From Olsenella profusa F0195 (GTDB taxonomy: Bacteria; Actinomycetota; Coriobacteriia; Coriobacteriales; Atopobiaceae), in contig NZ_AWEZ01000020.1 in the NCBI RefSeq assembly GCF_000468755.1, forward strand, positions 1-64,000: a stretch of DNA of 64,000 bases, in the 5' to 3' direction. The number at the start of each line of letters is the position of its first letter. Within the stretch, counting starts at the first letter, position 1. The translations under genes were made by a program, and so were the position numbers. This document shows positions 1 through 64,000 of the stretch, piece by piece. The notes beneath the pieces were generated by a model, which was not told the origin of the DNA, ran no database searches, and was given only the letters and a program-made list of their open reading frames with translations.

Positions 1-49
1 TTCTCAAATCCGAATTATTCTTATTTTCGCGAAATAGAGGGGAGCCCAC

Positions 50-1245
50 ATGAAGCTCGTCGAGAGACCCAGGTACCTGGAGAGACTGAAGAGGCTCATC
101 GGCACGCCCGACATCAAGGTGATCACCGGTGTGCGGCGCGCGGGGAAGTCCAAGCTCCTCGAAGCGTTCAGGGACTACCTCATACGCGAGGTCGACGGCG
201 CCAATGTCATCCACGTGGACCTCAGCCTGCTCGAGTTCGAAGAGCTCACGGAGTACCATGCCCTGAACGCCTATGTCACCTCCCATCGCATCGAGGGCGG
301 GCGTAACTTCGTCCTCGTGGACGAGGTGCAGATGTGTTCAGGATTCGAGAGGACCGTCAACAGCCTTCACGCCTCGGGTGGCTACGACATCTACATCACG
401 GGCTCGAACGCCTTCCTGCCCTCGAGCGACCGCGCCACCCTCTTCACGGGCCGCACCGTGAACGTGGACGTGTTCCCCTTTTCGTTCGAGGAGTACCGCT
501 CCTACTTCGAAGGGGAGCAGGTGGATGATGCGCTCGGGCGGTACCTGCGCATGGGGGGCATGTCGGGAAGCTACGTCTACGAGGACGAACGAGACCGATA
601 CGGCTACCTCTCCGACGTGTGCGACACCCTCATCCTGCGCGACATACGGCAGAAGCACGGCGTCAGGAACGCACGGCTGCTCGAGAGGCTCTCCGACTAC
701 CTGATGGACAACGTGTCCAACATCACCTCGGCGCGCAGCGTAGCAGATGCCCTCACGTCGGCGGGGACCAAGACGAACGACCGGACGATCTCGTCGTACA
801 TGTCCCACCTCGAGGAGGCATTCGCCTTCTACCGGGTCAAGCGCTATACATCCGGGGGAAGCGCTACCTCTCGTCCGGAGACAAGTACTACCTGGCGGAT
901 CACGCCTTCCGTTACGCCAAGCTCGGGACCCGCAACATGGACTTCGGCCGCATGCTGGAGAACGTGGTGGCCATCGAGCTCCTGAGGCGGGGGTACGAGA
1001 CCTACGCGGGCGTTCTCTACAAGCAGGAGGTCGACTTCGTGGCCATACGGGGCAGCGAGAAGCTGTACATACAAGTGAGCGACGACATCAGCTCGCAGCC
1101 GACCTTCGAGCGGGAGTACACGCCCCTCCTCTCCATCCGCGACGCCTACCCGAAGGTAATCCTCGCCCGCACGAGGCACGAGACCTACACCTACGAGGGC
1201 ATCGAGGTCCACGACCTCGCAAGGTGGCTTGCGAGGGAGGGCTGA
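50..1245 (+). pseudogene. DUF4143-family AAA ATPase, frameshifted
   Basis: This reads as an AAA_14/DUF4143 ATPase split by one frameshift. The first frame carries a P-loop (GVRRAGKS, about residues 26-33) and a Walker B-like LVDEVQ. At about position 847 the frame is lost; inserting one base restores a continuous reading into the second frame, which ends at 1245 with the family's C-terminal DUF4143 half (an LENVVAIEL-type segment, then a restriction-like EVDFVA). A single missing base explains everything. The start has a good ribosome site (GAGGGGAG) behind an AT-rich leader. It could be a true pseudogene or a sequencing error. Members of this family are ATPases of unclear role, often near mobile or toxin genes. 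Confidence 0.8.
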
Positions 1246-1338
1246 AGAAGCCGGTCTGGCAAGCCCCAGGAGGGGAGACGCTGCCCACGAATGCCGAGAT
1301 CCGCTTGGTGGACAGGTGACTGAGCGGGCGAGGATAGC

Positions 1339-2133
1339 CTACCCGCCGACGTTGCTGTCCATCCCATGCGAGTAGACCACGTAGATGAGGCGCGCCACCG
1401 GCTTGGGCCAGAACCTCTCCAGCATCTCCAGATCCTCGGCACCGCGGGTCCTGTCCGCGATGAGCTTGGAGGTGGTCGAGCCACCGTGGATGCGATGACG
1501 CATGAGGATCTGGGGCGCATAGATGAACTCGCCCGGCAGCCTAGAGAGCCGCTCCCAGGTGGCCCAGTCCAGATTGCTTCGCATGCCCGTCACGAAGGGT
1601 GGGTTGGGGACGTTGCGCCTGCAGAGCGTGACCGAGGGGCAGCAGATGGCCGAGCCCATGCGCAGCATGCGACGGCGCGCCTTCACGCTTCCAAAGGCAC
1701 GCGGATCGAGGAAGGGCTTGAGCAGACGGCGCTTGATGCGCAGCAGTCGGTTGTCATCGACGGGAACGCCATCGCGTAGCTCGCCGTAGTTGGTGAAGAA
1801 GATGAGGGGGAGCCGTGACGCCTCCAGCATGCGAACGGCTGTGGTGGCGTACTCCGCCTCGTAGACGTCATCCTGATGGGCGATGGTCACGAAGGCGCCT
1901 GTCGCCTTGGAGTAGGCAAAGTTCCAGTCCTCACCGATGCCATGGGCGCCCTCGTTCACATAGATGGGAAGGTCGTACTCCTCTGCCAGATGGGACAGCC
2001 AGGAGGAGGGCGTGGCCGTGGAAAGGTAGACCTCGCTCTCCCGGTAGGTCTGCGCCTTGATGGACTCGATGCAATCCCTCAGGTACGGGCTCTTCCCATA
2101 GGCGCAGATGGCAAAGGTATGGGTTGGTGTCAC
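1339..2133 (-). CDS. Glycosyltransferase family 2
   Basis: The product is about 264 aa with a GT-A fold signature: an N-terminal beta strand (FAICAYGKSPYL), a DCIESIKAQT helix, and an acidic metal-binding region at AHQDDVYEAEY. The open frame runs further upstream, but that part is antisense to the neighbouring glycosyltransferase and looks like nonsense, so I start at the GTG at 2133 preceded by a GGAAGG-like site. It probably adds a sugar to a cell-surface glycan. It is divergent from the GT8 gene and belongs with the LicD and flippase genes. The substrate cannot be told from the sequence. Confidence 0.78.
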   Translation of the reverse strand: MTPTHTFAICAYGKSPYLRDCIESIKAQTYRESEVYLSTATPSSWLSHLAEEYDLPIYVNEGAHGIGEDWNFAYSKATGAFVTIAHQDDVYEAEYATTAVRMLEASRLPLIFFTNYGELRDGVPVDDNRLLRIKRRLLKPFLDPRAFGSVKARRRMLRMGSAICCPSVTLCRRNVPNPPFVTGMRSNLDWATWERLSRLPGEFIYAPQILMRHRIHGGSTTSKLIADRTRGAEDLEMLERFWPKPVARLIYVVYSHGMDSNVGG

Positions 2134-2262
2134 GTCGGTGGCCTTCCGCCTCGCTCCGGCAGGGTCTAGGCATAGACTATAGTACGCGGCGCTTGGGCCC
2201 GCCAGAGTTCCGGCAGCACCCCAAGAGCGGAAGACGTAGGCTCCCGTACCCCGAGGAAGAAC

Positions 2263-3255
2263 ATGAACATCCTGTACACGGTCGATGACGCATTCGTTCC
2301 CCAGCTTGCGGCTGGCATGTGCTCCATCTTCGAGAATGACGGGGATGCCCGGGACATCGACGTCTACGTCTTCGGACAGGGCATCTCCGACGGGCACGCC
2401 CGCATGCTCGACGAGTTCGCCCACGGCTATGGTCGGCGCATGCACCTCATTGACATCTCGAACCTCATGGACCTCATCGGCGTCGACTTTGACACCAAGG
2501 GGTGGAAGAGCATCGTCCTTGCCCGCCTCGTGATGGCACGGCTGTTGCCGGCGGACGTCCATCGCATCCTCTACCTCGATGGCGACACGATCGTGCGTCG
2601 CTCGCTCCAGCCCCTCTGGGACACGGACTTCGAGGGGAACACCCTCTGCATGGTGGCGGAACCCACAGTTGATCGGCGCCGTCTCGGTGAGATCGGCCTC
2701 GCGGGGAGACCCTACTACAACGCCGGCGTGCTCTTTGTGGATCTGGACGCGTGGCGGACGACGGATGCGGAGCACAGGCTGCTCGACTGCATCGAGCGTG
2801 AGGGGACACATCTGTTTGCCAACGATCAGGATGCCATCAACATCGCGCTGGCCGCTGAGATCAAGCAGATCTCCCCTGCCTACAACTACGCAAACACCTT
2901 TGACCTCTACCCCTATCGCTTCCTGGCGAAGCTCGTTCCCGCATGGGTCGACCGCGAGACCTTCGACGCGGCACGCAGGGATCCCGCCATCATCCACTAC
3001 CTGGGCGAGGAGCGGCCCTGGAGGCGCGGCAACACCCATCGCTTCAGGGATGACTACCTGCACTACCTCGCACTCACGCCCTTCTCGGACGCACCGCTCG
3101 AGGAGGGCTGGACGTCGTACTTCAGGCTGTGGAACGCCTTCAACGTGCTCACCCACCCGTTCCCCGCGCTCAGGCTGCGCATCATCACGACGCTCATCCC
3201 CGTGTTCATACGCCATCGGCAGCGCCAGCGACAGAGGGATGAGCAGGGCACCTAA
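2263..3255 (+). CDS. Glycosyltransferase family 8 (LgtC-like)
   Basis: The protein is 330 aa and matches retaining GT8 galactosyl/glucosyltransferases. It starts MNILYTVDD, has the nucleotide-sugar/manganese motif DGD at residues 106-108 (YLDGDTIV), a YYNAGVLFVDL segment, a NDQDAIN motif and an IIHYLG histidine region. It probably transfers hexose to a surface lipid or polysaccharide at the cytoplasmic face. Its stop overlaps by 3 bp the stop of the convergent LicD gene. The C-terminal tail ends in a basic, amphipathic stretch typical of membrane-associated LgtC proteins. Confidence 0.88.
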   Translation: MNILYTVDDAFVPQLAAGMCSIFENDGDARDIDVYVFGQGISDGHARMLDEFAHGYGRRMHLIDISNLMDLIGVDFDTKGWKSIVLARLVMARLLPADVHRILYLDGDTIVRRSLQPLWDTDFEGNTLCMVAEPTVDRRRLGEIGLAGRPYYNAGVLFVDLDAWRTTDAEHRLLDCIEREGTHLFANDQDAINIALAAEIKQISPAYNYANTFDLYPYRFLAKLVPAWVDRETFDAARRDPAIIHYLGEERPWRRGNTHRFRDDYLHYLALTPFSDAPLEEGWTSYFRLWNAFNVLTHPFPALRLRIITTLIPVFIRHRQRQRQRDEQGT

Positions 3256-4106
3256 CGCTCCATCACGTTGACGCCGTCGCCGAAGTCGAGCATCACGGGA
3301 AGGTGCGTGTAACGCTCCGACATCGGCGGGAACTGCCGGTAGTCGCCATAGAGCGTCGTGAGGTAGGAATCCGTGTCGTGCGGCCCCATGAGCCTGAGCC
3401 CACAGAACGCGATCTCCCGCGTGGGAAGGAGCACGTCAGTGGCAAAGGCGCCAAACTGCGGATAGGCCGTGTCGACCCATCGGTCGCCCGCATCATTGAC
3501 CGCCAGCAGGGACTCAAAGGAGTCCATGAGCTTTTGGGGAGTGTAGAGCCGCCCGATGGTGTAGTGTCCGATGGCAAAGCCCGCACGGAAGAGTCCCGGC
3601 GTCCTCATGGAGGCGGGAACGCGCGGCGTGTGTACGCTGTGGAGCCAGGCCTTCTGTTGGAGCCTCACGGCCGCTTTGCCCCGTTCGTCCGCACGAACGG
3701 GATCCCGGTCAAGGGCAACGTAGGGAAACACGTCAACGAAGATGGACTGTCGACATCCAGCCTGTTCGTAGAGGTCGTCATAGAACAGCGTGCCATCCAG
3801 GAACACCTTGGCCCACAGGACGGGAAGGCCCTTGGTGTCACGCATCGTATGAAGCGAGAATCCCTGGGGCAATGCCTTGGGTGCCAGTTCCAGGAAGCGT
3901 CGGTAGTCCTCGATGGGCATGCCCACGTCGGCATCGTCGTCCCAGGGGATGAAGCCACCATGGCGCACGGCCCCCAGGCAGGTGCCCGAGTCGATGAAGT
4001 ACGTGATGCCGTTCTCGCGGCATGTGGCATCTATGGCAGCCAGGATGCTGCGCTCGGCATCCTGCAACCGCTCGAGAACCCCATCCGGGTATGACGCCTT
4101 GTCCAT
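3252..4106 (-). CDS. LicD family phosphotransferase
   Basis: The protein is 284 aa and carries the LicD signature: FIDSGTCLGAVRHGG at about residues 38-51, followed by the metal-binding WDDDAD at 55-60. LicD enzymes transfer phosphocholine or a similar phospho-substituent from a CDP-activated donor to teichoic acid or capsule sugars, in a nucleotidyltransferase-like fold. It lies 47 bp downstream of the flippase on the same strand, so the two are probably co-transcribed. The Shine-Dalgarno is weak (AGGCTGAAGAC), but the start is fixed by the N-terminal LicD helix. No choline uptake or activation genes are visible nearby, so the transferred group is unknown. Confidence 0.88.
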   Translation of the reverse strand: MDKASYPDGVLERLQDAERSILAAIDATCRENGITYFIDSGTCLGAVRHGGFIPWDDDADVGMPIEDYRRFLELAPKALPQGFSLHTMRDTKGLPVLWAKVFLDGTLFYDDLYEQAGCRQSIFVDVFPYVALDRDPVRADERGKAAVRLQQKAWLHSVHTPRVPASMRTPGLFRAGFAIGHYTIGRLYTPQKLMDSFESLLAVNDAGDRWVDTAYPQFGAFATDVLLPTREIAFCGLRLMGPHDTDSYLTTLYGDYRQFPPMSERYTHLPVMLDFGDGVNVMER

Positions 4107-4153
4107 GTCTTCAGCCTGCTCTCAATCGATGTGTCGGTACAACGTGAACGGCT

Positions 4154-5419
4154 TCACGGCCGGACGGCCTCCCGCCTCCTGAAGAGTCGCAGGAGCCTGA
4201 TGGCGCAGACGGCAAGCCCCACGAGCATCGATACGATGATGACCATGTTGAGGCCGTTCATGTAGAATGCATCGATGAGGGGCACCATCAGCACCATGCT
4301 CACGGCAAACGTCGCGGCGTTGGCGATGAGCTCGCCACTCATGTCGCGCATGATGACCAGCACGTCGGAGAAGAACCAGATGAGTGCGATGAGCGTGGCG
4401 CAGACCAGCGTGGGTGGGAAGAGGTAGGTGTAGGCATCGATCGAGGGACCGTAGACCAGCCGAAGCAGGGGGGCGCCCGTCACCGAGAGGATGACCACGA
4501 TGACCAGGATGGCTCCGAGCATGCGGACGAGGATGCCCCAGAACCAGCGCCTGAACTCCGCCACGGACGACGCGTTCCAACGGTCGGCCAAGGGGACCAG
4601 CAGGGGGCTGTAGAGGTAGCGCGCGGCCGCCTGGATGAGCACCGTGGGCGTGGCGACGGCGGCGTAGTACCCCAGCTGCTCCGTGCCAAAGACGGAGCTG
4701 AAGTACTGCCTGCTCACGGACACGACCATGCTCACGAGGAGCGAGGACAGCACAGCCGGCAGGCACGTCACGAAGAGCGACCGCACCTGCCCGCCCGTGA
4801 TCCCCAGGCCATGCAGGCCCAGGAGCCGCGCATGCGGCAGGTCGTAGAGCAGGGTGGTGGCAAGACCGGCAGCCATCATGCCGGCTATGGCCACCCAGAG
4901 GCTGTCGAACACCTTGAGCCCCATCCCAAAGAGCACGATCACGAGCACGCCACGAACGAACTGCGAGATGCCGATGAAGTCCATGCGACCACGGCTCTGG
5001 TCGATGCCATAGAGCACGTCGCAGAAGCTCTCGTCCATCTTGAAGAGCAGGTAGAGCAGGATGGCCACGATCACCTCTGCCGAGGCGCCAATGAAGAGCG
5101 TGTAGGGCACCAAAAGCGCAAGTCCCACCAGGATGGTGATGAGACGGAACGTGACGTAGTTGGCCTTTGAGTACGTTCCCCCCACGTCCGAGACCTGATA
5201 GGTGCGGATCGTGTACGTGGCGATGGGAACCAGCATGTTGCCCACGGTCATCGCAAGGGCGAGGATGCCCGAGTTGTTGTAGTCGCTGCTCAGCGTGACC
5301 ACGATGACCGTGGTGAGCCATAGGCAGCCCTGGTACATGAGGCTCCCTATGGTGTTGAACAGCATGTTCCTCTTGATGCTGAGGGCCTTGGGCCCCTCGG
5401 CCTTCTCTTCGCCGGACAT
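4154..5419 (-). CDS. Polysaccharide flippase (Wzx/MATE-like)
   Basis: This is a 421-aa multi-pass membrane protein of the oligosaccharide flippase superfamily. It begins with a short polar tail, then SIKRNMLFNTIGSLMYQG, the usual first-helix pattern, and about 12 hydrophobic segments follow. It should move lipid-linked glycan units across the membrane. The start at 5419 (MSGEEKAEG) has GAGAGGG six bases upstream; the longer frame start lacks one. It is followed by licD on the same strand and sits with GT2 and GT8 genes, making a compact surface-glycan cluster. The protein ends in a basic RRLLRLF-type tail. Confidence 0.85.
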   Translation of the reverse strand: MSGEEKAEGPKALSIKRNMLFNTIGSLMYQGCLWLTTVIVVTLSSDYNNSGILALAMTVGNMLVPIATYTIRTYQVSDVGGTYSKANYVTFRLITILVGLALLVPYTLFIGASAEVIVAILLYLLFKMDESFCDVLYGIDQSRGRMDFIGISQFVRGVLVIVLFGMGLKVFDSLWVAIAGMMAAGLATTLLYDLPHARLLGLHGLGITGGQVRSLFVTCLPAVLSSLLVSMVVSVSRQYFSSVFGTEQLGYYAAVATPTVLIQAAARYLYSPLLVPLADRWNASSVAEFRRWFWGILVRMLGAILVIVVILSVTGAPLLRLVYGPSIDAYTYLFPPTLVCATLIALIWFFSDVLVIMRDMSGELIANAATFAVSMVLMVPLIDAFYMNGLNMVIIVSMLVGLAVCAIRLLRLFRRREAVRP

Positions 5420-5551
5420 GTGGCCCTCTCTGTGCCTCGGTCTGCGGCGCCCCCAAGGCACCACCCACGACGGTCCATCATCCTACGCTCGACCAGTGCG
5501 GTCAACCACATTCCCCGGCAGGGGTGCGGGAGGCGCTGGGGCGCCCATGCC

Positions 5552-7279
5552 TCACTCCTCGTAGGGCACCTGCCAAAGGTCCTGTGCGCCCGTGTGCTCG
5601 TCCAGCGCGGACGAGAACCAGCGACCCGCCATGTCGTTCTGCTCCACCAGCAGCTTGGTGTCCGCGTCAATGGTCTCGTCCGCATCCATGGCGGCGATGA
5701 TCTGGTCATAGGAGCTGCGCACGTCCCTCAGCCCCACCACGGCATCGGTCTCGGTGGCGTCAAGGACCATGCTCTTGCCCTCGTCGTTGCTCCAGGCGTC
5801 CCAGGTGGCAAGGCTGCCATCATTGGGGTTGCCTGCCATGAGGAAGTTCTTGAGGTAGTCGTTGAACGCCTTGGCCATGGCCTGGTAGCCGTCCTGATCA
5901 AAGGTGTCGGGCACCATGGAGGTGTAGTTGTTGGTGCTCGAGAGCATGGGCACGAAGATGCCATGGAAGGCACCGTAGGGGTCGATGTGGACGGCCGAGC
6001 CCGCACTGCCAAAGTCAACCTGGCACACGTAGATGTCGCTACCATAGGTGTCCGCCATCTGCTCGGCGCTGCACTCGGCGTTGAAGATGCGGTACATATC
6101 CGAGCCATACCTCACGGCAAAGTCCTGCGCCGCGGCAAGCACGTCTCCAGGGGCATCGCTCATCAGGTCGCCCGTCCAGAAGGGGTCGCCAAGGCTGAAC
6201 AGGCTGAACTCGGTGGCGCCTGTGAGCATCATGAGGGGCACGGCGTGGTACGAGGCATTCTCGAAGCCGCCCTTGGGGATCATGACGCCATCCTCGAACA
6301 GGTGCGGGAACACGCTCATGCGGATAGAGGCATCGCCCATGAGCGGGGCAAGCCGATCGCCCCAGAGGTTGTAGAGCCAGTCCCGCACGTCGGAGCCATC
6401 TGAGAGGAGCCAGGCGTAGGCCTCCCGGTCGCTTGTCGCCTTGCCGTCCTCCAGGGCCAGCGGCACCAGCGCCGCGGCGATCTTCTTCTGCGCGGGCTCC
6501 ACCTCGGCCGTGGTCATACCGCCCGAGAAGGCGATGGCCTTGTCGAACCTCCCCTGGAACGTGGGGCTCATGAGCATGCACATGACGTCGCGCCCGCCCG
6601 CGGAGAAGCCCGTGACGGTGACGTTGTTGGGATCGCCACCAAAGGCGTAGACGTTGGAGCGAATCCAGTCGAGCGCGCGGGCGATATCGAGCAGGGCGAA
6701 GTTGCCCGTCTCCACCCCCAGCGCGGGCAGGCAGTTGAAGCCGAGGAGCCCCAGACGGTAGCTCAGCGACACATACACGATGCCGTCGTTGATGGCCAGA
6801 TCCTTGCCGGGAATCTCCTGCGCAGTGCCCGTCTGGTTGTTGCCGCCGTGGATGTAGACCATCACGGGCAGGCCGCTCGCGTCCTGTGGGGCGTAGACAT
6901 CCAGGTTGAGACAGTCCTCCACACCCGTGACCTGGTTGTTCGCAAACTGCAGAGCCGCCGCGGCGGGCTGGGTGCAGGCGCGCGCATCGCTCCAGGAGTC
7001 GGGCGCTTCAGGTGGCTGCCAGCGCAGCTCGCCCTCCGGGGACTTGCCGTAGGGCACGCCGTACCAGATGTTGACGCCGCCATCCGTGATGCCGGTCACG
7101 GTACCATACGTCGTCTGCGCCGTCGGCGCATCGGGCGTGCCCTTCGTGCTGGTGTCCGTCCCCGTCCCATCCGATGGCCCCGAGCTGCCGGAGCAGCCGG
7201 CAAGCAGCAGGCTCGCCAGTGCAGAGGCACCCACGAGCCCCCGGCGGGTCACGTTCGTATGAAACGACAGGTTGCTCAT
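5552..7279 (-). CDS. Type-B carboxylesterase lipoprotein
   Basis: The protein is 575 aa and starts with a twin-arginine-like TRRG and a lipobox (LLLAGC, Cys29), so it is probably a membrane-anchored exported esterase. The alpha/beta hydrolase features are clear: YGVPYGKSPEGELRW, EDCLNLDVYAP, oxyanion HGG at 144-146 and the nucleophile elbow GFSAGG with Ser226. The catalytic His is likely in GAFHG near residue 470. The elbow has Phe where the family normally has Glu or Asp, so activity may differ. The start at 7279 has AAGGGGA upstream; the longer frame has no leader. The substrate is unknown. Confidence 0.87.
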   Translation of the reverse strand: MSNLSFHTNVTRRGLVGASALASLLLAGCSGSSGPSDGTGTDTSTKGTPDAPTAQTTYGTVTGITDGGVNIWYGVPYGKSPEGELRWQPPEAPDSWSDARACTQPAAAALQFANNQVTGVEDCLNLDVYAPQDASGLPVMVYIHGGNNQTGTAQEIPGKDLAINDGIVYVSLSYRLGLLGFNCLPALGVETGNFALLDIARALDWIRSNVYAFGGDPNNVTVTGFSAGGRDVMCMLMSPTFQGRFDKAIAFSGGMTTAEVEPAQKKIAAALVPLALEDGKATSDREAYAWLLSDGSDVRDWLYNLWGDRLAPLMGDASIRMSVFPHLFEDGVMIPKGGFENASYHAVPLMMLTGATEFSLFSLGDPFWTGDLMSDAPGDVLAAAQDFAVRYGSDMYRIFNAECSAEQMADTYGSDIYVCQVDFGSAGSAVHIDPYGAFHGIFVPMLSSTNNYTSMVPDTFDQDGYQAMAKAFNDYLKNFLMAGNPNDGSLATWDAWSNDEGKSMVLDATETDAVVGLRDVRSSYDQIIAAMDADETIDADTKLLVEQNDMAGRWFSSALDEHTGAQDLWQVPYEE

Positions 7280-7655
7280 CACGGTCCCCTTCCCCACCAC
7301 GTATGCGTGGCACACACTGATTGTTGAGCAGAGGGGGTGGGAAACGTGCCCCCCTGGCGTAAGTGGTATCGTACCCGCCACTAACGGGATGTGCCACGAG
7401 CCATCCGCTCACGATCTGCAGGATGGCCTTGCCCATGTAGGTGCATGAGGCATCGAAGATCCGAGACGCCACGCCCTTGAGATGGGAGCCACCCTCAAGG
7501 TCAAGCTGAATCCAATGATTGAGTTCCCTGCTTGCGTTCGTATAGAACTCTGCCAAGGGAACTTCTGCCTGAGCAGCGCGGGACGCCAAGCCCAACGTCA
7601 GCGCAATGCCAAGCAGAACAGTGCACGTCAGAGACAAGAAGCCAGTTCGTTTCAT
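7008..7655 (-). CDS. Possible small secreted protein, C-terminus doubtful
   Basis: From an ATG at 7655 the frame gives a convincing signal peptide (MKRTGFLSLTCTVLLGIALT, then an AAQA-type cleavage site) and about 60 plausible residues. Beyond about 7380 it runs through the esterase leader and into the esterase gene in another frame, where the composition becomes Arg/Gly-rich shadow sequence. I think the N-terminal part is a real small exported protein or the remains of one, with its true stop lost or frameshifted. The ribosome site (GTGGGCGAG) is weak. No family recognised. Confidence 0.35.
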   Translation of the reverse strand: MKRTGFLSLTCTVLLGIALTLGLASRAAQAEVPLAEFYTNASRELNHWIQLDLEGGSHLKGVASRIFDASCTYMGKAILQIVSGWLVAHPVSGGYDTTYARGARFPPPLLNNQCVPRIRGGEGDRDEQPVVSYERDPPGARGCLCTGEPAACRLLRQLGAIGWDGDGHQHEGHARCADGADDVWYRDRHHGWRRQHLVRRALRQVPGGRAALAAT

Positions 7656-7773
7656 ACTCGCCCACTCACGATTGTGGGAAGTAGCCAAACGCACCACGCC
7701 TGAGACAATCTCGGCTCGCGTGCGCTATATATAGAGTCAGGGAGATCCACATACGACGAGAAGGGCGGCACGC

Positions 7774-9285
7774 GTGAGCGACCTTTCCACCTGCCCCACC
7801 AACGCAGCAGCCAGCGATGGCGACACCCCGCACGACGAGTGCGGCGTCTTTGGCGTCTGGGCCCCCGGGCGCGACGTCGCCCGCATGACGTACTTCGCAC
7901 TGCGTGCGCTGCAGCACCGCGGCCAGGAGTCCGCCGGCATCGCCGTGGGCAACGGCGACACCGTGCTCGTACGCAAAGACCTTGGCCTGGTGACGCAGGT
8001 GTTCTCGGATGCCGACCTCTCGGCCATGCCAGGCAGGGTCGCCATCGGGCACGTGCGCTATGGCACGGCTGGCGCCAAGGGCTGGGAGTCCTCGCAGCCG
8101 CACCTCTCCACCATCGACGACGTGATCATCGCGCTGGCGCACAATGGCACGCTCGTCAACTTCGACGCCCTGCGCCGCGAGCTCATCGAGATGGGCATCC
8201 CCTTCCGCTCCAACACCGACTCCGAGGTGGCGGCCAAGCTCATCGGCTACTTCACCGTGCGCGCCGGACGCCTGCGCTCCGGCATCGCACACACCATGCA
8301 CCTGCTCGAGGGCGGCTATGCCATCGTGCTCGTGCGCGAGAACGCGCTCTACGCCTTCCGCGACCCGCACGGCATCCGTCCGCTCGTGCTGGGTCGGCTG
8401 GACGGCGACGGCTGGGCCGTCGCCAGCGAGACCTGCGCCCTCGACATCGTGGGCGCCACGTTCGTGCGCGAGGTGATCCCAGGGGAGATCGTCCGCATCT
8501 CCGAGGATGGCCTGAGGTCCGAGGCGGGTCTCGAGCCGCTGCCGCCAGCCCACTGCATCTTCGAGCATGTGTACTTCTCGCGTCCCGACTCCGTCCAAGA
8601 TGGCTCGTCGTTCTACAAGATGCGCCACGACATGGGCCGCCGCCTGGCGCGCGAGACCCCCGTAGACGCGGATCTCGTGATCAGCGTCCCCGACTCCGGT
8701 ACGCCCGCAGCGGAGGGCTTTGCCGCCGAACTGGGCCTTCCCTACGGGACGGGTCTCATCAAGAACCGCTACGTGGCGCGCACCTTCATCCAACCCACCC
8801 AGGAGCTGCGCCAGCTGGGCGTGCGCCTCAAGCTCAACGCCCTGCCCGACGCCGTGGCCGGCAAGCGCCTGGTGATGGTGGACGACTCCATCGTACGCGG
8901 CACCACCTCCAAGCAGATCGTGCGCATGCTGCGCAACGCCGGTGCCACCGAGGTGCACGTGCGCAGCGCCTCCCCCATGGTCATGTGGCCCTGCTTCTAT
9001 GGCATCGACACGGCCGACCAGGATCAGCTCATCGCGGCCAACATGTCCCTCGAGGAGATTCGCGGCTACATCGGCGCGGACTCGCTGGGCTTCCTCTCCA
9101 CGAAGGGCCTGCTCGACGTGGTGCCCGTCAACGGCTACTGCACGGCCTGCTTTACGGGCGCCTATCCCGTGGAGATTCCCGAGTCGTTCTATAGGGACAA
9201 GTTCCCGCCCGGCAACCGTCCTCACAACCTGTCAAACGCCTCGGCGACCTCACGGATGTCCATCGACGAGGTGGTCGCAGAGTAA
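7774..9285 (+). CDS. purF: Amidophosphoribosyltransferase PurF
   Basis: This 503-aa enzyme makes phosphoribosylamine from PRPP and glutamine, the first step of purine synthesis. A short propeptide ends before Cys23 (DECGVFGV), the N-terminal glutaminase nucleophile. The glutaminase domain has LQHRGQESAG and the phosphoribosyltransferase domain the PRPP loop VMVDDSIVRGTTS. Cysteines in PAHCIF, WPCFYG and GYCTAC match the iron-sulfur-containing PurF class. The start is GTG at 7774 with GAAGGG upstream. It stands alone, without other pur genes in the window. Confidence 0.96.
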   Translation: MSDLSTCPTNAAASDGDTPHDECGVFGVWAPGRDVARMTYFALRALQHRGQESAGIAVGNGDTVLVRKDLGLVTQVFSDADLSAMPGRVAIGHVRYGTAGAKGWESSQPHLSTIDDVIIALAHNGTLVNFDALRRELIEMGIPFRSNTDSEVAAKLIGYFTVRAGRLRSGIAHTMHLLEGGYAIVLVRENALYAFRDPHGIRPLVLGRLDGDGWAVASETCALDIVGATFVREVIPGEIVRISEDGLRSEAGLEPLPPAHCIFEHVYFSRPDSVQDGSSFYKMRHDMGRRLARETPVDADLVISVPDSGTPAAEGFAAELGLPYGTGLIKNRYVARTFIQPTQELRQLGVRLKLNALPDAVAGKRLVMVDDSIVRGTTSKQIVRMLRNAGATEVHVRSASPMVMWPCFYGIDTADQDQLIAANMSLEEIRGYIGADSLGFLSTKGLLDVVPVNGYCTACFTGAYPVEIPESFYRDKFPPGNRPHNLSNASATSRMSIDEVVAE

Positions 9286-9352
9286 CAGGCGGGCTCCCTT
9301 CTCGCCACACCCGGTCATGCCCCATGCCCTGTCATGTCCCCGTCGTGTCCCC

Positions 9353-9521
9353 GTCGTGTGGGTGCTTGTCGCATGCCCTGTGGGTGCCATTCTCTGCGTG
9401 TGGGTGCTTATCGCATATTTCCACCTCCGCCGAACTGGGGTTTTATCGGTCTGTTCCGGGAGAAAAGCACCTACATGAATCGATTGGCACCCACAGAGGT
9501 GAAGAAAGACACCCACATGAC
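9353..9521. repeat. Mirror-symmetric array of six TGTGGGTGC-type motifs
   Basis: Three direct TGTGGGTGC motifs start at 9357, 9379 and 9399. Three inverted copies (GCACCTACA, GCACCCACA, ACACCCACA) start at 9467, 9487 and 9509. The spacings are 22 and 20 on the left and 20 and 22 on the right, and all three motif pairs share one centre at 9437. The arms (about 9353-9416 and 9458-9521) are diverged inverted repeats with matching bases between motifs too. It lies between the convergent ends of purF and the SDR gene. It could be a long imperfect hairpin, a MITE-like remnant or a protein-binding array. Confidence 0.75.
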
Positions 9522-9578
9522 GAGGGCAGCGGCATATCAGCGGCGGCTATCAGCAGTGACGCGTGAGCGGCAGCTACC

Positions 9579-9606
9579 GGCAGCACCACGTCGGCAGCAC
9601 CACGTC
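9579..9606. repeat. 14-bp tandem duplication
   Basis: GGCAGCACCACGTC occurs twice without a gap, and a third partial copy (GGCAGCGCACC) follows. It sits in the same purF-SDR intergenic region, just right of the mirror array. No function can be assigned. Confidence 0.7.
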
Positions 9607-9663
9607 GGCAGCGCACCGCCAACAGCGCCCCGCCAGCAACGTCACAGCACGGCCCGCCCCTGC

Positions 9664-10446
9664 CTACAGCCTGCGCAGGCCCTCCCAGCCCCACATGAGG
9701 ATGGGGTCAGGTATCACCTTGGCCAGGATGCGTAGGATGGCGCCCGTCACGCAGCAGGTGGCGATGGGATAGTTGCAGCGGTTGACCAGCATCGACCACC
9801 AGGCGACCCTGCGCGGCGAGAGGGTCGGCATGGGATGCCGTACCGTGGTGCCGTTCGCCGTCCGCCGTGCCACGTCCATGAACTCCGTGCGTATCCATAT
9901 GGGACAGACCGCCGTCACGAAGATGCCCCGCCCGCGCAGCTCGAAGCGGAGCGACCGCGTGTAGCTGCGCACGAACACCTTGCTGGCCGCATACACGCCC
10001 AGCCCCGGGAGCGGCGCGAACGATGCCGTCGAGGCAACCTGCAGGATGCGGCTCCCCCGCCGCATGAGCGGCAGGCACAGCTGCGTCATGTCCACGAGCA
10101 CACCACAGTTGAGCCGCACCATGCCGTCCACCTCGACACGGCTGAGGTCGTCGCAGGTACCGAACTTGCCAAAGCCCGCCGCGTTCACGAGCAGCCCCAC
10201 AGAGAGCCCCGCCCGCTCCCGGGTGGCCTGCGCGAGCAGGGCCTCCATCCTGTCCATGGCATCAGGCGCAAGCAGGTCGAGTGCCACCACCCGCGTGGGG
10301 ACGCCCAGTTCGGCGGCGAGCTCGCGCAGGCGATCCTCGCGCCGGGCGATGAGCCAGAGCTCCTCGTAGCGCCCGCTTCCGGCGGCGATGCGCGCATACT
10401 CCCTGCCCAGCCCGCTCGATGCTCCCGTTATGATCGCAATGCCCAT
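9664..10446 (-). CDS. SDR family NAD(P)-dependent oxidoreductase
   Basis: The protein is 260 aa with the classical short-chain dehydrogenase pattern: cofactor loop TGASSGLG near residues 8-15, an NAAG-type motif (VNAAGFGKFG), an active-site Ser in the QVASTASFAPL stretch and the catalytic pair in YAASK. It should reduce or oxidise a small carbonyl or alcohol substrate in the cytoplasm. It is convergent with purF across the repeat region and divergent from the ATP-grasp gene. The specific substrate cannot be read from the sequence. Confidence 0.9.
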   Translation of the reverse strand: MGIAIITGASSGLGREYARIAAGSGRYEELWLIARREDRLRELAAELGVPTRVVALDLLAPDAMDRMEALLAQATRERAGLSVGLLVNAAGFGKFGTCDDLSRVEVDGMVRLNCGVLVDMTQLCLPLMRRGSRILQVASTASFAPLPGLGVYAASKVFVRSYTRSLRFELRGRGIFVTAVCPIWIRTEFMDVARRTANGTTVRHPMPTLSPRRVAWWSMLVNRCNYPIATCCVTGAILRILAKVIPDPILMWGWEGLRRL

Positions 10447-10519
10447 GGCATACCCCCTGTCCCTTTGGGCACAATCCTAGCGGTCGGCCGCGATCGGTGG
10501 GCGGAGAGGAGATGCGACG

Positions 10520-10840
10520 ATGGGCCCACGAGAGGCGCACCCAGACAGCTCGTCCGTGAGGTGCGACACGGGACTTCCCGAGGAGCTCGGCCACGTACTG
10601 GGCAGCGATCCGGATGGCGAGAGATCGATGCTGCTCATGGCCCCCTCTCTGCGCGACGCCAGGCCCACGCGGCCCGAGGACATCGCCGACGAGACGCCTG
10701 CCATCCTCGAGCAGCGACACGCCGGGGACCGCACGAGGCCCCACGGGCGGTCGTGGACGCACTACTATCAGATGCGGCGGGATGGCTGTGGCGATGTGCC
10801 AGACGAGGGGGACGATGGCCATGATGACCGGCAGGACTGA
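10520..10840 (+). CDS. Doubtful small ORF upstream of the ATP-grasp gene
   Basis: This 106-codon frame has a GAGGAG site eight bases before its ATG and overlaps the next gene by 26 bp, an arrangement compatible with translational coupling. The product is very Arg/Asp/Pro-rich, matches no family I know and could be a chance high-GC frame. It may only be leader sequence for the ATP-grasp gene. Confidence 0.25.
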   Translation: MGPREAHPDSSSVRCDTGLPEELGHVLGSDPDGERSMLLMAPSLRDARPTRPEDIADETPAILEQRHAGDRTRPHGRSWTHYYQMRRDGCGDVPDEGDDGHDDRQD

Positions 10841-12200
10841 GGGTTTCGGCAGGGCGCTCGAGGACGAGTTCCTGGAGCTTGCGCGCTCGCTTGGTGGTGA
10901 CGTGGCAAGCCGCGCCCGGGGCGACGCCTATCTCGCCCGCACCAACGCCCTCTACCATGGTGCACCCTGTGACTGGGCCTTCACGCCCAAGATCTTCGAC
11001 CGCGACCAGATTGCCACGCTGGCAGACGCTGCCGAGACCATGGGGCGCATCATGGAGAAGGTCACGTGCACCTTCTGTGCCGACGAGCGCGTACGCAGGC
11101 TCTTCAACCTCCCACCAGCCCTCGAGCGCCTGGCACTCGTGCCAGGCGGCTACGAGCGACAGATCCCACTCGCGCGCGTGGACGTGTTCTTCGACGAGGA
11201 GACGGGCGACTACCAGTTCTGCGAGCTCAACACCGACGGATCGGCCGGCATGACCAATACCGTTGAGGTCACACGGGCCATCCAGCAGAGCGAGACCTAT
11301 CGTCGCTTCGCCGCGCGTCATCCCGACATACGGACGTTCGACATCCTGAACGGCGCCGTGGACGCCCTGCTCGACACCTATGCCAGCTGGCGGGAGGGCC
11401 ATCCCACCGCATCCGAGCGACCTGCCGTGGCCATCGTGGACTACACCGAGAGCGCCTCCCTTGACGAGCTGGAGGACATCCTCATGCTGCTCTCGGAGCG
11501 GGGGCTGTATGCGCAGTACGTGGACATCCGCACCCTCCGTGTGGGCGAGACCACGGGCGTGCCACGACTCATGATGGACGATGGCCCCATTGACCTGGTG
11601 TATCGCCGCGCCGTGACCTCCGAGGTCGCCGAGAGGCCCTGTCCTGGCGTGGACGCGCTCACGCGCGCCGCCGCCGAGGGGCTGGCCTGCGTGGCTGGTG
11701 GCTACCGCACCTGGCCCTGCGCGGCCAAGACCGTGTTCGTCGCCCTGTACGACCCCCTGATGGAGGAGGTCCTCTCGCCCGAGGAGCTGGACTTCGTGAG
11801 ACGCCATGTGCCCTACACCCAGCAGCTCGCTCCCGAGAGCGACCTCGCACCCTTCGCGGAGAGGGACCGCTGGATCGTGAAGCCCGCAGGCGGCTACAAC
11901 GCCGTGGGCGTGACAGCGGGCCGGGACTGCACGCAGGCGGAGTGGGAGAGCGCGCTCGCTCGGACGGCACGGGCCAACGGCGTGGCGCAGGCCTACGCGC
12001 CCCAGTACCGCACGCCCGTCATGCGGGGCGGCGTGCTGGGGCCCGGCGAGGATCCACTTGCGGCGGAGCCCATGAGCAACATGGAGGGGCTCTACCTCTT
12101 CAACGGGAGGTTCGGCGGCGTGTTCACGCGCTGTGGCACCCAGAGCGTCATCGGCGAGCACACGCATCGTCTCAACATGGGCTGCCTTGTGGTGGGGTAG
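10815..12200 (+). CDS. ATP-grasp protein, glutathionylspermidine-synthase-like
   Basis: The product is about 461 aa. It resembles the glutathionylspermidine synthase/circularly permuted ATP-grasp group: an early YERQIPLARVDVFFD strand, ELNTDGSAGM with metal-binding acidic residues, and WIVKPAGGYNAVGV, the ATP-grasp lysine and glycine loop. Such enzymes join a carboxylate to an amine using ATP. The start at 10815 has GAGGGG upstream; 10821 and 10824 are alternative ATGs. It is not clearly linked to a pathway here, and I cannot say which amide bond it forms. Confidence 0.75.
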   Translation: MAMMTGRTEGFGRALEDEFLELARSLGGDVASRARGDAYLARTNALYHGAPCDWAFTPKIFDRDQIATLADAAETMGRIMEKVTCTFCADERVRRLFNLPPALERLALVPGGYERQIPLARVDVFFDEETGDYQFCELNTDGSAGMTNTVEVTRAIQQSETYRRFAARHPDIRTFDILNGAVDALLDTYASWREGHPTASERPAVAIVDYTESASLDELEDILMLLSERGLYAQYVDIRTLRVGETTGVPRLMMDDGPIDLVYRRAVTSEVAERPCPGVDALTRAAAEGLACVAGGYRTWPCAAKTVFVALYDPLMEEVLSPEELDFVRRHVPYTQQLAPESDLAPFAERDRWIVKPAGGYNAVGVTAGRDCTQAEWESALARTARANGVAQAYAPQYRTPVMRGGVLGPGEDPLAAEPMSNMEGLYLFNGRFGGVFTRCGTQSVIGEHTHRLNMGCLVVG

Positions 12201-12232
12201 ACCAATCCACACGGCCTGGCCGACCCACCCGT

Positions 12233-12820
12233 CTACATGAGCGCACGCACGCGCCGGCGCAGCTCGGGCAGGACATCCTCCTCGAACCAGGGGTTGCGTG
12301 CCATCCACATCTGGTTGCGCGGAGAGGGATGCACCAGCGGAACGTACGTGGGTAGGTAGTCCCTGAAGTTGCGCACGACGTTCGTGAGTGTGTCCTTGCT
12401 CCTGAGTCCCAGATAGTGCCTGTTGGCATAGTTGCCCACCAGCACCGTGAGCTCGATCTTGGGCGTGAGCTCCCACAGGCGCGGGTGCCACTTCTCGGCA
12501 AAGCCCTTGCGTGGCGGCAGGTCGCCCGACTTTCCCCTGCCCGGAAAGTAGAAGTCCATGGGCACGATGGCGAGCTTGCCCGACTCGTAGAACTCCTCGC
12601 GACTGACGCCCATCCAGTCGCGCAGGCGGTCGCCGGACTTGTCGTTCCACACGATGCCCGTGTCCTGCGCGACGCGACCTGGCGCCTGCCCGATGACGGC
12701 GATGGTCGCCTCCGGCCCCACCGAGTAGAGCGGGTCGATGCCGCGCCTCGTGAACTCCGCGTTCTGGGGATCGGCCCTAATCTCATCGAAGACCTGCTGG
12801 AATGGGTCCTTCTCTGCCAT
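12233..12820 (-). CDS. Uracil-DNA glycosylase superfamily protein
   Basis: The protein is about 195 aa with the UDG-superfamily fold signatures: GQAPGRVAQDTGIVWND near residues 44-60 (the uracil-binding/water-activating loop) and a C-terminal HPSPRN motif (the leucine/histidine loop). It probably removes uracil or a related damaged base from DNA, or is an uncharacterised relative. The start at 12820 (MAEKDPF) has AAGGGCG eleven bases upstream; an ATG at 12829 is too close to that site. It is divergent from the radical SAM gene. Confidence 0.82.
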   Translation of the reverse strand: MAEKDPFQQVFDEIRADPQNAEFTRRGIDPLYSVGPEATIAVIGQAPGRVAQDTGIVWNDKSGDRLRDWMGVSREEFYESGKLAIVPMDFYFPGRGKSGDLPPRKGFAEKWHPRLWELTPKIELTVLVGNYANRHYLGLRSKDTLTNVVRNFRDYLPTYVPLVHPSPRNQMWMARNPWFEEDVLPELRRRVRALM

Positions 12821-12951
12821 ATGTGTCATCGCCCTTCGGTTGATTGTCATTAGTATGTACCACTACCGCCTCACATTCCGTCGCAATTACGACGAATGTG
12901 GCAATCCTCCCCGACACTTGCGCTACGCTAGGCGCCATGGAAAGGAGCCCC

Positions 12952-13728
12952 ATGTCCACCTACCTCAACCCCAGCCCCGTCTTTGGGCCCGTGCACAGCC
13001 GCCGCCTCGGCGTCTCGCTGGGTGTCAACCTCATGCCCGCCATGGGCAAGATCTGCTCGTTCGACTGCATCTACTGCGAGAACGGCCTCAACGAGGAGCA
13101 CCGCACGAAGGATCCCTATGTGACGCTCCCCGAGCTCACGCAGGCCCTCGAGGGGGCGCTCTCGCAGATGGGGGAAGGCGGCGAGACACCCGACGTCATC
13201 ACCTTCGCCGGCAACGGTGAGCCCACGACAAGCCCCATCTTTCCCGAGGCCATCGCCACGGCACGCCAACTACGCGACCGGTACTGCCCCTCGGCTAGGG
13301 TTGCCGTGCTCTCCAACGGCGCCTACGCCGACCGTCCCCGCGTCCGCGAGGCACTCATGGGCGTTGAGGACAACATCCTCAAGCTGGACACCGTGGACGC
13401 CGACTACATACGGCTGCTCGACCGGCCCGCTGGCGACTACGACGTCAAACGTCAGGTGGAGACCTTCGCCTCCTACGGGGGTCATGTGATCATACAGACC
13501 ATCTTCCTCACGGGCACGGTGTGGGGACATGACATGGATGACACCGGCGAGCACTACGTAGGTCCGTGGCTCCATGCCCTCGAGCGCATTCGCCCCTCGG
13601 GCGTCACGGTCTATACCATCGCGCGCGACACGCCCGAGCCGGGCCTGCACAAGGCCTCGCCCGAGGCGCTCGATGCCATCGGGGCGCGGGTGCATGCGCT
13701 GGGCATCCCCTGCTCCGTATCGTACTGA
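12952..13728 (+). CDS. Radical SAM protein
   Basis: This 258-aa enzyme carries the radical SAM cluster motif CSFDCIYC (Cys35, Cys39, Cys42), a GNGEPT glycine motif and the downstream FLTGT strand. It should cleave S-adenosylmethionine with a 4Fe-4S cluster. The compact size and the N-terminal PVFGPVHSRRLG pattern match the COG0731-like group of small radical SAM proteins of unknown substrate. The start at 12952 has AAAGGAG five bases away; a longer in-frame ATG at 12937 lacks a site. Confidence 0.88.
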   Translation: MSTYLNPSPVFGPVHSRRLGVSLGVNLMPAMGKICSFDCIYCENGLNEEHRTKDPYVTLPELTQALEGALSQMGEGGETPDVITFAGNGEPTTSPIFPEAIATARQLRDRYCPSARVAVLSNGAYADRPRVREALMGVEDNILKLDTVDADYIRLLDRPAGDYDVKRQVETFASYGGHVIIQTIFLTGTVWGHDMDDTGEHYVGPWLHALERIRPSGVTVYTIARDTPEPGLHKASPEALDAIGARVHALGIPCSVSY

Positions 13729-13851
13729 GGCACACCTTGCACCACCTCCCACCCCAACTCACCGAACTTATGGGGAGCCCCTGCTTTTTGCGGGGGGCCA
13801 ACGAGGGGATGGTAGCCTAGATGCCACTGGAAGACCCGATGGGGAGAGGGC

Positions 13852-15336
13852 ATGGGCGAGCTCGACGACCGGCAGACGCATAGGCACGGCACCCTGCAAT
13901 CGGGCAGCAAGTTCAGCCGCCGCGCGGGTTCGAGCACGGTCAGGAACGCACGGCCCACCTCGCGTGATGTACCCGTCACCAAGCGCCGACTGCAGGACGC
14001 ACCCGCACGGCCTGCGGAGGACTATGACGACCCTCGCCGGTACGCCGAGATGAACCGTCGGCGCACCGCGCGCCCCCGGACAGGCGCAGACGTCGCCCAG
14101 CGCGTCGAGCGTGGCATGCGGGAGCGCCTGGAGCAGGGGCGCGACGAGGTGCTCGAGCGCTACCAACGCGGCCGGCAGCGTCCAGAGGACGGCTTCTCGC
14201 GCAGGCGCGCCTGGGGCCGCAGGCGCGCGGGACAGGCCGACGCCCCACGCAGGCGCCGCCACGTCGGGCGCACCATCCTCATCGCACTGGCGGCCGTCGT
14301 CGCGGCGCTCCTCGTCATCTATGCCATCGTGTTCGCACCCATAGACCAGAGGATCGCCTTCAGCGATGCGGACGGCCGGGCGCTCTCGGGCAAGCTCACG
14401 ACGAGCACGCCGCTTGCGCCCTACTACGCGCTGCTGCTGGGCTCGGACGATCGCGAGAACGGCGAGCCCGCGCGCACGGACACCATGATGCTGGCGCGCA
14501 TCGACCCCCTGGGCAACAAGGTCACGCTCGTCTCCATCCCCCGCGACTCCAAGGTGGAGATCGACGGCCACGGGACGCAGAAGGTCAATGCCGCCTTTGC
14601 CATCGGGGGCGCCTCGGGTACGGTCGATGCCGTGGAGAAGCTTACCGGCATTCGCGCGAGCCAGGTGGCCGTCATCGACTTCAACGGCCTTGCCAAGCTC
14701 ATCGATGCCATCGGAGGCATTGACGTCAACGTCCCCGTCGCCGTCAACGACCCGGAGTATGCCCAACTCGTGCTGCCCGCCGGCGAGCAGCACATGGACG
14801 GCGACACGGCCATGCGCTTCTCACGCGTGCGCCATGGATTTGCGCTGGGCGACTACCAGCGCCAGGCCGATCAGGCGCTCGTGATGAAGGCCATCGTGGA
14901 GAGGCTGCGCACCAACCCCACGCTGCTGCCCGCCGCCGCCGATTCCATGGGCGAGGTGATGGACACCACCTATCACTGCTACGACCTCATCCCCCTGCTG
15001 CTGCGCATGAGCCTGCAGGCACCAACGATGTACAGCGCATCGCTGCCCTCCGCAGCCAAGATGGAGGGCGGCGTGAGCTACGTCATCGTGGACGCCGATG
15101 CCACCAAGCAGCTCATGAGCGTGGTGGACGCCGGCGGCGACCCCTCCACCGTGGCGAACGGCTACCAGGAGGGCTCCACCGTGCCGGACGAGGGCTCTGC
15201 CCCCACGGGGAGTGGCAGCAGCGGCTCGAAGCCCACGGGCAGGTCAAGCGGCACGGGATCCTCGCGCTCAACCGGTAGCTCGCGCTCCACCGGCGGTTCG
15301 GGCAAGACCACGGGCACCACATCGCGCAGGCGCTGA
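13852..15336 (+). CDS. LCP (LytR-CpsA-Psr) family cell-wall ligase
   Basis: The protein is 494 aa: a long basic, Arg-rich cytoplasmic tail, one membrane helix near residues 138-160, then an extracytoplasmic LCP domain. Key motifs are LLLGSDDRENG, RTDTMMLARI, VSIPRDSKVEI, KVNAAFAIGG and the RFSRVRHGF arginine cluster. LCP proteins transfer teichoic acid, capsule or other glycans from a polyprenyl-phosphate carrier onto peptidoglycan. The C-terminal 60 residues are a Ser/Gly/Thr-rich low-complexity tail. The start has GGGAGAGGG upstream. It may attach the glycan exported by the flippase cluster at 1.3-5.4 kb, but that link is only inferred. Confidence 0.93.
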   Translation: MGELDDRQTHRHGTLQSGSKFSRRAGSSTVRNARPTSRDVPVTKRRLQDAPARPAEDYDDPRRYAEMNRRRTARPRTGADVAQRVERGMRERLEQGRDEVLERYQRGRQRPEDGFSRRRAWGRRRAGQADAPRRRRHVGRTILIALAAVVAALLVIYAIVFAPIDQRIAFSDADGRALSGKLTTSTPLAPYYALLLGSDDRENGEPARTDTMMLARIDPLGNKVTLVSIPRDSKVEIDGHGTQKVNAAFAIGGASGTVDAVEKLTGIRASQVAVIDFNGLAKLIDAIGGIDVNVPVAVNDPEYAQLVLPAGEQHMDGDTAMRFSRVRHGFALGDYQRQADQALVMKAIVERLRTNPTLLPAAADSMGEVMDTTYHCYDLIPLLLRMSLQAPTMYSASLPSAAKMEGGVSYVIVDADATKQLMSVVDAGGDPSTVANGYQEGSTVPDEGSAPTGSGSSGSKPTGRSSGTGSSRSTGSSRSTGGSGKTTGTTSRRR

Positions 15337-15361
15337 TGCCTGCCGCGCCGCTTGCGCCGCC

Positions 15362-15823
15362 CTACGCCTCGGCACCCCAGAGCAGCTCGCCCTCGCCGGG
15401 CCGCTCGCCCAGGCGGATGGCGCGAATCGCCCCCTTGTGAAAGGCCACGGACTCCCCCGTCAGCGTGCAAGCCAACCGCTCCATGAACGGAACGTGCCCC
15501 ACGGCGACGACGGTCGGCTCATGCGCGGCGCCAAGCTCGGCCAGAAACCGTTCCTCGTCCTGCTCGTAGAGGGAATCGTGGGGGTCTATGTCCTCGGGGT
15601 CAATGCCTAGGGCGTGGGCGACGACCTTGGCCGTCTGCAGCGCGCGAACGGCAGGGCTGGCCCACAGCGCAAGCCCCTTTACTCCGTGCAGGGAGGCAAG
15701 CGCCTGGGGGTATGCTCGCTCCAGCGCCCGCAGGCCCACAGCCGTGAGCTGGCGCTCCTTGTCCCCATGCGCATTACGGGGTTCCGCATCGCCATGTCGC
15801 ACCAACACCACCGTCGTGACCAT
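15362..15823 (-). CDS. Histidine phosphatase family protein (SixA-like)
   Basis: The product is about 153 aa. It starts MVTTVVLVRHGDAEPRN, whose RHG is the phosphatase core with the phosphorylated histidine, and has a second catalytic histidine in VAVGHVPFME. The size and DKERQLTAVGLRALE match the phosphohistidine phosphatase SixA group. The start at 15823 is set by GAGGGGG six bases upstream; the longer frame crosses the csoR promoter on the other strand. It is divergent from csoR. The natural substrate is not known. Confidence 0.88.
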   Translation of the reverse strand: MVTTVVLVRHGDAEPRNAHGDKERQLTAVGLRALERAYPQALASLHGVKGLALWASPAVRALQTAKVVAHALGIDPEDIDPHDSLYEQDEERFLAELGAAHEPTVVAVGHVPFMERLACTLTGESVAFHKGAIRAIRLGERPGEGELLWGAEA

Positions 15824-15971
15824 AGATGACCCCCTCACGTCAAACTGCACACGCAACGCCTTCATTGTGACGCAACGGACACGTTTGCCCAGGTGCTTTT
15901 TCCGGGCAATCATTGCGTGTGCACTTCTGTCCCACATCCTGAGATCGGATTCGGTCGGATCCGTTTTAATG

Positions 15972-15990
15972 TACCCCCATGGGGTATAGT
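15972..15990 (+). promoter_or_regulatory. CsoR operator overlapping the csoR-copA promoter
   Basis: TACCCCCATGGGGTA (15972-15986) is a near-perfect dyad of the GC-tract type bound by CsoR-family repressors. It overlaps a -10-like TATAGT at 15985-15990, placed 28 bases before the csoR start. Apo-CsoR binding here would block transcription of csoR-copA and copper would release it. This is the classical autoregulated layout. Confidence 0.82.
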
Positions 15991-16017
15991 ACGCATCGTA
16001 CGGAACAAGGGGGTCCA

Positions 16018-16317
16018 ATGGTCGACAGCTGTCATGGCAAGAAGCACACACCGCGTTCGGACGAGCTCAAGAGGAGCGTGACCGGACGCCTCAACCGCGC
16101 CATCGGCCAGCTTGAGGGCGTCAAGTCCATGGTGAAGGAGGACCGCTACTGTGGAGACGTCCTCACGCAGCTCGCAGCGGCTGAGAGCGCCGTCAAGGCG
16201 GTGTCGCGCATGATCCTCAAGGATCACCTGGAGACCTGTGTGGTCGAGCAGGTATCGGTTGGCAACACCGAGATCATCGACGAAGTCATGGACCTCATGA
16301 AAAAGTTTGGTGCGTAG
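16018..16317 (+). CDS. csoR: CsoR family copper-sensing repressor
   Basis: This 99-aa helical protein belongs to the CsoR/RcnR (DUF156) family. The copper ligand triad is present as Cys45, His70 and Cys74 (YCGDV and DHLETC), the Cys-His-Cys pattern that defines copper sensors rather than nickel or formaldehyde sensors. The start at 16018 follows AAGGGGG, and the copA start is 13 bases past its stop, so they form one operon. The operator upstream supports autoregulation by copper. Confidence 0.93.
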
Positions 16318-16330
16318 GAGGCAATACAAC

Positions 16331-18928
16331 ATGGCTCAGACACAACGGCGGGAGACGTTCGACATCAGGGGGATGACCTGCGCGGCCTGCGAGGCGCGCG
16401 TGCAGAGGTCCGCCGCGGCCGTCAAGGGCGTGAGCGAGGCCAGCGTCAACCTGCTCAAGAACTCGATGGAGCTCAGCTACGATGGCGACCCCAAGACCAT
16501 CGACGCCGTGGTCGCCGCCATCGACAGGGCTGGCTACGGGGCCGTGCCGCGCAGCACAGGCAGGGTCACCACGCGCCAGAAGGCCCCCGCCTTCGTCGAC
16601 CCCAAGGTCAACGCCCAGAAGGCCGTGCGCGCCAGGCGCAACCAACTCGTAGGCTCGCTCGTCTTCGGCGTGCCCCTCTTCTACCTGGCCATGGGTCCGA
16701 TGCTCGGTTGGCCCGAGGTGCCGGGGCTCGACGGCATGGGCAACATGATGGCCGCCGCCGTGACGCAGCTGCTGCTGGCAGTGTGCGTCATGTTCGTCAA
16801 CCGCAGCTACTTCACCATGGGCTTCAAGACGCTCCTCCACGGCTCGCCCAACATGGACTCGCTCATCGCCATCGGCTCGGCGGCATCCTTCGGCTACAGC
16901 CTCGTCGGCGTCTACCAGATGGCCTTTGCGCTCGGCCACATGGACGTGGGGGCCGCGCACGACGCGATGATGCACGCACTGTTCTTCGACTCGGCGGGCA
17001 CCATCCTCGTGCTCATCACGCTCGGCAAGTACTTCGAGGCCCGCGCCAAGGGCAAGACCACGAGCTCCATCTCGGCCCTCATCGACCTCGCCCCCAAGGA
17101 GGCGACGGTCGTGCGCGGCGGGGAGGAGGTCAAGATCCCCACCGGCGAGGTCTCCGTCGGCGACAGGGTCGTCGTGCGCGCCGGTGAGTCGGTGCCGGTG
17201 GACGGCGTCGTCGTGGAGGGGTCGGCCTCGGTGGACGAGTCCGCCATCACCGGCGAGCCGCTGCCCGTGGAGAAGGCCGCAGGCGACACGGTCACCGGCG
17301 CCACCGTCTCCCGGCGCGGCTGGTTCGCGATGGAGGCCTCCGCCGTCGGGGCCGACACGACGCTCGCCCGCATCATCCGCCTCGTCGATGAGGCCACCAG
17401 CTCCAAGGCCCCCATCGAGCGTCAGGCCGACCGGATCGCCGGCGTCTTCGTGCCGGTCGTGCTCGGCATCGCGGCCGTCACCTTCGTGGCGTGGGTCGCC
17501 CTCCTCGTGCCGGGCGACCTCGCCACGGCGATCAACCACGCGGTCTCCGTCCTCGTGATCTCCTGCCCCTGTGCCCTGGGCCTCGCCACGCCCACCGCCG
17601 TCATGGTGGGCACCGAGCGCGGTGCCAAGGCTGGCATCCTCGTCAAGAGCGCCGAGGCGCTCGAGACGGCGGGTTCGCTCGACACCGTCGTGCTCGACAA
17701 GACCGGCACCATCACCGCGGGCACGCCCGAGGTCACCGATCTGCGGCTGGCACCCGGCATCACCAAGCGCGACCTGCTCCGCGTGGCGGCCGCCCTGGAG
17801 CGCAAGAGCGAGCACCCACTCGCCGAAGCCGTCTGCGCCTATGCGGACGAGGAGGCGCCCGGCGTGGACGCGACCGCCGAAGTTACCGACTTCACGCAGG
17901 TCGCAGGTGGTGGCCTCGTGGCAACGGTGGACGGCCATGCGGTCGTGGCCGGCAACGCCCGCCTGATGGGTCAGCGGGGCATCGACCTCACGGACCTTTC
18001 GGCGGACGCCGATGCCCTGGCGGCCCAGGCCAAGACACCGCTCTCCTTCGCCTCGGACGGGCGCGCACTCGGTGTGGTGGGCGTCGCCGACGTCGTGAAG
18101 CCCACCTCGGCAGATGCCATCGCACGCCTGCGCGCGATGGGCATCCGCACGGTCATGCTCACGGGCGACCAGGAGCGGACCGCGCACGCCATCGCCAGCC
18201 AGGTGGGTGTCGACGAGGTCGTCGCCGGAGTGCTCCCCGACCAGAAGGAGCGCAAGGTCCACGACCTCCAGCGCCAGGGGCACAGGGTCGCGATGGTCGG
18301 CGACGGCATCAACGACGCCCCGGCCCTCGCCCGTGCGGACGTGGGCATCGCCATCGGCGCCGGCACCGACGTGGCCATCGAGTCGGCCGACGTCGTGCTC
18401 ATGCGCTCCGACCCCGGCGATGTCGCGACCGCCATCGAGCTCTCGCGCGCCACCATGCGCGACATCCGCCAGAACCTGTTCTGGGCCCTGTTCTACAACG
18501 CCATCTGCATCCCGGTGGCCATGGGCGCCCTCACACCCCTGGGCATCACGCTCAACCCGATGATCGGCGCGGCGGCCATGGGCTTCTCGTCCGTGTTCGT
18601 CGTGTCCAACGCCCTCCGGCTCTTCGCCTGGAGGCCGTCGACCGGTGGAGCACCCGCCGCCACGCCACCAACCGCCATCGCTACCTCTGTGGAGGGAAAG
18701 GAAGGGAACGAGACTATGACCACGAAGACCCTGGACATCGAAGGCATGATGTGCGACCACTGCGTGCAGCACGTGACGCAGGCGCTCGAGGGCGTGAGGG
18801 GCGTCAAGAACGTCCACGTCTCGCTCGAGGACCACAAGGCCACGCTCGAGGCCGGCGCGCTCGTCTCCAACAAGAGGCTCGAGAACGCCGTCGAGGATGC
18901 CGGCTACAAGGTAACCGGCATTGCGTGA
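16331..18928 (+). CDS. copA: Copper-exporting P-type ATPase with C-terminal CopZ-like domain
   Basis: This 865-aa P1B-ATPase begins with a heavy-metal-associated domain (GMTCAAC, Cys17/Cys20), then transmembrane helices with the CPC ion-binding motif in SCPCALG, the phosphorylation motif DKTGTIT, the HP motif SEHPLAE and GDGINDAP. It should pump Cu(I) out of the cell. Unusually, after the last helix an Ala/Thr/Pro linker leads to a second HMA domain of about 70 residues (GMMCDHC, Cys808/Cys811) that looks like a complete CopZ chaperone. It follows csoR directly and is probably copper-inducible. Confidence 0.95.
18691..18718 (+). promoter_or_regulatory. Internal ribosome site and ATG for a free CopZ-like protein
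   Basis: Inside copA, a purine-rich stretch (GGAGG at 18691, GGAAGGG ending at 18706) lies nine bases before an in-frame ATG at 18716. Initiation there would give a 70-residue CopZ-like chaperone starting [10 protein letters not shown]. Either the genes fused and kept the old start, or both forms are made. Nothing in the sequence decides which. Confidence 0.5.
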
Positions 18929-18954
18929 TGCGCATCCCAAGTAGCGAGGCGCTC

Positions 18955-18984
18955 GGGGTGCCAGGGGTGCATGCCTGGCACCCC
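18955..18984 (+). repeat. 11-bp hairpin after copA, related to the cysE leader hairpin
   Basis: GGGGTGCCAGG at 18955-18965 pairs perfectly with CCTGGCACCCC at 18974-18984 around an 8-nt loop. It lies 27 bases after the copA stop and may end the transcript, but no T-run follows. The same arm sequence recurs in the hairpin at 55900-55930. Confidence 0.6.
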
Positions 18985-19056
18985 ACGGCCCCCCTTACAG
19001 CAAGCATCCATCCTTCTAGCGCTTAGGTGTACGAGGGAACAGGCATATGTGGTGTC

Positions 19057-19070
19057 TTGTCAACAGACAA
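19057..19070 (+). promoter_or_regulatory. Dyad upstream of bioY, candidate operator
   Basis: TTGTC-N4-GACAA lies about 77 bases before the bioY start, in a leader also rich in short ACAAG/GACAA elements. It is placed like an operator, and biotin genes are often controlled by BirA or BioR. The match to a known biotin operator is not convincing, so the regulator is unnamed. Confidence 0.35.
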
Positions 19071-19146
19071 CGTGTCATGTAAGATGAGTGCATCACGTGT
19101 ACGTGCTCACCTTATGATACAAGGTAACAAGACAAGGGAGTCATGC

Positions 19147-19731
19147 ATGAATACACACGAAAGCAACCTGTTCTCAGACATCAGCCTCCGTGGGGCGCGC
19201 CCCATCATCAAGACCGTCCTGTGCGTGACGGCCGCGGCGCTGTTGCTCTGCCTCTCGGCCTCTGTTGAGATTCCCCTCCAACCGGTGCCCTTCACCCTAC
19301 AGGTTCTGGCCCTGGGCATCATTGCGGCAACGTTTGATCCCGGCGAGGCGGTCGCAAGCGTACTCGTCTACATCGCCATCGGCGCCCTGGGCGCACCCGT
19401 GTTCTCTGGCGCCATGGGTGGGCTGCTGCGCCTTGTGGGCCCCACGGGGGGCTTCATTGTGGGCTTCGTCCCGGGTGTCGCGGTGGGGTCGCTCGTCCGC
19501 AAGTTGCTCATCAGACACAGGATGCCCCGCCCCATCGCGACGTTCCTCGCGCTTGGTGCCATGATGGTCATCATCTACCTGCTTGGTTGGGGCCAGCTCG
19601 CACTCGTCGCTCACCTCTCCCCCACCGCTGCCTTTGCCGCCGGTGTGGCCCCCTTCGTCACCCTGGACATGCTCAAGTCAGTCATCGCCACCAGTGTGGC
19701 ATGCGCCATCGACGCGGCAACGGCAAGGTAG
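19147..19731 (+). CDS. bioY: Biotin transporter BioY
   Basis: This 194-aa membrane protein has about six hydrophobic segments and the BioY signatures IPLQPVPFTLQ, GALGAPVFSG and GPTGGFIVGF. It is the substrate-binding S component for biotin uptake, used with an ECF energising module encoded elsewhere. The start at 19147 has AAGGGAG upstream; the longer frame would add about 40 implausible residues. A strong hairpin follows at 19798. The host probably relies on imported biotin, but no biotin synthesis genes can be judged from this window. Confidence 0.93.
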   Translation: MNTHESNLFSDISLRGARPIIKTVLCVTAAALLLCLSASVEIPLQPVPFTLQVLALGIIAATFDPGEAVASVLVYIAIGALGAPVFSGAMGGLLRLVGPTGGFIVGFVPGVAVGSLVRKLLIRHRMPRPIATFLALGAMMVIIYLLGWGQLALVAHLSPTAAFAAGVAPFVTLDMLKSVIATSVACAIDAATAR

Positions 19732-19797
19732 GGATCCCTGACGCGGATCGAGGGGTCTCGGCGACTACGCCGACCGTGACAGCACATACGGCGACTC

Positions 19798-19823
19798 GGG
19801 CGGCCTTCTGCGGAAGGTCGCCC
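19798..19823 (+). terminator. Terminator-like hairpin after bioY
   Basis: GGGCGGCCTTC pairs with GAAGGTCGCCC (one G-T pair) around a 4-nt loop, 67 bases after the bioY stop, followed by a modest pyrimidine stretch (CTTCATCATCTC). Confidence 0.6.
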
Positions 19824-19941
19824 CTTCATCATCTCGTCCGTCTCGTGCCAAAGGGTGCCGTGGGGTTACGAATGGTGCGGCGTGCAGTGCTCGTATCCCC
19901 GCATGCGGCCATCATACCCTACAGTATCCACTAGCTACCGA

Positions 19942-19963
19942 GGGCAGCCGGCATCGGCTGCCC
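19942..19963 (+). other. 9-bp hairpin just before the membrane protein gene
   Basis: GGGCAGCCG and CGGCTGCCC form a perfect stem around a GCAT loop, ending 21 bases before the ATG at 19985. It could be an attenuator or a 5' stabiliser. Confidence 0.4.
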
Positions 19964-19984
19964 CATCCTTTCGTTGGAGCAGGC

Positions 19985-20884
19985 ATGACACGTCACACCA
20001 CCCCCAAACGCACGACAAACTTCAATGTCAGGTACTTCTTCCGCAACCTCAACGACCAGATACGCACCGACCGGCGCACCTTCATCCTCTACACCATCCT
20101 GCGTGCGCTGGTGATGATCACCCTCGTTCGTTCCATCATGATCGGCTCCATCGAGAGCGCCGCGCTCTGCGTGTTCTCGCTCGTGCTCTTCCTGCTGCCG
20201 GCACTGGCCGAGACCCAATTGCGGATAGAGATCCCGCCCCTGTTCGAGGGCATGATCTACCTCTTCATCTTTGCCGCCGAGATACTTGGGGAGGTCAATC
20301 ACTACTACGTGCTCATCCCCGGCTGGGACTCCATGCTCCACACGATCAATGGCTTCCTGTGCGCGGCCGTGGGCTTCTCGCTGGTGGACCTCCTCAACCG
20401 GCACAGCCCTGGCCTCGAGCTCTCCCCCCTCTACCTGGCGCTCGTCGCCTTCTGCTTTTCCATGACCATCGGCGTGCTGTGGGAGTTCGTGGAGTTCGCC
20501 GTCGACCAGACGCTGCTCTTGGACATGCAGAAGGACTTCGTCATCCAGGCGTTTGGCTCCGTGATGCTCGATCCCACCCAGTCCCCGCACTCCGTGCTCG
20601 CAAGTGGCATCGTACGCACCACCATCGAATGCGCCGACGGGCAGTCGTTCGTCATCAATGGAGGCTACCTGGACATCGGCCTCATCGACACCATGAAGGA
20701 CCTCTTCGTCAACTTCGTCGGTGCCGCGGTGTGCTCCACGGCAGGCTTTCTCTACACGAGCGGTCGTGCCAAGGGCACGCTCGTGCGCGGATTCCTCATC
20801 CATCGCCCTGGCGACACATCGCTTGCCACCATCAGCCATGACGAGCGGGAGGAGGCTCACCCACTCGAGCCCCACGCTAGATGA
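19985..20884 (+). CDS. Integral membrane protein, DUF2238/YjdF-like
   Basis: The product is 299 aa with roughly six membrane segments. The motif WDSMLHTINGFL near the middle and LWEFVEFAVDQ after it match the DUF2238-type membrane proteins of unknown function. A cytoplasmic, polar C-terminal tail follows. Its last codons and TGA stop fall inside the 15-bp prophage core; the host sequence restored at the attB site would give the same stop, so integration leaves the gene intact. It was originally convergent with cysE, with overlapping 3' ends. Confidence 0.78.
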   Translation: MTRHTTPKRTTNFNVRYFFRNLNDQIRTDRRTFILYTILRALVMITLVRSIMIGSIESAALCVFSLVLFLLPALAETQLRIEIPPLFEGMIYLFIFAAEILGEVNHYYVLIPGWDSMLHTINGFLCAAVGFSLVDLLNRHSPGLELSPLYLALVAFCFSMTIGVLWEFVEFAVDQTLLLDMQKDFVIQAFGSVMLDPTQSPHSVLASGIVRTTIECADGQSFVINGGYLDIGLIDTMKDLFVNFVGAAVCSTAGFLYTSGRAKGTLVRGFLIHRPGDTSLATISHDEREEAHPLEPHAR

Positions 20885-20896
20885 CGTAGAAACAGG
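20877..20896. repeat. attL, left attachment site
   Basis: CTAGATGACGTAGAA (20877-20891) is identical to 54963-54977; one mismatch follows and then CAGG matches again. The left copy holds the stop codon of the membrane protein gene at 19985. Confidence 0.88.
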
Positions 20897-20955
20897 CCGG
20901 CAAGTTATGCGACGCTCTCTAAGCTTCATAGCTGCCGTTATTCATACCATAGGCT

Positions 20956-21050
20956 CCACAAGACGCCACAAGGAACACCACTTGGGACGCGCCCGGGACG
21001 CAGAAGATCCCCGCTCACCGCCCGTCTGCTACCACTCGACTTGCCACAAT
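20956..21050. repeat. Candidate integrase arm sites (CCACAAG/T)
   Basis: CCACAAG occurs at 20956 and 20966 (10-bp spacing) and CCACAAT at 21044, all just inside attL. The same CCACAAT occurs at 54884 just inside attR. Short direct repeats on both sides of attP are expected for arm-type binding of a tyrosine integrase, but these 7-mers are short. Confidence 0.35.
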
Positions 21051-21063
21051 CTCATATTATTGC

Positions 21064-21091
21064 TTGATTTTATGGCAGCTCGTGCTATTAT
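21064..21091 (+). promoter_or_regulatory. Promoter of the plus-strand accessory cassette
   Basis: TTGATT at 21064 and TATTAT at 21086 are separated by 16 bases in a locally AT-rich stretch, 39 bases before the ATG at 21130. With the strong terminator at 22398 it makes the three genes an independent unit, as expected of phage moron genes. Confidence 0.55.
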
Positions 21092-21129
21092 GGAGTTGCA
21101 AGCAAGGAGAGCGAGAGAGGGAGCAAGTC

Positions 21130-21366
21130 ATGAGCGATGACGCCATCACTGAGATTGATGTCGAGGGCATGGATCAGATCGACGAGGACGAGTACGAGAC
21201 GATGTATTACATCAAGCCCAACGATGTCCTCGAATATGGTCTGACTGTGCTTGTTGACGCAGATGGCACAATGCTGGTACCCACGGACTGGCAGACGCCG
21301 ATGCCCCGCACCATGGCGGATGTGCCCGAGACCGACTGGGTACCAATGAGCGAGATGACGAGGTAG
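21130..21366 (+). CDS. Small acidic hypothetical protein, prophage left end
   Basis: This 78-aa protein is strongly acidic (MSDDAITEIDVEGMDQIDED...) with no membrane segment or known motif. It begins 39 bases after a good promoter and has GGGAGC upstream of the ATG. It is the first gene of a three-gene plus-strand cassette inside attL, opposite to the phage late genes. It may be expressed in the lysogen. An acidic protein of this size can be a DNA mimic or an inhibitor, but nothing here shows that. Confidence 0.6.
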   Translation: MSDDAITEIDVEGMDQIDEDEYETMYYIKPNDVLEYGLTVLVDADGTMLVPTDWQTPMPRTMADVPETDWVPMSEMTR

Positions 21367-21387
21367 TGAGGAGGGGCGCGTCGCGAC

Positions 21388-21948
21388 ATGGCTGGCAAGC
21401 CCATCGATTTGACCGGACAGAGGTTCGGGCGCCTCGTCGCCGTCGAGCTTACGGACAGGCGGGACAGGCACTCAGGTGGCGCCATATGGAGGTGCCGGTG
21501 CGACTGCGGCAACACCTGCGAGGTTGGCGCGCACGAGCTGCGCAACGGAAACACGAGATCGTGCGGGTGCGGGAACGCCGAGAACCGCAAGCGATCCGGC
21601 GAGAACCGCAACGACGCCGTGCTGAGCGATGGGTCACGTGCTGACAGGTACCTGTCCTCACGCCCGCGAGCTGACAACGTAGTAGGCGTGCGGGGCGTGG
21701 GCGTGAGGAAGTCGGGGAGGTACTACGCAGAAATAACGTTCGGCGGCGTGACACATACCCTTGGCACGTTCGACACGCTCGACGAGGCGGCATGGGCGCG
21801 CAGGGAAGCGGAGATAAAGCTATACGACCCGTACCTCACGGCACACGGGAAGCCGCCGACGAGCGAGGAGGAGTTCCTGAGGTCGCTCAGGGCGGCGGAG
21901 GAGAAGGAGGGGAATCATGCGCAAGGTAATCAACAACCGCCTGTATGA
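21388..21948 (+). CDS. Zinc-knuckle plus AP2-like DNA-binding protein
   Basis: The protein is 186 aa. The N-terminal part (LTGQRFGRLVAVE... then WRCRCDCGN and SCGCG) is the Cys-rich domain often found in phage HNH/AP2 homing proteins. The middle (GVRGVGVRKSGRYYAEIT... GTFDTLDEAAWARREAE) matches an AP2/integrase-type three-stranded DNA-binding domain. No HNH nuclease triad is visible, so it is probably a DNA-binding protein or the remains of a homing endonuclease. It overlaps the next gene by 32 bp. Confidence 0.78.
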   Translation: MAGKPIDLTGQRFGRLVAVELTDRRDRHSGGAIWRCRCDCGNTCEVGAHELRNGNTRSCGCGNAENRKRSGENRNDAVLSDGSRADRYLSSRPRADNVVGVRGVGVRKSGRYYAEITFGGVTHTLGTFDTLDEAAWARREAEIKLYDPYLTAHGKPPTSEEEFLRSLRAAEEKEGNHAQGNQQPPV

Positions 21949-22315
21949 CACCGGCACGGCAAGGCTCGTCGGCAGCCACCAGGCGGAGGTGGACGGGGGC
22001 TCCTACGTCTTCGGCGACCTCTACCGCAAGAGGACGAGCGAGTACTTCGTCGAGACGAGCGGCACGCTCGTCGGCATGGAGAGGACGATTACCCCGCTGT
22101 CATACGACGAGGCCCGCGAGTGGGCCGAGTCGCACCTCACGGCGGAGGAGTACGAGGCCGAGTTCGGCCCCGTCTCCGAGGGTGGCGGGGATGAGGTCGT
22201 AAGCGCGCGGGTAAGCGCCGCCGCGAAGCGTGCACTCGAGCGCGAGGCCCAGCGCACGGGCGAGACCCAGACGGCCATCCTTGAGCGCCTACTACTGTCG
22301 CTCGCGGGCGAGTAA
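21917..22315 (+). CDS. Mobile-element protein with C-terminal ribbon-helix-helix
   Basis: The protein is 132 aa. Its N-terminal half (MRKVINNRLYDTGTARLVGS, then SYDEAREWAESHLTAEEYE) resembles a family common on mobile elements of Gram-positive gut bacteria. The C-terminal 40 residues (VSARVSAAAKRALEREAQRTG...) look like a ribbon-helix-helix DNA-binding unit. Its start lies inside the preceding gene, with GGAGAAGGAGGGG upstream, so translation is likely coupled. It is the last gene of the cassette, before a strong terminator. It may act as an autoregulator. Confidence 0.65.
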   Translation: MRKVINNRLYDTGTARLVGSHQAEVDGGSYVFGDLYRKRTSEYFVETSGTLVGMERTITPLSYDEAREWAESHLTAEEYEAEFGPVSEGGGDEVVSARVSAAAKRALEREAQRTGETQTAILERLLLSLAGE

Positions 22316-22397
22316 GCGCCTATACCGACTAGGGCCGGGCCGTCACAGGCCCGCATACGGCCTCTCAGCGAGCCGTCTACCTGCGCAGACGCAAGAG

Positions 22398-22429
22398 CGC
22401 CCCCATCCTCCCGCAGGAGGGTGGGGGCG
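22398..22429 (+). terminator. Strong terminator between convergent cassettes
   Basis: CGCCCCCATCCTCC pairs with GGAGGGTGGGGGCG (one G-T pair) around a CGCA loop. It lies between the plus-strand accessory genes and the 3' end of the minus-strand lysis genes, and probably serves both directions. Confidence 0.75.
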
Positions 22430-22474
22430 TCGTCGTGTGTGTCGTGGCCGTGCTGCGATGATGCCGCGATGGTG

Positions 22475-22672
22475 CTACTCGCCGTCGTCGAGCCCGTCGA
22501 GTGCCGTGGGGCCGTCCCATGGCTCGGGCTCTGGCGCCTCGTGGTGCGTGCATGCCGCATCGGGCTCCGTCGCATGCTCCCACCACAGGCACCAGATGAT
22601 GCGCCCGTCGCCCGGGTAGCCGTGCGTGGCGTGGCGGCAGGTGGCGCACGTCGGCGATGACGCATCGCCCAC
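22475..22672 (-). CDS. Small Cys/His-rich protein after the endolysin gene
   Basis: A GTG at 22672 overlaps the endolysin stop in a TAGTG junction, giving a 65-aa protein. It has paired cysteines (CATCRH) and later Cys and His residues (CTHHE), so it may bind zinc, and an acidic C-terminal tail. Coupling to the endolysin suggests it belongs to the late operon. The family is not recognised. Confidence 0.6.
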   Translation of the reverse strand: MGDASSPTCATCRHATHGYPGDGRIIWCLWWEHATEPDAACTHHEAPEPEPWDGPTALDGLDDGE

Positions 22673-23547
22673 TAGGACGTCGTCACCTCGAGCCTGATCT
22701 CGGCGAGCTTGGCGGCCACGGCGTCGGAGACGGCCTTGGCGACGGCCTCCGGGTCGGCGCCCTGGGCGCTCGCAAGCGTCCTGATGGCCTCTGCCTGGGC
22801 CGAGATGGTGGCCTGCAGCTCCTGGATGCGCAGGTTGGTGTCGACGACGTTCGCCAGCACCGTGTGCGTGTCGTCGCCGCCGATGGTCTGCCTTATGGCG
22901 TTGACCACGCGGTCGATGTCGATGAGGTTCGTCCAGGCGGATCCTGGTGCGGTGTCGTCCTGCTGCCCGTCGTTCGTGAAGGCCCAGACGTCGTTTGGCG
23001 TAGGCAAGTCGTCCTCGCTTCCCGGGGCGCTCCCCGCCCCTGTCATGTAGTCGTACCACTGCTGGCACATTCTCACGTACCTGTCGTGCTGCGGCATCCC
23101 GACCCGCAGGGGGCCGGGGCAGTCGGTGCTTGCGAAGTCGGAGTGCCCGAAGAGGTTCCTCCCCCAGGCAGGTCGGCCGAGCCCGTAGCAGGCGCACAGG
23201 GCCGCGACCAGGTGCGAGCCGCTCGCCATGCACGCGTCGGTGAGGTATCCGGGGTTTCCGCCGCGGTTGGCGTGCTCGATGCCGATGCTCCGCCTGTTCT
23301 CGGCCTTGTTGCCGCAGTGCCACGCCATGTCGCGGTCGCGCACCAGCTGCGTGATCCTGCCGGTCGACGCCACCGCGTAGTGCGCGCTGGCCGGCCTCGT
23401 CTGCCAGACGCCGTAGCATCCGGCGCCGTCGAGGTCGCCGCCCATGTAGTGCACGACGACGTGCCGGATTGGGCTCCCGGCGCGACCGCTCGTGTAGTGC
23501 GTGCCCAGCCATCGGTTCTCGTCTGCCGTGAGGCTCGCGAAGTCCAT
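22672..23547 (-). CDS. Endolysin, N-acetylmuramoyl-L-alanine amidase
   Basis: This 291-aa lysin has an N-terminal Amidase_2/PGRP domain. The zinc ligands are visible as His33 (VVHYMGG), His135 and Cys143 (FGHSDFASTDCPGP), the same His-His-Cys set as T7 lysozyme. It should cut the bond between muramic acid and the first alanine of peptidoglycan. From about residue 180 a linker and a C-terminal helical region (VLANVVDTNLRIQELQATI...) follow, possibly a wall-binding or oligomerising part. There is no signal peptide, so release depends on the holin encoded just upstream. Confidence 0.92.
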   Translation of the reverse strand: MDFASLTADENRWLGTHYTSGRAGSPIRHVVVHYMGGDLDGAGCYGVWQTRPASAHYAVASTGRITQLVRDRDMAWHCGNKAENRRSIGIEHANRGGNPGYLTDACMASGSHLVAALCACYGLGRPAWGRNLFGHSDFASTDCPGPLRVGMPQHDRYVRMCQQWYDYMTGAGSAPGSEDDLPTPNDVWAFTNDGQQDDTAPGSAWTNLIDIDRVVNAIRQTIGGDDTHTVLANVVDTNLRIQELQATISAQAEAIRTLASAQGADPEAVAKAVSDAVAAKLAEIRLEVTTS

Positions 23548-23712
23548 CTACCTCACCTCCTTCCGCCCTGCGGGGGCCACGCGCTCCCGCTCCTCGTGGC
23601 CGCAGTGCCTGCAGTGCCAGCCCCTCCACGCGTGCGCGCCCCGCGTCTTGGCCACGACGACCACCATCTCGTCACCGCACACGGGGCAGCGGCGGGGCCC
23701 GTCCGTCCCCAT
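23548..23712 (-). CDS. Small zinc-ribbon protein
   Basis: This 54-aa protein has two CxxC pairs (CPVCGD and CRHCGH), a textbook zinc ribbon, and a basic C-terminal end. It starts 3 bases after the holin stop and ends next to the endolysin start, so it is in the lysis operon. Role unknown. Confidence 0.62.
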   Translation of the reverse strand: MGTDGPRRCPVCGDEMVVVVAKTRGAHAWRGWHCRHCGHEERERVAPAGRKEVR

Positions 23713-23714
23713 CG

Positions 23715-24029
23715 CTACTCGCCCGCCGCCGGAGAGGCGTCCGTCCCGGGCGTGCCGGACGCCTGGGCGACGAGCGCGGCCGCCGCGTCCTCGGGGGTCG
23801 CCCCCGCCTTGCGCAGGTCGACGTACACCTGCGCCTCCTGGGCCGCTCTGCTGAAGTTGTGGTTGCGCCAGCAGCCGTAGGCGATTGCCCCGCCGGCGAC
23901 TGCCAGCGACAGGACGTTGGTGACGAGCGAGGCGTCGACCTGGTAGCCCGCGAACCCGGCGACCACCACCACGATGGTGACGACGGCGCCGAGCAGGGCC
24001 TTGACGGACTCCTTCATCTTCTTCTCCAT
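23715..24029 (-). CDS. Phage holin
   Basis: This 104-aa protein has two hydrophobic helices (about 12-30 and 36-52) with a charged N-terminus and an Ala/Thr-rich cytoplasmic tail, typical of small holins of Gram-positive phages. It should form the membrane lesion that lets the endolysin out. Two starts are possible, Met1 (24029) and Met5 (24017), differing by three charged residues (Glu-Lys-Lys), and each has a GGAG site at a workable distance. It lies between the tail genes and the endolysin. Confidence 0.82.
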   Translation of the reverse strand: MEKKMKESVKALLGAVVTIVVVVAGFAGYQVDASLVTNVLSLAVAGGAIAYGCWRNHNFSRAAQEAQVYVDLRKAGATPEDAAAALVAQASGTPGTDASPAAGE

Positions 24030-24145
24030 TCTCTGCGTCTCCGCAGGTAGACGGCCCTATCAGAGCCTGTTTACGGTGTCTTGCGTCGGGCGCGGGGCTG
24101 CCTCGCCTGGACGGGACGGCCCGAGCCGTCACCGGAGCCCTGGCC

Positions 24146-24448
24146 CTACATGTCGTCCATGCGTATCTCCAGGTGCTTCACGCGGCTCTCGACGGCCCTC
24201 ATGCGCTGCTTGACGATGGCGAGCTCCCTCTCGTGGACGCCGGTGAGCTGCCTCAGCTCGCGCATGCCGTCGCGCGTCTCCGACACCATGTCCGAGATGT
24301 AGGAGAGCTTGTCGCTCAGCATCTGCTGGCGCTCTATCGAGGCGTTCTCTCGCTCGTTGCCGGTCTCGCCGTGCTCCCGGAAGGAGAGCAGCAGGGCTAT
24401 GGCGGCGACCATCAGGCTCCCGATCGTGGCTATGTCATCGAGTGGCAC
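24146..24448 (-). CDS. XhlA-like membrane/coiled-coil protein
   Basis: From a GTG at 24448 with AGGGGG upstream, the product is 100 aa: an N-terminal hydrophobic helix (IGSLMVAAIALLLSF) followed by a long predicted coiled coil. This layout is seen in XhlA-type proteins that sit beside holins. It lies 8 bases after the tail fibre gene and before the holin, so it is likely part of the lysis cassette, perhaps modulating holin timing. Confidence 0.62.
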   Translation of the reverse strand: MPLDDIATIGSLMVAAIALLLSFREHGETGNERENASIERQQMLSDKLSYISDMVSETRDGMRELRQLTGVHERELAIVKQRMRAVESRVKHLEIRMDDM

Positions 24449-24456
24449 CGATCCCC

Positions 24457-25956
24457 CTATCCAAGGCCCACCGGGACGGCTATCTGGCCGGAGTAGTGGC
24501 CGAAGCTCCCCGCCCGGGCCATCACCGTCCCGTCCGACATGATGTACAGGTACCCGATGTGCGTGCCGTCGGAGACGACCGTCATGCCGCTGATCGAGTA
24601 TCCCCCCTGCATCCCCACGATCGCCTGGAGGTTGACCCTCGATATCCGGCCGATCGTGCGCCACTCGTAGTTCTGCTGCAGCGTGATGTTGTAGATCTGC
24701 ACGACCACGAGGAAGCCCCTGGTGGCGTACCACGCCCCGGTCTGCAGCATCTCCGTCCACGTCCCGCTCATGAGGTTGGCCGACAGGCCAGACCCATACC
24801 GCCTGTAGAAGGCGAGGTTGTGCCCGAACATCGACACGTTCTCCTGCCCGTCGTTGCCGCGCTCGAGGACAATGGCCGCGGTCGAGCCGTCCGGGCGCCT
24901 GTCGATGCCCATGCCGGCGCCACGCGTGAGGAAGAGGCCGCCGAACTCGTTGGGGTCGTTTCCCGTGCCCACGGTCGCGTAGCGGACCGTCACGCCCGCG
25001 TCCTCGTAGTGGTAGGCACCCAGCTGCAGCGCGCCGTCGTTGAAGCTCGCCCCGTCGCGCGTGATGGTGCCACCCACGTGGTCGCCGCCCGTGCGGAAGT
25101 CCACCGAGTCGGAGTCGATGGCGACGTTCGCGGCGGCGGGGTTGCCGATCGTGGCCGTGGCGCCGTAGACGGGGGCCGAGCAGTTCTGCCAGTCCGAGCC
25201 GTCCCACAGCAGCGTGAGCGTGGCTCCGGCCACCCAGTAGGCGAAGGGCGCTCCGTTGGTCATGATCGCCTGCGGCTCGCCACCGTCGATCGACAGCGTG
25301 GGATATGGAGCGGTGTTGGAGTCCGAGAAGTTGCAGTGGGCGACGAGCCCCACCTCCATGGCCGGCATCACGCCCTGCGAGGTGGCCTCCTTCGCGGCCG
25401 TGCCCGATGGCGTGAGGCTGACGAGCATCGCCACCTGCCTCGTGTCCTCCTTCGTGGGCAGGGCCGCCGCCGTGACCGTGATGGGCGCGCAGGGGGACGA
25501 GCGGTTGTGGGACGCCCTGCCGTCCGGCAGGCACGCGTCGTCCTCGGAGGACGCCGTTATGGTGCGCTCTCCCTCGCGGACGCGCACGGTCTGCGAGCCC
25601 GCGTGCGTCAGGTGGCCGACCACGACGCCGTCGACCATGAGGTTGACCCACATGAAGTCGCCCGGGATGCCGCCCTGCAGGCTGCCGTCCCACGAGATGG
25701 TGACGAGCAGGCCCTGGGCCGAAGCCGTGATGCCGGTCGGCACGCCCGGGGGCGTGACGTCCCCGACGTGCGTGGCCATGGTGGTGCCGTCGTCGTTGCC
25801 GAGGCCCATCACGGTGCGCGTCCCGTCCTGGTTGAGCACCGAGACCGGGCCGATGGGGGCCGTGGCGGCCCCGCGGGCGCCCTCCCGCGCGCCCAGGGCC
25901 TCCTGCGCGAGCCTCTCGGCCACGCTCTGGAGCCCCGTGAGCTTGGTGTGTCTCAT
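24457..25956 (-). CDS. Tail fibre / receptor-binding-type minor structural protein
   Basis: The product is 499 aa. The first 80 residues are helical and Ala-rich, then a proline-rich stretch and a fibronectin-like strand region (GVPTGITASAQGLLVTISWDG), then a long Gly/Asn/Thr-rich beta domain with no known enzymatic motif. Its position at the end of the tail genes fits a receptor-binding or baseplate fibre. The start at 25956 follows a run of nine G, which forms the ribosome site. The longer open frame is shadow of the previous gene. Confidence 0.7.
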   Translation of the reverse strand: MRHTKLTGLQSVAERLAQEALGAREGARGAATAPIGPVSVLNQDGTRTVMGLGNDDGTTMATHVGDVTPPGVPTGITASAQGLLVTISWDGSLQGGIPGDFMWVNLMVDGVVVGHLTHAGSQTVRVREGERTITASSEDDACLPDGRASHNRSSPCAPITVTAAALPTKEDTRQVAMLVSLTPSGTAAKEATSQGVMPAMEVGLVAHCNFSDSNTAPYPTLSIDGGEPQAIMTNGAPFAYWVAGATLTLLWDGSDWQNCSAPVYGATATIGNPAAANVAIDSDSVDFRTGGDHVGGTITRDGASFNDGALQLGAYHYEDAGVTVRYATVGTGNDPNEFGGLFLTRGAGMGIDRRPDGSTAAIVLERGNDGQENVSMFGHNLAFYRRYGSGLSANLMSGTWTEMLQTGAWYATRGFLVVVQIYNITLQQNYEWRTIGRISRVNLQAIVGMQGGYSISGMTVVSDGTHIGYLYIMSDGTVMARAGSFGHYSGQIAVPVGLG

Positions 25957-25966
25957 TGCCCCCCCC

Positions 25967-27232
25967 CTATGAAATCGGATCGAACGTTGCCTGGCCTCCC
26001 CGCGCCCAGGTAGGGTGCTGCATCGGGTCGAAGGTGAGGGCCACCTCGGGCCCGGCGGTGCCCGACATCTCCATGAGCCGGAGGTGGTAGGTGCCGTCCG
26101 GCAACGTCGGAAAGCCCTCCACCGCCACGTCGACGCGCTGGCCGGGCCACACCACGCCGGGCTGCGGCGCGTGCGGGTCGGCGGCATCCACCGTGCCCGT
26201 GAGCTGCACGACCGGGCGGCTCACCTCGGCCAGGTGGGCGTCGGCGTGGCTCGCGAGGACGTCTGGCGTCTCCCAGTCAACGCTCGAGCGCGTCGCCTCC
26301 ATGAGCGGCCAGGGGTCTCCCTGCTCGCAGAGCGTCATGTCCTCCGACTGGTGGCAGAGCATGGCGGTCTCCTGCCCGGCGCCCGTCGCGAGCACGCGCT
26401 CGCACGGCCCCTGGCAGGCCACCTTGAGGCCCTTGAGGGTGCCCCCTCCCGGGCGGCACGTGAGCATGGGCACCTCGCCGCCCATGTGCACGTAGGGGTC
26501 GCTGTCGGTGCCGCCGTCCAGCGTGAGCCTCACGTGGGCCTGGTCGGCGAGGTACGGACGCAGCGCGAGGTCGGGGCCGTTCGTGACGTTGGAGATGTTC
26601 TCGAGCAGCCGCCTCGCGCTTGAGTTGGCGACGTTGTAGCCCCAGTACGTTCTCTGGTGCGTCCCGACCTCGCCGAGGTACGGCAGGTCGATGGGCAGCT
26701 CTCCGCCGCGCTTGCCTGACGTGCAGAGCCTCACGACCTCGGAGGCTATGGCCCGGAGCGACAGCCCGGAGAGCGCGACCGAGCTGGTTGTGGTGCCCCA
26801 GACGGTGCCCTCCTGCTCCCCCTCGTGCTGGTAGTCGGCGTCCTTCGCCCACGTGGAGCCGGTGCCGAAGGTGCCCTCTGGGAAGAGGTGCCTGGATCCG
26901 AGGATGCCCATGGCCGACAGGAGCGAGAAGCTCGTGTCCTGCCAGGTGTCGGTGCGCGGCCCTATGGCCCCGAAGACTACCGGGCGGCCGTCCCACATGA
27001 GCACGAGCGCACGGCGGTAGCTCGCGAGCGCCCGCTCGCGCTCCCCCTGGGACCCCCACGGCAGCGCCGTCCACGGGACGGTTATCCCCGAGCCGGTGTA
27101 GTCGCCCGCGCCCTTGTCCCTGGTGGTCGAGAGCGAGCAGTCCGACACGCTCACAGACCACGAGAGGCGCGGTATGTCGATGGGCTCGCCGAGGAGCCCC
27201 GTCATGGTGTCGGCCAGCCTGCACTCCCACAT
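25967..27232 (-). CDS. Minor tail protein
   Basis: The product is 421 aa starting MWECRLADTMTG at 27232, with its ATG overlapping the previous stop in a TAATG junction. The long upstream extension of this frame is shadow. The N-terminal part (LSWSVSVSDCSLSTTRDKGAG) resembles tail-tip/Tal-like proteins of actinobacterial siphophages, which attach at the tail end below the distal tail protein. No lysin or protease motif is visible. Confidence 0.65.
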   Translation of the reverse strand: MWECRLADTMTGLLGEPIDIPRLSWSVSVSDCSLSTTRDKGAGDYTGSGITVPWTALPWGSQGERERALASYRRALVLMWDGRPVVFGAIGPRTDTWQDTSFSLLSAMGILGSRHLFPEGTFGTGSTWAKDADYQHEGEQEGTVWGTTTSSVALSGLSLRAIASEVVRLCTSGKRGGELPIDLPYLGEVGTHQRTYWGYNVANSSARRLLENISNVTNGPDLALRPYLADQAHVRLTLDGGTDSDPYVHMGGEVPMLTCRPGGGTLKGLKVACQGPCERVLATGAGQETAMLCHQSEDMTLCEQGDPWPLMEATRSSVDWETPDVLASHADAHLAEVSRPVVQLTGTVDAADPHAPQPGVVWPGQRVDVAVEGFPTLPDGTYHLRLMEMSGTAGPEVALTFDPMQHPTWARGGQATFDPIS

Positions 27233-28134
27233 TATCGGGCGACCCCCCGGTCGACCACCAGCATGCGCATGCCGACGTTGGCGGTCGGGTATCCCGGCTT
27301 CGTCGAGATCAGGTCGACGGCGGCGCCCTCGTGCCACCCGTCGCGCGCCGAGACGACGTGCGTCCCGGCCCTGAGGGTCGTGATGAGTGACACGCCCTTC
27401 GTCTCCCACGCCCCGGAGTAGGCGATCTCGTCCATGAGGGACGATGCGCCGTCCACGAGTATGTCCACGACGAGGGAGCCGGTGGAGTTGAAGTCGTGCG
27501 TCGTCGCGGTGCGGTCGTAGCGCACCTCCACGACCCTGTTCGTCGGCAGGCTCAGCGTGGCGACGGCCCTGGTCTTCCAGTCGGCGTTCGACGCCGAGAC
27601 ACGCTCGCCCGTCGAGTCCCGCACGTCGGCCAGCACGCCAAGCGACGCCCCGTAGGGCACCGCGTCGTGGTAGGAGCCGCGCGTGACGGCCCCGGCCGTG
27701 CTGGTGGCCCCGGCAGGCACCTGCATGTCGCAGATGCGCTGCGCCCTGGCCGGGATGTCGGGGGCCACGGGGCTCACGGCGGGCGCCCCGTGGGTGACGC
27801 CGAGCGTCACCAGGTTGTCGGCGTCCCCGAACGTCACGTCGTGCGCCATCACCCACACCGCGTCCACGCGCGGCGTCGTGCCGGCGTTCGGCGTCGTGGC
27901 GACCGTGCCGCCCTCGCAGTACGCCTCCACGTAGCCCTGGGATCGGTTGGCCCCCATGGGGATGACGGCGACGCCTGGCGAGACCGCGTAGGACATGGCG
28001 GTGCCGCCGCTGACCCTGAGGCCGTCCACGACGCCGCCGGCCTCCCAGTGCGCCGCGACGATGCGGCGCATCATGGCCGCCGTGCAGCCGTTGCCGGCCG
28101 CGTCCTGCGGCACGGGGAATCCGACAGTGCTCAT
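27232..28134 (-). CDS. Tail-tip/baseplate structural protein
   Basis: The product is 300 aa with GGAGG six bases upstream of its ATG. The N-terminus (MSTVGFPVPQDAAGNGCTAAMMRRIVAAH) and a middle region rich in short beta strands look structural. It lies between the distal tail-like protein and the tail protein at 25967, in the usual place for baseplate components. No specific family recognised. Confidence 0.6.
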   Translation of the reverse strand: MSTVGFPVPQDAAGNGCTAAMMRRIVAAHWEAGGVVDGLRVSGGTAMSYAVSPGVAVIPMGANRSQGYVEAYCEGGTVATTPNAGTTPRVDAVWVMAHDVTFGDADNLVTLGVTHGAPAVSPVAPDIPARAQRICDMQVPAGATSTAGAVTRGSYHDAVPYGASLGVLADVRDSTGERVSASNADWKTRAVATLSLPTNRVVEVRYDRTATTHDFNSTGSLVVDILVDGASSLMDEIAYSGAWETKGVSLITTLRAGTHVVSARDGWHEGAAVDLISTKPGYPTANVGMRMLVVDRGVAR

Positions 28135-28142
28135 GTGTCCTC

Positions 28143-29012
28143 CTATACGTACGTGTCGTAGCACGTGACCTCGCACGTGCACCCGGCGTCGGCCTCGAGG
28201 GCGAGCTGGAGCGTGCCGCCGGGCCCCACCGACGGGAAGCGCCGGGAGTCGAGCCTGCGGGTGACGTCGACGCCGCCCTGTCGCGCCGTCCCGCGCATGC
28301 AGTCGAGCACGATGGGGTTCCACACGGGATCCTGTCTGCTCGAGACAGCCTCGCCCGTCGCCACGTCCGTCACCGCCCACCCGTTGGGTGAGCTGCCGCC
28401 GATGGCGATGGTCGGCCACGCGGTCGAGGTGCCCCGGTTCCCTATCACACAGAGGCTCTGCACGGCGCCAGAGCCGCCGAAGCTCACGGGCCAGGAGAGG
28501 CTGCCCTTCGCGTCGAAGACGAGCCCCATGGTCGAGGCGGCGCCGCCGAGCATCCGGCCCGTCCGGACGGTCGTCGAGAGCCTGCGCGGGTCGGGGCACA
28601 CGACGGTGATGGAGCCGACCACCATGCTCCCGGCCTCGTCGAGCTTGTCCCACATCGCCCTGAGGTAGCCGACCGACCACGTGCCGCCCGCGCTCGAGCC
28701 GTCGTCAATGACGCGGATGCGCACGTTGCGGTGCGCCATGGCGTTGACCGACCCCATGAGCGACAGGACGCCGTCCCTGTCGTCGGCGACTGCGGCTACC
28801 CCGATGGTGACCGTGCGCGGCCCGTAGAGCACGGCGGCGTCCTCGACGTCGAAGTCGCCGTCGCCCATGCCGCGCGCCACGGAGGGCACCTTTAGATCGG
28901 GGTGGCTGTACCAGCCCTTGGTGTCATCCGTTGCGACGAGGCACGGGTCGTCGACGGGCGCCCCATGGATCGTGACGTCATCGAGGCCATCGGCCGACAG
29001 GATGATCAGCAT
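28143..29012 (-). CDS. Distal tail-like protein
   Basis: This 289-aa protein directly follows the tape measure gene, the usual place of the siphophage distal tail protein (Dit). It has a mixed alpha/beta N-terminal part and a C-terminal galectin-like strand-rich half with GWAVTDVATGEAVSS. Its start has TAGGGGG upstream. The assignment rests on position and general appearance. Confidence 0.65.
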   Translation of the reverse strand: MLIILSADGLDDVTIHGAPVDDPCLVATDDTKGWYSHPDLKVPSVARGMGDGDFDVEDAAVLYGPRTVTIGVAAVADDRDGVLSLMGSVNAMAHRNVRIRVIDDGSSAGGTWSVGYLRAMWDKLDEAGSMVVGSITVVCPDPRRLSTTVRTGRMLGGAASTMGLVFDAKGSLSWPVSFGGSGAVQSLCVIGNRGTSTAWPTIAIGGSSPNGWAVTDVATGEAVSSRQDPVWNPIVLDCMRGTARQGGVDVTRRLDSRRFPSVGPGGTLQLALEADAGCTCEVTCYDTYV

Positions 29013-29020
29013 GTGGCCCC

Positions 29021-31486
29021 CTAGAGCTCCGCGAGCGCGGAGCGGTTGAGTATCGCGGCTGCGCTGTAGAGGTCCTCGTCGTCGCGCACGATGACCACGT
29101 GTTGGTCCACGGTCGTGCCACCTGACGCGTCGCTCCCCCTGAAGAAGTCTGAGAGGGCGTCTGACATGAAGCCCACGAGCCTCTCGACGGGAAGCACCGC
29201 CTCCGGCCCGGCCTCGCCGCCGCCCAGGACGCTCCCACCGCTGGCGCCGAAGATGGTCGGCCTCGTGAGGATGCCGCCCCTCGCGTACCAGCTGACGCCG
29301 ATGGTCGGTATGCTCGGCGGGTCGAGGCTGAAGCTCCCGGATATAGAGAAGTGCGGCAGCTTTATGTGAGGCAGCTCGAGGTGCAGGCCCTTGAAGAACC
29401 CGCTTATCGCGCTGAGCCCGTTCGAGACGACGTTCTTCGCATCGCCGATCCTGCTCGATATCGTGCTGGCTATGGCCGAGAAGACGCCGCTGACGGTGCT
29501 CGAGATGCCGTTGAAGACGCTCGTGAAGACGCCTGCGATGCCCCTGAGGATGCCGCCTATCGTCCCCGCCATGGCGTTCATGATGCCGCCGAGGATGTTC
29601 GCGAGTCCGCTCATGACGGACTTCGCGCCATTGGCAGCCATTGACCAGTCACCGGTGAAGACGCCGACGAAGACGCCGACGATGGCCTCTATGGTGCCGA
29701 CCACAGCCTGGACGATGCCAGCTATGACCTGCATGGCCCCGGAGATGACGGCACCGGCCACGGTGAACGCGGCCGTGAAGACGCTCGACACTATCCCAGC
29801 AACCATCGTGAGGGCCGGGCCGACCACGCTCGCCAGAACCATTGCCACCGCCTCGAACACGGGCTGCAGCGTCTGGAACATCGGCACGAGGTACGTGCCG
29901 ATGGCATCCCCTATCTGCTGGAACGCCGTCTGCGCCGCCTGCAGGGCTGGCGTGAGCAGCGGCCCGACGTTCGCGGCGAAGTCCTGGAAGCCCTGGACGA
30001 GTATGTCCCATGCCGGGCCGAACGTCTGCGCGATGTAGTCGCCTATGCCCTGGAGCGCGGGCACGAGCGTGCCCATGAACCAGTCCGCGACCGGCTGCAG
30101 CATCGTGAGGGCGTTCGTCCCGCCGTCCGCGATGCCCTGGAGGTATCCGGCGAAGCCCTGGATGGCCTGCGCGCCGATGTTGATGGCGTCAGCGAGGCCC
30201 TGCCCGACCCACTGCACGAACTGCGAGATGACGGGCATCACCGCGTCGACGAGCGGTGCGGCGAACGACACGAAGGCCTGGGCGAGCTGCCCTATCGAGC
30301 CGAACAGGTTGCCGAGGGCGTCCTGGAGCGGAGGGCACACGGCCACGATGCCGAGGAACGCCGCGACGGCGACGCCCACCGGGCCGCTCATGGCACCGAG
30401 GAGGCTCGTGAGCGGCGCAAGCACTGCGCTCAGGCCTGGTATCCCGGAGATCACCGGCGCGAGCCCACCACTGGCGAAGGCGGCGAAGCCCGCGATGACA
30501 GGTGCGAGCGCGGGCATGATGGGGCCTATCTTGCCTGGAACCTCGTCTATGGCCGCCGAGAGCCTCTTGAAGAGGTCGACGGCGCCCTGGATGACCGGCG
30601 TGGCGAGCGGCTCGACCATCCTCGAGAGCGCGGCACGCACGTTGGCGGCCGCTCCCTGGAACGTGTCACCGGACGCCTTGGCCGAGTCCCCCAGGCCCTC
30701 GCGCATCGCGTCCGAGAACGTCTGGAAGTCTATCTGGCCCTTGGAGACCATGTCGGAGACCTCGGCCGTGGTCATGTGCAGGTGGTCGGCGAGCAGCTGT
30801 AGCACTGGCACGCCGGAGCTTGTGAGCTGGAGCATGTCGTCGCCCATGAGCTTGCCGCGCGCCGCGACCGACGAGAAGATCGTGCCTATGTCGTTGAAGC
30901 TCCTGCCAGAGGCAGCGGCGACGTTCGCCACGGCCTGCAGGCTGTTGGTCATGTCCTGGCCGCTCCTGATACCTGCGGCGGAGAGCGTGGCCGCGGCCGT
31001 CGCCGCGTCGCCGAGGCCGTAGGCGGTGCCACGCACGGCGGTCGTGGCCGAGTCCATGATGCTGGCGATGTCGGCCGCGTCGTGGCCGAAGCCGGCGAGC
31101 TTCTTCTCCGCGTTGTCGATGGCAAGGGCGCGGTCGAAGCCACCTTGGACGGCTATGCCTGCGACAGCGGCCACACCGGCCTTTCCGACGCTTCCGAGCG
31201 CACCGACGAGCTGTCCGGCGTTCTCCCTCACGGCAGTGAGGGAGCTGGACACCTTATCCTTTATGGACGACCTCACGCCGTCCCACGTCGATGACGCCTT
31301 GGCCCTCAGCCTGTCCCAGGCCGAGCCCGTCTCAGAGGACATGCCGTTGACGTCAGACGTCGCGGAGCTCGTCGCCTGCCTGCACTTCTGCTTGAAGGCG
31401 TCGAGCGCGCCGGAGGCCTTCCCCACGCCATCCGTGAAGCCGGACGAGTCGGCCGTTATCCTCGCCGACAGCGTGTAGTCAGCCAT
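29021..31486 (-). CDS. Tail tape measure protein
   Basis: The product is 821 aa, the longest protein of the phage. It has an N-terminal helical region, an ALDAFKQK start and coiled coil, repeated hydrophobic Ala/Gly/Val helices in the middle (VVAGIVQAVVGTIEAIVGVF-like), and a C-terminal polar domain. This is the standard tape measure architecture. It sets tail length; the known scale of about 0.15 nm per residue suggests a tail near 120 nm. It lies 3 bases after the tail chaperone frame. Confidence 0.92.
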   Translation of the reverse strand: MADYTLSARITADSSGFTDGVGKASGALDAFKQKCRQATSSATSDVNGMSSETGSAWDRLRAKASSTWDGVRSSIKDKVSSSLTAVRENAGQLVGALGSVGKAGVAAVAGIAVQGGFDRALAIDNAEKKLAGFGHDAADIASIMDSATTAVRGTAYGLGDAATAAATLSAAGIRSGQDMTNSLQAVANVAAASGRSFNDIGTIFSSVAARGKLMGDDMLQLTSSGVPVLQLLADHLHMTTAEVSDMVSKGQIDFQTFSDAMREGLGDSAKASGDTFQGAAANVRAALSRMVEPLATPVIQGAVDLFKRLSAAIDEVPGKIGPIMPALAPVIAGFAAFASGGLAPVISGIPGLSAVLAPLTSLLGAMSGPVGVAVAAFLGIVAVCPPLQDALGNLFGSIGQLAQAFVSFAAPLVDAVMPVISQFVQWVGQGLADAINIGAQAIQGFAGYLQGIADGGTNALTMLQPVADWFMGTLVPALQGIGDYIAQTFGPAWDILVQGFQDFAANVGPLLTPALQAAQTAFQQIGDAIGTYLVPMFQTLQPVFEAVAMVLASVVGPALTMVAGIVSSVFTAAFTVAGAVISGAMQVIAGIVQAVVGTIEAIVGVFVGVFTGDWSMAANGAKSVMSGLANILGGIMNAMAGTIGGILRGIAGVFTSVFNGISSTVSGVFSAIASTISSRIGDAKNVVSNGLSAISGFFKGLHLELPHIKLPHFSISGSFSLDPPSIPTIGVSWYARGGILTRPTIFGASGGSVLGGGEAGPEAVLPVERLVGFMSDALSDFFRGSDASGGTTVDQHVVIVRDDEDLYSAAAILNRSALAEL

Positions 31487-31489
31487 GTG

Positions 31490-32181
31490 TCACCGCCCGT
31501 CGATGTGTGCCTGTATGTCGCGCATCTTGTCTCGCGCCTGTCGTGGGCTCATGCGCCTCATGGCAGTGAGGTCCTCGTAGAGCCTGACCGCCCTGCTTCC
31601 CTTCTTGGCCATGGCGTTGGCGAGGGCGTTGGCGAGGGCGTCCCTCAGCGTCTCTGCCTCCTCGGCGTCCCTGTCCTCGATGGCGCGCGCCAGGAGCACC
31701 CTCTGAGCCTGCGTGATGCCGTCCCACTGGTCAGGCGTCCACCCGAGCCTCGCGGCCACGTACGCCCACTCGGCGTCCTCGGCGTGCTCCCGTGGGACGA
31801 GCCTCATCCACGGGTGGCCGACGCTGCCTGCGCTGGTGCGCCTGATGACCTGCCTTGTGAGGGCTACTGGAATAAAAAACCACAGTCGCGGCTGAGAGCC
31901 TCTGCGGCCAGGTTCATGAGCGACACCATGCCGTGCTCGCCGATGTAGCCATCGACTACCTGCATGGCACGCGTGGGGTTCACCCACGCCGCGCTGCCGA
32001 CCTCGCGCAGGCCGTAGGCAACCACCGTGCGCTCGTCCTTGATGGTCGGCATCTGGCTGAACACCTGCACGACCGAGCGGTTCCCGAGGGCCGCCTCGGC
32101 CATCTCTATGCGCTTCGGGACGTACACGATCTCGTACTCGGTGCCGCCCTGCTCGAGCGTCGTCTGCTGCGTGTCTGCCAT
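31490..32181 (-). CDS. Tail assembly chaperone fusion (-1 frameshift product)
   Basis: Ribosomes slipping back one base at 31873-31879 leave the short chaperone frame before its stop and read on to 31490, giving a fusion of about 230 aa. The downstream part (from IPVALTRQVIRR) has no good start of its own and codes a helical, charged protein ending next to the tape measure start. This matches the lambda gpG/gpGT pattern in which a minority fusion product is needed for tail assembly. Confidence 0.85.
31864..32181 (-). CDS. Tail assembly chaperone, short form
   Basis: This 105-aa protein starts at the ATG at 32181 with GGAGGG upstream and ends at a TAG just after the slippery heptamer. It lies between the major tail protein and the tape measure gene, which is the invariant place for this chaperone. 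It should bind the tape measure protein during assembly. The fusion form shares its first about 100 residues. Confidence 0.85.
   Translation of the reverse strand: MADTQQTTLEQGGTEYEIVYVPKRIEMAEAALGNRSVVQVFSQMPTIKDERTVVAYGLREVGSAAWVNPTRAMQVVDGYIGEHGMVSLMNLAAEALSRDCGFLFQ
31873..31879 (-). promoter_or_regulatory. -1 ribosomal frameshift site T TTT TTA
   Basis: On the minus strand the codons GGT TTT TTA TTC are read in the short frame. The heptamer T-TTT-TTA is a canonical X-XXY-YYZ slippery site. A -1 slip gives TTT TTT ATT CCA and opens the next frame. I could not define a stimulatory structure by eye. Confidence 0.88.
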
Positions 32182-32241
32182 GCTGCCCTCCATGTCGGCG
32201 GGAGGCGTACGGGCCTCCCACCATGATCGTCGCTGTCAGTC

Positions 32242-32772
32242 CTAATGGCGGTTCGACGGCTTCGCCGCCGCCTTGGCGGCTGCGGCGGTGTCGATGTCGA
32301 ACCAGGTGAGCTTGCCCGTGCCGGTGAGCGAGATGCTCGCCGTGGAGTTGTCATCCGCAGGGGCGTCGTTCTCGTACTTGGTCACGTAGGCCAGGCCGCC
32401 GCAGCGCGGCGTGTAGTTCGTGTCGTCGTACACCTGCTTCATGCAGATGGCCGTGCCGTCCTCGAAGGCCTTGCGGAGGGCCTTGTCGGACTCGCTGTCC
32501 TTGACGGTCGCCGTGTCGATGTCGAGCGTCCAGCTCTTGGTGGACGGCCGGTTGATCTGCCAGGTCTGCTTCGTGTCCTTGCTGGTGAAGTTGGTCGTGT
32601 CCGCAGAGAGCGAGATCTTGGCGCCGGTCTCGCCGTCGATGGCGAGCAGCTTGGTTCCGTCCGCGTTGAAGATGCACGTGAGGATGTCCGAGCCCTTGAG
32701 GGCGGCCACCGACTTCTCGGTGACGCAGTACGCTCCCGAATCGAAGTTCGTGGTGGGTGCTGGGTCTGGCAT
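32242..32772 (-). CDS. Major tail tube protein
   Basis: This 176-aa protein has the composition and strand pattern of siphophage tail tube subunits (TP901-1 type), including TWQINRPSTKSWTLDIDTATV and a C-terminal ASISLTGTGKLTWFD. It starts with AGGAGG upstream and sits between the tail terminator-like gene and the tail chaperones. It polymerises around the tape measure protein. Confidence 0.85.
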   Translation of the reverse strand: MPDPAPTTNFDSGAYCVTEKSVAALKGSDILTCIFNADGTKLLAIDGETGAKISLSADTTNFTSKDTKQTWQINRPSTKSWTLDIDTATVKDSESDKALRKAFEDGTAICMKQVYDDTNYTPRCGGLAYVTKYENDAPADDNSTASISLTGTGKLTWFDIDTAAAAKAAAKPSNRH

Positions 32773-32781
32773 TGATGCCTC

Positions 32782-33210
32782 CTATTTCGCGATGAGCCCG
32801 TACGAGACCGTGAGCTCGTATGCCACGATGGCATGCCACTCGCCCGTCCCGTCGCGCTTGATGTTCTGGATTCCCATGTCGTCCTGGCGCACCAGGTTGA
32901 AGATGGGGCACTCGGACGCGTCGACCACCACGTCCTGCTCCATGGCCTCCTCGAGGGAGGCCACCATGGCAAGCACGCCCTCCTTCGACCTGGAGGGTGA
33001 CGATATGGCATGTATCTGCACGTCGAAGACGTCGAGGAACATGGTCTTCGACTTGCCGGGCCTGCTCCCCACGAGCGACACCGAGTAGAGCGGCGACGGC
33101 TCGTCGTCCGGGTCGAGGACGCACCTGGTGCCCGTGCCGTCCTGGATCCTCGCCACTATCGCGGCCACGAGGTCGACCGGCGAGAGCCGCCTCAGCATCC
33201 GCCTGCTCAT
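32782..33210 (-). CDS. Tail terminator/completion-like protein
   Basis: The product is 142 aa with an N-terminal LSPVDLVAAIVARI helix, then a beta-sheet core (FLDVFDVQIHAISS) like small tail terminator proteins. Its place just before the tail tube gene supports this role, capping the tail and joining it to the head. Met1 (33210) and Met5 are both possible; it overlaps the previous gene by 4 bp. Confidence 0.68.
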   Translation of the reverse strand: MSRRMLRRLSPVDLVAAIVARIQDGTGTRCVLDPDDEPSPLYSVSLVGSRPGKSKTMFLDVFDVQIHAISSPSRSKEGVLAMVASLEEAMEQDVVVDASECPIFNLVRQDDMGIQNIKRDGTGEWHAIVAYELTVSYGLIAK

Positions 33211-33590
33211 AGACCGGCCTCCCTCAGCGCCTCTCCTACCCTGCGTTCGAGGATAGGCTGGGCCCTGCGTACCTCCTGCGACAGGAAGTGCCGTCCCTCG
33301 ACGTAGGGGGCCTTGAGCCGCTTGCCAAGCTTCGGCACGTACCTCCCGACCTGCTGCCGGTGCCCGTACTCGACGTGCGGGGCGTACTCGGCGTTGTAGC
33401 CCACGTATCCCTCGGTGTCCGTGACCTCCTGCCTGAGCGAGTTCACCAGGCCGCCGGAGTCACGCGGCGTCGATGCCCTGAGGTCCTCGGCCATCTCGTT
33501 CACTGTCGCGGTGATGGCTGTCCTCACGGCGAGCTGCCCGAGCCCATCCAGCGCCGCCGAGAGCCCACCATCGTCCAGCGTGATGCCCAT
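33207..33590 (-). CDS. HK97 gp10-like head-tail joining protein
   Basis: From 33590 the product is 127 aa. The pattern DLRASTPRDSGGLVNSLR, GYNAEYAPHVEYGH and a C-terminal EVRRAQPILERRV match the HK97 gp10/minor capsid completion family. It should join the connector to the tail. The upstream extension of the frame is shadow of the preceding gene. It starts 3 bases after that gene's stop. Confidence 0.85.
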   Translation of the reverse strand: MGITLDDGGLSAALDGLGQLAVRTAITATVNEMAEDLRASTPRDSGGLVNSLRQEVTDTEGYVGYNAEYAPHVEYGHRQQVGRYVPKLGKRLKAPYVEGRHFLSQEVRRAQPILERRVGEALREAGL

Positions 33591-33592
33591 TG

Positions 33593-33916
33593 CTAGCCAC
33601 CCTTCTGCCTCGTGCAGTACAGGGATCGGCGCCTGCCAAGGTCTGACACCTGCGTTACCTCGTAGGTCTCGCCGTCCTGACCTACCGGAAAGCGGATCGT
33701 GTCCGCCCTGCGGACGGTGGCCACGGGTGCCGTGGTGACCAAGGCGAGGTCGCAGGCCCTGTAGCCGTTCCCCTCGTTCTCGGTGGCCGTCAGCCCCCAT
33801 GGGGTGGTGCGCACGCGCACCCTTCCCAGGCTCCTTGACTCGCGGATTCGGTTGCCGAGCCTGTCACGCCTCCCGGTGTCGGAGAGCTCATAGAGCTCCG
33901 CCATGCGCCACCTCAT
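33593..33916 (-). CDS. Head closure protein
   Basis: The product is 107 aa with a small beta-barrel-like pattern (RVRVRTTPWGLTA, TVRRADTIRFP, YEVTQVSDLGRRRSLYC), as in SPP1 gp16-type head closure/stopper proteins. ATGA overlap with the previous gene supports the start at 33916; Met5 at 33904 is an alternative. It would plug the connector after DNA packaging. Confidence 0.72.
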   Translation of the reverse strand: MRWRMAELYELSDTGRRDRLGNRIRESRSLGRVRVRTTPWGLTATENEGNGYRACDLALVTTAPVATVRRADTIRFPVGQDGETYEVTQVSDLGRRRSLYCTRQKGG

Positions 33917-34260
33917 ACGAACCTCACCTTCGGCAGCCCGGACGAGCCGTCCGCGCGGGCCATGTCGGCGAGCGCGGACAGCTCCCGGTCGTACTCGGAG
34001 AGGAGGTCGTCGACGAAGGTGACTGACATGACGTCGCCCTGGCCCTCCGACTCGGACGTGATGCCCTCGTCGAAGCGCCGGTTGACGGCCTTGACCGTGG
34101 CGTCCACCACGATGGACTCAGCCAGCGCAGGGAGCCTTGCGACGCCTGCCCGCAGGCACACGCGGTCGGAGACGGACTGGACGGCCTCCGCCAGCCACTC
34201 GTCGGACGGGACGTCCTCCCAGGCGTCAAGCCTCGCCTTGACGCGATCCAGGACGGCCAT
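33913..34260 (-). CDS. Head-tail connector (gp6/gp15-like)
   Basis: This 115-aa helical protein follows the capsid gene, where the adaptor protein belongs. Its pattern (VQSVSDRVCLRAGVARLPALAESIVVDATVKAVNRRF) matches the phage gp6-like connector family. It should bind the portal and extend the DNA channel. Confidence 0.78.
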   Translation of the reverse strand: MAVLDRVKARLDAWEDVPSDEWLAEAVQSVSDRVCLRAGVARLPALAESIVVDATVKAVNRRFDEGITSESEGQGDVMSVTFVDDLLSEYDRELSALADMARADGSSGLPKVRFV

Positions 34261-34278
34261 GCCGCCACCTCCCTGTCA

Positions 34279-35196
34279 TTAGGCTCCGGGCGTGATGGTG
34301 CCCTTGAGGACGGCGTCAGACACCTCCGGGAAGACCTTCGTGCCGCCCATGACGAGCGTGTCGATGCTCGCGTTCGTGGTGATCACGGCGTGCGTCATGC
34401 CAAGCATGCCGGTCGCGTCTGACGTGAGGCCGAAGGTCTGTGCAAGGTCGCCACCGTTGGCGGGCACGTAGGCGATGTTCAGGTTCTGTGCGGCTGTGCC
34501 GAAGACTGTGCCTGCGGGAACTTTTGCACTCGTGAAGGTCGTGCCGAGCCCCAGGAAGTCCTTGATGTAGGACATACCGAATGCGCTCTGGGTCGTGATG
34601 GTGGCCGTGCCGAGGTAGGATGCCACGTCGGTCGGGTTCACGAAGAACGCGAACGGCGGGACTCCGTCGTCGTCGATGTCACCGAAGCCGTCGTAGTCCT
34701 CGAAGATGGTCTCGAGCGCGGCCCACATGTTGGCGAGCGCGGCCTGCAGCGTCTTGCCCGCGGGAGCGGTCTTGGTCGTGCCGGTGACGGCGGCGAGCAG
34801 GTCAGACTTGATGTTGCCCTGCAGGCCCGCGACGAACTTCGCGTCCGTGTCGTTGATGGCGCGGTCACGGCCCTTGCCCTGGACGGCCTCGGCCGTGGTG
34901 TTGCGGCGCCACTTGCTGAGGCCGAGCGTGATGGTCTGGTCAAGGGTGCGGGACACCTTGGAGAGCGGGATGTACTCGCCCTCGGCGACGTTGCCGCCCT
35001 TGACGTCGGTCGTGTACTTGTAGGTCTTGATCGTGCCTCCGTCGGCAACGGGGATGAGGTTGGTCATCCCGAGCAGCTTCTGCAGGCGCTGGATGCCCTG
35101 CGCGAAGCGGTTGACGTAGTCGATGGAGATGTCAGGTGCGAGGTCGGCCGCCTTGGTGACGCCGGCCTCCGGATAGCTCAGGTTCGCTGCTGGCAT
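34279..35196 (-). CDS. Major capsid protein
   Basis: This 305-aa protein lies straight after the scaffold gene. It has an N-terminal helix, a strand-rich E-loop-like region (GGTIKTYKYTTDVKGGNVAEG), a long spine helix region (DAKFVAGLQGNIKSDLLAAV) and a C-terminal A-domain with FFVNPTDVASYLG, as in HK97-fold capsid proteins. It begins MPAANLSYPEAG with no protease domain, so a separate scaffold is used. Confidence 0.88.
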   Translation of the reverse strand: MPAANLSYPEAGVTKAADLAPDISIDYVNRFAQGIQRLQKLLGMTNLIPVADGGTIKTYKYTTDVKGGNVAEGEYIPLSKVSRTLDQTITLGLSKWRRNTTAEAVQGKGRDRAINDTDAKFVAGLQGNIKSDLLAAVTGTTKTAPAGKTLQAALANMWAALETIFEDYDGFGDIDDDGVPPFAFFVNPTDVASYLGTATITTQSAFGMSYIKDFLGLGTTFTSAKVPAGTVFGTAAQNLNIAYVPANGGDLAQTFGLTSDATGMLGMTHAVITTNASIDTLVMGGTKVFPEVSDAVLKGTITPGA

Positions 35197-35197
35197 G

Positions 35198-35800
35198 TCA
35201 TGCCTCTTTCTGCTGGTTGGTGAATAGCTCTATGTGCTCGCGGATGGCCCTCTGGCGCTCGGCGGTGTCCTTGATCGCCATGACGTCGGACTTGGTCATC
35301 GGCTTTCCGGTGCCGCCCGCCTTCGGCGCGCTGCCAGAGAGCCTGGCCTTCACGGCGGACTCCACAGCCGCGTCGAAGGCATCAGCAAAGGCATCGACCG
35401 CCGCCTTGGTGTCCTCGGCCGTCTCGCCGACGAGCATGCCCACGAGCTCGTCCGGCACGCTGATGCTGCGCCCGGCGAGCTGCCTCCTGGACTCTGCGAC
35501 CATGCCGGACACCGACTTCTCGCGCTCGAGCTCGTCGAGGCGCTTCTGCAGCTGGTCGCGCTCGTACTCGGCCTTCTGGGTCGCGTTCATCTCGGCGAGC
35601 TTCGCGGCCTCGGCGACCTTGGCCTCCTGCTGCTCCTGCCACTTAGCGAACTTCTTCGCGATGATCGCGTCCACGTCCGCGTCGGTGTAGGTCTTGCCGC
35701 CCTGCTGGGTGCCCTCGCCCTTCTTGGTCGGGTCGGTCTGCTGCTGGCCCTGCTGGGCGCCCTCGCCCTGCTGCTGCGTGCCGTCGTTCTCGTCCGCCAT
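35198..35800 (-). CDS. Capsid scaffold protein (DUF4355-like)
   Basis: This 200-aa protein is Gln/Glu-rich at the N-terminus, has a central coiled coil (QLQKRLDELEREKS) and a helical C-terminus, as in DUF4355 scaffold proteins. It is encoded immediately before the capsid gene. It should direct procapsid assembly and then leave. Its start has GGAG upstream. Confidence 0.87.
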   Translation of the reverse strand: MADENDGTQQQGEGAQQGQQQTDPTKKGEGTQQGGKTYTDADVDAIIAKKFAKWQEQQEAKVAEAAKLAEMNATQKAEYERDQLQKRLDELEREKSVSGMVAESRRQLAGRSISVPDELVGMLVGETAEDTKAAVDAFADAFDAAVESAVKARLSGSAPKAGGTGKPMTKSDVMAIKDTAERQRAIREHIELFTNQQKEA

Positions 35801-35911
35801 CCGCGTGCTCCGTATCCCCGCATGTCATGGCCCTGCGGCTCGGCCTTCCCACGGTGCTTTTAGCGTCATCACGTCTCGGACGCGCGAGCGGGCCACCGTC
35901 CCCGGTTGGCC
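35801..35911. other. 111-bp gap before the scaffold gene
   Basis: This gap separates the thioredoxin-like gene from the scaffold gene. It holds the scaffold ribosome site but no clear promoter or hairpin. Confidence 0.4.
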
Positions 35912-36169
35912 CTACTCGCAAAGCTCGATGATCCTGTCCACGGCATCGGCCGTCGGGTAGCCCCTGCAGCGCATGAGCTCCTCGTCCCCGTCGTCCACGG
36001 TGACCGTCGGGAGGTAGTCGATGTCCCTGTCCATGGCCTCGCACGGGCACCAGTCGATGTCCTTGGTGAGCGGCTCTATGCCCTCGTCCTCGAGCGTCGG
36101 CACGAGGTCGCGCAGCGTCCCCCTGCACGGGGAGCACCAGCTCGCGTGCCAGATGGTGACCGTCGGCAT
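35912..36169 (-). CDS. Small thioredoxin/glutaredoxin-like protein
   Basis: This 85-aa protein has an active-site CSPC near residues 12-15 (HASWCSPCRG), a cis-proline loop (YLPTVTV) and the thioredoxin fold order of NrdH/glutaredoxin-like proteins. It probably reduces disulfides, for example for a ribonucleotide reductase or a phage protein. AGGAGG lies six bases before the start. Finding it between the MuF gene/tRNA and the scaffold gene is unusual; redoxins normally sit with early genes. Confidence 0.85.
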   Translation of the reverse strand: MPTVTIWHASWCSPCRGTLRDLVPTLEDEGIEPLTKDIDWCPCEAMDRDIDYLPTVTVDDGDEELMRCRGYPTADAVDRIIELCE

Positions 36170-36181
36170 GAGGTCCTCCTA

Positions 36182-36268
36182 TGGTCGGGGCGGCGGGACT
36201 CGAACCCGCAAGGCCGCACGGCCACGTGCTCCTGGGGCACGCGCGTATGCCAGTTTCGCCACGCCCCG
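36182..36268 (-). tRNA. tRNA-Leu (CAG), phage-encoded
   Basis: Reading the minus strand, a perfect 7-bp acceptor stem (CGGGGCG/CGCCCCG), a 3-bp D stem, an anticodon stem CGTGC/GCACG with loop CCCAGGA, a long variable arm (GGCC/GGCC) and a T arm (GCGGG/CCCGC around TTCGAGT) fold into a class II tRNA. The CCA end is encoded. Anticodon CAG indicates leucine. Position 33 reads C instead of the almost invariant U. It lies 74 bases after the MuF toxin-like gene and just before the thioredoxin-like gene, in the same transcript. Confidence 0.85.
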
Positions 36269-36342
36269 AAATCGGGTATACTGCCAGTGACGCCGAGCTC
36301 CACCCGGGTATACGAACCAGAGCAGAGAATCGGCGTCATTCT

Positions 36343-37824
36343 TTATCTGAACACCCTCTCAAGAAGCTCGGTGAGGGCGACTATTACCTTTATATCGCCC
36401 TTCTTAATCATCTCCTGCAGCACCTCTTCCTCCTGGGTATCGGTGAGCGTGCGGAGAGATAGGTCTACGATGACGTTCTCGCTTTGCCGTGCTGCATCGC
36501 CTATCCTCACCTTTGCCTTGTATGCGCTGCGTGTGCCGAGGCGTTTCATCTCATAAGGAATACCGTCAAGAAGCATGTCTGCGTTGTGTGATCCCGGTTT
36601 GCTCGATTCGAGCTTGAATCTCACCTTGTGGCCGTTCCTGGCGAGCCACGTTGCCGCCTGAATCTCCTTGGCCTTGGGCTTCGCCCTGTACTCGGCGCTC
36701 ACGCGCCCGTCCGATATCGAAGACAGGTAGGCGTTCACCGTCTCGTCATAGCCCCTGCGGCTCTTGCCGGTGGCCCTGTAGTCCCTCCAGACGCGCCCGA
36801 AGTCGCTTTCGATGCGGCCGCATTCGTCCTGGACGGCGCGCGCCCTCTTCGCACGCTCGCCATCATCCGTCATGCGCCTGGCGGCAAGCTCGGCACGCTT
36901 GGCGTCCACCTGCTGGCGCGTCCAGGCGTCCCAGTCGTCGACGGCCGGCGCTATCTGGCAGCGGCAGTTCGGGTGTATCGGTGGCAGGTTCACTCCGGGC
37001 ATGGCGTCCTCGACGCGGAACGTCTTGCCGGTGAGGCCCGAGCACTCGGAGCACGTGCGCTCGTCGCCTATCGGCTCGACGCGGTACTCCTCGAAGCCCT
37101 CGCGGGCGAGCTCCGCGAGCTGGGCCTGGCGCGAGACGTAGGTGCCCTCGGTATAGACCAGGCGCATGACGCTCGACTCGGAGACGCCCACGAACCGCTT
37201 TGACACGGCGTCCGCCAGGCGCCGGTAGGACTCGCCCCGCGCCAGGGCCTTGGCCATGTCGTCCTGGACGTAGGCTGCAACCTTGTCAGCGTTGTTCCAG
37301 ACCCTCTGGCTGTAGCTCTCGCCAGCATTCCAGGGCGTCCCGACGAAGCGGCGGATCGTGTCGTCGTCCATCGAGTGGAACGACCTGCCGTAGCCCATCG
37401 CCTCTGCCACCGCGTTGGCGCCGCGCGCCGCCTGGCGGGCGAAGTGGGCGCCAAGGCCGTCCGTCGCCTGGGCTGTGGCACGCGCCAGGTGGAGCCTGGC
37501 CGACGCCTGGAGCCCCTCGAGGCGGTCAAGCTTGTAGATGCTCTTGCGTATGGCGACCATGTCGGCCTTGTCTGGGTGGGCCGTGGCCCATGCGTCGCAG
37601 TCGCGCATGAGCAGGTCGCGGTCTGCCTCGTCCATCGCCTCCAGCATCGTGCGGTAGCGCAGGACGCCGTCCTGCCCGTACCGCTCGTAGTAGCTCGCAA
37701 TCTCCTTGGAGAGGTCGGCCATCTCGGTCTCGTAGGCCCTGGACACGCGCCTTGCGAGGGCGTGCTCGTCTGACTCCATGGCCGCGTCAGCCCTCGCGAT
37801 GCGACGCTCCCAGTAGGTGGCCAC
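36343..37824 (-). CDS. MuF/SPP1-gp7 minor head protein with C-terminal nuclease-like toxin domain
   Basis: The product is 493 aa, starting at a GTG directly after the portal stop. Residues about 170-300 are the MuF/SPP1 gp7 domain, ending with the Cys/His-rich TCSECSG... HPNCRC. Residues about 383-493 are an extra domain (EIQAATWLARNGHKV, NADMLLDG, YEMKR, NVIVDLS) resembling the PD-(D/E)xK-type C-terminal toxin domain of CdiA-like contact toxins. Asp416, Glu425 and Lys427 would be the catalytic set. MuF proteins ride in the capsid, so the toxin could enter the cell with DNA. Confidence 0.82.
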   Translation of the reverse strand: MATYWERRIARADAAMESDEHALARRVSRAYETEMADLSKEIASYYERYGQDGVLRYRTMLEAMDEADRDLLMRDCDAWATAHPDKADMVAIRKSIYKLDRLEGLQASARLHLARATAQATDGLGAHFARQAARGANAVAEAMGYGRSFHSMDDDTIRRFVGTPWNAGESYSQRVWNNADKVAAYVQDDMAKALARGESYRRLADAVSKRFVGVSESSVMRLVYTEGTYVSRQAQLAELAREGFEEYRVEPIGDERTCSECSGLTGKTFRVEDAMPGVNLPPIHPNCRCQIAPAVDDWDAWTRQQVDAKRAELAARRMTDDGERAKRARAVQDECGRIESDFGRVWRDYRATGKSRRGYDETVNAYLSSISDGRVSAEYRAKPKAKEIQAATWLARNGHKVRFKLESSKPGSHNADMLLDGIPYEMKRLGTRSAYKAKVRIGDAARQSENVIVDLSLRTLTDTQEEEVLQEMIKKGDIKVIVALTELLERVFR

Positions 37825-39195
37825 CTACCCCTCCTGACCGCCCCTCTGGGGCACCAGCGCGGCGGCGCGCGCCTCCTGCTCGTCCGCCTTGCGGCGCATC
37901 TCCGCCTTGGGGTCGGGGACGTTGGAGAGCACGGAGAGCTGCGTCTCCTCGGACGTGATGCCCGAGAGGTTGCCGGCTATCTGCGATTCCTCCAGCAAGT
38001 TGTTCGGCAGGTTGCGCGTCATGATGACCTGCACGCCCTCCCACGCGTCCGGAGAGAGCGAGTTGCCCGCGTAGCCGCAGAGCAGCATGTGACGCCGACC
38101 AAGCCCGCGCTTGAACTTGCGCTCCTTGACGAGGGCGAGATCACTCATGGCCTGAAGGCGGTACTTGATGGCGATACCGCTCGAGGTGTCGAAGCTCTCC
38201 GAGCTGAGGTCTGAGACCATCGAGAGCGTGAAGATGAGCCTCTCGAGGCGGTCTATCAGGTGCTCCTGCGTCCCGTCCGCATCCGGTTTCGGCAGGAAGT
38301 CAACGACCACGTTTGACGCGTCGCGGCCCTCCAGGTTGATGATGCGCGAGTCACGCAGGTTCTTGAGCGTCTCTTCATCGAGGTGCGCGCCGAGTATCTT
38401 GAGGTAGGCGTCGGCGTAGTACTCTACGTCGTTGGCCTTCTCGCTGAGCGCCTTGTCGTGAGCCTCTATGAGCGTGATTACGCCCTCGAAGAGGCCCTGG
38501 CGCTCCTCGTTGTCCACGTACTCGACGGCCGGTACGTCCGGGAAGCCGTGCTCGGTCGCCTCACCGAACCTCACCGTCCCGCCGACGAGTTCGAACGGCG
38601 TCTCGTACGTGGCGTCGTACAGTGTCCCGCGAAGCGTGTCAGGACGGTTGTCGAACCTGTTGTCATCGCGCCAGAAGCGTACGGCCCAGAACACCTTGCC
38701 AGCTACGCTGTCATCGCGGATGAGGAACATGTTCATCGGGCTCACGAACGTGCTGTGCGGCTCTGCCATCCAGTCGCGCCACATGACCTCGTACGACTGG
38801 CCGTAGATATCAGCGAGCTTGCTCAGCTCGGCGTTGAGGTCGTCGACGTCGTTAGCGGAACCCCACGCGTTGAGCCATTGGATGGTGGCGTCATCGTCAC
38901 CCAGGAGCTTTGCCGGGCGTCCGAGGAAGTAGCCGACCATGGAGTCCACGATCTGGCGGGCGTAGTTGGCGACGAGGCGGTTGTCGGGCTTGTACTCCGC
39001 CTTAGCCGCCTGGTGCAGGATCGCGTGGTCGCCCTCGTACTCCCTGCGCAGCATCGCCAGCCTTGGGAGGTGGCTGGCCTTGTAGTCGCTCAGCATCGAT
39101 GCGAGCAGGTCTCCGGTGAGCTCCGTCCCGTCAGGCACGCGGTATCCGCCGCACGGCTCGTAGGTCGCGGCGTCAGCCGCCTTGCTGTCGGCCAC
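37825..39195 (-). CDS. Portal protein (SPP1 gp6-like)
   Basis: From a GTG at 39195, in a TAGTG junction with the terminase stop and with GGGAGGG upstream, the product is 456 aa. The central part (KPDNRLVANYARQIVDSMVGYFLGRP) and the aromatic/acidic stretch that follows match the phage portal Gp6 family. Twelve copies should form the packaging channel. It lies between the large terminase and the MuF gene, the standard order. Confidence 0.9.
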   Translation of the reverse strand: MADSKAADAATYEPCGGYRVPDGTELTGDLLASMLSDYKASHLPRLAMLRREYEGDHAILHQAAKAEYKPDNRLVANYARQIVDSMVGYFLGRPAKLLGDDDATIQWLNAWGSANDVDDLNAELSKLADIYGQSYEVMWRDWMAEPHSTFVSPMNMFLIRDDSVAGKVFWAVRFWRDDNRFDNRPDTLRGTLYDATYETPFELVGGTVRFGEATEHGFPDVPAVEYVDNEERQGLFEGVITLIEAHDKALSEKANDVEYYADAYLKILGAHLDEETLKNLRDSRIINLEGRDASNVVVDFLPKPDADGTQEHLIDRLERLIFTLSMVSDLSSESFDTSSGIAIKYRLQAMSDLALVKERKFKRGLGRRHMLLCGYAGNSLSPDAWEGVQVIMTRNLPNNLLEESQIAGNLSGITSEETQLSVLSNVPDPKAEMRRKADEQEARAAALVPQRGGQEG

Positions 39196-40484
39196 TATAT
39201 CCCTCCCCTGAAGAGATGCACCCTCGGCGCGTCGTCGTGGAGCCTGATGGCGCACGCCAGCGAGTCGGGCGCATCGTCGTGCTCGGCGCCCTCCGTGTAG
39301 TCCATGACCTCGTCCCAGTAGGCCGCGCTGGCGTCGCGTGCGCTGTCATAGCGCACGAGGTCGGCCCAGCGCCCACGGGCGTGGGTGGATATCTTGACGA
39401 ACTTGTTGGCGCTCTCCTGGTACGTGGAGACGGGAAGGCCCATGCCGCGCATCCTCTCGGCCAGGTAGCCCTTGTCGGCGTTGCGCTCGCACCATACCGT
39501 ACCGAGCCTGAGCGTCTCGTGGAGCTCCATGATGCGGGCCATGCAGCGGTCGACGTGCGTCTCGCGGAAGAGCTCGCCGTGGACGTATGGCCTGCCGTCG
39601 TGCCAGGCGATGCAGGTGACGGCCGTGCCATCGCTCCCGCCATACGCCGCGTCGACGTGCATCAGTCCGTCGTACAGCAGCGTCTGGTCGGCGAACGCCT
39701 CTGGCTCGCCCTCGAACACCGCGCCATCCTGGGCCACATGGCGAAGCTCGTAGTTCGCGGCGAAGAGCGAGCGCGTCATGGCCTTGCGCAGGTCTGCGGC
39801 CTCACCGTCCGACACGAGGCCGGTTGAGTCCCACGGCCAACGCTCCGGCTCTGGCATGAGCTGGAAGGCGTCATCCCTGTGCCACGGTGTGCCCGTGTTG
39901 ACGATGCGGCCGCCCCTGTTGCGGACGTTCTGAAGCTCGCGGTAGAACGCCTTGGTTGCCTCGCGCTCCGCCCTCGACGCCCTGTCCCTGAGCGTGACGA
40001 CGTCATCCGTGAAGACCACGTCGTAGTGCTTGCCCGTGAGCGATTCGCCGATGCCGTATCCCGAGAGCTGCGGAAGGCCCGAGACGTTGCATGCGAGGTC
40101 GGTGCTTATCGCCGTCGAGCTTGCCGACGTCACTCGCGCTGGCCGGCCGTATATCGTCTCGATGACCATGGCCGACGTGTCGGAGCAGAGCATGCGGGCC
40201 ACCGCCGACATGACTTCCTCGACGTCCGGGGACGCCTTGCGAAAGAAGCCGACGGTTAGCTGTGGCTTGGTGACCATTAGCAGCCAGAGGGCCACCTTGA
40301 CGCAGGTGGTCTTGTACGAGCCTCGGTGCGCCTGAAGCGTCCAGTCTCCGTCGCCGAACGCCATACGGCGTATCCATCCGTCGTGCAATGGCTCGACGAG
40401 CCTGTCGTAGCCCATCATGCGGGCGAGCCTGACAGAGTGTGACGCCATGACGCGTGCAAGGGCCTGCGCCCTGCTAGCCGCCAT
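39195..40484 (-). CDS. Terminase large subunit
   Basis: This 429-aa protein has an ATPase domain with Walker A AHRGSYKTT (residues 52-60) and Walker B YDVVFTDD (Asp160/161), and a C-terminal nuclease domain with HVDAAYGGSDGTAV and EHDDAPDSLA. It translocates and cuts phage DNA at the portal. It overlaps the small subunit gene by 11 bp. Confidence 0.93.
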   Translation of the reverse strand: MAASRAQALARVMASHSVRLARMMGYDRLVEPLHDGWIRRMAFGDGDWTLQAHRGSYKTTCVKVALWLLMVTKPQLTVGFFRKASPDVEEVMSAVARMLCSDTSAMVIETIYGRPARVTSASSTAISTDLACNVSGLPQLSGYGIGESLTGKHYDVVFTDDVVTLRDRASRAEREATKAFYRELQNVRNRGGRIVNTGTPWHRDDAFQLMPEPERWPWDSTGLVSDGEAADLRKAMTRSLFAANYELRHVAQDGAVFEGEPEAFADQTLLYDGLMHVDAAYGGSDGTAVTCIAWHDGRPYVHGELFRETHVDRCMARIMELHETLRLGTVWCERNADKGYLAERMRGMGLPVSTYQESANKFVKISTHARGRWADLVRYDSARDASAAYWDEVMDYTEGAEHDDAPDSLACAIRLHDDAPRVHLFRGGI

Positions 40485-40872
40485 CGTCCATAGCCACGTC
40501 CAGCAGGTGCGAGAACGCCTCCGCGCTCTCCCTGGACGGAGCGGTAAGCTCCACGCGGTCGCTCGGCCTCTGGCCTGACGTGTCGCGGATGAACTCGGCT
40601 GCCTTGGTGTCTCCAGCCATGGCCTTGCGGAGCTGCGCCAGCGCGATGGCCTGCCCGACGGTCATGTTCTTGCCGTCCATGCCGTCCATCGTGCCGGCCG
40701 AGGTGACGCCGCCCTTGTGCAGAGGCATGTCGAGCATGTCGCGGAAGGTCTCGCGCATGTCCCTGCGCTCACGGCGCTTCCTCGCCGAGGCCTTGCCCGC
40801 CTTGCTTGCGTTGGCTCGGCGCTGGCTCGGCGTGCGCGCGTCGTTAGGCACGAGGTTCTCTGGGTTAGCCAT
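40474..40872 (-). CDS. Terminase small subunit-like
   Basis: This 132-aa protein is very basic near the N-terminus (RRANASKAGKASARKRRERRD) and then has the pattern MTVGQAIALAQLRKAMAGDTKAAEFIRD seen in DUF5681-like small terminase proteins. It should bind the packaging site and hand DNA to the large subunit. It is the gene immediately before the large subunit. Confidence 0.8.
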   Translation of the reverse strand: MANPENLVPNDARTPSQRRANASKAGKASARKRRERRDMRETFRDMLDMPLHKGGVTSAGTMDGMDGKNMTVGQAIALAQLRKAMAGDTKAAEFIRDTSGQRPSDRVELTAPSRESAEAFSHLLDVAMDDGG

Positions 40873-41065
40873 GGTGCCTCGCCGCCCTCAGGTCGACGGG
40901 GCTCGCGACGTTGCGCATGCACTCGACCACGCCGTCATACCGGCGCTCGACGTATGCCAGGGCGTCGGCGTCCACGCCACGCTCGAGGAGGGCACGTCTC
41001 ATCGCCACCGCCATCCGTGTCGTATGCCTGGCGGCGATGCGTGCGATGTCGAAGAGCGTCACCAT
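40865..41065 (-). CDS. Small hypothetical protein before terminase
   Basis: From the ATG at 41065 (GGGGGTGC upstream) the product is 66 aa, helical, with a basic middle (RHTTRMAVAMRRALLERG). It overlaps the small terminase gene by 8 bp. The longer frame start at 41113 is less likely. It could be a DNA-binding helper, but no family is recognised. Confidence 0.5.
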   Translation of the reverse strand: MVTLFDIARIAARHTTRMAVAMRRALLERGVDADALAYVERRYDGVVECMRNVASPVDLRAARHHG

Positions 41066-41150
41066 GCACCCCCATGCGCAAAAGGGGCCACAGGCATAAG
41101 CCCATGGCCCCACCGGTCAATCTCAGCACGATACCCTTATACCACCAATC

Positions 41151-41190
41151 ACCTGGCACGACCTGGCAGAACCCGGCACGACCCGGCAAT
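41151..41190. repeat. Four phased 10-bp repeats near the terminase genes
   Basis: Four uninterrupted 10-bp units with consensus ACCYGGCA plus two variable bases start at 41151, 41161, 41171 and 41181. The 10-bp period puts every unit on the same face of the helix. They lie about 90 bp upstream of the small gene at 40865, in the only long gap of the late region, which suits a terminase recognition site or another multimer-binding site. Confidence 0.7.
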
Positions 41191-41219
41191 TTTCCTGGCG
41201 CGTGACTAAAGCGCGCGCC

Positions 41220-41241
41220 TATGTCTGGAACCTATGACATA
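41220..41241. promoter_or_regulatory. TATGTC/GACATA inverted repeat in the late leader
   Basis: A 6-bp dyad with a 10-bp spacer lies between the phased repeats and the late-regulator gene, close to AT-rich sequence (CTTAATCCATTAATC). It is placed where the late promoter and its activator site would be. Confidence 0.4.
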
Positions 41242-41303
41242 AGGTGTCGGAAATCACGGGGTCTTAATCCATTAATCTGAATAGACACGCGATTCCAATC
41301 ATT

Positions 41304-41819
41304 TTACCCCTCGGCAAGCCCCAGGCCGTCCCTCATGCGGTCGAGCCCGTAGGCGTCGATGGTGTCGCAGGCGACGCGCACGGCGTCCCTGCACCAACGC
41401 TCGCTCATGCCGCACCCCTCGGCCACCTCTGGCCAGGTTGCCGCGGCGCAGAAGCGCCACCACAGGCAGTCGGCGTACTGCGATCCAAGCATGGAGCACA
41501 CGCCTCCCGACCCGGTCTGCCCCGAGCCGTATATGACGTCGCAGCACAGGTCTATGAGCGCGTAGTCCTCACTCTGTCGGCTCCTGACGCGCTCCTCGTA
41601 GTCCATGCGCTCGTCGGTGGCGCGCATCTGGTCTGCCCTGTGCCCGCTCCTGCCGTGGGCGTCGTACGACTGTGGCCTCACGCCCTCGCGCGACTCCATG
41701 CGTGCCAGCGACCGCCTGATGCGCTCGGCGTCCCTTGCCGCCTCGCGCGTCGCCTCGAAGAGGTCGATTGCCGTCGCATACGAGTTCCCTGTCTCCAAGA
41801 TTCCACCCCAGACCGCCAT
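41304..41819 (-). CDS. Late-gene regulator-like protein with C-terminal HTH
   Basis: The product is 171 aa from the ATG at 41819. The first 70 residues are helical with an Arg/Glu-rich segment; the C-terminal part (WPEVAEGCGMSERWCRDAVRVACDTID) is a sigma-region-4-like helix-turn-helix. Size, position right before the terminase genes and HTH style match ArpU/RinA-type late activators. It probably switches on the packaging and structural operon from the leader at 41.07-41.30 kb. Confidence 0.68.
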   Translation of the reverse strand: MAVWGGILETGNSYATAIDLFEATREAARDAERIRRSLARMESREGVRPQSYDAHGRSGHRADQMRATDERMDYEERVRSRQSEDYALIDLCCDVIYGSGQTGSGGVCSMLGSQYADCLWWRFCAAATWPEVAEGCGMSERWCRDAVRVACDTIDAYGLDRMRDGLGLAEG

Positions 41820-41842
41820 TCCGCCATCAGTCACCAGGATCG

Positions 41843-42025
41843 TCAATCGTCGGCATGCATGGACCTGTACCGCTCGCAGGAGACGATCTCGTTGACCGCC
41901 GTGTCCTTGCGCGCGCCCGCATAGCCGAGGCATACGCCCTCGTCGCGGGCGAGCTGCCTCAGCTCCCTCATCGTCATGCGCATGAGCTCGTCGCGCCTCG
42001 CGCTCTCATCGAACTCGTTGACCAT
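41843..42025 (-). CDS. Small Rho-N/SAP-like protein
   Basis: This 60-aa protein (MTMRELRQLARDEGVCLGYAG... DTAVNEIVSCE) resembles the SAP/Rho N-terminal helix-extended-helix nucleic-acid-binding motif. GGAGGAACGCG precedes its ATG. It is one of a string of tiny genes with overlapping ends on the minus strand. Confidence 0.65.
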   Translation of the reverse strand: MVNEFDESARRDELMRMTMRELRQLARDEGVCLGYAGARKDTAVNEIVSCERYRSMHADD

Positions 42026-42119
42026 CGCGTTCCTCCATCCTCAGCCTGTACCTGCACTCGTACGCCCTGCACGTCAGCGCGCGGAGCACCGGGCATTGCC
42101 TGTGGTCACATCGTGGCAT
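42006..42119 (-). CDS. Tiny Cys-rich protein, paralogue of the gene at 42797
   Basis: From the ATG at 42119 (GGAGGGCAC upstream) the product is 37 aa, with PVLRALTCRAYECRYRLR, nearly identical to a stretch in the product at 42797. The DNA is also similar, so it looks like a tandem duplication with deletion of the N-terminal CxxC pair. It overlaps the Lar-like gene by 46 bp. Confidence 0.55.
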   Translation of the reverse strand: MPRCDHRQCPVLRALTCRAYECRYRLRMEERDGQRVR

Positions 42120-42304
42120 GTGCCCTCCGTCCTGCGGTTCCACGCCTCGATTGCCTGGGCAGCGTTCTGCCACCATCCGGAGTCGACCTGTCCCATGCAA
42201 TCAGGACACACGACCCTGTAGCGCCATTGGCCTTCGTGGTGCTCGTACCTTTCCACGATGGCGGACGTGCCGCCGCAGAAGGGACAGGGCTTAAGCTCAC
42301 TCAT
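42074..42304 (-). CDS. Lar family restriction alleviation-like protein
   Basis: The product is 76 aa. The N-terminus MSELKPCPFCGG and later VCPDCMGQV with QAIEAWNRR match the Lar family, small zinc-ribbon proteins named after Rac prophage Lar, which eases type I restriction. GAGGGG lies eight bases before the ATG at 42304. It may protect incoming phage DNA. Confidence 0.82.
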   Translation of the reverse strand: MSELKPCPFCGGTSAIVERYEHHEGQWRYRVVCPDCMGQVDSGWWQNAAQAIEAWNRRTEGTCHDVTTGNARCSAR

Positions 42305-42485
42305 CCCCGTCACCCCTCATCTCGCGCAGCAGGTCGGTGTGCGCGGAGTTCCACCTGCCGTGCGCCCGCCCGAACGACGTTGCCTCGCTCTCCGACATGC
42401 GCTCCCCGAGCGCGGCCGAGAGGATGCCCACCATGCCGTACAGTGCCTCCAGGCACTTGAGCAGTGCCTCGTCACGCTCACTCAT
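42297..42485 (-). CDS. Small hypothetical protein
   Basis: This 62-aa helical protein (MSERDEALLKCLEALYGMVGILS...) has no recognised family. It overlaps genes on both sides by a few bases, which supports translation as part of the early operon. Confidence 0.55.
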   Translation of the reverse strand: MSERDEALLKCLEALYGMVGILSAALGERMSESEATSFGRAHGRWNSAHTDLLREMRGDGDE

Positions 42486-42807
42486 CCGTGTCTCCCCTCA
42501 TGACCCTCGCACCACAGCAGGCGCAGTGGCGCGGCAGCAGTGTCCTCCCGTCCCGCAGGGAGACGCCCAGGGAGCTGTCGCACTCGGAGCACACCAGCTC
42601 GTCGTCATTACTCGTGTCCGAGCGCACGGCGCGGCACGTCGGATCGATGAGGTCGGCGATACGGAGAATGAGCCGCTTTCTCTCACTGATATACATCTCG
42701 ATTGGCATCCTCCCGAAAACCGCATTGAACACCGCCTTTTCGTCATAGAACCCCATCTCGGCCCTTAGCCTCTCGGCCACCTCGCGCCTCTCGTCACTAG
42801 CTGCCAT
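42478..42807 (-). CDS. Small protein with zinc-ribbon C-terminus
   Basis: From the ATG at 42807 the product is 109 aa, with an N-terminal helical part and C-terminal CxxC pairs (LVCSECDSS and HCACCGAR), so it probably binds zinc. It overlaps the next gene by 8 bp. Function unknown; it resembles other small early phage proteins of gut Actinobacteria. Confidence 0.6.
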   Translation of the reverse strand: MAASDERREVAERLRAEMGFYDEKAVFNAVFGRMPIEMYISERKRLILRIADLIDPTCRAVRSDTSNDDELVCSECDSSLGVSLRDGRTLLPRHCACCGARVMRGDTDE

Positions 42808-42985
42808 CGTTCGCACTTCCTATCCTCAACCTGTACCTGCACTCGTACGCCCTGCACGTCATCGCCCGGAGCACGGGGTGCAGCTGAATCTGCCCGCCAC
42901 GGACAATGCACTTCCACACGTCCGGTATTTTCGGGTGCGGGCCGAGGACGCACCGCGAGTGCTCGCAGTCCTCACATCTGCGCAT
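42797..42985 (-). CDS. Small Cys-rich protein
   Basis: This 62-aa protein starts MRRCEDCEHSRC with GGAGGG upstream, and its C-terminal PVLRAMTCRAYECRYRLR matches the product at 42006. The six cysteines suggest metal binding. It is in the string of overlapping early genes. Confidence 0.6.
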   Translation of the reverse strand: MRRCEDCEHSRCVLGPHPKIPDVWKCIVRGGQIQLHPVLRAMTCRAYECRYRLRIGSANDGS

Positions 42986-43193
42986 CGTCCCTCCTCTCGC
43001 CCCAAGCGCAGAAGCCGTCTGGATCCGCCTGCGGAAGGTCGGCCAGGTCGCAGCCGATTGCCTCGTCCCAATCCCACAGTCCCCCCCAGTGCTCGCACTC
43101 GCGGCACCGCACGACCCTCTCCCGCACGGCGTCGCCGCCGAGGAGGACGTCGGCAACCATCAGCTCGGCCACGTACTCGCCCATGCCGCTCAT
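42972..43193 (-). CDS. Small Cys-rich protein
   Basis: From the ATG at 43193 the product is 73 aa with VRCRECEHW and later CDLADLPQADPDGFC, spaced like a zinc-binding phage protein. The ribosome site is weak, but it overlaps both neighbours. The rest of this long frame upstream is shadow. Confidence 0.55.
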   Translation of the reverse strand: MSGMGEYVAELMVADVLLGGDAVRERVVRCRECEHWGGLWDWDEAIGCDLADLPQADPDGFCAWGERRDDAQM

Positions 43194-43489
43194 CGCTTGC
43201 CATCTCCAGTCTTGATGTTGTGGACGTCGTGCACGCACCTCATGCACACGTCCCTGTCGTAGTCCGGGCACTCGGCGTCGAACCTGTGGTGCCCGATGCC
43301 CGGCACCGCCCGCGCGGCCTCCTCCGCCGTGGCGGGGCGCAGGCACTCCCTCGGGGTGAGCGCCGCCGTGCATCCCTCGTGGTAGCAGACGTACCAGCCG
43401 GTCCGGCCGCGCCCAGCGACGCGCCCGACCCGCACCTGCCCGATGCCCAGGTCGTATGCGACGTAGTCGCCGTATCCGTACTTGCTCAT
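43190..43489 (-). CDS. Hypothetical early phage protein
   Basis: This 99-aa protein begins MSKYGYGDYVAYDLGIGQVRVGRV, a small beta-barrel-like opening, and ends with Cys/His pairs (CMRCVHDVH). It overlaps the methyltransferase gene by 4 bp. No family recognised. Confidence 0.6.
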   Translation of the reverse strand: MSKYGYGDYVAYDLGIGQVRVGRVAGRGRTGWYVCYHEGCTAALTPRECLRPATAEEAARAVPGIGHHRFDAECPDYDRDVCMRCVHDVHNIKTGDGKR

Positions 43490-43959
43490 AAGTCATCCTC
43501 CTTGAGGAAAAGAATCCAGTGCGTCTTGCTCGCCTTCGGCCTGCGGTTGCCCAGGAGCGGCCTTGCCGGGCAGCAGGACAGCACGTCCATGAGGGGTATG
43601 TGGTACTCGTACCACTTGAAGACGAGCGTGCCGCCCGGCCTGAGCACGCGCAGGCACTCGGAGAAGCCCGCCGAGAGGTCGTCGCGCCACCCCTTGGGGT
43701 CGAGCCTGCCGTACTTGTCCACCTGCCAGCCCGCCCCCACCTCAAGGTGCGGAGGGTCGAAGACGACCAGCGAGAAAGACTCGTCCGGGAAGGGCAGGTC
43801 GCGGAAGTCGGCCACCAGGTCAGGCTCCACGTCGAGCGCACGACCGTCGCAGAGGACCTTGTGGCGCGGATTGAGGTCACAGAATGTGACGCGCTGGTCT
43901 TCCTTGTCGAAGTAGAAGCTCCTCGGCCCGCAGGCCACATCCAGCGCCGGTGTCATCAC
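43486..43959 (-). CDS. Class I SAM-dependent methyltransferase
   Basis: This 157-aa protein begins with the SAM-binding motif ALDVACGPRSFYF and has the catalytic-type FDPPHL and a C-terminal LVFKWYEY strand. The DPPH tetrapeptide resembles the DPPY/NPPY motif of amino-DNA methyltransferases. It lacks a visible recognition domain, so it is small for a full DNA methyltransferase; target recognition may be minimal. It could modify phage DNA against host restriction. Confidence 0.8.
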   Translation of the reverse strand: MMTPALDVACGPRSFYFDKEDQRVTFCDLNPRHKVLCDGRALDVEPDLVADFRDLPFPDESFSLVVFDPPHLEVGAGWQVDKYGRLDPKGWRDDLSAGFSECLRVLRPGGTLVFKWYEYHIPLMDVLSCCPARPLLGNRRPKASKTHWILFLKEDDL

Positions 43960-44552
43960 TCGTCACTTCCCAGCCTGCGCAGGCGCTCGGCGATGCCGTG
44001 CAGGTGGTCATACGGCTCGTCGGGGTCCTGCCCGGCGTCTATCCAGCGGTCTATCTCGTCCGCGAGCGAGGAAGGCGTGTCTGCGTGGCTGAAGAGGCCG
44101 GTGCGCAGCGTCACGAAGCCGTCCGCGCACCCGACACTGACGCCATTGTCCGTGAGGTAGACGCTCGTCACCTCCCGCCTGCTGCCCATGTCAGGGTGGG
44201 TGACCACGTCGCCGGGTCGTATCGGCTCCCCGTCCGCACCTATCGGCAGGCGCATGAGGCCGTGCGCGGCCAGCTCTGCGTCCGTCCTGTCGGCGTACCA
44301 GTCGTCGGCGGAGGCAAAGCCCTCGTCGAACCCACGTTGGTAATCCTCAGTGTCGTCCGACACATCGCACAGCTCGCGAACCTTGGCGGCGATGGCAATT
44401 ACGTCCTCTACGTAGGTGTTTCGCATTTCCAGCCCCATCGCCTCGCACAGCCTGTTCACCGCACACCAGCAGGTCTTGTTGACACAGCCTGCCCAGTCGA
44501 TCTCTCCAATGCTCGCAGCGATCTCGCGTCGCTCATTGGTCGTGATCATCAC
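43956..44552 (-). CDS. Hypothetical early phage protein
   Basis: This 198-aa acidic protein (MMITTNERREIAASIGEIDW...) has no recognised domain. A middle segment, RPGDVVTHPDMGSRREVTSVYL, looks like a small SH3-like beta barrel. It overlaps its neighbours by 4 bp on both sides, marking it as a true operon member. Function unknown. Confidence 0.6.
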   Translation of the reverse strand: MMITTNERREIAASIGEIDWAGCVNKTCWCAVNRLCEAMGLEMRNTYVEDVIAIAAKVRELCDVSDDTEDYQRGFDEGFASADDWYADRTDAELAAHGLMRLPIGADGEPIRPGDVVTHPDMGSRREVTSVYLTDNGVSVGCADGFVTLRTGLFSHADTPSSLADEIDRWIDAGQDPDEPYDHLHGIAERLRRLGSDE

Positions 44553-44776
44553 TCGTCCTCCCTGTCAGTCGGCTCTATGAGGCATGCGAGCCTCTCGAGC
44601 ACGTCTCCCCACGTCCAGTGGCCCCAGTCCCTCTCGGCCTCCGGGTACGCCGCCGCCCGCAGGTCGCCGAGCAGGCACATCTGGTCGTCACCCGTCGCGG
44701 CCGACCTGTGCAGCTGCGCCGCCACCCTGGCGCGCTCCGCCGCGTCGTGCGGGTCGCGTGTCGTCACATCGCGCAT
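44549..44776 (-). CDS. Small hypothetical protein
   Basis: From the ATG at 44776 (GGAGGCGCAT upstream) the product is 75 aa, mainly helical (DAAERARVAAQLHRSA...). It overlaps the HNH gene by 13 bp. No family recognised. Confidence 0.5.
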   Translation of the reverse strand: MRDVTTRDPHDAAERARVAAQLHRSAATGDDQMCLLGDLRAAAYPEAERDWGHWTWGDVLERLACLIEPTDREDE

Positions 44777-45147
44777 ATGCGCCTCCATCCGTCCATGTCG
44801 AGCGCGTCCTGGTACCTCGTCGGCTCGTCGCAGAGGAGGTACTCCCAGTGGCCCGCGCTGCTTACGATTCCGTCTGCCGCGTTTGGCCTCCTGTCAACCC
44901 AACGGAAGTGCAGCCTGTTCTGGTGGGCGAGCCCGTGGCACCCGGACGCGTTGCCATTGCCGCAGAGCGTGATGGTCGGCTTTGCCAGCTCGACGCCATG
45001 CAGCCACATGCGCCCGGCGCCCCTGCGCACCACGTGGTGCTGGTTCAGGGGCCACGTCCTGCCGCACACGGCGCAGCGGCCGAGCGTGACGGATGGCCTG
45101 CCCATCATCGGCCGGAGCATCTCCGGCAGCGTTGTCACCCTAGCCAT
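44764..45147 (-). CDS. HNH-type nuclease-like protein
   Basis: This 127-aa protein has CAVCGRTWPLNQHHVVRRG, whose Cys pair and double His resemble an HNH zinc/catalytic region, then LCGNGNASGCHGLAHQ. It may be an HNH endonuclease or a structural zinc protein. It overlaps the DnaC-like gene by 8 bp in the replication region; in many siphophages the packaging HNH lies beside terminase, so this one may serve recombination or repair. Confidence 0.75.
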   Translation of the reverse strand: MARVTTLPEMLRPMMGRPSVTLGRCAVCGRTWPLNQHHVVRRGAGRMWLHGVELAKPTITLCGNGNASGCHGLAHQNRLHFRWVDRRPNAADGIVSSAGHWEYLLCDEPTRYQDALDMDGWRRICAM

Positions 45148-45850
45148 CGAGCCTCCTGTCCCTTCCGCCTAGCTCGACTACCTCGCATCCATCGCGCAGC
45201 CTCGAGACAACCGCTATCGCCGTGTCCTTGTCACCGTTCTTTGCCAGGCGCTCGATGAGCATTCCCGGCTTGTATTGCGTCGTGACGATCGTCGGGAGCA
45301 TGCGGTTGTATCGCTCGTCCACGAGGGCGAATATTCGCTCTAGTGCGAAGTCGGTTGGGCTCTCCTTGCCGAGGTCATCGAGCACCAGGCATCTAACGCG
45401 CTGGTACTCGGGGAGCGGGTCGCTTCCATCCTTGAATCCGTCCTTGATTGCGTCGAGAATCTTCCACATTGACGAGAGCCTGACACGCACGCCATGGTCG
45501 ACGAGGGTGCGCGACGTTACTGCCGCGAGCATCGTCTTTCCCGTCCCGACGCCTCCGCAGATGTAGAGGTTAGACCCTCCTTCGGCCAGCTCTGCACACT
45601 CATGAGCCATGGGGTGCTCGGCATCGGAGTAGCGAGGCATGATGCCAGCCCTCTCGTAGGCCCTACGCCTGCGCTCGTACCTCTCACGCTCGGCGGCGTC
45701 AGCCTCGGCCCTCCCGTCAGCCTCGCGCTGCCTCACGGCGCCATCGCACTGGCATGGCTCGTAGCCAGCGAAGATCGTCCTACCAGCGACGTCCAGGGTG
45801 CGGGCGCGCAGCTCCATCCCACAGAACGGGCAGCTAGTCGTACTCGCCAT
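45140..45850 (-). CDS. DnaC-like replication ATPase
   Basis: The product is 236 aa. It has an N-terminal CPFCG and a PCQC zinc-like region, Walker A GGVGTGKT and Walker B CLVLDDLG, the standard helicase-loader ATPase arrangement. It should load the replicative helicase at the phage origin. It follows the replisome-organiser gene, overlapping it by 17 bp. Confidence 0.9.
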   Translation of the reverse strand: MASTTSCPFCGMELRARTLDVAGRTIFAGYEPCQCDGAVRQREADGRAEADAAERERYERRRRAYERAGIMPRYSDAEHPMAHECAELAEGGSNLYICGGVGTGKTMLAAVTSRTLVDHGVRVRLSSMWKILDAIKDGFKDGSDPLPEYQRVRCLVLDDLGKESPTDFALERIFALVDERYNRMLPTIVTTQYKPGMLIERLAKNGDKDTAIAVVSRLRDGCEVVELGGRDRRLDG

Positions 45851-46439
45851 GGTACTCACCGCCCTCGTGGCACTCGTCACGGCACCATCTGCGGACGGTG
45901 GCCTTCCAGTCCCTCATGGGGTTTCGCCCGACCTTCCAGCCGTTCGACTCGTAGTAGTCCATGAAGCGGGCTGCATCGAATCCTGGGTGGCCCCTCTCGG
46001 ACGCGTAGGCCGAGACATCATCTGCGGTCGGCTTTTGAAAGCGGGGGCTTTTCTTGGAACTTCCGTTAGGAAGTTCTTCTTTACCCTTACTCTTACCCTT
46101 ACCCTTAGGTTTCTCGGTTTCGGGCGTTTGGCTTTCCGCGATTTCGCCGTTTAGCTTTTCCGATTTCTCTCGGTTAGGTTTCTCGGTTTCGGGCGTTTGG
46201 CTTTCCGCGATTTCGCCGTTTAGCTTTTTGTTAGGCCTTCCGCCCTTGCGCCCATTGACTATCCGCGTGCGGCTCTCGTCGAGGGATGGACGGATGGCGA
46301 TAATAACCGCCATGGCCGTCCCCTTGACGTCTGGCTCGATTCCGTAGGCGAGAAACTCTATGAGCGCCGTGTAGTACCGCTCCCTGTCCCTTTTGCCAAG
46401 CTGTTGGCCAGCATCTATGTATGAGTCGAAGATGTTCAC
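45834..46439 (-). CDS. Replisome organiser-type protein
   Basis: From a GTG at 46439 (AGGG upstream) the product is 201 aa. The N-terminal domain (FDSYIDAGQQLGKRDRERYY... ) is the DUF6291-type module; a Lys/Glu/Pro-rich linker follows; the C-terminal part (DDVSAYASERGHPGFDAARFMDYYESNGWKVG) is the short helical unit found at the end of many phage replication initiators. It should bind the origin and recruit the DnaC-like protein next door. The linker holds two copies of a 23-residue repeat. Confidence 0.78.
   Translation of the reverse strand: MNIFDSYIDAGQQLGKRDRERYYTALIEFLAYGIEPDVKGTAMAVIIAIRPSLDESRTRIVNGRKGGRPNKKLNGEIAESQTPETEKPNREKSEKLNGEIAESQTPETEKPKGKGKSKGKEELPNGSSKKSPRFQKPTADDVSAYASERGHPGFDAARFMDYYESNGWKVGRNPMRDWKATVRRWCRDECHEGGEYHGEYD
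46105..46228. repeat. 69-bp-spaced direct repeat in the replication gene linker
   Basis: A 55-bp sequence at 46105-46159 is repeated with no mismatch at 46174-46228. The offset is 69 bp, a multiple of three, so the frame is kept and the linker gains 23 residues. Just left, several TTACCC units code a KGKSKGK run. The region could easily gain or lose units. Confidence 0.85.
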
Positions 46440-46449
46440 AGCTCTGTCC

Positions 46450-47013
46450 CTAGAATGGAATCTCGTCGTCGTAAAGGCCTGGCTGTGGCGCCGCCTGCGG
46501 GGCTGGTGCGGCAGCTGGCTGCGGCGCCGGTGCAGCGGCAGGCTGCTGGTACTGCGGAGCCGGTGCTGGTGCCACCTGAGGCTGCCTCGCATATGCCTGC
46601 TGGTACTGCGGGGCCTCCTGTGGCGCCTGCTGGTATGCGGGCGCAGGCTGCTGGTGCTGCGGCGCGTACGCGGGCGCATCGCTCCTGGGGCTCAGGAACT
46701 CGATGTCGTCGGCGACGACCTCGACCTTGCTGCGCTTCTTCCCGGTCTCGGAGTCCTGCCACTCGCTGTAGCGCAGACGCCCGGACACGGACACCTTTGA
46801 TCCCTTGTGCAGCATCCCGGAGAGCGCGCCGGCTCGGTTGCCGAAGACCACGACGCCGATCCAGTTGGGCCTGTCCGCCCACGTGCCGTCCTGCTGCCTG
46901 ACCCTGTCGTTCACGGCCACCCTCATGCTCAGCACCTGGGTGCCGGTGCTGGTCTGCCTCAGCTCGGGGTTCGCCCCGAGGTTGCCTGAGATGCTTGCAA
47001 CGTTGATGCTCAT
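46450..47013 (-). CDS. ssb: Single-stranded DNA-binding protein
   Basis: This 187-aa SSB starts MSINVASISGNLGANPELRQT. The OB-fold covers about residues 1-110 (VLSMRVAVND, NWIGVVVFGN, GSKVSVSGRLRYSEWQ). A Pro/Gln/Ala-rich linker then leads to the acidic protein-interaction tip DDEIPF. GGGGAG precedes the ATG. It protects single-stranded DNA and probably works with the ERF annealing protein. Confidence 0.95.
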   Translation of the reverse strand: MSINVASISGNLGANPELRQTSTGTQVLSMRVAVNDRVRQQDGTWADRPNWIGVVVFGNRAGALSGMLHKGSKVSVSGRLRYSEWQDSETGKKRSKVEVVADDIEFLSPRSDAPAYAPQHQQPAPAYQQAPQEAPQYQQAYARQPQVAPAPAPQYQQPAAAPAPQPAAAPAPQAAPQPGLYDDEIPF

Positions 47014-47021
47014 CGTCTCCC

Positions 47022-47375
47022 CTATCCGTTCGCCGCCCTCGACCACTCTCGGTCTATCTGGGCGTTCACTATCCGTATCCGCAGCTTTATCGTGTTGATG
47101 GCCTCCTGCGAGGCCTTGTAGAGCGCCTCTGCGCAGTCCCTGGAGCACTTGAGGTCGGCTATGTGGGGGTCGCCCCTGCACAGGTCCGATATGACCGTCA
47201 CCGGCGTCCCCTTGGTGCGCTCGTCCAGGATGCGGAGGCGGAGCGCCTTGCGGTACTCCGCCTCGTTCCTGGCGTACTGGCAGCCCGCGTTCCTCATGGC
47301 CTCGACCTCGCCGTCGAGCCTGTCCTGCAGCTCCATGAGCTCGGCGTAGTCGCCCTGCCCGGCGTAGGTGCCCAT
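47022..47375 (-). CDS. Hypothetical early phage protein
   Basis: This 117-aa helical protein (LMELQDRLDGEVEAMRNAG...) lies between ssb and the ERF gene, so it may help recombination. It looks like a small coiled-coil protein with four cysteines. No family recognised. Confidence 0.6.
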   Translation of the reverse strand: MGTYAGQGDYAELMELQDRLDGEVEAMRNAGCQYARNEAEYRKALRLRILDERTKGTPVTVISDLCRGDPHIADLKCSRDCAEALYKASQEAINTIKLRIRIVNAQIDREWSRAANG

Positions 47376-47378
47376 GGG

Positions 47379-47930
47379 CTACCTGATCCGCCAGTCGGGG
47401 TTCGGGCAGCAGCCGGGTCGTGCCAGGAAGGCCTCGTACTGCGCTGCGTTCTTGAAGGTGTAGGCCATACCGCAGCTGTGGCACTTCGCCTCGAACGGGC
47501 CGTCCGGGATGGCCTCCGCGCCCGTCGCCCCGTCACCAGCGTCGCTGTCGGCCGTGTCGTCCAGGGCGAAGAGGTTTCCCAGCGCGCGCTTGCCGGCGTA
47601 GGAGGACGCGGTCCCGGTTATCTGGGCCGCGTCCATCCCCTTCTTCTCCTCGGGCTCCCTCGCCAGGCCGTGGGCCGACATGATGGCGCCCGTCTCCGTG
47701 TCCACGACCGACGCCGTGCAGCGCACGTAGTGCCAGCCGCCGACGTCCACGACCTCGTCGTCGCATATGAGCGCGAGGCCCCTCTCGTGGCACAGGGGCT
47801 TGGCCGCCTCGAGGATGTCCTCCTTGCTGCGGTAGTAGAACTTGCTGAAGTTGTTCCATTGCTTCTTCTCGACCTTGATCCTGCCCTGTATGTCGGCCAG
47901 GCGCGCCATCAGGCTTGTCTCGTCTGCCAT
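47379..47930 (-). CDS. erf: ERF-family single-strand annealing protein
   Basis: The product is 183 aa. The ERF domain covers about residues 10-130, with YYRSKEDILEAAKPLCHERGLAL and the strongly conserved GSS/GTASSYAGKRALGNLFAL region. A C-terminal zinc-ribbon-like piece (CHSCGMAYTF... GCCPNP) follows. It anneals complementary single strands during phage recombination. It lies with SSB, DUF1351 and RusA, a standard recombination set. Confidence 0.9.
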   Translation of the reverse strand: MADETSLMARLADIQGRIKVEKKQWNNFSKFYYRSKEDILEAAKPLCHERGLALICDDEVVDVGGWHYVRCTASVVDTETGAIMSAHGLAREPEEKKGMDAAQITGTASSYAGKRALGNLFALDDTADSDAGDGATGAEAIPDGPFEAKCHSCGMAYTFKNAAQYEAFLARPGCCPNPDWRIR

Positions 47931-47934
47931 CTCT

Positions 47935-49101
47935 CTATCCTCTCGTCCTGTCGAGCGCCTGCGCCAGCGTCCCCGGCAGCACGCGCCCCCTCACGCCGAG
48001 CGACCCGATGGCCTTCGCCACCAGCTCCATCTGCGACCTCGTGGCCGCCTCGACCACGACCACCCACGGGGCGGTGGCCTCGCCCGGCTCCGAGAACGTC
48101 GGTGCGGGAGGTGCCGCGGGCGCCTGAGGGGCCGTATCCGGCGCCGGGGCGGGCGGTGCCTCCACCGGGTCGGGTGCGGGCGCAAACGGCGCGAATTCAG
48201 GCGCTGGTGCGGCCTCGGGGGCCATCGGAGCGTCACCGGGCGCGGCCGGCTCCATTCCGGCCTCGGCGCGCCTCAGCCGTGCCTCCTCGGCCTCGCGGAG
48301 CCTCGCCTCGTGCTCGGTCTCCTCGCGTGCCCTCCTCTCCGCCTCGGCGGCGGCCCTCTCGGCCTCCTCACGCTCGAGGCGCTCGCGCTCGGCCCGCTCG
48401 GCCTCCTGGCGGCGGCGTTCCGCCTCCTCGAGGGCCTCCCTCTGGCGCCTGCGCTCGGCGGCGCGGCGCATGGCCTCGCCCATGTCGAGCGTCGAGAGGT
48501 AGTCCTGCTTGAGCGCCATCCTCTCGCCCTCGTCGAGCGACTGGGCGTCTATGGATTCGAGGTCGGCCTCTATGGCCCTCACGTGCCTGGTGACGTCCTC
48601 CTGGATGGCTGCTTCGTTTGTGCCGTAGTTGAGCCACTTGCCCTCGGCGCCGAACGCGTCGACGAGCCTCTGGAAGGGCACGGCGTCCACCACGACGCCG
48701 CCCTGGTCGACGTACCACGCCTCGATGGCCTGCGTGCGGGACTCCACCGTGAGCCTCTCCCACTCGGCGAGCGCCTCCTTGTAGGAGGCGTCCACCCCGG
48801 AGAGCGGCGCGAGCAGGTCGCGAACCTGGGCCTCGAAGTCGCGCACGGCGTCCTTGATGGCGCCGACCTGCTCCCTGCGGGCGTCCTCGACCTCCTTGAT
48901 GGCCTTGCGGGCCTGCGTGCGCGCCCGCTTGCTGTCCCTGTAGTCCTTCGCGCTCTCGATCTCGTGCGGCCGGTAGTCCTCGGCTATCTCGGCCACCTTG
49001 GCACGCTGCTCGGCGAGCCACCTGTCCGCCCCGGAGAGCACGTCGGGCGCGTCGATGACCGTGGCCTCGACCTCCTCGACCTTCTTCTTCCTCGCTGTCA
49101 T
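47935..49101 (-). CDS. DUF1351 phage protein
   Basis: The product is 388 aa. The N-terminal 230 residues (YRPHEIESAKDYRDSKRARTQARKAI...) match the DUF1351 family found beside recombinases. A long charged coiled coil (about 230-290) follows, then a Pro/Ala-rich tail ending with VVVVEAATRSQMELVAKAIGSLGVRG. GGAGGAGCTC precedes the ATG at 49101. Role unknown, but always linked to ERF/RecT-type systems. Confidence 0.85.
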   Translation of the reverse strand: MTARKKKVEEVEATVIDAPDVLSGADRWLAEQRAKVAEIAEDYRPHEIESAKDYRDSKRARTQARKAIKEVEDARREQVGAIKDAVRDFEAQVRDLLAPLSGVDASYKEALAEWERLTVESRTQAIEAWYVDQGGVVVDAVPFQRLVDAFGAEGKWLNYGTNEAAIQEDVTRHVRAIEADLESIDAQSLDEGERMALKQDYLSTLDMGEAMRRAAERRRQREALEEAERRRQEAERAERERLEREEAERAAAEAERRAREETEHEARLREAEEARLRRAEAGMEPAAPGDAPMAPEAAPAPEFAPFAPAPDPVEAPPAPAPDTAPQAPAAPPAPTFSEPGEATAPWVVVVEAATRSQMELVAKAIGSLGVRGRVLPGTLAQALDRTRG

Positions 49102-49484
49102 GAGCTCCTCCAATGCATGTCCTCGCCCGTGATGGTCACCACCACGCGCGGCTTTCTCTTGTCTATCGAGAACTCGCTCGATATCCCGCCCACGTGCCGC
49201 TGGTCGTCGTCCCCGATGACCCCGGCCTCGACGAGGCCGTCCAGCACGAACTTCATCCCGAACGCGACGTTGTCCAGGTCGCGCCTTGAGTCGCGCTCCA
49301 CCCACCTGCACGTGACCGTGACTGGGCCGAAGAACCGGCCGACCCTCGCGGCCCTGGCGCACGCGGCCACGAGCCGGGTGCTCTCGCGCTTGAGCTTGGC
49401 GCCCACCGCCCAGTGGGAGCGGCAGGCCCTCGTGTACTCGTTGAGCCCGGGGAGCCTCCCGGGCACCTCGAAGCGCCTGACCAT
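49098..49484 (-). CDS. RusA-like Holliday junction resolvase
   Basis: From the ATG at 49484 the product is 128 aa, with the RusA core SRRDLDN (acidic catalytic pair) and GVIGDDDQRHVGGISSEF, where further acidic residues bind magnesium. It should resolve Holliday junctions during phage replication. It starts in a TGATG junction with the preceding gene. Confidence 0.88.
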   Translation of the reverse strand: MVRRFEVPGRLPGLNEYTRACRSHWAVGAKLKRESTRLVAACARAARVGRFFGPVTVTCRWVERDSRRDLDNVAFGMKFVLDGLVEAGVIGDDDQRHVGGISSEFSIDKRKPRVVVTITGEDMHWRSS

Positions 49485-49828
49485 CAGGACACCCCGTCGA
49501 AGTCGCTCCTGCGGGTCATGACGCGCATGCCGTCGTGCCTGCGCGCGAGCCAGCGCCCTATGAGGGCGCGGTCGCTGTTGTTCACCCTGTAGCGGTGCAC
49601 CTGGCCGTAGGCGTCCTGGAACGGAATGGGGTCTATCCGCAGCCCGCCGTCGTGGCGCAGCTTCTCGATGACGTACTGGACGCTCACGCGGCCCTCGCGC
49701 TCCTGCATCCCCAGCGCGTACTCGTCCAGGAGCGCGCACGCCCTGGGGTTGCGCCTCTTCCACATCTCGAAGAGCTGCCTCCTGGCGTTTGCTCCGAGTG
49801 GCATCGGGTAGCTCGGCATGTCACCCAT
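49484..49828 (-). CDS. Hypothetical early phage protein
   Basis: This 114-aa protein (LGANARRQLFEMWKRRNPRACALLDEYALGMQEREGRVSVQYVIEKLR) is helical and basic, and ends coupled to rusA. Met4 is an alternative start. It resembles small DNA-associated phage proteins but no family is recognised. Confidence 0.6.
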   Translation of the reverse strand: MGDMPSYPMPLGANARRQLFEMWKRRNPRACALLDEYALGMQEREGRVSVQYVIEKLRHDGGLRIDPIPFQDAYGQVHRYRVNNSDRALIGRWLARRHDGMRVMTRRSDFDGVS

Positions 49829-49991
49829 CGACGACCACCACCGACGCCGGTACGCGCCCGGTCCTGTCCTCGTAGTCCATCTCCCCCGCGATGCCGAGGC
49901 ACGCGAGGACGAGCAGGAGCGCCAGGACGGCGGCGGCCACCTGGAGTGGCGTCAGCATGTCCGTGTCCTCGAACCTCCGATGCGCCCTCAT
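49821..49991 (-). CDS. Small single-helix membrane protein
   Basis: From the ATG at 49991 (ATGA overlap with the previous stop) the product is 56 aa with one hydrophobic helix (LQVAAAVLALLLVLACLGIAG) and a short acidic C-terminal end. It may be a membrane modulator of early infection. A longer start at 50012 is possible. Confidence 0.55.
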   Translation of the reverse strand: MRAHRRFEDTDMLTPLQVAAAVLALLLVLACLGIAGEMDYEDRTGRVPASVVVVDG

Positions 49992-50191
49992 GACCTCATC
50001 CCCCTCATCCACCTGTCCAGGTCGCGCCTCCGTACCCTGCGGCCCCGCAAGGCCCCGTGCGGCATCAGGCTCGGCAGCTCACCGCTCCTGATGGCCGTCC
50101 TTATGACCCGCTCCGAGAAGCCCGTGAGCGCCGCCGCCTCTGCGACGGAGAGCGTCACTGACCCCTCCGGTGGTGCTATGCTCTTGTCCAT
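49988..50191 (-). CDS. Excisionase-like HTH protein
   Basis: From the ATG at 50191 (GGAGGG upstream) the product is 67 aa, with the MerR/excisionase-type helix-turn-helix (SVAEAAALTGFSERVIRTAIRSGELPS and a GRRVRRRDLDRWM wing). Such proteins act as excisionases (Xis) or as small DNA-binding regulators. Here it is in the early operon rather than beside the integrase. Confidence 0.75.
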   Translation of the reverse strand: MDKSIAPPEGSVTLSVAEAAALTGFSERVIRTAIRSGELPSLMPHGALRGRRVRRRDLDRWMRGMRS

Positions 50192-50247
50192 GGATCCCTC
50201 CGATCCTGTCGGCCCGCCCGCTGTGCCAGCAGCGGGCGGGCGCCTTG

Positions 50248-50643
50248 TCACTCGTTCTCCTTGATGGCCTCGGCAAGCTTCTCGTCGTAGACCTCGCGCA
50301 GCTGCGCGTCGCAGGCGTCGCGGAAGGCCGTGAGGCTCATACAGTCGGGAATCTTGTCACGCTTGATCTGCCTGTCGCACCAGCCATCGAACGACTGGTA
50401 GGTGTCCGTGTCCTCGTCGTACTCGGGATTCGACCAGTAGCCGTCGATGCACTTCTTGACCGCCGCGCGCTTTCCGGCCTCGATGAAGTAGGCTTCGGTG
50501 ACGCTCAGCGACGCCGTGGCTGTGACCTCTCGCTGCTCGCGCTCGGCCGCCTCGATGGCGCGCGCCTGCTCGCGCAGGCGGTCGTTCTCGTCGCACAGAC
50601 TGATGACGTCTGCGACGATGCGGTACTTGCTCTGTGCGTCCAT
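50248..50643 (-). CDS. Hypothetical early phage protein
   Basis: From the ATG at 50643 (GGAGGAAC upstream) the product is 131 aa with an N-terminal coiled coil (LCDENDRLREQARAIEAAE) and an acidic C-terminal half. No family recognised. Confidence 0.6.
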   Translation of the reverse strand: MDAQSKYRIVADVISLCDENDRLREQARAIEAAEREQREVTATASLSVTEAYFIEAGKRAAVKKCIDGYWSNPEYDEDTDTYQSFDGWCDRQIKRDKIPDCMSLTAFRDACDAQLREVYDEKLAEAIKENE

Positions 50644-50653
50644 GTGTTCCTCC

Positions 50654-51004
50654 CTAGAAGATTCGCTGCGGCACGTAGCCGCCCGCCTCGCGGTCATAGT
50701 GCATGAGCGTGAGGGTCACGCCGTAGATGGCGCATGCCCTGATGACCGCCGCGGCTGCGGCGGTGAGGCCGGTCACGTACACGACCAGCTCACACACTCC
50801 CGTGTAGCACGGGAGGTCGGTGTAGTCGGCGCTGTTGAGCGGGCGCCCGACCCTGATGATGATGCCGACCTCCTGCAGGACGAAGTCGCTTGCCACGCGC
50901 GCCATGCCCTCGAAGTCGGTCGGGTCGGCGATCGCCTCGAAGACGTATCTGCTGACGGGCATCTCATGACGGCCCCTGACGAGGCCGACCTGCACCTTCT
51001 CCAT
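50654..51004 (-). CDS. Hypothetical first early gene
   Basis: From the ATG at 51004 (GGAGGT six bases upstream) the product is 116 aa with two hydrophobic patches (ELVVYVTGLTAAAAAVIRAC). It is the first gene of the main early operon downstream of the Cro-like gene, separated from it by 340 bp of noncoding DNA. No family recognised. Confidence 0.55.
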   Translation of the reverse strand: MEKVQVGLVRGRHEMPVSRYVFEAIADPTDFEGMARVASDFVLQEVGIIIRVGRPLNSADYTDLPCYTGVCELVVYVTGLTAAAAAVIRACAIYGVTLTLMHYDREAGGYVPQRIF

Positions 51005-51344
51005 GTCCATACCTCCGATTCCCCGCGAGCGTCCCGCGCGGCCGTCCCGGTCAGGGCGGCGCACGCCAGAAAGGAGGGGCGCGACCACCGCGTGGCTGTG
51101 TCGGTTCGTCCGCCCTTGCGACCGGGTTGCCGCTATGCAGACGGCCCCCGGAAGCGGGACGGCCCCGCGGGGCGCTCGCTTGCGTATGATTGCTTGTCAG
51201 TGCTTGCGGCCGTTTCTCCTCAGTCGAGCGACCGTGGGCGCACCCACGGAAACAGCGGCCAAACGTGCGATGGCGGGTGCCGCTGGCTCCACCAGACGGC
51301 CCACATCGGCTATTCGGTTCTCAAGGTGCATTGATGACTACGGT
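51005..51344 (-). other. Noncoding leader between Cro-like gene and early operon
   Basis: About 340 bp without a convincing gene. It holds the ribosome site for the gene at 51004 and a perfect 7-bp hairpin, CCGTGGG-CGCA-CCCACGG, at 51232-51249. The place suits a nut-like or terminator/antiterminator control of the early operon, or a second early promoter. Nothing more specific can be seen. Confidence 0.4.
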
Positions 51345-51566
51345 CTATTTCGCGACAACTTTTTGGTGTGGATCCTTGGTTTGCTCCATCAGGTACTCAG
51401 GAGAAACCATGTAGAGCTTTGAAAGCTTGATCAAGTTGTCCCCAAGTGGTTCAGTAAGACCGTTCTCCCATCTGAGCAGTGCATTCTCATGCACGCCAAT
51501 GGCCTTAGCGACCTCCTTTGCCGTCAGACCAAGCCTTGCTCTCTCGGCCCTCATGTGTCCTCTCAT
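51345..51566 (-). CDS. Cro-like XRE-family regulator
   Basis: This 73-aa protein is nearly all a helix-turn-helix: RARLGLTAKEVAKAIGVHENALLRWENG, then LIKLSKLYMVSPEYLM. It is divergent from the CI-like repressor across three operators, so it is the probable Cro. Met1 at 51566 has GGAGGTGAGAC upstream; Met5 at 51554 has GAGAGG and is also possible. Confidence 0.85.
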   Translation of the reverse strand: MRGHMRAERARLGLTAKEVAKAIGVHENALLRWENGLTEPLGDNLIKLSKLYMVSPEYLMEQTKDPHQKVVAK

Positions 51567-51578
51567 GTCTCACCTCCA

Positions 51579-51650
51579 ACAACAATTACGTGTTGCTGGA
51601 GTAAGAATAAAACAACGTTTCCGTGTTTGTCAACAACATTTTTGTGTGTA
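51579..51650. promoter_or_regulatory. Three-operator switch region
   Basis: Three 18-bp sites with consensus ACAACRWTTHYGTGTKKN start at 51579, 51612 and 51633. The spacings are 33 and 21 bp, close to three and two helical turns, so all face the same side. They fill the AT-rich space between the divergent Cro-like and CI-like genes, in the same way as lambda OR1-3. Confidence 0.78.
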
Positions 51651-51694
51651 AAAATCAGGTTCAGCCAAGACACAAAACGGAGGAGGTGTTTGCC

Positions 51695-52336
51695 TTGGGC
51701 AGTTACAAGATTGCCGAGGCGAGACGCGCAAAGGGGTGGAGCCAAGCTGATCTTGCCAAGCACATAGGTACCACGCAGCAGCAAATCGCAAGATATGAGA
51801 GTGGTGCAAACGACGTAAAGTCAAGCGTGCTGATAAAGCTGTCCTCAACCCTTGGCGTCACAATCTCCTACCTTCTTGGTGTTGATAGCGACAGCGGATA
51901 TATCGAGGCCATTCCAGCGCGCTCATATGCTTTACCTATTGTCGGCCGAATAGCGGCTGGTTCCGCGAGAGAGGCGATCGAGCAGGCTGGTGAGACGCGC
52001 CAGACAACGGAAGAGCTGTACCAAGAGCATCCGAACGCCTTCTGGCTCACCGTCGCGGGCAACTCTATGAACAGACTGTTCGCAGAGGGCACCCTGGTGT
52101 TGATTGATCCAGACGAGGAAGTCAGAAACGGTGATGTTGCCGCCCTGTTCGTCAATGGCGATGATGCGACCATCAAGAGGGTCTACTTCGATGGGAAGTC
52201 CGTGACGCTGGTCCCAGAGAGCTATGACGTCGAGTACATGTCACGGACTATCGACAGATCGGACCCCGAAGCCCCAGCCGTACGAATGATTGGCAAGGCG
52301 GTGGCATACACGTCACCGGTTAATTGGAGAGCGTAG
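51695..52336 (+). CDS. CI-like repressor with S24 (LexA-type) protease domain
   Basis: The product is 213 aa from a TTG at 51695, eight bases after GGAGGAGG. The N-terminal HTH (WSQADLAKHIGTTQQQIARYESG) binds DNA. The C-terminal S24 domain has an Ala88-Gly89 cleavage site (RIAAGSAR), nucleophile Ser124 (AGNSMNR) and Lys161 (ATIKRV). It should repress lytic genes and cleave itself during the SOS response, so the prophage is probably inducible by DNA damage. Confidence 0.93.
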   Translation: MGSYKIAEARRAKGWSQADLAKHIGTTQQQIARYESGANDVKSSVLIKLSSTLGVTISYLLGVDSDSGYIEAIPARSYALPIVGRIAAGSAREAIEQAGETRQTTEELYQEHPNAFWLTVAGNSMNRLFAEGTLVLIDPDEEVRNGDVAALFVNGDDATIKRVYFDGKSVTLVPESYDVEYMSRTIDRSDPEAPAVRMIGKAVAYTSPVNWRA

Positions 52337-52355
52337 CTTAAGGGAGGTGGAATAG

Positions 52356-53099
52356 ATGGGATTGTTTGTCAGAAGGCAGGCACGGCATGTCGCATCTCGC
52401 TCAGAAATAGATGCCGAAAAAGCTAAGTTCGCGAGAGCCATTGAAGAGAGCATGTGGTCGGATGAGGACCGTCGTGAGTCAGAGCGTATGAATGCGTTGC
52501 CAAGGAGATCAATAGTCGAGGTGAATACTGGTGTGCCAGGCTTTCCATTCACTCCTGGATCATATGTCGGCGCTCAAGATCACATTGATGACAATGGGGC
52601 GGAGATGCACGGAATATGGTATGCAAACGCCACGGCACTTGTGTCGATTATCGAGACGGTAGATTCCCTCGTTCGCATGCTTAACGTCATGACTCCAATG
52701 ACACGCATTAAGGTTGATATGTCGAACATCAGACCAGTTGATGACATAACCTCAGATCTGCCAGAACACTACGCATGGGCGTATCTGAACCAACTAACCC
52801 CAACTGGCAGGACTCCTAAATATACGGCCTCAATCGAGTTCATCGCGGGACTTGAGAGGCCAAAGCACATGACCATCGAAGAGCTAGACAGCTTCATCAA
52901 GGAGCACCCGAGCCCAGAACAGTCATCTGGAAAGATTGACTATCTCCCAGACGGAAGAGTGGGCAAGGCGCGTCTAGGCATTTGGGACAAACCATATTTC
53001 TATGTTGCGCATTTCAAACTTGTTGCTGGGGAACTCGTAGTATCGCGTTATTCACGCGATCTTGAAGGAAAAACGGAAGTTATCTACCGACTCGATTAG
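52356..53099 (+). CDS. Hypothetical lysogeny-module protein
   Basis: This 247-aa protein follows the CI-like gene by 19 bp, so it is likely co-transcribed in the lysogen. It is soluble, with no clear domain; the middle is rich in Thr/Ile/Met strands. Its codon use is more AT-rich than that of the structural genes. It could be an exclusion or host-modifying protein, but no motif supports that. Confidence 0.6.
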   Translation: MGLFVRRQARHVASRSEIDAEKAKFARAIEESMWSDEDRRESERMNALPRRSIVEVNTGVPGFPFTPGSYVGAQDHIDDNGAEMHGIWYANATALVSIIETVDSLVRMLNVMTPMTRIKVDMSNIRPVDDITSDLPEHYAWAYLNQLTPTGRTPKYTASIEFIAGLERPKHMTIEELDSFIKEHPSPEQSSGKIDYLPDGRVGKARLGIWDKPYFYVAHFKLVAGELVVSRYSRDLEGKTEVIYRLD

Positions 53100-53134
53100 C
53101 GATACCAACCCCATGGAAACGGATTGAGGAAAAG

Positions 53135-53647
53135 ATGCTTAAAAACAAGGTGGTTTCGGCAGGACTTGGCATCGCGATGGCCCTCTCCCTGGGCGCGTGC
53201 GGCGGACAGCCACAGCAGCAGCCGCAGGGCACTGATGGCAGTCAGCAGTCACAGCAAGAGCAGCCACAGGCCAAAGAGGAATCCGCAAAGAAGGACTTTG
53301 ACGGTTCCGGCCAGTCCAAGGTCGGCGAGGGAACCGCGATGCTCCACACGCAGGCGGGGACCACGGAGGGTGGCAACGTCCCGAAGCTCACCGTGCCGAA
53401 GGGCACCACCGTCTACCAGATCGAGCTAGACACCAAGGGCCTCGACGGCTCGGCCGTGACGCACGTCTACGTTGACGGAATGGAGGCCACGGAGGGCAAC
53501 TTCGGCGACTCCCAGCTGACGTTCGACCTCAAGGGTGACGCCCTCAAGGAGGGCACCCACACGGTGGAGGTCGTGCAGTTCCAGGGTGACGAGGTCGGTG
53601 GCACTGTGACCCTCTACCGGAGCATGGGCTACGAGATAGCGAGCTAG
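53135..53647 (+). CDS. Prophage-encoded lipoprotein
   Basis: The 170-aa protein has a signal peptide with lipobox (SLGACGG, Cys22), a Gln/Ser/Glu-rich linker to about residue 60, and a C-terminal beta domain (GNVPKLTVPKGTTVYQIELD... GTHTVEVVQFQGDEVGGTVTLYR). It should be anchored on the outer face of the membrane in the lysogen. Phage lipoproteins encoded between repressor and integrase block DNA injection of related phages in streptococcal phages (Ltp-like), so superinfection exclusion is a fair guess. It could also be a decoration or virulence-type protein. Confidence 0.8.
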   Translation: MLKNKVVSAGLGIAMALSLGACGGQPQQQPQGTDGSQQSQQEQPQAKEESAKKDFDGSGQSKVGEGTAMLHTQAGTTEGGNVPKLTVPKGTTVYQIELDTKGLDGSAVTHVYVDGMEATEGNFGDSQLTFDLKGDALKEGTHTVEVVQFQGDEVGGTVTLYRSMGYEIAS

Positions 53648-53661
53648 TGGGATAAGAGTTT

Positions 53662-53698
53662 CGCCCCCTCGGTCATCTTGGCAGAGGACGAGGGGGCG
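53662..53698 (+). terminator. Terminator-like hairpin after the lipoprotein gene
   Basis: CGCCCCCTCG pairs with CGAGGGGGCG across a 17-nt loop, 15 bases after the lipoprotein stop and 30 bases before the integrase gene. It may separate the two transcripts. Confidence 0.55.
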
Positions 53699-53727
53699 AT
53701 GGCCACGGATAGGGGGCCGATGCCATT

Positions 53728-54873
53728 ATGGCACGAAGGGGCATGCGCAGCGACTGGGGCAGCGTCCAGGAGGCCGGCAGGGGCCGCTGGCGCATCCGCT
53801 ACTGGGCCGAGGAGCCCGACGGCTACCGCAGGTGCAGCGAGACGGTGAGGGGCCGCAGAGCCGACGCCTACGACCGCCTGGCGGAGCTCAGGCTCGAGCA
53901 CGGACATGACGCCCCATGCCCCACCGTGGGCGAGGTGTGGCGGCGCTGGTACAGGCCGATGCGGCAGCGCATGTGCGACGACGGCGAGCTCTCCCCGCAG
54001 ACCCTCGCCACACAGGACTCCTCCTGGCGGCTGCACGTGGCCCCGACGTGGGGAGACGTCCCCTGCGACGGGGTGCGTCCGCTCGCCGTGCAGCAATGGC
54101 TCCTCACGCTCACGAGGGCCCAGGCCTCCCACGCCCGCATGGCCCTCTCCTCCGTGCTGTCGTGCGCCGTCCGCTACGAGTTCGTTGGCTCGAACCCCAT
54201 GCGGAACTCCTACGTCATGCCGTCGCGCTCCACCTCTGGGGGCAGGGACAAGGGGCACTGGGACGCCGACGAGCTTGGCGCCGTGTGGAACGTCGTGCGC
54301 GGCGGGTGGTTCGAGGCGGCGTTCCTGCTCATGGCGTTCGGGTCGTGCCGGGTGGGCGAGTCGCTCGGGGTGCGCGACGGGGATCTGGAGGCCTACGGGC
54401 ATGCCGGTGTGCCCTGCGCCATTGTGGACGTGGCCCGCCAGGTGCGCGGGACGGGCGGGGTCACCGACACGCTCAAGAACCCGCAGAGCAGGCGCGTGGT
54501 GGTGGTGCCGGGCCCCATGGGAGAGCGGCTGCTAGACATCAGGGAAGGCCCCTCGTCACCCTGGCTCACCGGAGACGGCCTGGGCGGCCCGACCACCCAG
54601 CATGCGCTCAAGTCCTCATGGTCCCGAATGCTCGCCAGGCTCCCCCCGGACATTGGACGCCACGCTCCGTCGTCGCTCAGGAGGTCATGGGAGACCATAG
54701 CCCGATGGACGCTCCGCCTGCCGCCTTGGGCGAGCGAGACCCTCATGGGGCACGTGCCCGTCTCGGGAGGGGCCGTCACGGCCCAGCACTACGACCAGCC
54801 TGGTGCCACGCAGCTCGCCGACATGGTCTGCGAGGCCTACGCCGAGCACCCCTACGGGGATGCCTGGGCATGA
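53728..54873 (+). CDS. int: Phage tyrosine integrase
   Basis: The protein is 381 aa: an arm-binding N-terminal part, a core-binding helix region (about 65-155) and a catalytic domain. Catalytic residues are Arg208 (GSCRVGE), Lys250, His312 and Arg318 (HAPSSLRRS), His342 (MGH) and Tyr355 (QHYDQP). It lies 89 bp from attR and reads towards it. It should integrate the phage at the 3' end of cysE. Confidence 0.93.
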   Translation: MARRGMRSDWGSVQEAGRGRWRIRYWAEEPDGYRRCSETVRGRRADAYDRLAELRLEHGHDAPCPTVGEVWRRWYRPMRQRMCDDGELSPQTLATQDSSWRLHVAPTWGDVPCDGVRPLAVQQWLLTLTRAQASHARMALSSVLSCAVRYEFVGSNPMRNSYVMPSRSTSGGRDKGHWDADELGAVWNVVRGGWFEAAFLLMAFGSCRVGESLGVRDGDLEAYGHAGVPCAIVDVARQVRGTGGVTDTLKNPQSRRVVVVPGPMGERLLDIREGPSSPWLTGDGLGGPTTQHALKSSWSRMLARLPPDIGRHAPSSLRRSWETIARWTLRLPPWASETLMGHVPVSGGAVTAQHYDQPGATQLADMVCEAYAEHPYGDAWA

Positions 54874-54962
54874 GCGGCATCAACCACAATCGTCGCTGAT
54901 GGGACGATTTGGGACTAAATTCAGCTACTCACAGCAATCTACCTGCGGTTATAAAAAATTGC
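54874..54962. other. integrase-attR intergenic region
   Basis: 89 bp between the integrase stop and attR. It holds a CCACAAT at 54884, matching the candidate arm sites near attL, and an AT-rich GGTTATAAAAAATTG stretch next to the core. It is half of the phage attP region. Confidence 0.5.
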
Positions 54963-54982
54963 CTAGATGACGTAGAACCAGG
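54963..54982. repeat. attR, right attachment site in cysE
   Basis: CTAGATGACGTAGAA (54963-54977), then CCAGG. It begins at the last base of the cysE stop codon (minus strand) and covers its final codons (WFYVI), so cysE is kept intact by the phage. Confidence 0.9.
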
Positions 54983-55880
54983 GCGCCTCGGGCTCATCCG
55001 GCTTGCGGATGGTGATCTCCTGATCCTTGAGCTTGACGCGCGCATTCTCGGGTACCGACTCCACCACGAAGGCGCTGCCACTGATGACGGCACCGCTGCC
55101 GATCACGGTCTCGCCACCTAGGATGCTCGCGTTGGAGTAGACGGTCACGTTGTCACCCAGCGTGGGATGGCGCTTGGTGCCTGAGAGCTCCTGCCCCTTG
55201 CGCAGGGAGAGCGCGCCGAGCGTGACGCCCTGATAGAGCTTCACGTGATCACCGATGACGGTCGTCTCGCCAATGACGACGCCCGTACCATGATCGATGA
55301 AGAAGTACTCGCCGATCTGCGCGCCCGGGTTGATGTCGATGCCCGTCTTGCCGTGCGCGTACTCGGTCATGAGGCGCGGGATCAGGGGGACCTCGAGCTC
55401 ATAGAGCACGTGGGCCATGCGATAGACGAAGATCGCGAAGAGCCCCGGATAGGAGACGAGCACCTCGGCATAGCTCTCCGCCGCCGGGTCACCGTCGAAG
55501 AGCGCCTCGATGTCCTTGAGCAGCAGGGAGTGCACCCCTGGGAGCGCATCCATGAACGACGAGACCTTCTCGGACGCCCGTTCGCTCACGACGTCCGCAT
55601 CCAGCGAGGCGTCCCCAAAGAGCAGGGCGTTGCTCACCTGATCCTGAAGGACGCGCTCGATGTGCAGCAGCTTCTCCCCCATCAGCAGGTCGGAGCTCTC
55701 GCCTGCGGCACTCGCATCGTCAAAGTAGCCGGGGAACATGAGACTGCGGATGTCCTTCAGCAGGGCGACGCAGGTGTCACGCCGGGGGAAGCAGCGATGG
55801 CGCGGGCCAAAGAGCTCGTTCTCGTCGTTGTAGCGAGTCCTGAACGCGGCAACGTTCCTGCTGAGACTAGCGCCCTGCAT
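54963..55880 (-). CDS. cysE: Serine O-acetyltransferase
   Basis: This 305-aa enzyme makes O-acetylserine, the precursor of cysteine. The N-terminal half is helical (the SAT domain); the C-terminal half has left-handed beta-helix hexapeptides (GIDINPGAQIGEYFFIDHGTGVVIGE). The catalytic His lies in the DHGTG segment. The start at 55880 follows AGGGGAGGG; a longer frame would cover the leader hairpin. The last codons overlap the phage core, and the reading frame is unbroken. Confidence 0.93.
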   Translation of the reverse strand: MQGASLSRNVAAFRTRYNDENELFGPRHRCFPRRDTCVALLKDIRSLMFPGYFDDASAAGESSDLLMGEKLLHIERVLQDQVSNALLFGDASLDADVVSERASEKVSSFMDALPGVHSLLLKDIEALFDGDPAAESYAEVLVSYPGLFAIFVYRMAHVLYELEVPLIPRLMTEYAHGKTGIDINPGAQIGEYFFIDHGTGVVIGETTVIGDHVKLYQGVTLGALSLRKGQELSGTKRHPTLGDNVTVYSNASILGGETVIGSGAVISGSAFVVESVPENARVKLKDQEITIRKPDEPEAPWFYVI

Positions 55881-55966
55881 TGGCGTCCCTCCCCTTGATG
55901 GCCAGGCACCCCGATCTGGGGTGCCTGGCCTCGCATGCATCGTGCCTGTTATACCCCATCAAGGGG
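55881..55966 (-). ncRNA. Structured cysE leader, candidate regulatory RNA
   Basis: In the RNA, a perfect 13-bp hairpin is formed by 55930-55918 and 55912-55900. A second pairing brings 55966-55956 (CCCCTTGATGG) onto 55901-55891 (CCATCAAGGGG), and this right arm includes part of the cysE ribosome site. The two stems nearly abut, so the ribosome site may be hidden. It lacks T-box signatures. It may be a riboswitch, an attenuator, or a protein-binding leader. Confidence 0.5.
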
Positions 55967-56012
55967 CGGACACTCCCCGCTGGGTGGGAAAATCCTGATG
56001 CACGGCAGCGCG

Positions 56013-56528
56013 CTACCGATACCGCACCAAATCAAAAAGTGGGCGCGATTCCATGTGCGAACGGGACGGTCGTGCCTCCTCGGCAGGATAGCCCACCGGC
56101 ATCAGGAGCACGCTGCGCTCGCTCTGGGGAAGGCCGAAGAGCCGCTCGGATTCCGACACGTGATACCAGTTGACCCAGATGGTACCCAGGCCTAGCTCCA
56201 CCGCACGCAGCATGACATGGGTGGCGACGATGCTCACGTCCTGCTCGCCGGAATGGAACTGGGGCTCCCAGGGATTCTGATAGTCCTTGGTCTGGTCATA
56301 CGCAAACAGCAGCACGATGGGTGCACCATAACGACATTTGGTGATGGCATCCACCTTGGCGAGCGCCTCATCGCTTTGGAGCACATAGATGCGCTCAGAT
56401 TGCATGTTCTTGGCCGTGGGCGCCACAAGCAGACATTCCAGCAGCCGATCGAGCAGCCCCTGGGAGGGCCTCTCGCCTGAGAACCTCCGCACCGAATAGC
56501 GTTGCCTGGCAAGCTCCATGAAGCCCAT
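56013..56528 (-). CDS. Nitroreductase family protein
   Basis: This 171-aa flavoprotein-like sequence has RYSVRRFSGE (FMN-binding arginines), the APTAKNMQSERIYVL segment, GLGTIWVNWYHVSE and a LLMPVGYPAEE end, typical of small FMN-dependent nitroreductases. It would use NAD(P)H to reduce nitro or quinone compounds. The start at 56528 has GAGGGGAG eight bases away; 56534 is too close. It is separated from cysE by about 130 bp. Confidence 0.88.
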   Translation of the reverse strand: MGFMELARQRYSVRRFSGERPSQGLLDRLLECLLVAPTAKNMQSERIYVLQSDEALAKVDAITKCRYGAPIVLLFAYDQTKDYQNPWEPQFHSGEQDVSIVATHVMLRAVELGLGTIWVNWYHVSESERLFGLPQSERSVLLMPVGYPAEEARPSRSHMESRPLFDLVRYR

Positions 56529-56698
56529 GGTCATCTCCCCTCGCCCAGGTGACATGTGGTGACAACATCATTGTGCCATCTTGTATCAACTCTGAAAATG
56601 AGGGATGGGCCAACGGAGCGATTACGGCTTTGGGTTACGACAGGGCGTCACGAGGCACCATAGCCACAGGACACCTGCCACGGGAACGGTGCGCGAAC

Positions 56699-57304
56699 CT
56701 ACCTGAGGATGCCCGTCAGTTTCAGCACCAAGAGCATCAGGTCAATGAGGGAGATCACGATGCCTGCCAGGGCAAGGCCCTTCCTGGAGCTGCGGAGGCC
56801 GTAGGCGCTGAACCCAAGCGCCAGGAGGATCAGCACCCCACCAGGGCTCAGCCTCGGGAACATCGCCAGGATGAGGCCGATGAGGGCGACGACAAAGCCA
56901 GCGATGGCAAAGGTGCCGTTGCGCCTCCTTGATTTGGCTGCCTGCTCCTGGAGCTGCGTCGGAACGGTGCCGGGCTGTATGCCCGCCTGACTCTGCAGCG
57001 ATGCCTCCAGCTCGGCCATCAGCTCGCGGAAGTGATTCTTGCCGACGGACTTCACATAGCCATTGTCGACGGCGGTCGGCTTGGTGTACTTGCCGATCCA
57101 CCCATCGATCTCGACGGTCGCATCCGTGATCCCACACGTCAGCCCCATGCGCCCGTAGAGGATGGGGTCATTGAGCTCCCAAAAGACCCTACCGTCATCA
57201 GCCGTCTTCTGCTCGAACTTGTGCGTCGTCAGAAAGACGTAGACCGCATTCTGCGCATCGGGCAGGGGGAGCTTGTGCTGGATGGTGAAGTGGGTGGTAG
57301 GCAT
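56699..57304 (-). CDS. Membrane protein with soluble N-terminal domain
   Basis: This 201-aa protein has a soluble N-terminal 120 residues and then three hydrophobic helices (about 133-150, 155-168, 175-198) with a basic linker (SRRRNGTF). GAAAGGAA precedes the ATG. The N-terminal beta-rich part (HFTIQHKLPLPDAQ...) is not a family I recognise. It is preceded and followed by nonconserved intergenic DNA. Confidence 0.6.
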   Translation of the reverse strand: MPTTHFTIQHKLPLPDAQNAVYVFLTTHKFEQKTADDGRVFWELNDPILYGRMGLTCGITDATVEIDGWIGKYTKPTAVDNGYVKSVGKNHFRELMAELEASLQSQAGIQPGTVPTQLQEQAAKSRRRNGTFAIAGFVVALIGLILAMFPRLSPGGVLILLALGFSAYGLRSSRKGLALAGIVISLIDLMLLVLKLTGILR

Positions 57305-57637
57305 TGTCGGTTCCTTTCCTCATGACGTGCCGGGCCTCTCGGTGCCGGCGGCGCTCCCATGCTAGTAATATTGAAACATCATTATATCGCTCGCATCAAT
57401 CGCATGTCCAGATGAGGGGCTGACGACGCCAATGATCCCCATCACCGGCATCCTGCCCATGGTCGTGCCCCGCACGACGGCCGGCTGCTCGCGCGCACGG
57501 CCTCCAACCGCGGCCCTCTACCGCGACCAAGACGGCTGCGGCCGAAACCCGCTGGCGCATTCGTGCCCACGGGCAATACATCATGTGCAATTCATATAAT
57601 GGGGACATGAGGCACTGCGACCATGCGAGGAGAGAGC
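57305..57637. other. Intergenic region with adh promoter
   Basis: About 330 bp between divergent genes. A clear -10 (TATAAT at 57595-57600) lies 38 bases before the dehydrogenase start; the -35 is weak. The left part has AT-rich sequence (GTAATATTGAAACATCATTATATCG is not a known element) that may serve the membrane protein gene. No RNA gene is visible. Confidence 0.5.
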
Positions 57638-58804
57638 ATGCTCAACTTCACCCACGACATCCCAACCAAGCTCCACTTCGGCAAGGGCGCCATCGAACAC
57701 CTGGCGCCGGCGCTCGACGCCTTCGGCAAGAACGTGCTATTGGCCTACGGCGGCGGCTCGGTCAAGAGGTCCGGCCTCTACGACACCATCCTCGACATCC
57801 TGCGCGACGGGAACTTCAAGGTCACCGAGCTCGACGGCATCGAGCCCAACCCCCGCATCGAGTCGGTCGAGCGCGGCGTGGAGCTCTGCGGACAGAACGG
57901 CATCGACGTCATCCTGGCAGTTGGCGGTGGCTCCACCATCGACTGCGGCAAGGCCGTCGCGACCGGCATCTTCTGGGAGGGCGACCTGTGGGACATGGTC
58001 ACCTCGCGCCATGGCCAGCTGCGCGCACTGCCCATCGTCGACGTGCTCACCATCGCGGCGACCGGCTCCGAGTTCGACGGTGGCGGTGTGATCTCCAACA
58101 TGGCCCTCAGCCAGAAGGTCGGCAACAGCTATACCTATCCTGCCGTCTCCATCTGCGACCCCACCTACACCTTCACGGTGCCTGCCTACCAGACCGCCGC
58201 CGGCTCCGCCGACATCATGAGCCACGTCTTCGAGGGCTACTTCAGCCGCACCATGGACTCCGACCTCTCCGATGGCATCGCCGAGGCCATCCTCAAGTCG
58301 GTCATGCGCAACTGCCCCACCGCCCTCGCCAATCCCGAGGACTACGAGGCGCGCGCCAACCTCATGGCCGACTCCTCGGTGGCGTGCTCGGGCATTCCCG
58401 AGTACGGCAAGCAGTCCACCGGTTGGCCCTGCCATGCCATGGAGCACCAGCTCTCCGCCTTTTATGACATCACGCATGGCGTTGGCCTGGCCATCCTCAC
58501 CCCGCGCTGGATGCGCCACATCCTGGCCAAGGACGCCACGACGCTGCCACGCTTCGTGAGGTTCGCCCGCAATGTGATGGGCCTCGACGGCGACGACGAA
58601 CTCTCCCTCGCGCACGCCGCGATCGATGCGCTCGAGGACTACCTCACGTCCACGGGCATCCCCATGGCCCTCACCGAGCTGGGCATCGGCCGCGAGCACT
58701 TCGCCGAGATGACCGCGCGGGCCAACAGGGGCGGTCGCCTGGACAACGCCTTCGTACCGCTCACCGACGAGGACATCGAGCAGATCCTTGAGGCCTGCCT
58801 GTAG
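57638..58804 (+). CDS. Iron-containing alcohol dehydrogenase
   Basis: The protein is 388 aa and belongs to the iron-type (group III) alcohol dehydrogenases, close to YqhD/butanol dehydrogenases. It has the NAD(P) loop VGGGSTIDCGK and metal ligands in SADIMSHVFEGYF and HAMEHQLSAFYDITHG. It should reduce aldehydes, for example acetaldehyde or butyraldehyde, in fermentation. The start at 57638 (MLNFTHD) follows AGGAGAGAGC; a longer frame start at 57623 is less likely. A terminator follows. Confidence 0.92.
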   Translation: MLNFTHDIPTKLHFGKGAIEHLAPALDAFGKNVLLAYGGGSVKRSGLYDTILDILRDGNFKVTELDGIEPNPRIESVERGVELCGQNGIDVILAVGGGSTIDCGKAVATGIFWEGDLWDMVTSRHGQLRALPIVDVLTIAATGSEFDGGGVISNMALSQKVGNSYTYPAVSICDPTYTFTVPAYQTAAGSADIMSHVFEGYFSRTMDSDLSDGIAEAILKSVMRNCPTALANPEDYEARANLMADSSVACSGIPEYGKQSTGWPCHAMEHQLSAFYDITHGVGLAILTPRWMRHILAKDATTLPRFVRFARNVMGLDGDDELSLAHAAIDALEDYLTSTGIPMALTELGIGREHFAEMTARANRGGRLDNAFVPLTDEDIEQILEACL

Positions 58805-58854
58805 GTCGGTACGGGGCAGCGCACACCCGTGCGAGTCAGCAGTTCAAACATAGC

Positions 58855-58883
58855 GGCAGCCCATGGGGAATCCCTGGGTTGCC
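58855..58883 (+). terminator. Rho-independent terminator after the dehydrogenase
   Basis: GGCAGCCCA pairs with TGGGTTGCC (one G-T pair), with inner GGG/CCC around GAAT; GTTTTC follows. It ends the dehydrogenase transcript. Confidence 0.75.
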
Positions 58884-59077
58884 GTTTTCATGCCGAGACT
58901 GCAGTGGCCTTTTCCCTATAGCTGGCGCCATCTTCGTTACGGAGCAGTTGGAAGGTCATGTTCACTGTTGCGAAGTCAGCTGACAATACGAGCGCTTAGG
59001 ACGGTCTCGAGTTCGCAAGATGGCTCTTCAGAGCAGTGGTGAGATAGTGAGCTCAAATTTAATGAACCCGCCTATCC

Positions 59078-59105
59078 TTGTTCCTATAATCACATTTACT
59101 ATATT
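59078..59105 (+). promoter_or_regulatory. Promoter of the AbiE-like operon
   Basis: TTGTTC at 59078 and TATATT at 59100 are 16 bases apart, in markedly AT-rich DNA, 27 bases before the antitoxin start. AT-rich promoters are typical of acquired toxin-antitoxin modules. Confidence 0.6.
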
Positions 59106-59131
59106 ATATTCGTGATTTTGAGAGGAGTACG

Positions 59132-59737
59132 ATGAACGACAGGGGCCTAAAGGACGGTATCCGCCGTAAGGTCGAGAACCTCCCGGAGGATACGGCTTTC
59201 ACATCGAGCGACTTCGCGGACATCGCCGATTCACAGAACGTACGCCAGGCGCTCAAGGAGCTCACGGACAACGGCACGATAGCGCGTGCCACCCGTGGCG
59301 TCTACTACAAGCCGCGCTTCAGCGGCCTGTTGGGGCAGGTGGTGCCGCCCGATGTCGATGAGGTGGCACATGCTATCGCGAGGGCGCGGGGCTGGGAAAT
59401 CGCACCTTCCGGTGACCACGCGCTGAACATGCTGGGGCTGGACACCCAGGTGCCAGCCGTTTACGCATACATCAGCACCGGCCCGTACGTCAGCATCCAG
59501 GTAGGACCCTACAAGGTGCGGTTCAAGCATGCCGCAAACAGGAACGTCGTCGGAATGTCACCGCTCACTGCCCTCGTCGTGCAGGCACTCAAGACCCTCG
59601 GCAAGGACAGAGCGAACGGACACGTCATCGACCGCATATCAAAGAGGCTGACTGTCCATGAGAAGGAGACGCTGCTTGCGGAAACTGGGCACGCCACGGC
59701 ATGGATCCGCGACGCCATCCACGAAATCACGCAATAG
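59132..59737 (+). CDS. AbiEi-like antitoxin (DUF6088 type)
   Basis: This 201-aa protein has an N-terminal winged-helix DNA-binding domain (FTSSDFADIADSQNVRQALKELTDNGTI and the YYKPRF wing) and a C-terminal DUF6088/AbiEi-like domain (SGDHALNMLGLDTQVPA...). In type IV AbiE systems the AbiEi protein represses the operon and counters the AbiEii nucleotidyltransferase. GAGAGGAG precedes the ATG. The partner downstream is broken. Confidence 0.85.
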   Translation: MNDRGLKDGIRRKVENLPEDTAFTSSDFADIADSQNVRQALKELTDNGTIARATRGVYYKPRFSGLLGQVVPPDVDEVAHAIARARGWEIAPSGDHALNMLGLDTQVPAVYAYISTGPYVSIQVGPYKVRFKHAANRNVVGMSPLTALVVQALKTLGKDRANGHVIDRISKRLTVHEKETLLAETGHATAWIRDAIHEITQ

Positions 59738-59746
59738 GAGAACCAC

Positions 59747-60751
59747 ATGCTGAACGTAGCGAAGGCAAATGACAGGGAGCGATCCGACCTCATCAGGATT
59801 ACGGCGGCTGAGAAGAGACTCCAGCCGGCAATCATCGAGAAGGACCTGTAGGTCTGTTACCTACTCGACCACCTGTTCTGCCACAGCGAGTTCAGGGGCT
59901 CCATCATCTTTAAGGGTGGCACAAGCCTATCGAAAGCCTATCATCTCATCGAGCGGTTCTCAGAGGACGTCGATCTCATACTCGACTGGCGGCTCATAGG
60001 TTATGGCATCGACGAGCCCTGGGAGGAGCGCTCCAACACCAAGCAGGACGGATTCAAGCTCGAGACTGTCGAGCGCACAAACCGTTATCTCGCCGAAGTC
60101 TTCATTCCATCGCTGAAGGAGGGGCTCTCGGAAAGACTCGGTTTCGAGGCAGACGTACGAGCTGGTGCCGAAGAGGAGACCGTTCTCTTTGCCTACCCAA
60201 GGTTGCTCTCATCCGAATCGACGCTGGATGTAGTGAAGCTGGAGATTGGTCCGCTGGCCGCGTTGACGCCGTCGACACCGGTGGGAGATAACGCCCTACG
60301 CCGCCGAGCTGCACCCGGAAGCCTTCTCGCAGCCGTCAACCATAGTCGAAACGGCCGTAGCTGAGCGCACCTTTGGGAGAAAGCTACCATCCTGCACCAG
60401 GAGGCCAACCGTCCCATGGGCAAGGCAATGCCGAAACGCTACTCGCGCCACTATTACGATATGTACCGCCTCGGACATTCTGATGTTGCGGCCCGCGCCA
60501 TCGCGCAACCTAAGTTGCTCGCCAAGGTCATCGCCTTTAAAGAGAAGTCCTACCGCACGCCCTGGGCAAGGCCCGCCGACGCCAGGCCCGGCACGCTCAA
60601 GCTGACCCCACAGGCGGAGCGATTGGCCGAGCTCGCCGCCGACTATGGGAGCATGCAGCCGATGATCTTCGGTGAGGCACCCGCATTTGACGATGTGGTC
60701 GCCTTCATGTCCGACCTGGAGTCGCGCATCAACGCGACGGCAAGAACATAG
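59747..60751 (+). pseudogene. AbiEii-like nucleotidyltransferase toxin, inactivated
   Basis: The start at 59747 follows the antitoxin by nine bases, but an in-frame TAG lies at 59849 after 34 codons. The frame then continues for a long stretch with the AbiEii signature (IIFKGGTSLSKAYHLIERFSEDVDL), the nucleotidyltransferase GGTSLSKA and DVDL. Two further frameshifts near 60279 and 60372 break the C-terminal half, which ends YSRHYYDMYRLG... Three separate lesions make this a true pseudogene. It should have been a cell-killing or abortive-infection toxin. Confidence 0.9.
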
Positions 60752-60900
60752 AGAAATGTGATTGCGGCAACAATGATCTGGGAGATGGAGGTAATCATCC
60801 ACATCACATCACCCCTCCTCGCTTAACTCCTAGTGCTTTGCTGGGTATGATGCAGGAATCGTCAACGCACGCATCATGCAGGGTGCGCCAAGGAGGGCCC

Positions 60901-61005
60901 TTGCTGGTGGCGCTGGGCGCCGTACAGAGGGGCGACCAGATCGCCTACTTCAACAACTACCGCGAGCTGGGCTCCATGTCGATGACCTCCTACATCTTCA
61001 TGTAA
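60901..61005 (+). pseudogene. Possible gene remnant or small ORF
   Basis: A TTG at 60901 with AAGGAGG upstream would start a 34-aa peptide ending GSMSMTSYIFM. It has the composition of a real protein end rather than of noncoding DNA. It could be the tail of a lost gene. No family recognised. Confidence 0.3.
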
Positions 61006-61175
61006 GCATGCGGACCTCCGGCACATACGCTAAAGGCCTCTAACGATTGCTCGAGCCGATCGTGATGAACACCACGGTGCACGTTAGACGCAAGGAAACC
61101 GGAGCATATCAAGACATTACACGGCAATCGGACCATCCTTGTGCTGCATATAACCACGCACTAAAATTACGACCA
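61006..61175. other. Intergenic DNA before the TPP riboswitch
   Basis: No gene is visible. The stretch is AT-richer towards 61160 (CACTAAAATTACG), where the promoter of the riboswitch transcript should lie. Confidence 0.4.
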
Positions 61176-61264
61176 ATGGGGAGCTCGCGAGATGCGGGCT
61201 GAGAGGGAGCGTATGCCCGCTCCGACCCTATGAACCTGATGCGGGTAATGCCGTCGAAGGGAGT
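61176..61264 (+). ncRNA. TPP riboswitch (thi box)
   Basis: The conserved THI-box parts are present in order: GGGGAGC at the 5' side, GGGCTGAGAGGG, GACCCTATGAACCTGATG and GGGTAATGCCGTCGAAGGGA. This matches the thiamine pyrophosphate aptamer. Its 3' arm contains AAGGGAG, which is the ribosome site of the next gene, so ligand binding should hide it and block translation. Confidence 0.95.
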
Positions 61265-61268
61265 GCGT

Positions 61269-62459
61269 ATGTCGCAGCCACGCGTTTTGTCCTCTTCGAA
61301 ATTGGGATGGGTCTGGTTCGGGGCAGCCGTGTCCCTTGCCGAGATCCTCACGGGAACGTTCTTCGCCCCGCTCGGATTCGAGATGGGTATAGCCGCCATC
61401 CTTGTGGGTCACGTCATTGGATGTGCGTTGTTCTACCTGGTAGGCTTCGTCAGTGCGAAAACCGGCGAGTCGGCCATGGAAGTCGCGAACCGCTCGTTCG
61501 GCCGTTTCGGTGCCGATGCGTTTTCCATTGCGAACGTGATCCAGCTCATTGGTTGGACGGCCATCATGATCATGTCCGGTGCTACGGCCGCCACATTGCT
61601 GATGCCACAGCTGGGCGTGGCAGGTTGGAGCGTCATCATAGGCGCGCTCATCGTGCTGTGGATCGCCATCGGTATGAAGAAGATGGGCACGGTGCAATCG
61701 ATTGCCGCCATCGTACTAGTGGCGCTCACGTTCGCGGTGAGCTTCGTCGTATTTGGCGACAGCACCAAAGCCTCTGCGGTGAGCGCCGAGAACCTGTCAT
61801 TCGGCGCGGCAATCGAGCTGGCTGCTGCGATGCCGCTTTCATGGCTGCCCGTTGCGGGCGACTACCTGTGCACCGCCAAGAGGCCAGCGGCCGGCACCAC
61901 GCTCGCTACTGGCGCGTACTTCATCGGAAGCTGCTGGATGTTCGCTATCGGGCTGGGATGCGCGCTGTTTGCCGGGTCGGACGATGTCGCCACCGTGCTG
62001 GCGCAGTCGGGCATGGGCGCTGTGGGCATTCTCGTCGTTGTGATTTCCACGGTGACTACCACGTTCCTCGACGCGCAATCCGCTGGCGTATCTGCCGAAT
62101 CCATCCATCCACGCCTGCACGCGCGCGTCTGCGGCATCGCGGCAGCCGTTATTGGCTGCGTACTGGCCATCGTGGCCCCGGTGGGCGACTTCGAGGGGTT
62201 CCTGTACCTCATCGGCTCGGTGTTCGCGCCAATGGCGACCATCGTGTGCGTGAATTATTTCGTGCTGCACCGCAACCGCGCGGGCGTGCGCATTGATTGG
62301 CACAACGTGGTGCTGTGGCTGCTCGGATTTGGACTGTATCGTCTCTCGCTCGATTGGGTGCTTCCATGCGGCAATACGCTGCCCGTGATGGCAATCATCG
62401 CCATCACGGCAGTCGTGATTGACGTCATCGAGCGGAAGATGCGCCGACAGTGTGCGTAA
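61269..62459 (+). CDS. cytX: Hydroxymethylpyrimidine transporter CytX-like (NCS1 family)
   Basis: This 396-aa membrane protein has about twelve hydrophobic helices and belongs to the NCS1 nucleobase transporter family. TPP-riboswitch control points to the CytX group, proposed to import the thiamine precursor hydroxymethylpyrimidine. The start at 61269 follows AAGGGAG; the longer frame start lies inside the riboswitch. It is monocistronic here. Confidence 0.9.
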   Translation: MSQPRVLSSSKLGWVWFGAAVSLAEILTGTFFAPLGFEMGIAAILVGHVIGCALFYLVGFVSAKTGESAMEVANRSFGRFGADAFSIANVIQLIGWTAIMIMSGATAATLLMPQLGVAGWSVIIGALIVLWIAIGMKKMGTVQSIAAIVLVALTFAVSFVVFGDSTKASAVSAENLSFGAAIELAAAMPLSWLPVAGDYLCTAKRPAAGTTLATGAYFIGSCWMFAIGLGCALFAGSDDVATVLAQSGMGAVGILVVVISTVTTTFLDAQSAGVSAESIHPRLHARVCGIAAAVIGCVLAIVAPVGDFEGFLYLIGSVFAPMATIVCVNYFVLHRNRAGVRIDWHNVVLWLLGFGLYRLSLDWVLPCGNTLPVMAIIAITAVVIDVIERKMRRQCA

Positions 62460-62763
62460 TGCCGCTGACGTTTCTCCTTGAGCCTCGGCGCGGCGGGCGG
62501 CATGTACGATCCCGCCGCGCTTGGGGAGTCCCCCTTCCTTGTCATCCAAAGAGTGTCACCAAAACGTCCTAGCCATCAACACCGAGCACTGGTCGATCGC
62601 ACCGGAGGGGTTCACGATGACATGACCGAGAAGGGCCGGAAGAGGATAGGGACAATGATGGACATGTTAGGACATTGGTCCATCATGTCGGGACATGTCT
62701 CAACATGTGGGTCACGTGCACCTCTTGGATACTTGATGGCCCACATCGACTATTGAGTATGCC
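62460..62763. other. Intergenic region with ACATGT repeats
   Basis: About 300 bp between convergent genes. It holds the inverted repeat ATGATGGAC (62655-62663)/GTCCATCAT (62678-62686), and ACATGT elements at 62662, 62693 and 62703, with ACATTG at 62672. The frame from 62478 to 62756 is not convincing as a gene. A TEHWSIAPEGFTMT-like peptide around 62585-62625 could be a gene remnant. Confidence 0.4.
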
Positions 62764-63219
62764 CTACTCCTTCTCCAGCTCGGTGTTTATGGCGTTGACG
62801 ATACCCTCGACATCGTTGGCGTCACGCACGAGCCTTTTGAAGTCATCGTCCATGAGCAGCACCGCGGTCTTGGAAAGAAGCTTGAGGTGCGTCGTGCCGG
62901 CCTGGCTGTTGGGAACCAGAAGGGCGATGGCGATATCCACAGGCTTGCCGTCGAACGAGGGCCACTCGACCGCATGGTCGTTCTTATAGACGATGACTGT
63001 TGCACGCCTGATCTCATTGCACTTAGCGTGAGGAATCGCAAAGCCCTCGGTCATGCCCGTCTCGCCCAGAGCCTCTCGATCGATGAATGACTGGTGCACT
63101 GCCGCGGCATCGTCAGTCACGCCAAGCTGAACGGCCTTGCGGGCCACATCCCAAAGAGCCTCGTCCTTGCTATCCGCATGCTGTCCAAGCATCACGTTGT
63201 CTGACTTCAGAAAGCCCAT
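62764..63219 (-). CDS. PTS fructose-type EIIA protein
   Basis: The 151-aa single-domain protein is EIIA of the fructose/mannitol family. The phosphorylated residue is His64 (FAIPHAKC), and the fold motifs (LGETGMTEGF, VDIAIALLVPN) are clear. It passes phosphate from HPr to an EIIB/EIIC pair or acts as a regulator. It starts at 63219, with the ATG 2 bases after the preceding gene's stop. No EIIB or EIIC is visible, so it may serve a distant transporter. Confidence 0.9.
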   Translation of the reverse strand: MGFLKSDNVMLGQHADSKDEALWDVARKAVQLGVTDDAAAVHQSFIDREALGETGMTEGFAIPHAKCNEIRRATVIVYKNDHAVEWPSFDGKPVDIAIALLVPNSQAGTTHLKLLSKTAVLLMDDDFKRLVRDANDVEGIVNAINTELEKE

Positions 63220-63221
63220 CG

Positions 63222-64000
63222 TCACACCGCTTTCGTATCTAGCTGTTCTGCACAAAGAGCTCGACGGCCTAGCTCGATGGCACCGAGGATGCCTTGCGCA
63301 CCACCACATCCCGCCGGAACGATGTACTCGCTGATGTTCTCTACCTGGGAGGTCGCGATGTAACCGTGCAGAATCTCCTGGACCTTGTCACGCACGAGTG
63401 GGAAGAGCTGACCCTGGCTCATCACACCTCCACCGAGCACAATCCTCTGCGGCGCATAGCAAAGGACGTAGGTGCTGACACCCTCCGCAAGATAGGCTGC
63501 CTCGAGGTCCCACACGCGGTCATCGGAGGCAAGGTCAGCGGCCTTCTTGCCCCAGCGTCTCTCGATCGAGGGGCCTGATGCCATGCCCTCGAGGCAGCTG
63601 TCGTGGTAGGGGCACACGCTCCTGCCACGGTCGCCCTCAACTTTCGGGACAACAATGTGACCTGCCTCAGGGTGCAGCATTCCGTGGAGCAGGGTGCCCT
63701 CGATCATGACACCAGCGCCGATGCCGGTTCCGACAGTCACATACACAACGCAGTCGCATCCCCTTGCCGCACCAAACGTCGCCTCGCCCAGGCATGCAGC
63801 GTTGACATCCGTGTCATATCCGACGGGAATGCCCAACTCACGCATGAAGTCGCCCCGGAAGTGGTGGTACTTCCAAGCTGACTTGGGCGTCTCAAGAATC
63901 TGCCCATACCGTGGGTCACTCGGACTCACGCATGTGGGGCCAAACGCACCGATGCCCAGTGCATCTATGTCACGGCTACGGAACCACTCGACCATGTGGG
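63222..64000 (-). CDS. ROK family sugar kinase, 5' end outside the window
   Basis: About 259 residues of a fructokinase-type ROK protein are seen. Features include GIGAFGPTC, GYDTDVNAACLGE, VGTGIGAGVMIEG, the zinc-type CPYHDSCLEG and LGGGVMSQ. The catalytic Asp is in the DTDVNA motif. It should phosphorylate fructose or a related hexose. The N-terminal phosphate-binding region lies beyond position 64000; the ATG at 63995 is internal. It is co-directional with the EIIA gene two bases downstream, so both likely serve fructose use. Confidence 0.88.
   Translation of the reverse strand, partial: HMVEWFRSRDIDALGIGAFGPTCVSPSDPRYGQILETPKSAWKYHHFRGDFMRELGIPVGYDTDVNAACLGEATFGAARGCDCVVYVTVGTGIGAGVMIEGTLLHGMLHPEAGHIVVPKVEGDRGRSVCPYHDSCLEGMASGPSIERRWGKKAADLASDDRVWDLEAAYLAEGVSTYVLCYAPQRIVLGGGVMSQGQLFPLVRDKVQEILHGYIATSQVENISEYIVPAGCGGAQGILGAIELGRRALCAEQLDTKAV

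Follow-up and report, generated by a model that had tools for sequence, protein, structure and literature searches.

The array between purF and the SDR gene

The window, by which we mean the whole stretch of 64,000 nucleotides that was analysed, carries in one of its intergenic gaps a set of short motifs arranged in two arms that face each other across a core. The gap lies between two convergent genes, purF and a gene for an SDR-type oxidoreductase. An earlier note on this DNA had described six motifs with spacings of 22/20 and 20/22 about a common centre at 9437, and both the positions and the spacings were confirmed. The features are as follows, with coordinates counted in the window:

7774..9285, + strand: purF (amidophosphoribosyltransferase), convergent neighbour, name from the earlier note
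9357..9517, no strand: whole array, 161 bp, consisting of a left arm of 3 units, the 59-bp core and a right arm of 3 units
9379..9495, no strand: minimal element, 117 bp (core and two units on each side), common to nearly all copies, model match 2.0e-25
9357..9365, + strand: left arm motif 3, TGTGGGTGC, exact, next motif at 22 bp
9379..9387, + strand: left arm motif 2, TGTGGGTGC, exact, inner motif at 20 bp
9399..9407, + strand: left arm inner motif, TGTGGGTGC, exact
9408..9466, + strand: core, 59 bp, with the asymmetric centre GAACTGGGGTTTT at 9432-9444
9467..9475, − strand: right arm inner motif, GCACCTACA, 1 mismatch
9487..9495, − strand: right arm motif 2, GCACCCACA, exact
9509..9517, − strand: right arm motif 3, ACACCCACA, 1 mismatch
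9664..10446, − strand: SDR-type oxidoreductase gene, convergent neighbour, name from the earlier note

Two tandem motif pairs were seen in the window, both of them in the array, compared with 0.06 ± 0.24 expected from the dinucleotide-shuffled window. The centre of the window core, GAACTGGGGTTTT (9432-9444), is the counterpart of the family-consensus GACCTGCGGTTTT, the target of an IS1111-type element in other copies. Beyond the array edge, at 9578-9605, CGGCAGCACCACGT stands twice in tandem (14 bp each), and elsewhere in the window a TPP riboswitch lies at 61167-61280 (61.5 bits).

A dispersed family with fixed geometry

The window's own genome (G000; 2.72 Mb in 73 contigs) was searched with a 191-bp stretch as the query, which returned 61 matching pieces on many contigs. 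After the loci were collected, these came to about 34 arrays, one of them interrupted by an insertion sequence. Another genome of this species (G002; a single contig, 2.617 Mb) contained about 33 arrays, mostly at orthologous positions. A search pattern in which 59-61 bases separate two motifs from two inverted motifs had 23 exact matches, while its reversed control had 0. This recurrence of the geometry across the genome is the decisive evidence that the array is not due to chance. The earlier note had counted uniqueness, and loss of the symmetry in other strains, against its own proposal; the array is not unique in its own genome, and the symmetry is retained in most of the orthologous copies of G002. 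All of the approximately 34 copies are intergenic, with 0 inside called genes.

The rule of the family is that tandem TGTGGGTGC units form two inverted arms around a core that hardly ever departs from 59 bp. From one innermost motif to the other the distance is 68 bp in nearly all copies, the exceptions being C45, which has a 58-bp core, and C69:149, which has a small insertion. Within the arms, the inner motif pair is spaced 20 bp in 60 of 61 arms, and the next interval outward is mostly 20, 21 or 22 bp. The mirrored order reported for the window copy is thus a rule of the family as far as its symmetry goes, but the exact mirroring of the intervals is partly a coincidence, given this latitude in the outer step. 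Arms contain 1-8 units and the arrays span 97-243 bp. At one locus (L025:3372-3610) the right arm has eight units, mostly with the same spacer cggcccgattc, and the same array in G002 is 60 bp (three units) shorter.

When 30 copies were oriented by their asymmetric core, they aligned gap-free across 117 columns, with pairwise identities of 0.94 in the motif, 0.61 in the spacers and 0.63 in the core. Each unit consists of TGTGGGTGC and a spacer that is AT-rich and then ends in G/C, and the units lie on one helix face. The core starts with TTTCTCCCG (ATCGCAT instead in a subfamily to which the window copy belongs), has GCGACCTGCGGTTTTGT at its centre and ends with CGGGAGAAA. Such conservation of motif, orientation and spacing is the pattern of putative DNA recognition sites. 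Like MITEs, the copies are short, dispersed, non-coding and multicopy, and have inverted termini with defined edges, TGTGGGTGC...GCACCCACA. Like BOX-type elements, they combine fixed and variably repeated modules, here a 117-bp centre and 1-8 units per arm with whole-unit differences between strains. Like IS21-type end pairs, they have ends that are inverted and carry at least two direct repeats each, with the 20-bp step noted above.

Differences between strains and genomes

Arrays gain and lose whole units: about 7 of about 26 orthologous arrays differed between G000 and G002 by multiples of approximately 20 bp. The L029 array was inverted as a block between the strains. At L018/L064, the strains differ by 5.6 kb with the breakpoint at an array edge, for which recombination between two arrays is the best reading. 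G002 lacks the purF-SDR array and retains one degenerate unit in the intergenic stretch. The conservation in relatives on which the earlier note had staked its proposal is found at most other loci, which are orthologous, but not at the copy it described. Because most loci are common to both strains, there is no clear recent insertion.

One pair of copies, L009a and L009b, is 97.8% identical over a stretch of exactly 138 bp that opens on the first T of the outer TGTGGGTGC and closes on the last A of the outer GCACCCACA. Their flanks share no homology. The stretch is a discrete unit that was copied, either through transposition or through gene conversion from one array to another. Flanking homology is absent from most copies, and the pairs L009b/L009c and L015a/L015b have duplicated flanks common to both members. 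At the array edges, flank matches of the kind left by target-site duplication (k = 2-9) were not in excess, and palindromic flanks were examined and rejected. The regions between neighbouring arrays, considered as cassettes, had no gene content in common.

The rate of change between strains was similar in motifs and flanks (0.68% vs 0.74%, a comparison of low power with three mosaic loci excluded), as one would expect if the DNA was inserted and is not functional. Purifying selection on the motifs was rejected; its initial P of 0.004 vanished once the three mosaic loci were excluded.

A sequence-only model of the 117-bp unit was then used for a search of 397 genomes of the order, and it matched in three, namely G000, G002 and G120 (Olsenella sp. 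Marseille-P4559, Atopobiaceae). The two arrays of G120 both lie inside an island of LXG-toxin and Imm33-immunity genes, parts of which match a G000 stretch at 97-98% identity, and at L023 the homology of the island between G000 and G120 also ends within an array. Among congeners, PurF proteins reach only 75-77% identity; set against this, the identity of the island makes it most likely that the G120 arrays travelled with it. The island is a case of recent horizontal transfer between the G000 and G120 lineages. Its sites are C69:1-9900 in G000 (L097, L023) and C1:35000-43000 in G120 (L086), and it is shared between two genera with arrays aboard.

No arrays were found in three congeners. Inverted tandem arrays were also scanned for independently of the motif. 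The scan recovered 24 loci in 113 kb of G000 array regions, and the 400 kb covered in either of two congeners yielded one isolated hit apiece and no equivalent family. Arrays were also sought in plasmids and phages, where there were none, and in viral contigs, where one search found none and another only unrelated simple or coding repeats. Array-pattern searches of genome collections gave 0 and 1 match. In the library and collections covered by the searches, the repeat family is undescribed.

The interrupted array is L028, where a 1.6-kb element encoding an IS110-family transposase divides the core (G000 C50; L028:2080-3730). The transposase matched the profiles NF033542 (142 bits, cut-off 140), PF02371 and PF01548. 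Both G002 copies of this element (L087, L088) also lie within array cores, giving 3/3 copies in cores. These represent two independent sites, because the C50 and 1589-kb copies are orthologous. The intact target, in the orientation of the transposase gene, is GGCGACC^TGCGGTTTTGTG. Downstream of that gene, in non-coding DNA, AAAACCGCA is followed by GACCTGAC, and AAAACCGCA precedes GACCTG. The segments thus stand with the top-strand complement first and the bottom-strand match second, which is the order reported for IS1111-family seekRNAs (PMC11187229). The element also has subterminal inverted repeats, ATGTTCATCGGC/GCCGACGAACAT, so that its transposase, its downstream guide segments for the two strands and its repeats are all those of an IS1111-type element. 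Among the 30 aligned cores, the 13-nt target occurs once exactly and in 18 more with one or two mismatches. A candidate RNA-guided IS1111-type element, with guide segments that match the core, is therefore seen to land in the array centre. Known relatives of such elements target REP sequences and attC sites (PMC1525189, PMC11187229).

Possible origin and role of the arrays

We favour, at a probability of roughly 0.55, the reading that the window array is a copy of a lineage-specific, non-autonomous and modular mobile-type repeat (MITE/BOX-like). The dispersed intergenic copies, the exact-edged 138-bp pair, the contrast between motif and spacer and the restriction to one species argue for it. 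Rows of approximately 20-bp units, facing each other across the fixed 59-bp core, would be bound by an agent that is likeliest to be a DNA-binding recombinase or transposase multimerising along the arms, as at the multi-repeat ends of IS21, Mu and Tn7-type elements. This agent would copy the unit as a whole, with the outer motifs as its ends. Today the family would be mostly immobile and would act as a substrate for recombination and slippage. We infer both the binding of the units by protein and dispersal by transposition in preference to gene conversion.

An IS21 element resident in G000 (istA, istB; C6, L014:2980-5620) has inverted ends with tandem (A/G)TCGGTGC-like units of approximately 22-23 bp. 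IS21 ends are built of direct repeats in which AT-rich DNA lies between GC-rich blocks, two repeats being needed at each end (PMC10122671). However, among the IS21/rve loci examined in the genomes studied, none had TGTGGGTGC units at its ends, and half arrays beside a transposase, sought in G000 and G002, were limited to the IS110-family insertions in the core. For these reasons, together with the absence of a RAYT, the mobile reading is held no higher than the figure given. It is also opposed by the geometry, which is strictest in the centre, whereas a model of transposon ends predicts this for the outer tips. The identity of the 138-bp pair could come from gene conversion between existing arrays, and neither target-site duplication, a TGTGGGTGC-ended transposon nor a clear recent insertion was found. 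Two proposals of the earlier note have thus survived in part. That of a MITE-like element is borne out by the number of dispersed copies and by the 138-bp copy edged at the outer motifs, but not by any target-site duplication or mobiliser. That of a binding array for a multimeric protein fits the anatomy of conserved motif, free spacer, helical phasing and fixed centre, which is suggestive of such sites.

A different reading is that the arrays benefit the host, with a chromosome-organising or nucleoid-occlusion-like protein polymerising along the arms, joining across the core and marking the non-terminus chromosome. In G002, dnaA lies at 739 kb and its antipode at 2.048 Mb; the terminus was placed by this antipode and by a coding-strand switch at approximately 2.15-2.23 Mb in the samples read. 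All 33 arrays lie outside 1.679-2.491 Mb, leaving an 812-kb gap, a third of the chromosome, that is centred near the antipode and in which IS21/rve-type transposase matches do occur (3/12). The gap was noticed post hoc, and its P depends on how neighbours are merged, at 0.0003 for 33 points and 0.0065 with clusters within 10 kb merged, but 0.11 with 30-kb merging. The fixed core, the helically phased units and the always intergenic location also fit a host role, and in E. coli, SlmA sites occur in greater numbers close to the origin (PMC4117426). The void thus makes a chromosome-organising role possible. Against it counts that the family is lacking in three congeners and in almost all of the order, that the samples of two congeners contain no substitute arrays, and that the single purF copy was lost in another strain. 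Furthermore, constraint on the motif between strains is not seen without the mosaic loci. On balance, we consider a host role unlikely. In a bolder form of this idea, the arrays would be putative platforms of a lineage-specific protein forming two opposed filaments that meet at the core and mark the non-terminus chromosome, e.g. for nucleoid occlusion or chromosome layout, and the IS1111-type element would be programmed to use them as safe landing sites; this is speculative and rather improbable.

It is also improbable that the arrays are a passive satellite, spread by segmental duplication, slippage and gene conversion alone without a dedicated mobiliser. The duplicated flanks at L009b/L009c and L015a/L015b, the unit changes in 20-bp steps at about 7/26 loci and the position of arrays at rearrangement breakpoints are all consistent with such processes. 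However, most copies lack flanking homology, and since the motif is conserved while the spacers are free and the geometry is fixed, a sequence-specific selector is required.

A long RNA hairpin had been proposed as well, and a hairpin, terminator or small RNA in which the inverted arms fold in the transcript is very unlikely. Both strands do fold stably, the window copy reaching −105 kcal/mol (z −6.6) on the + strand and −89 kcal/mol (z −3.8) on the − strand, but any inverted repeat folds, which explains these values, and pairing across copies lends the hairpin no support. Standard pairs between the arms of the 30 copies amounted to 72.8%, lower than the 73.9% obtained with shuffled partners. 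This level was reached by 493 of 500 shuffles, no other pairing measure rose above the shuffles, and the covariation term was −0.11. The left and right spacers were less complementary within an element (0.488) than between elements (0.537). Because the arms do not covary, the arrays form a DNA-site array and not a selected RNA hairpin; structured RNA was rejected since compensatory base changes were not found. No Rfam family searched matched at the array. The genes around the arrays were convergent in 7 cases, tandem in 16 and divergent in 5 (chi-square P 0.27 vs other gaps), and for this lack of a clear convergent preference a terminator or promoter role was also rejected.

A REP/REPIN element mobilised by a RAYT (Y1 transposase) is scarcely tenable and was rejected: the arrays are intergenic and inverted and receive an IS1111-type element as REPs do, but PF01797 occurs in 0/3 array-bearing genomes (G000, G002, G120) vs 5/14 controls, and the arms have neither covariation nor a conserved stem.

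The arrays are a compact case in which to study the origin and spread of multi-site DNA arrays that have no obvious transposase. Their geometry is unusually precise, and breakpoints of an inversion, of a deletion and of the exchange of a toxin island all fall at them. The IS1111-type element would be a natural example of an RNA-guided element with guide segments matching a host repeat, and the terminus-free distribution makes a role in chromosome organisation directly testable.

The known proteins Noc and SlmA bind short, single sites. The arrays are dispersed as these sites are and may, like them, be sparse far from the origin or near the terminus, and they differ in being long and in occurring in one species. 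With REP/REPIN sequences (PMC1525189, PMC11187229) they share the form of intergenic inverted repeats that serve as specific targets of IS110/IS1111-type elements, but they are without RAYT, their arms are not selected to pair and their copies are far fewer. The ends of IS21, Mu and Tn7 (PMC10122671) are similar in being inverted, in consisting each of two or more direct repeats that span about two turns of the helix, in having GC-rich blocks around an AT-rich middle and in their 5'-TG...CA-3' edges. In contrast to these, the arrays hold 59 bp between the arms and no transposase gene, have no target duplication and are most strictly spaced at the centre, not the tips; their motif also differs from that of the resident IS21 element. 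From the BOX elements of S. pneumoniae (boxA-boxBn-boxC; PMC3049150) the arrays differ in architecture: their variable 20-bp modules lie in two inverted arms outside a fixed core and not between end modules. Both, however, are small dispersed composites with variable tandem modules, and BOX, like the arrays, was expanded in one lineage, is now apparently dormant and is thought to be non-autonomous mobile DNA (PMC3049150).
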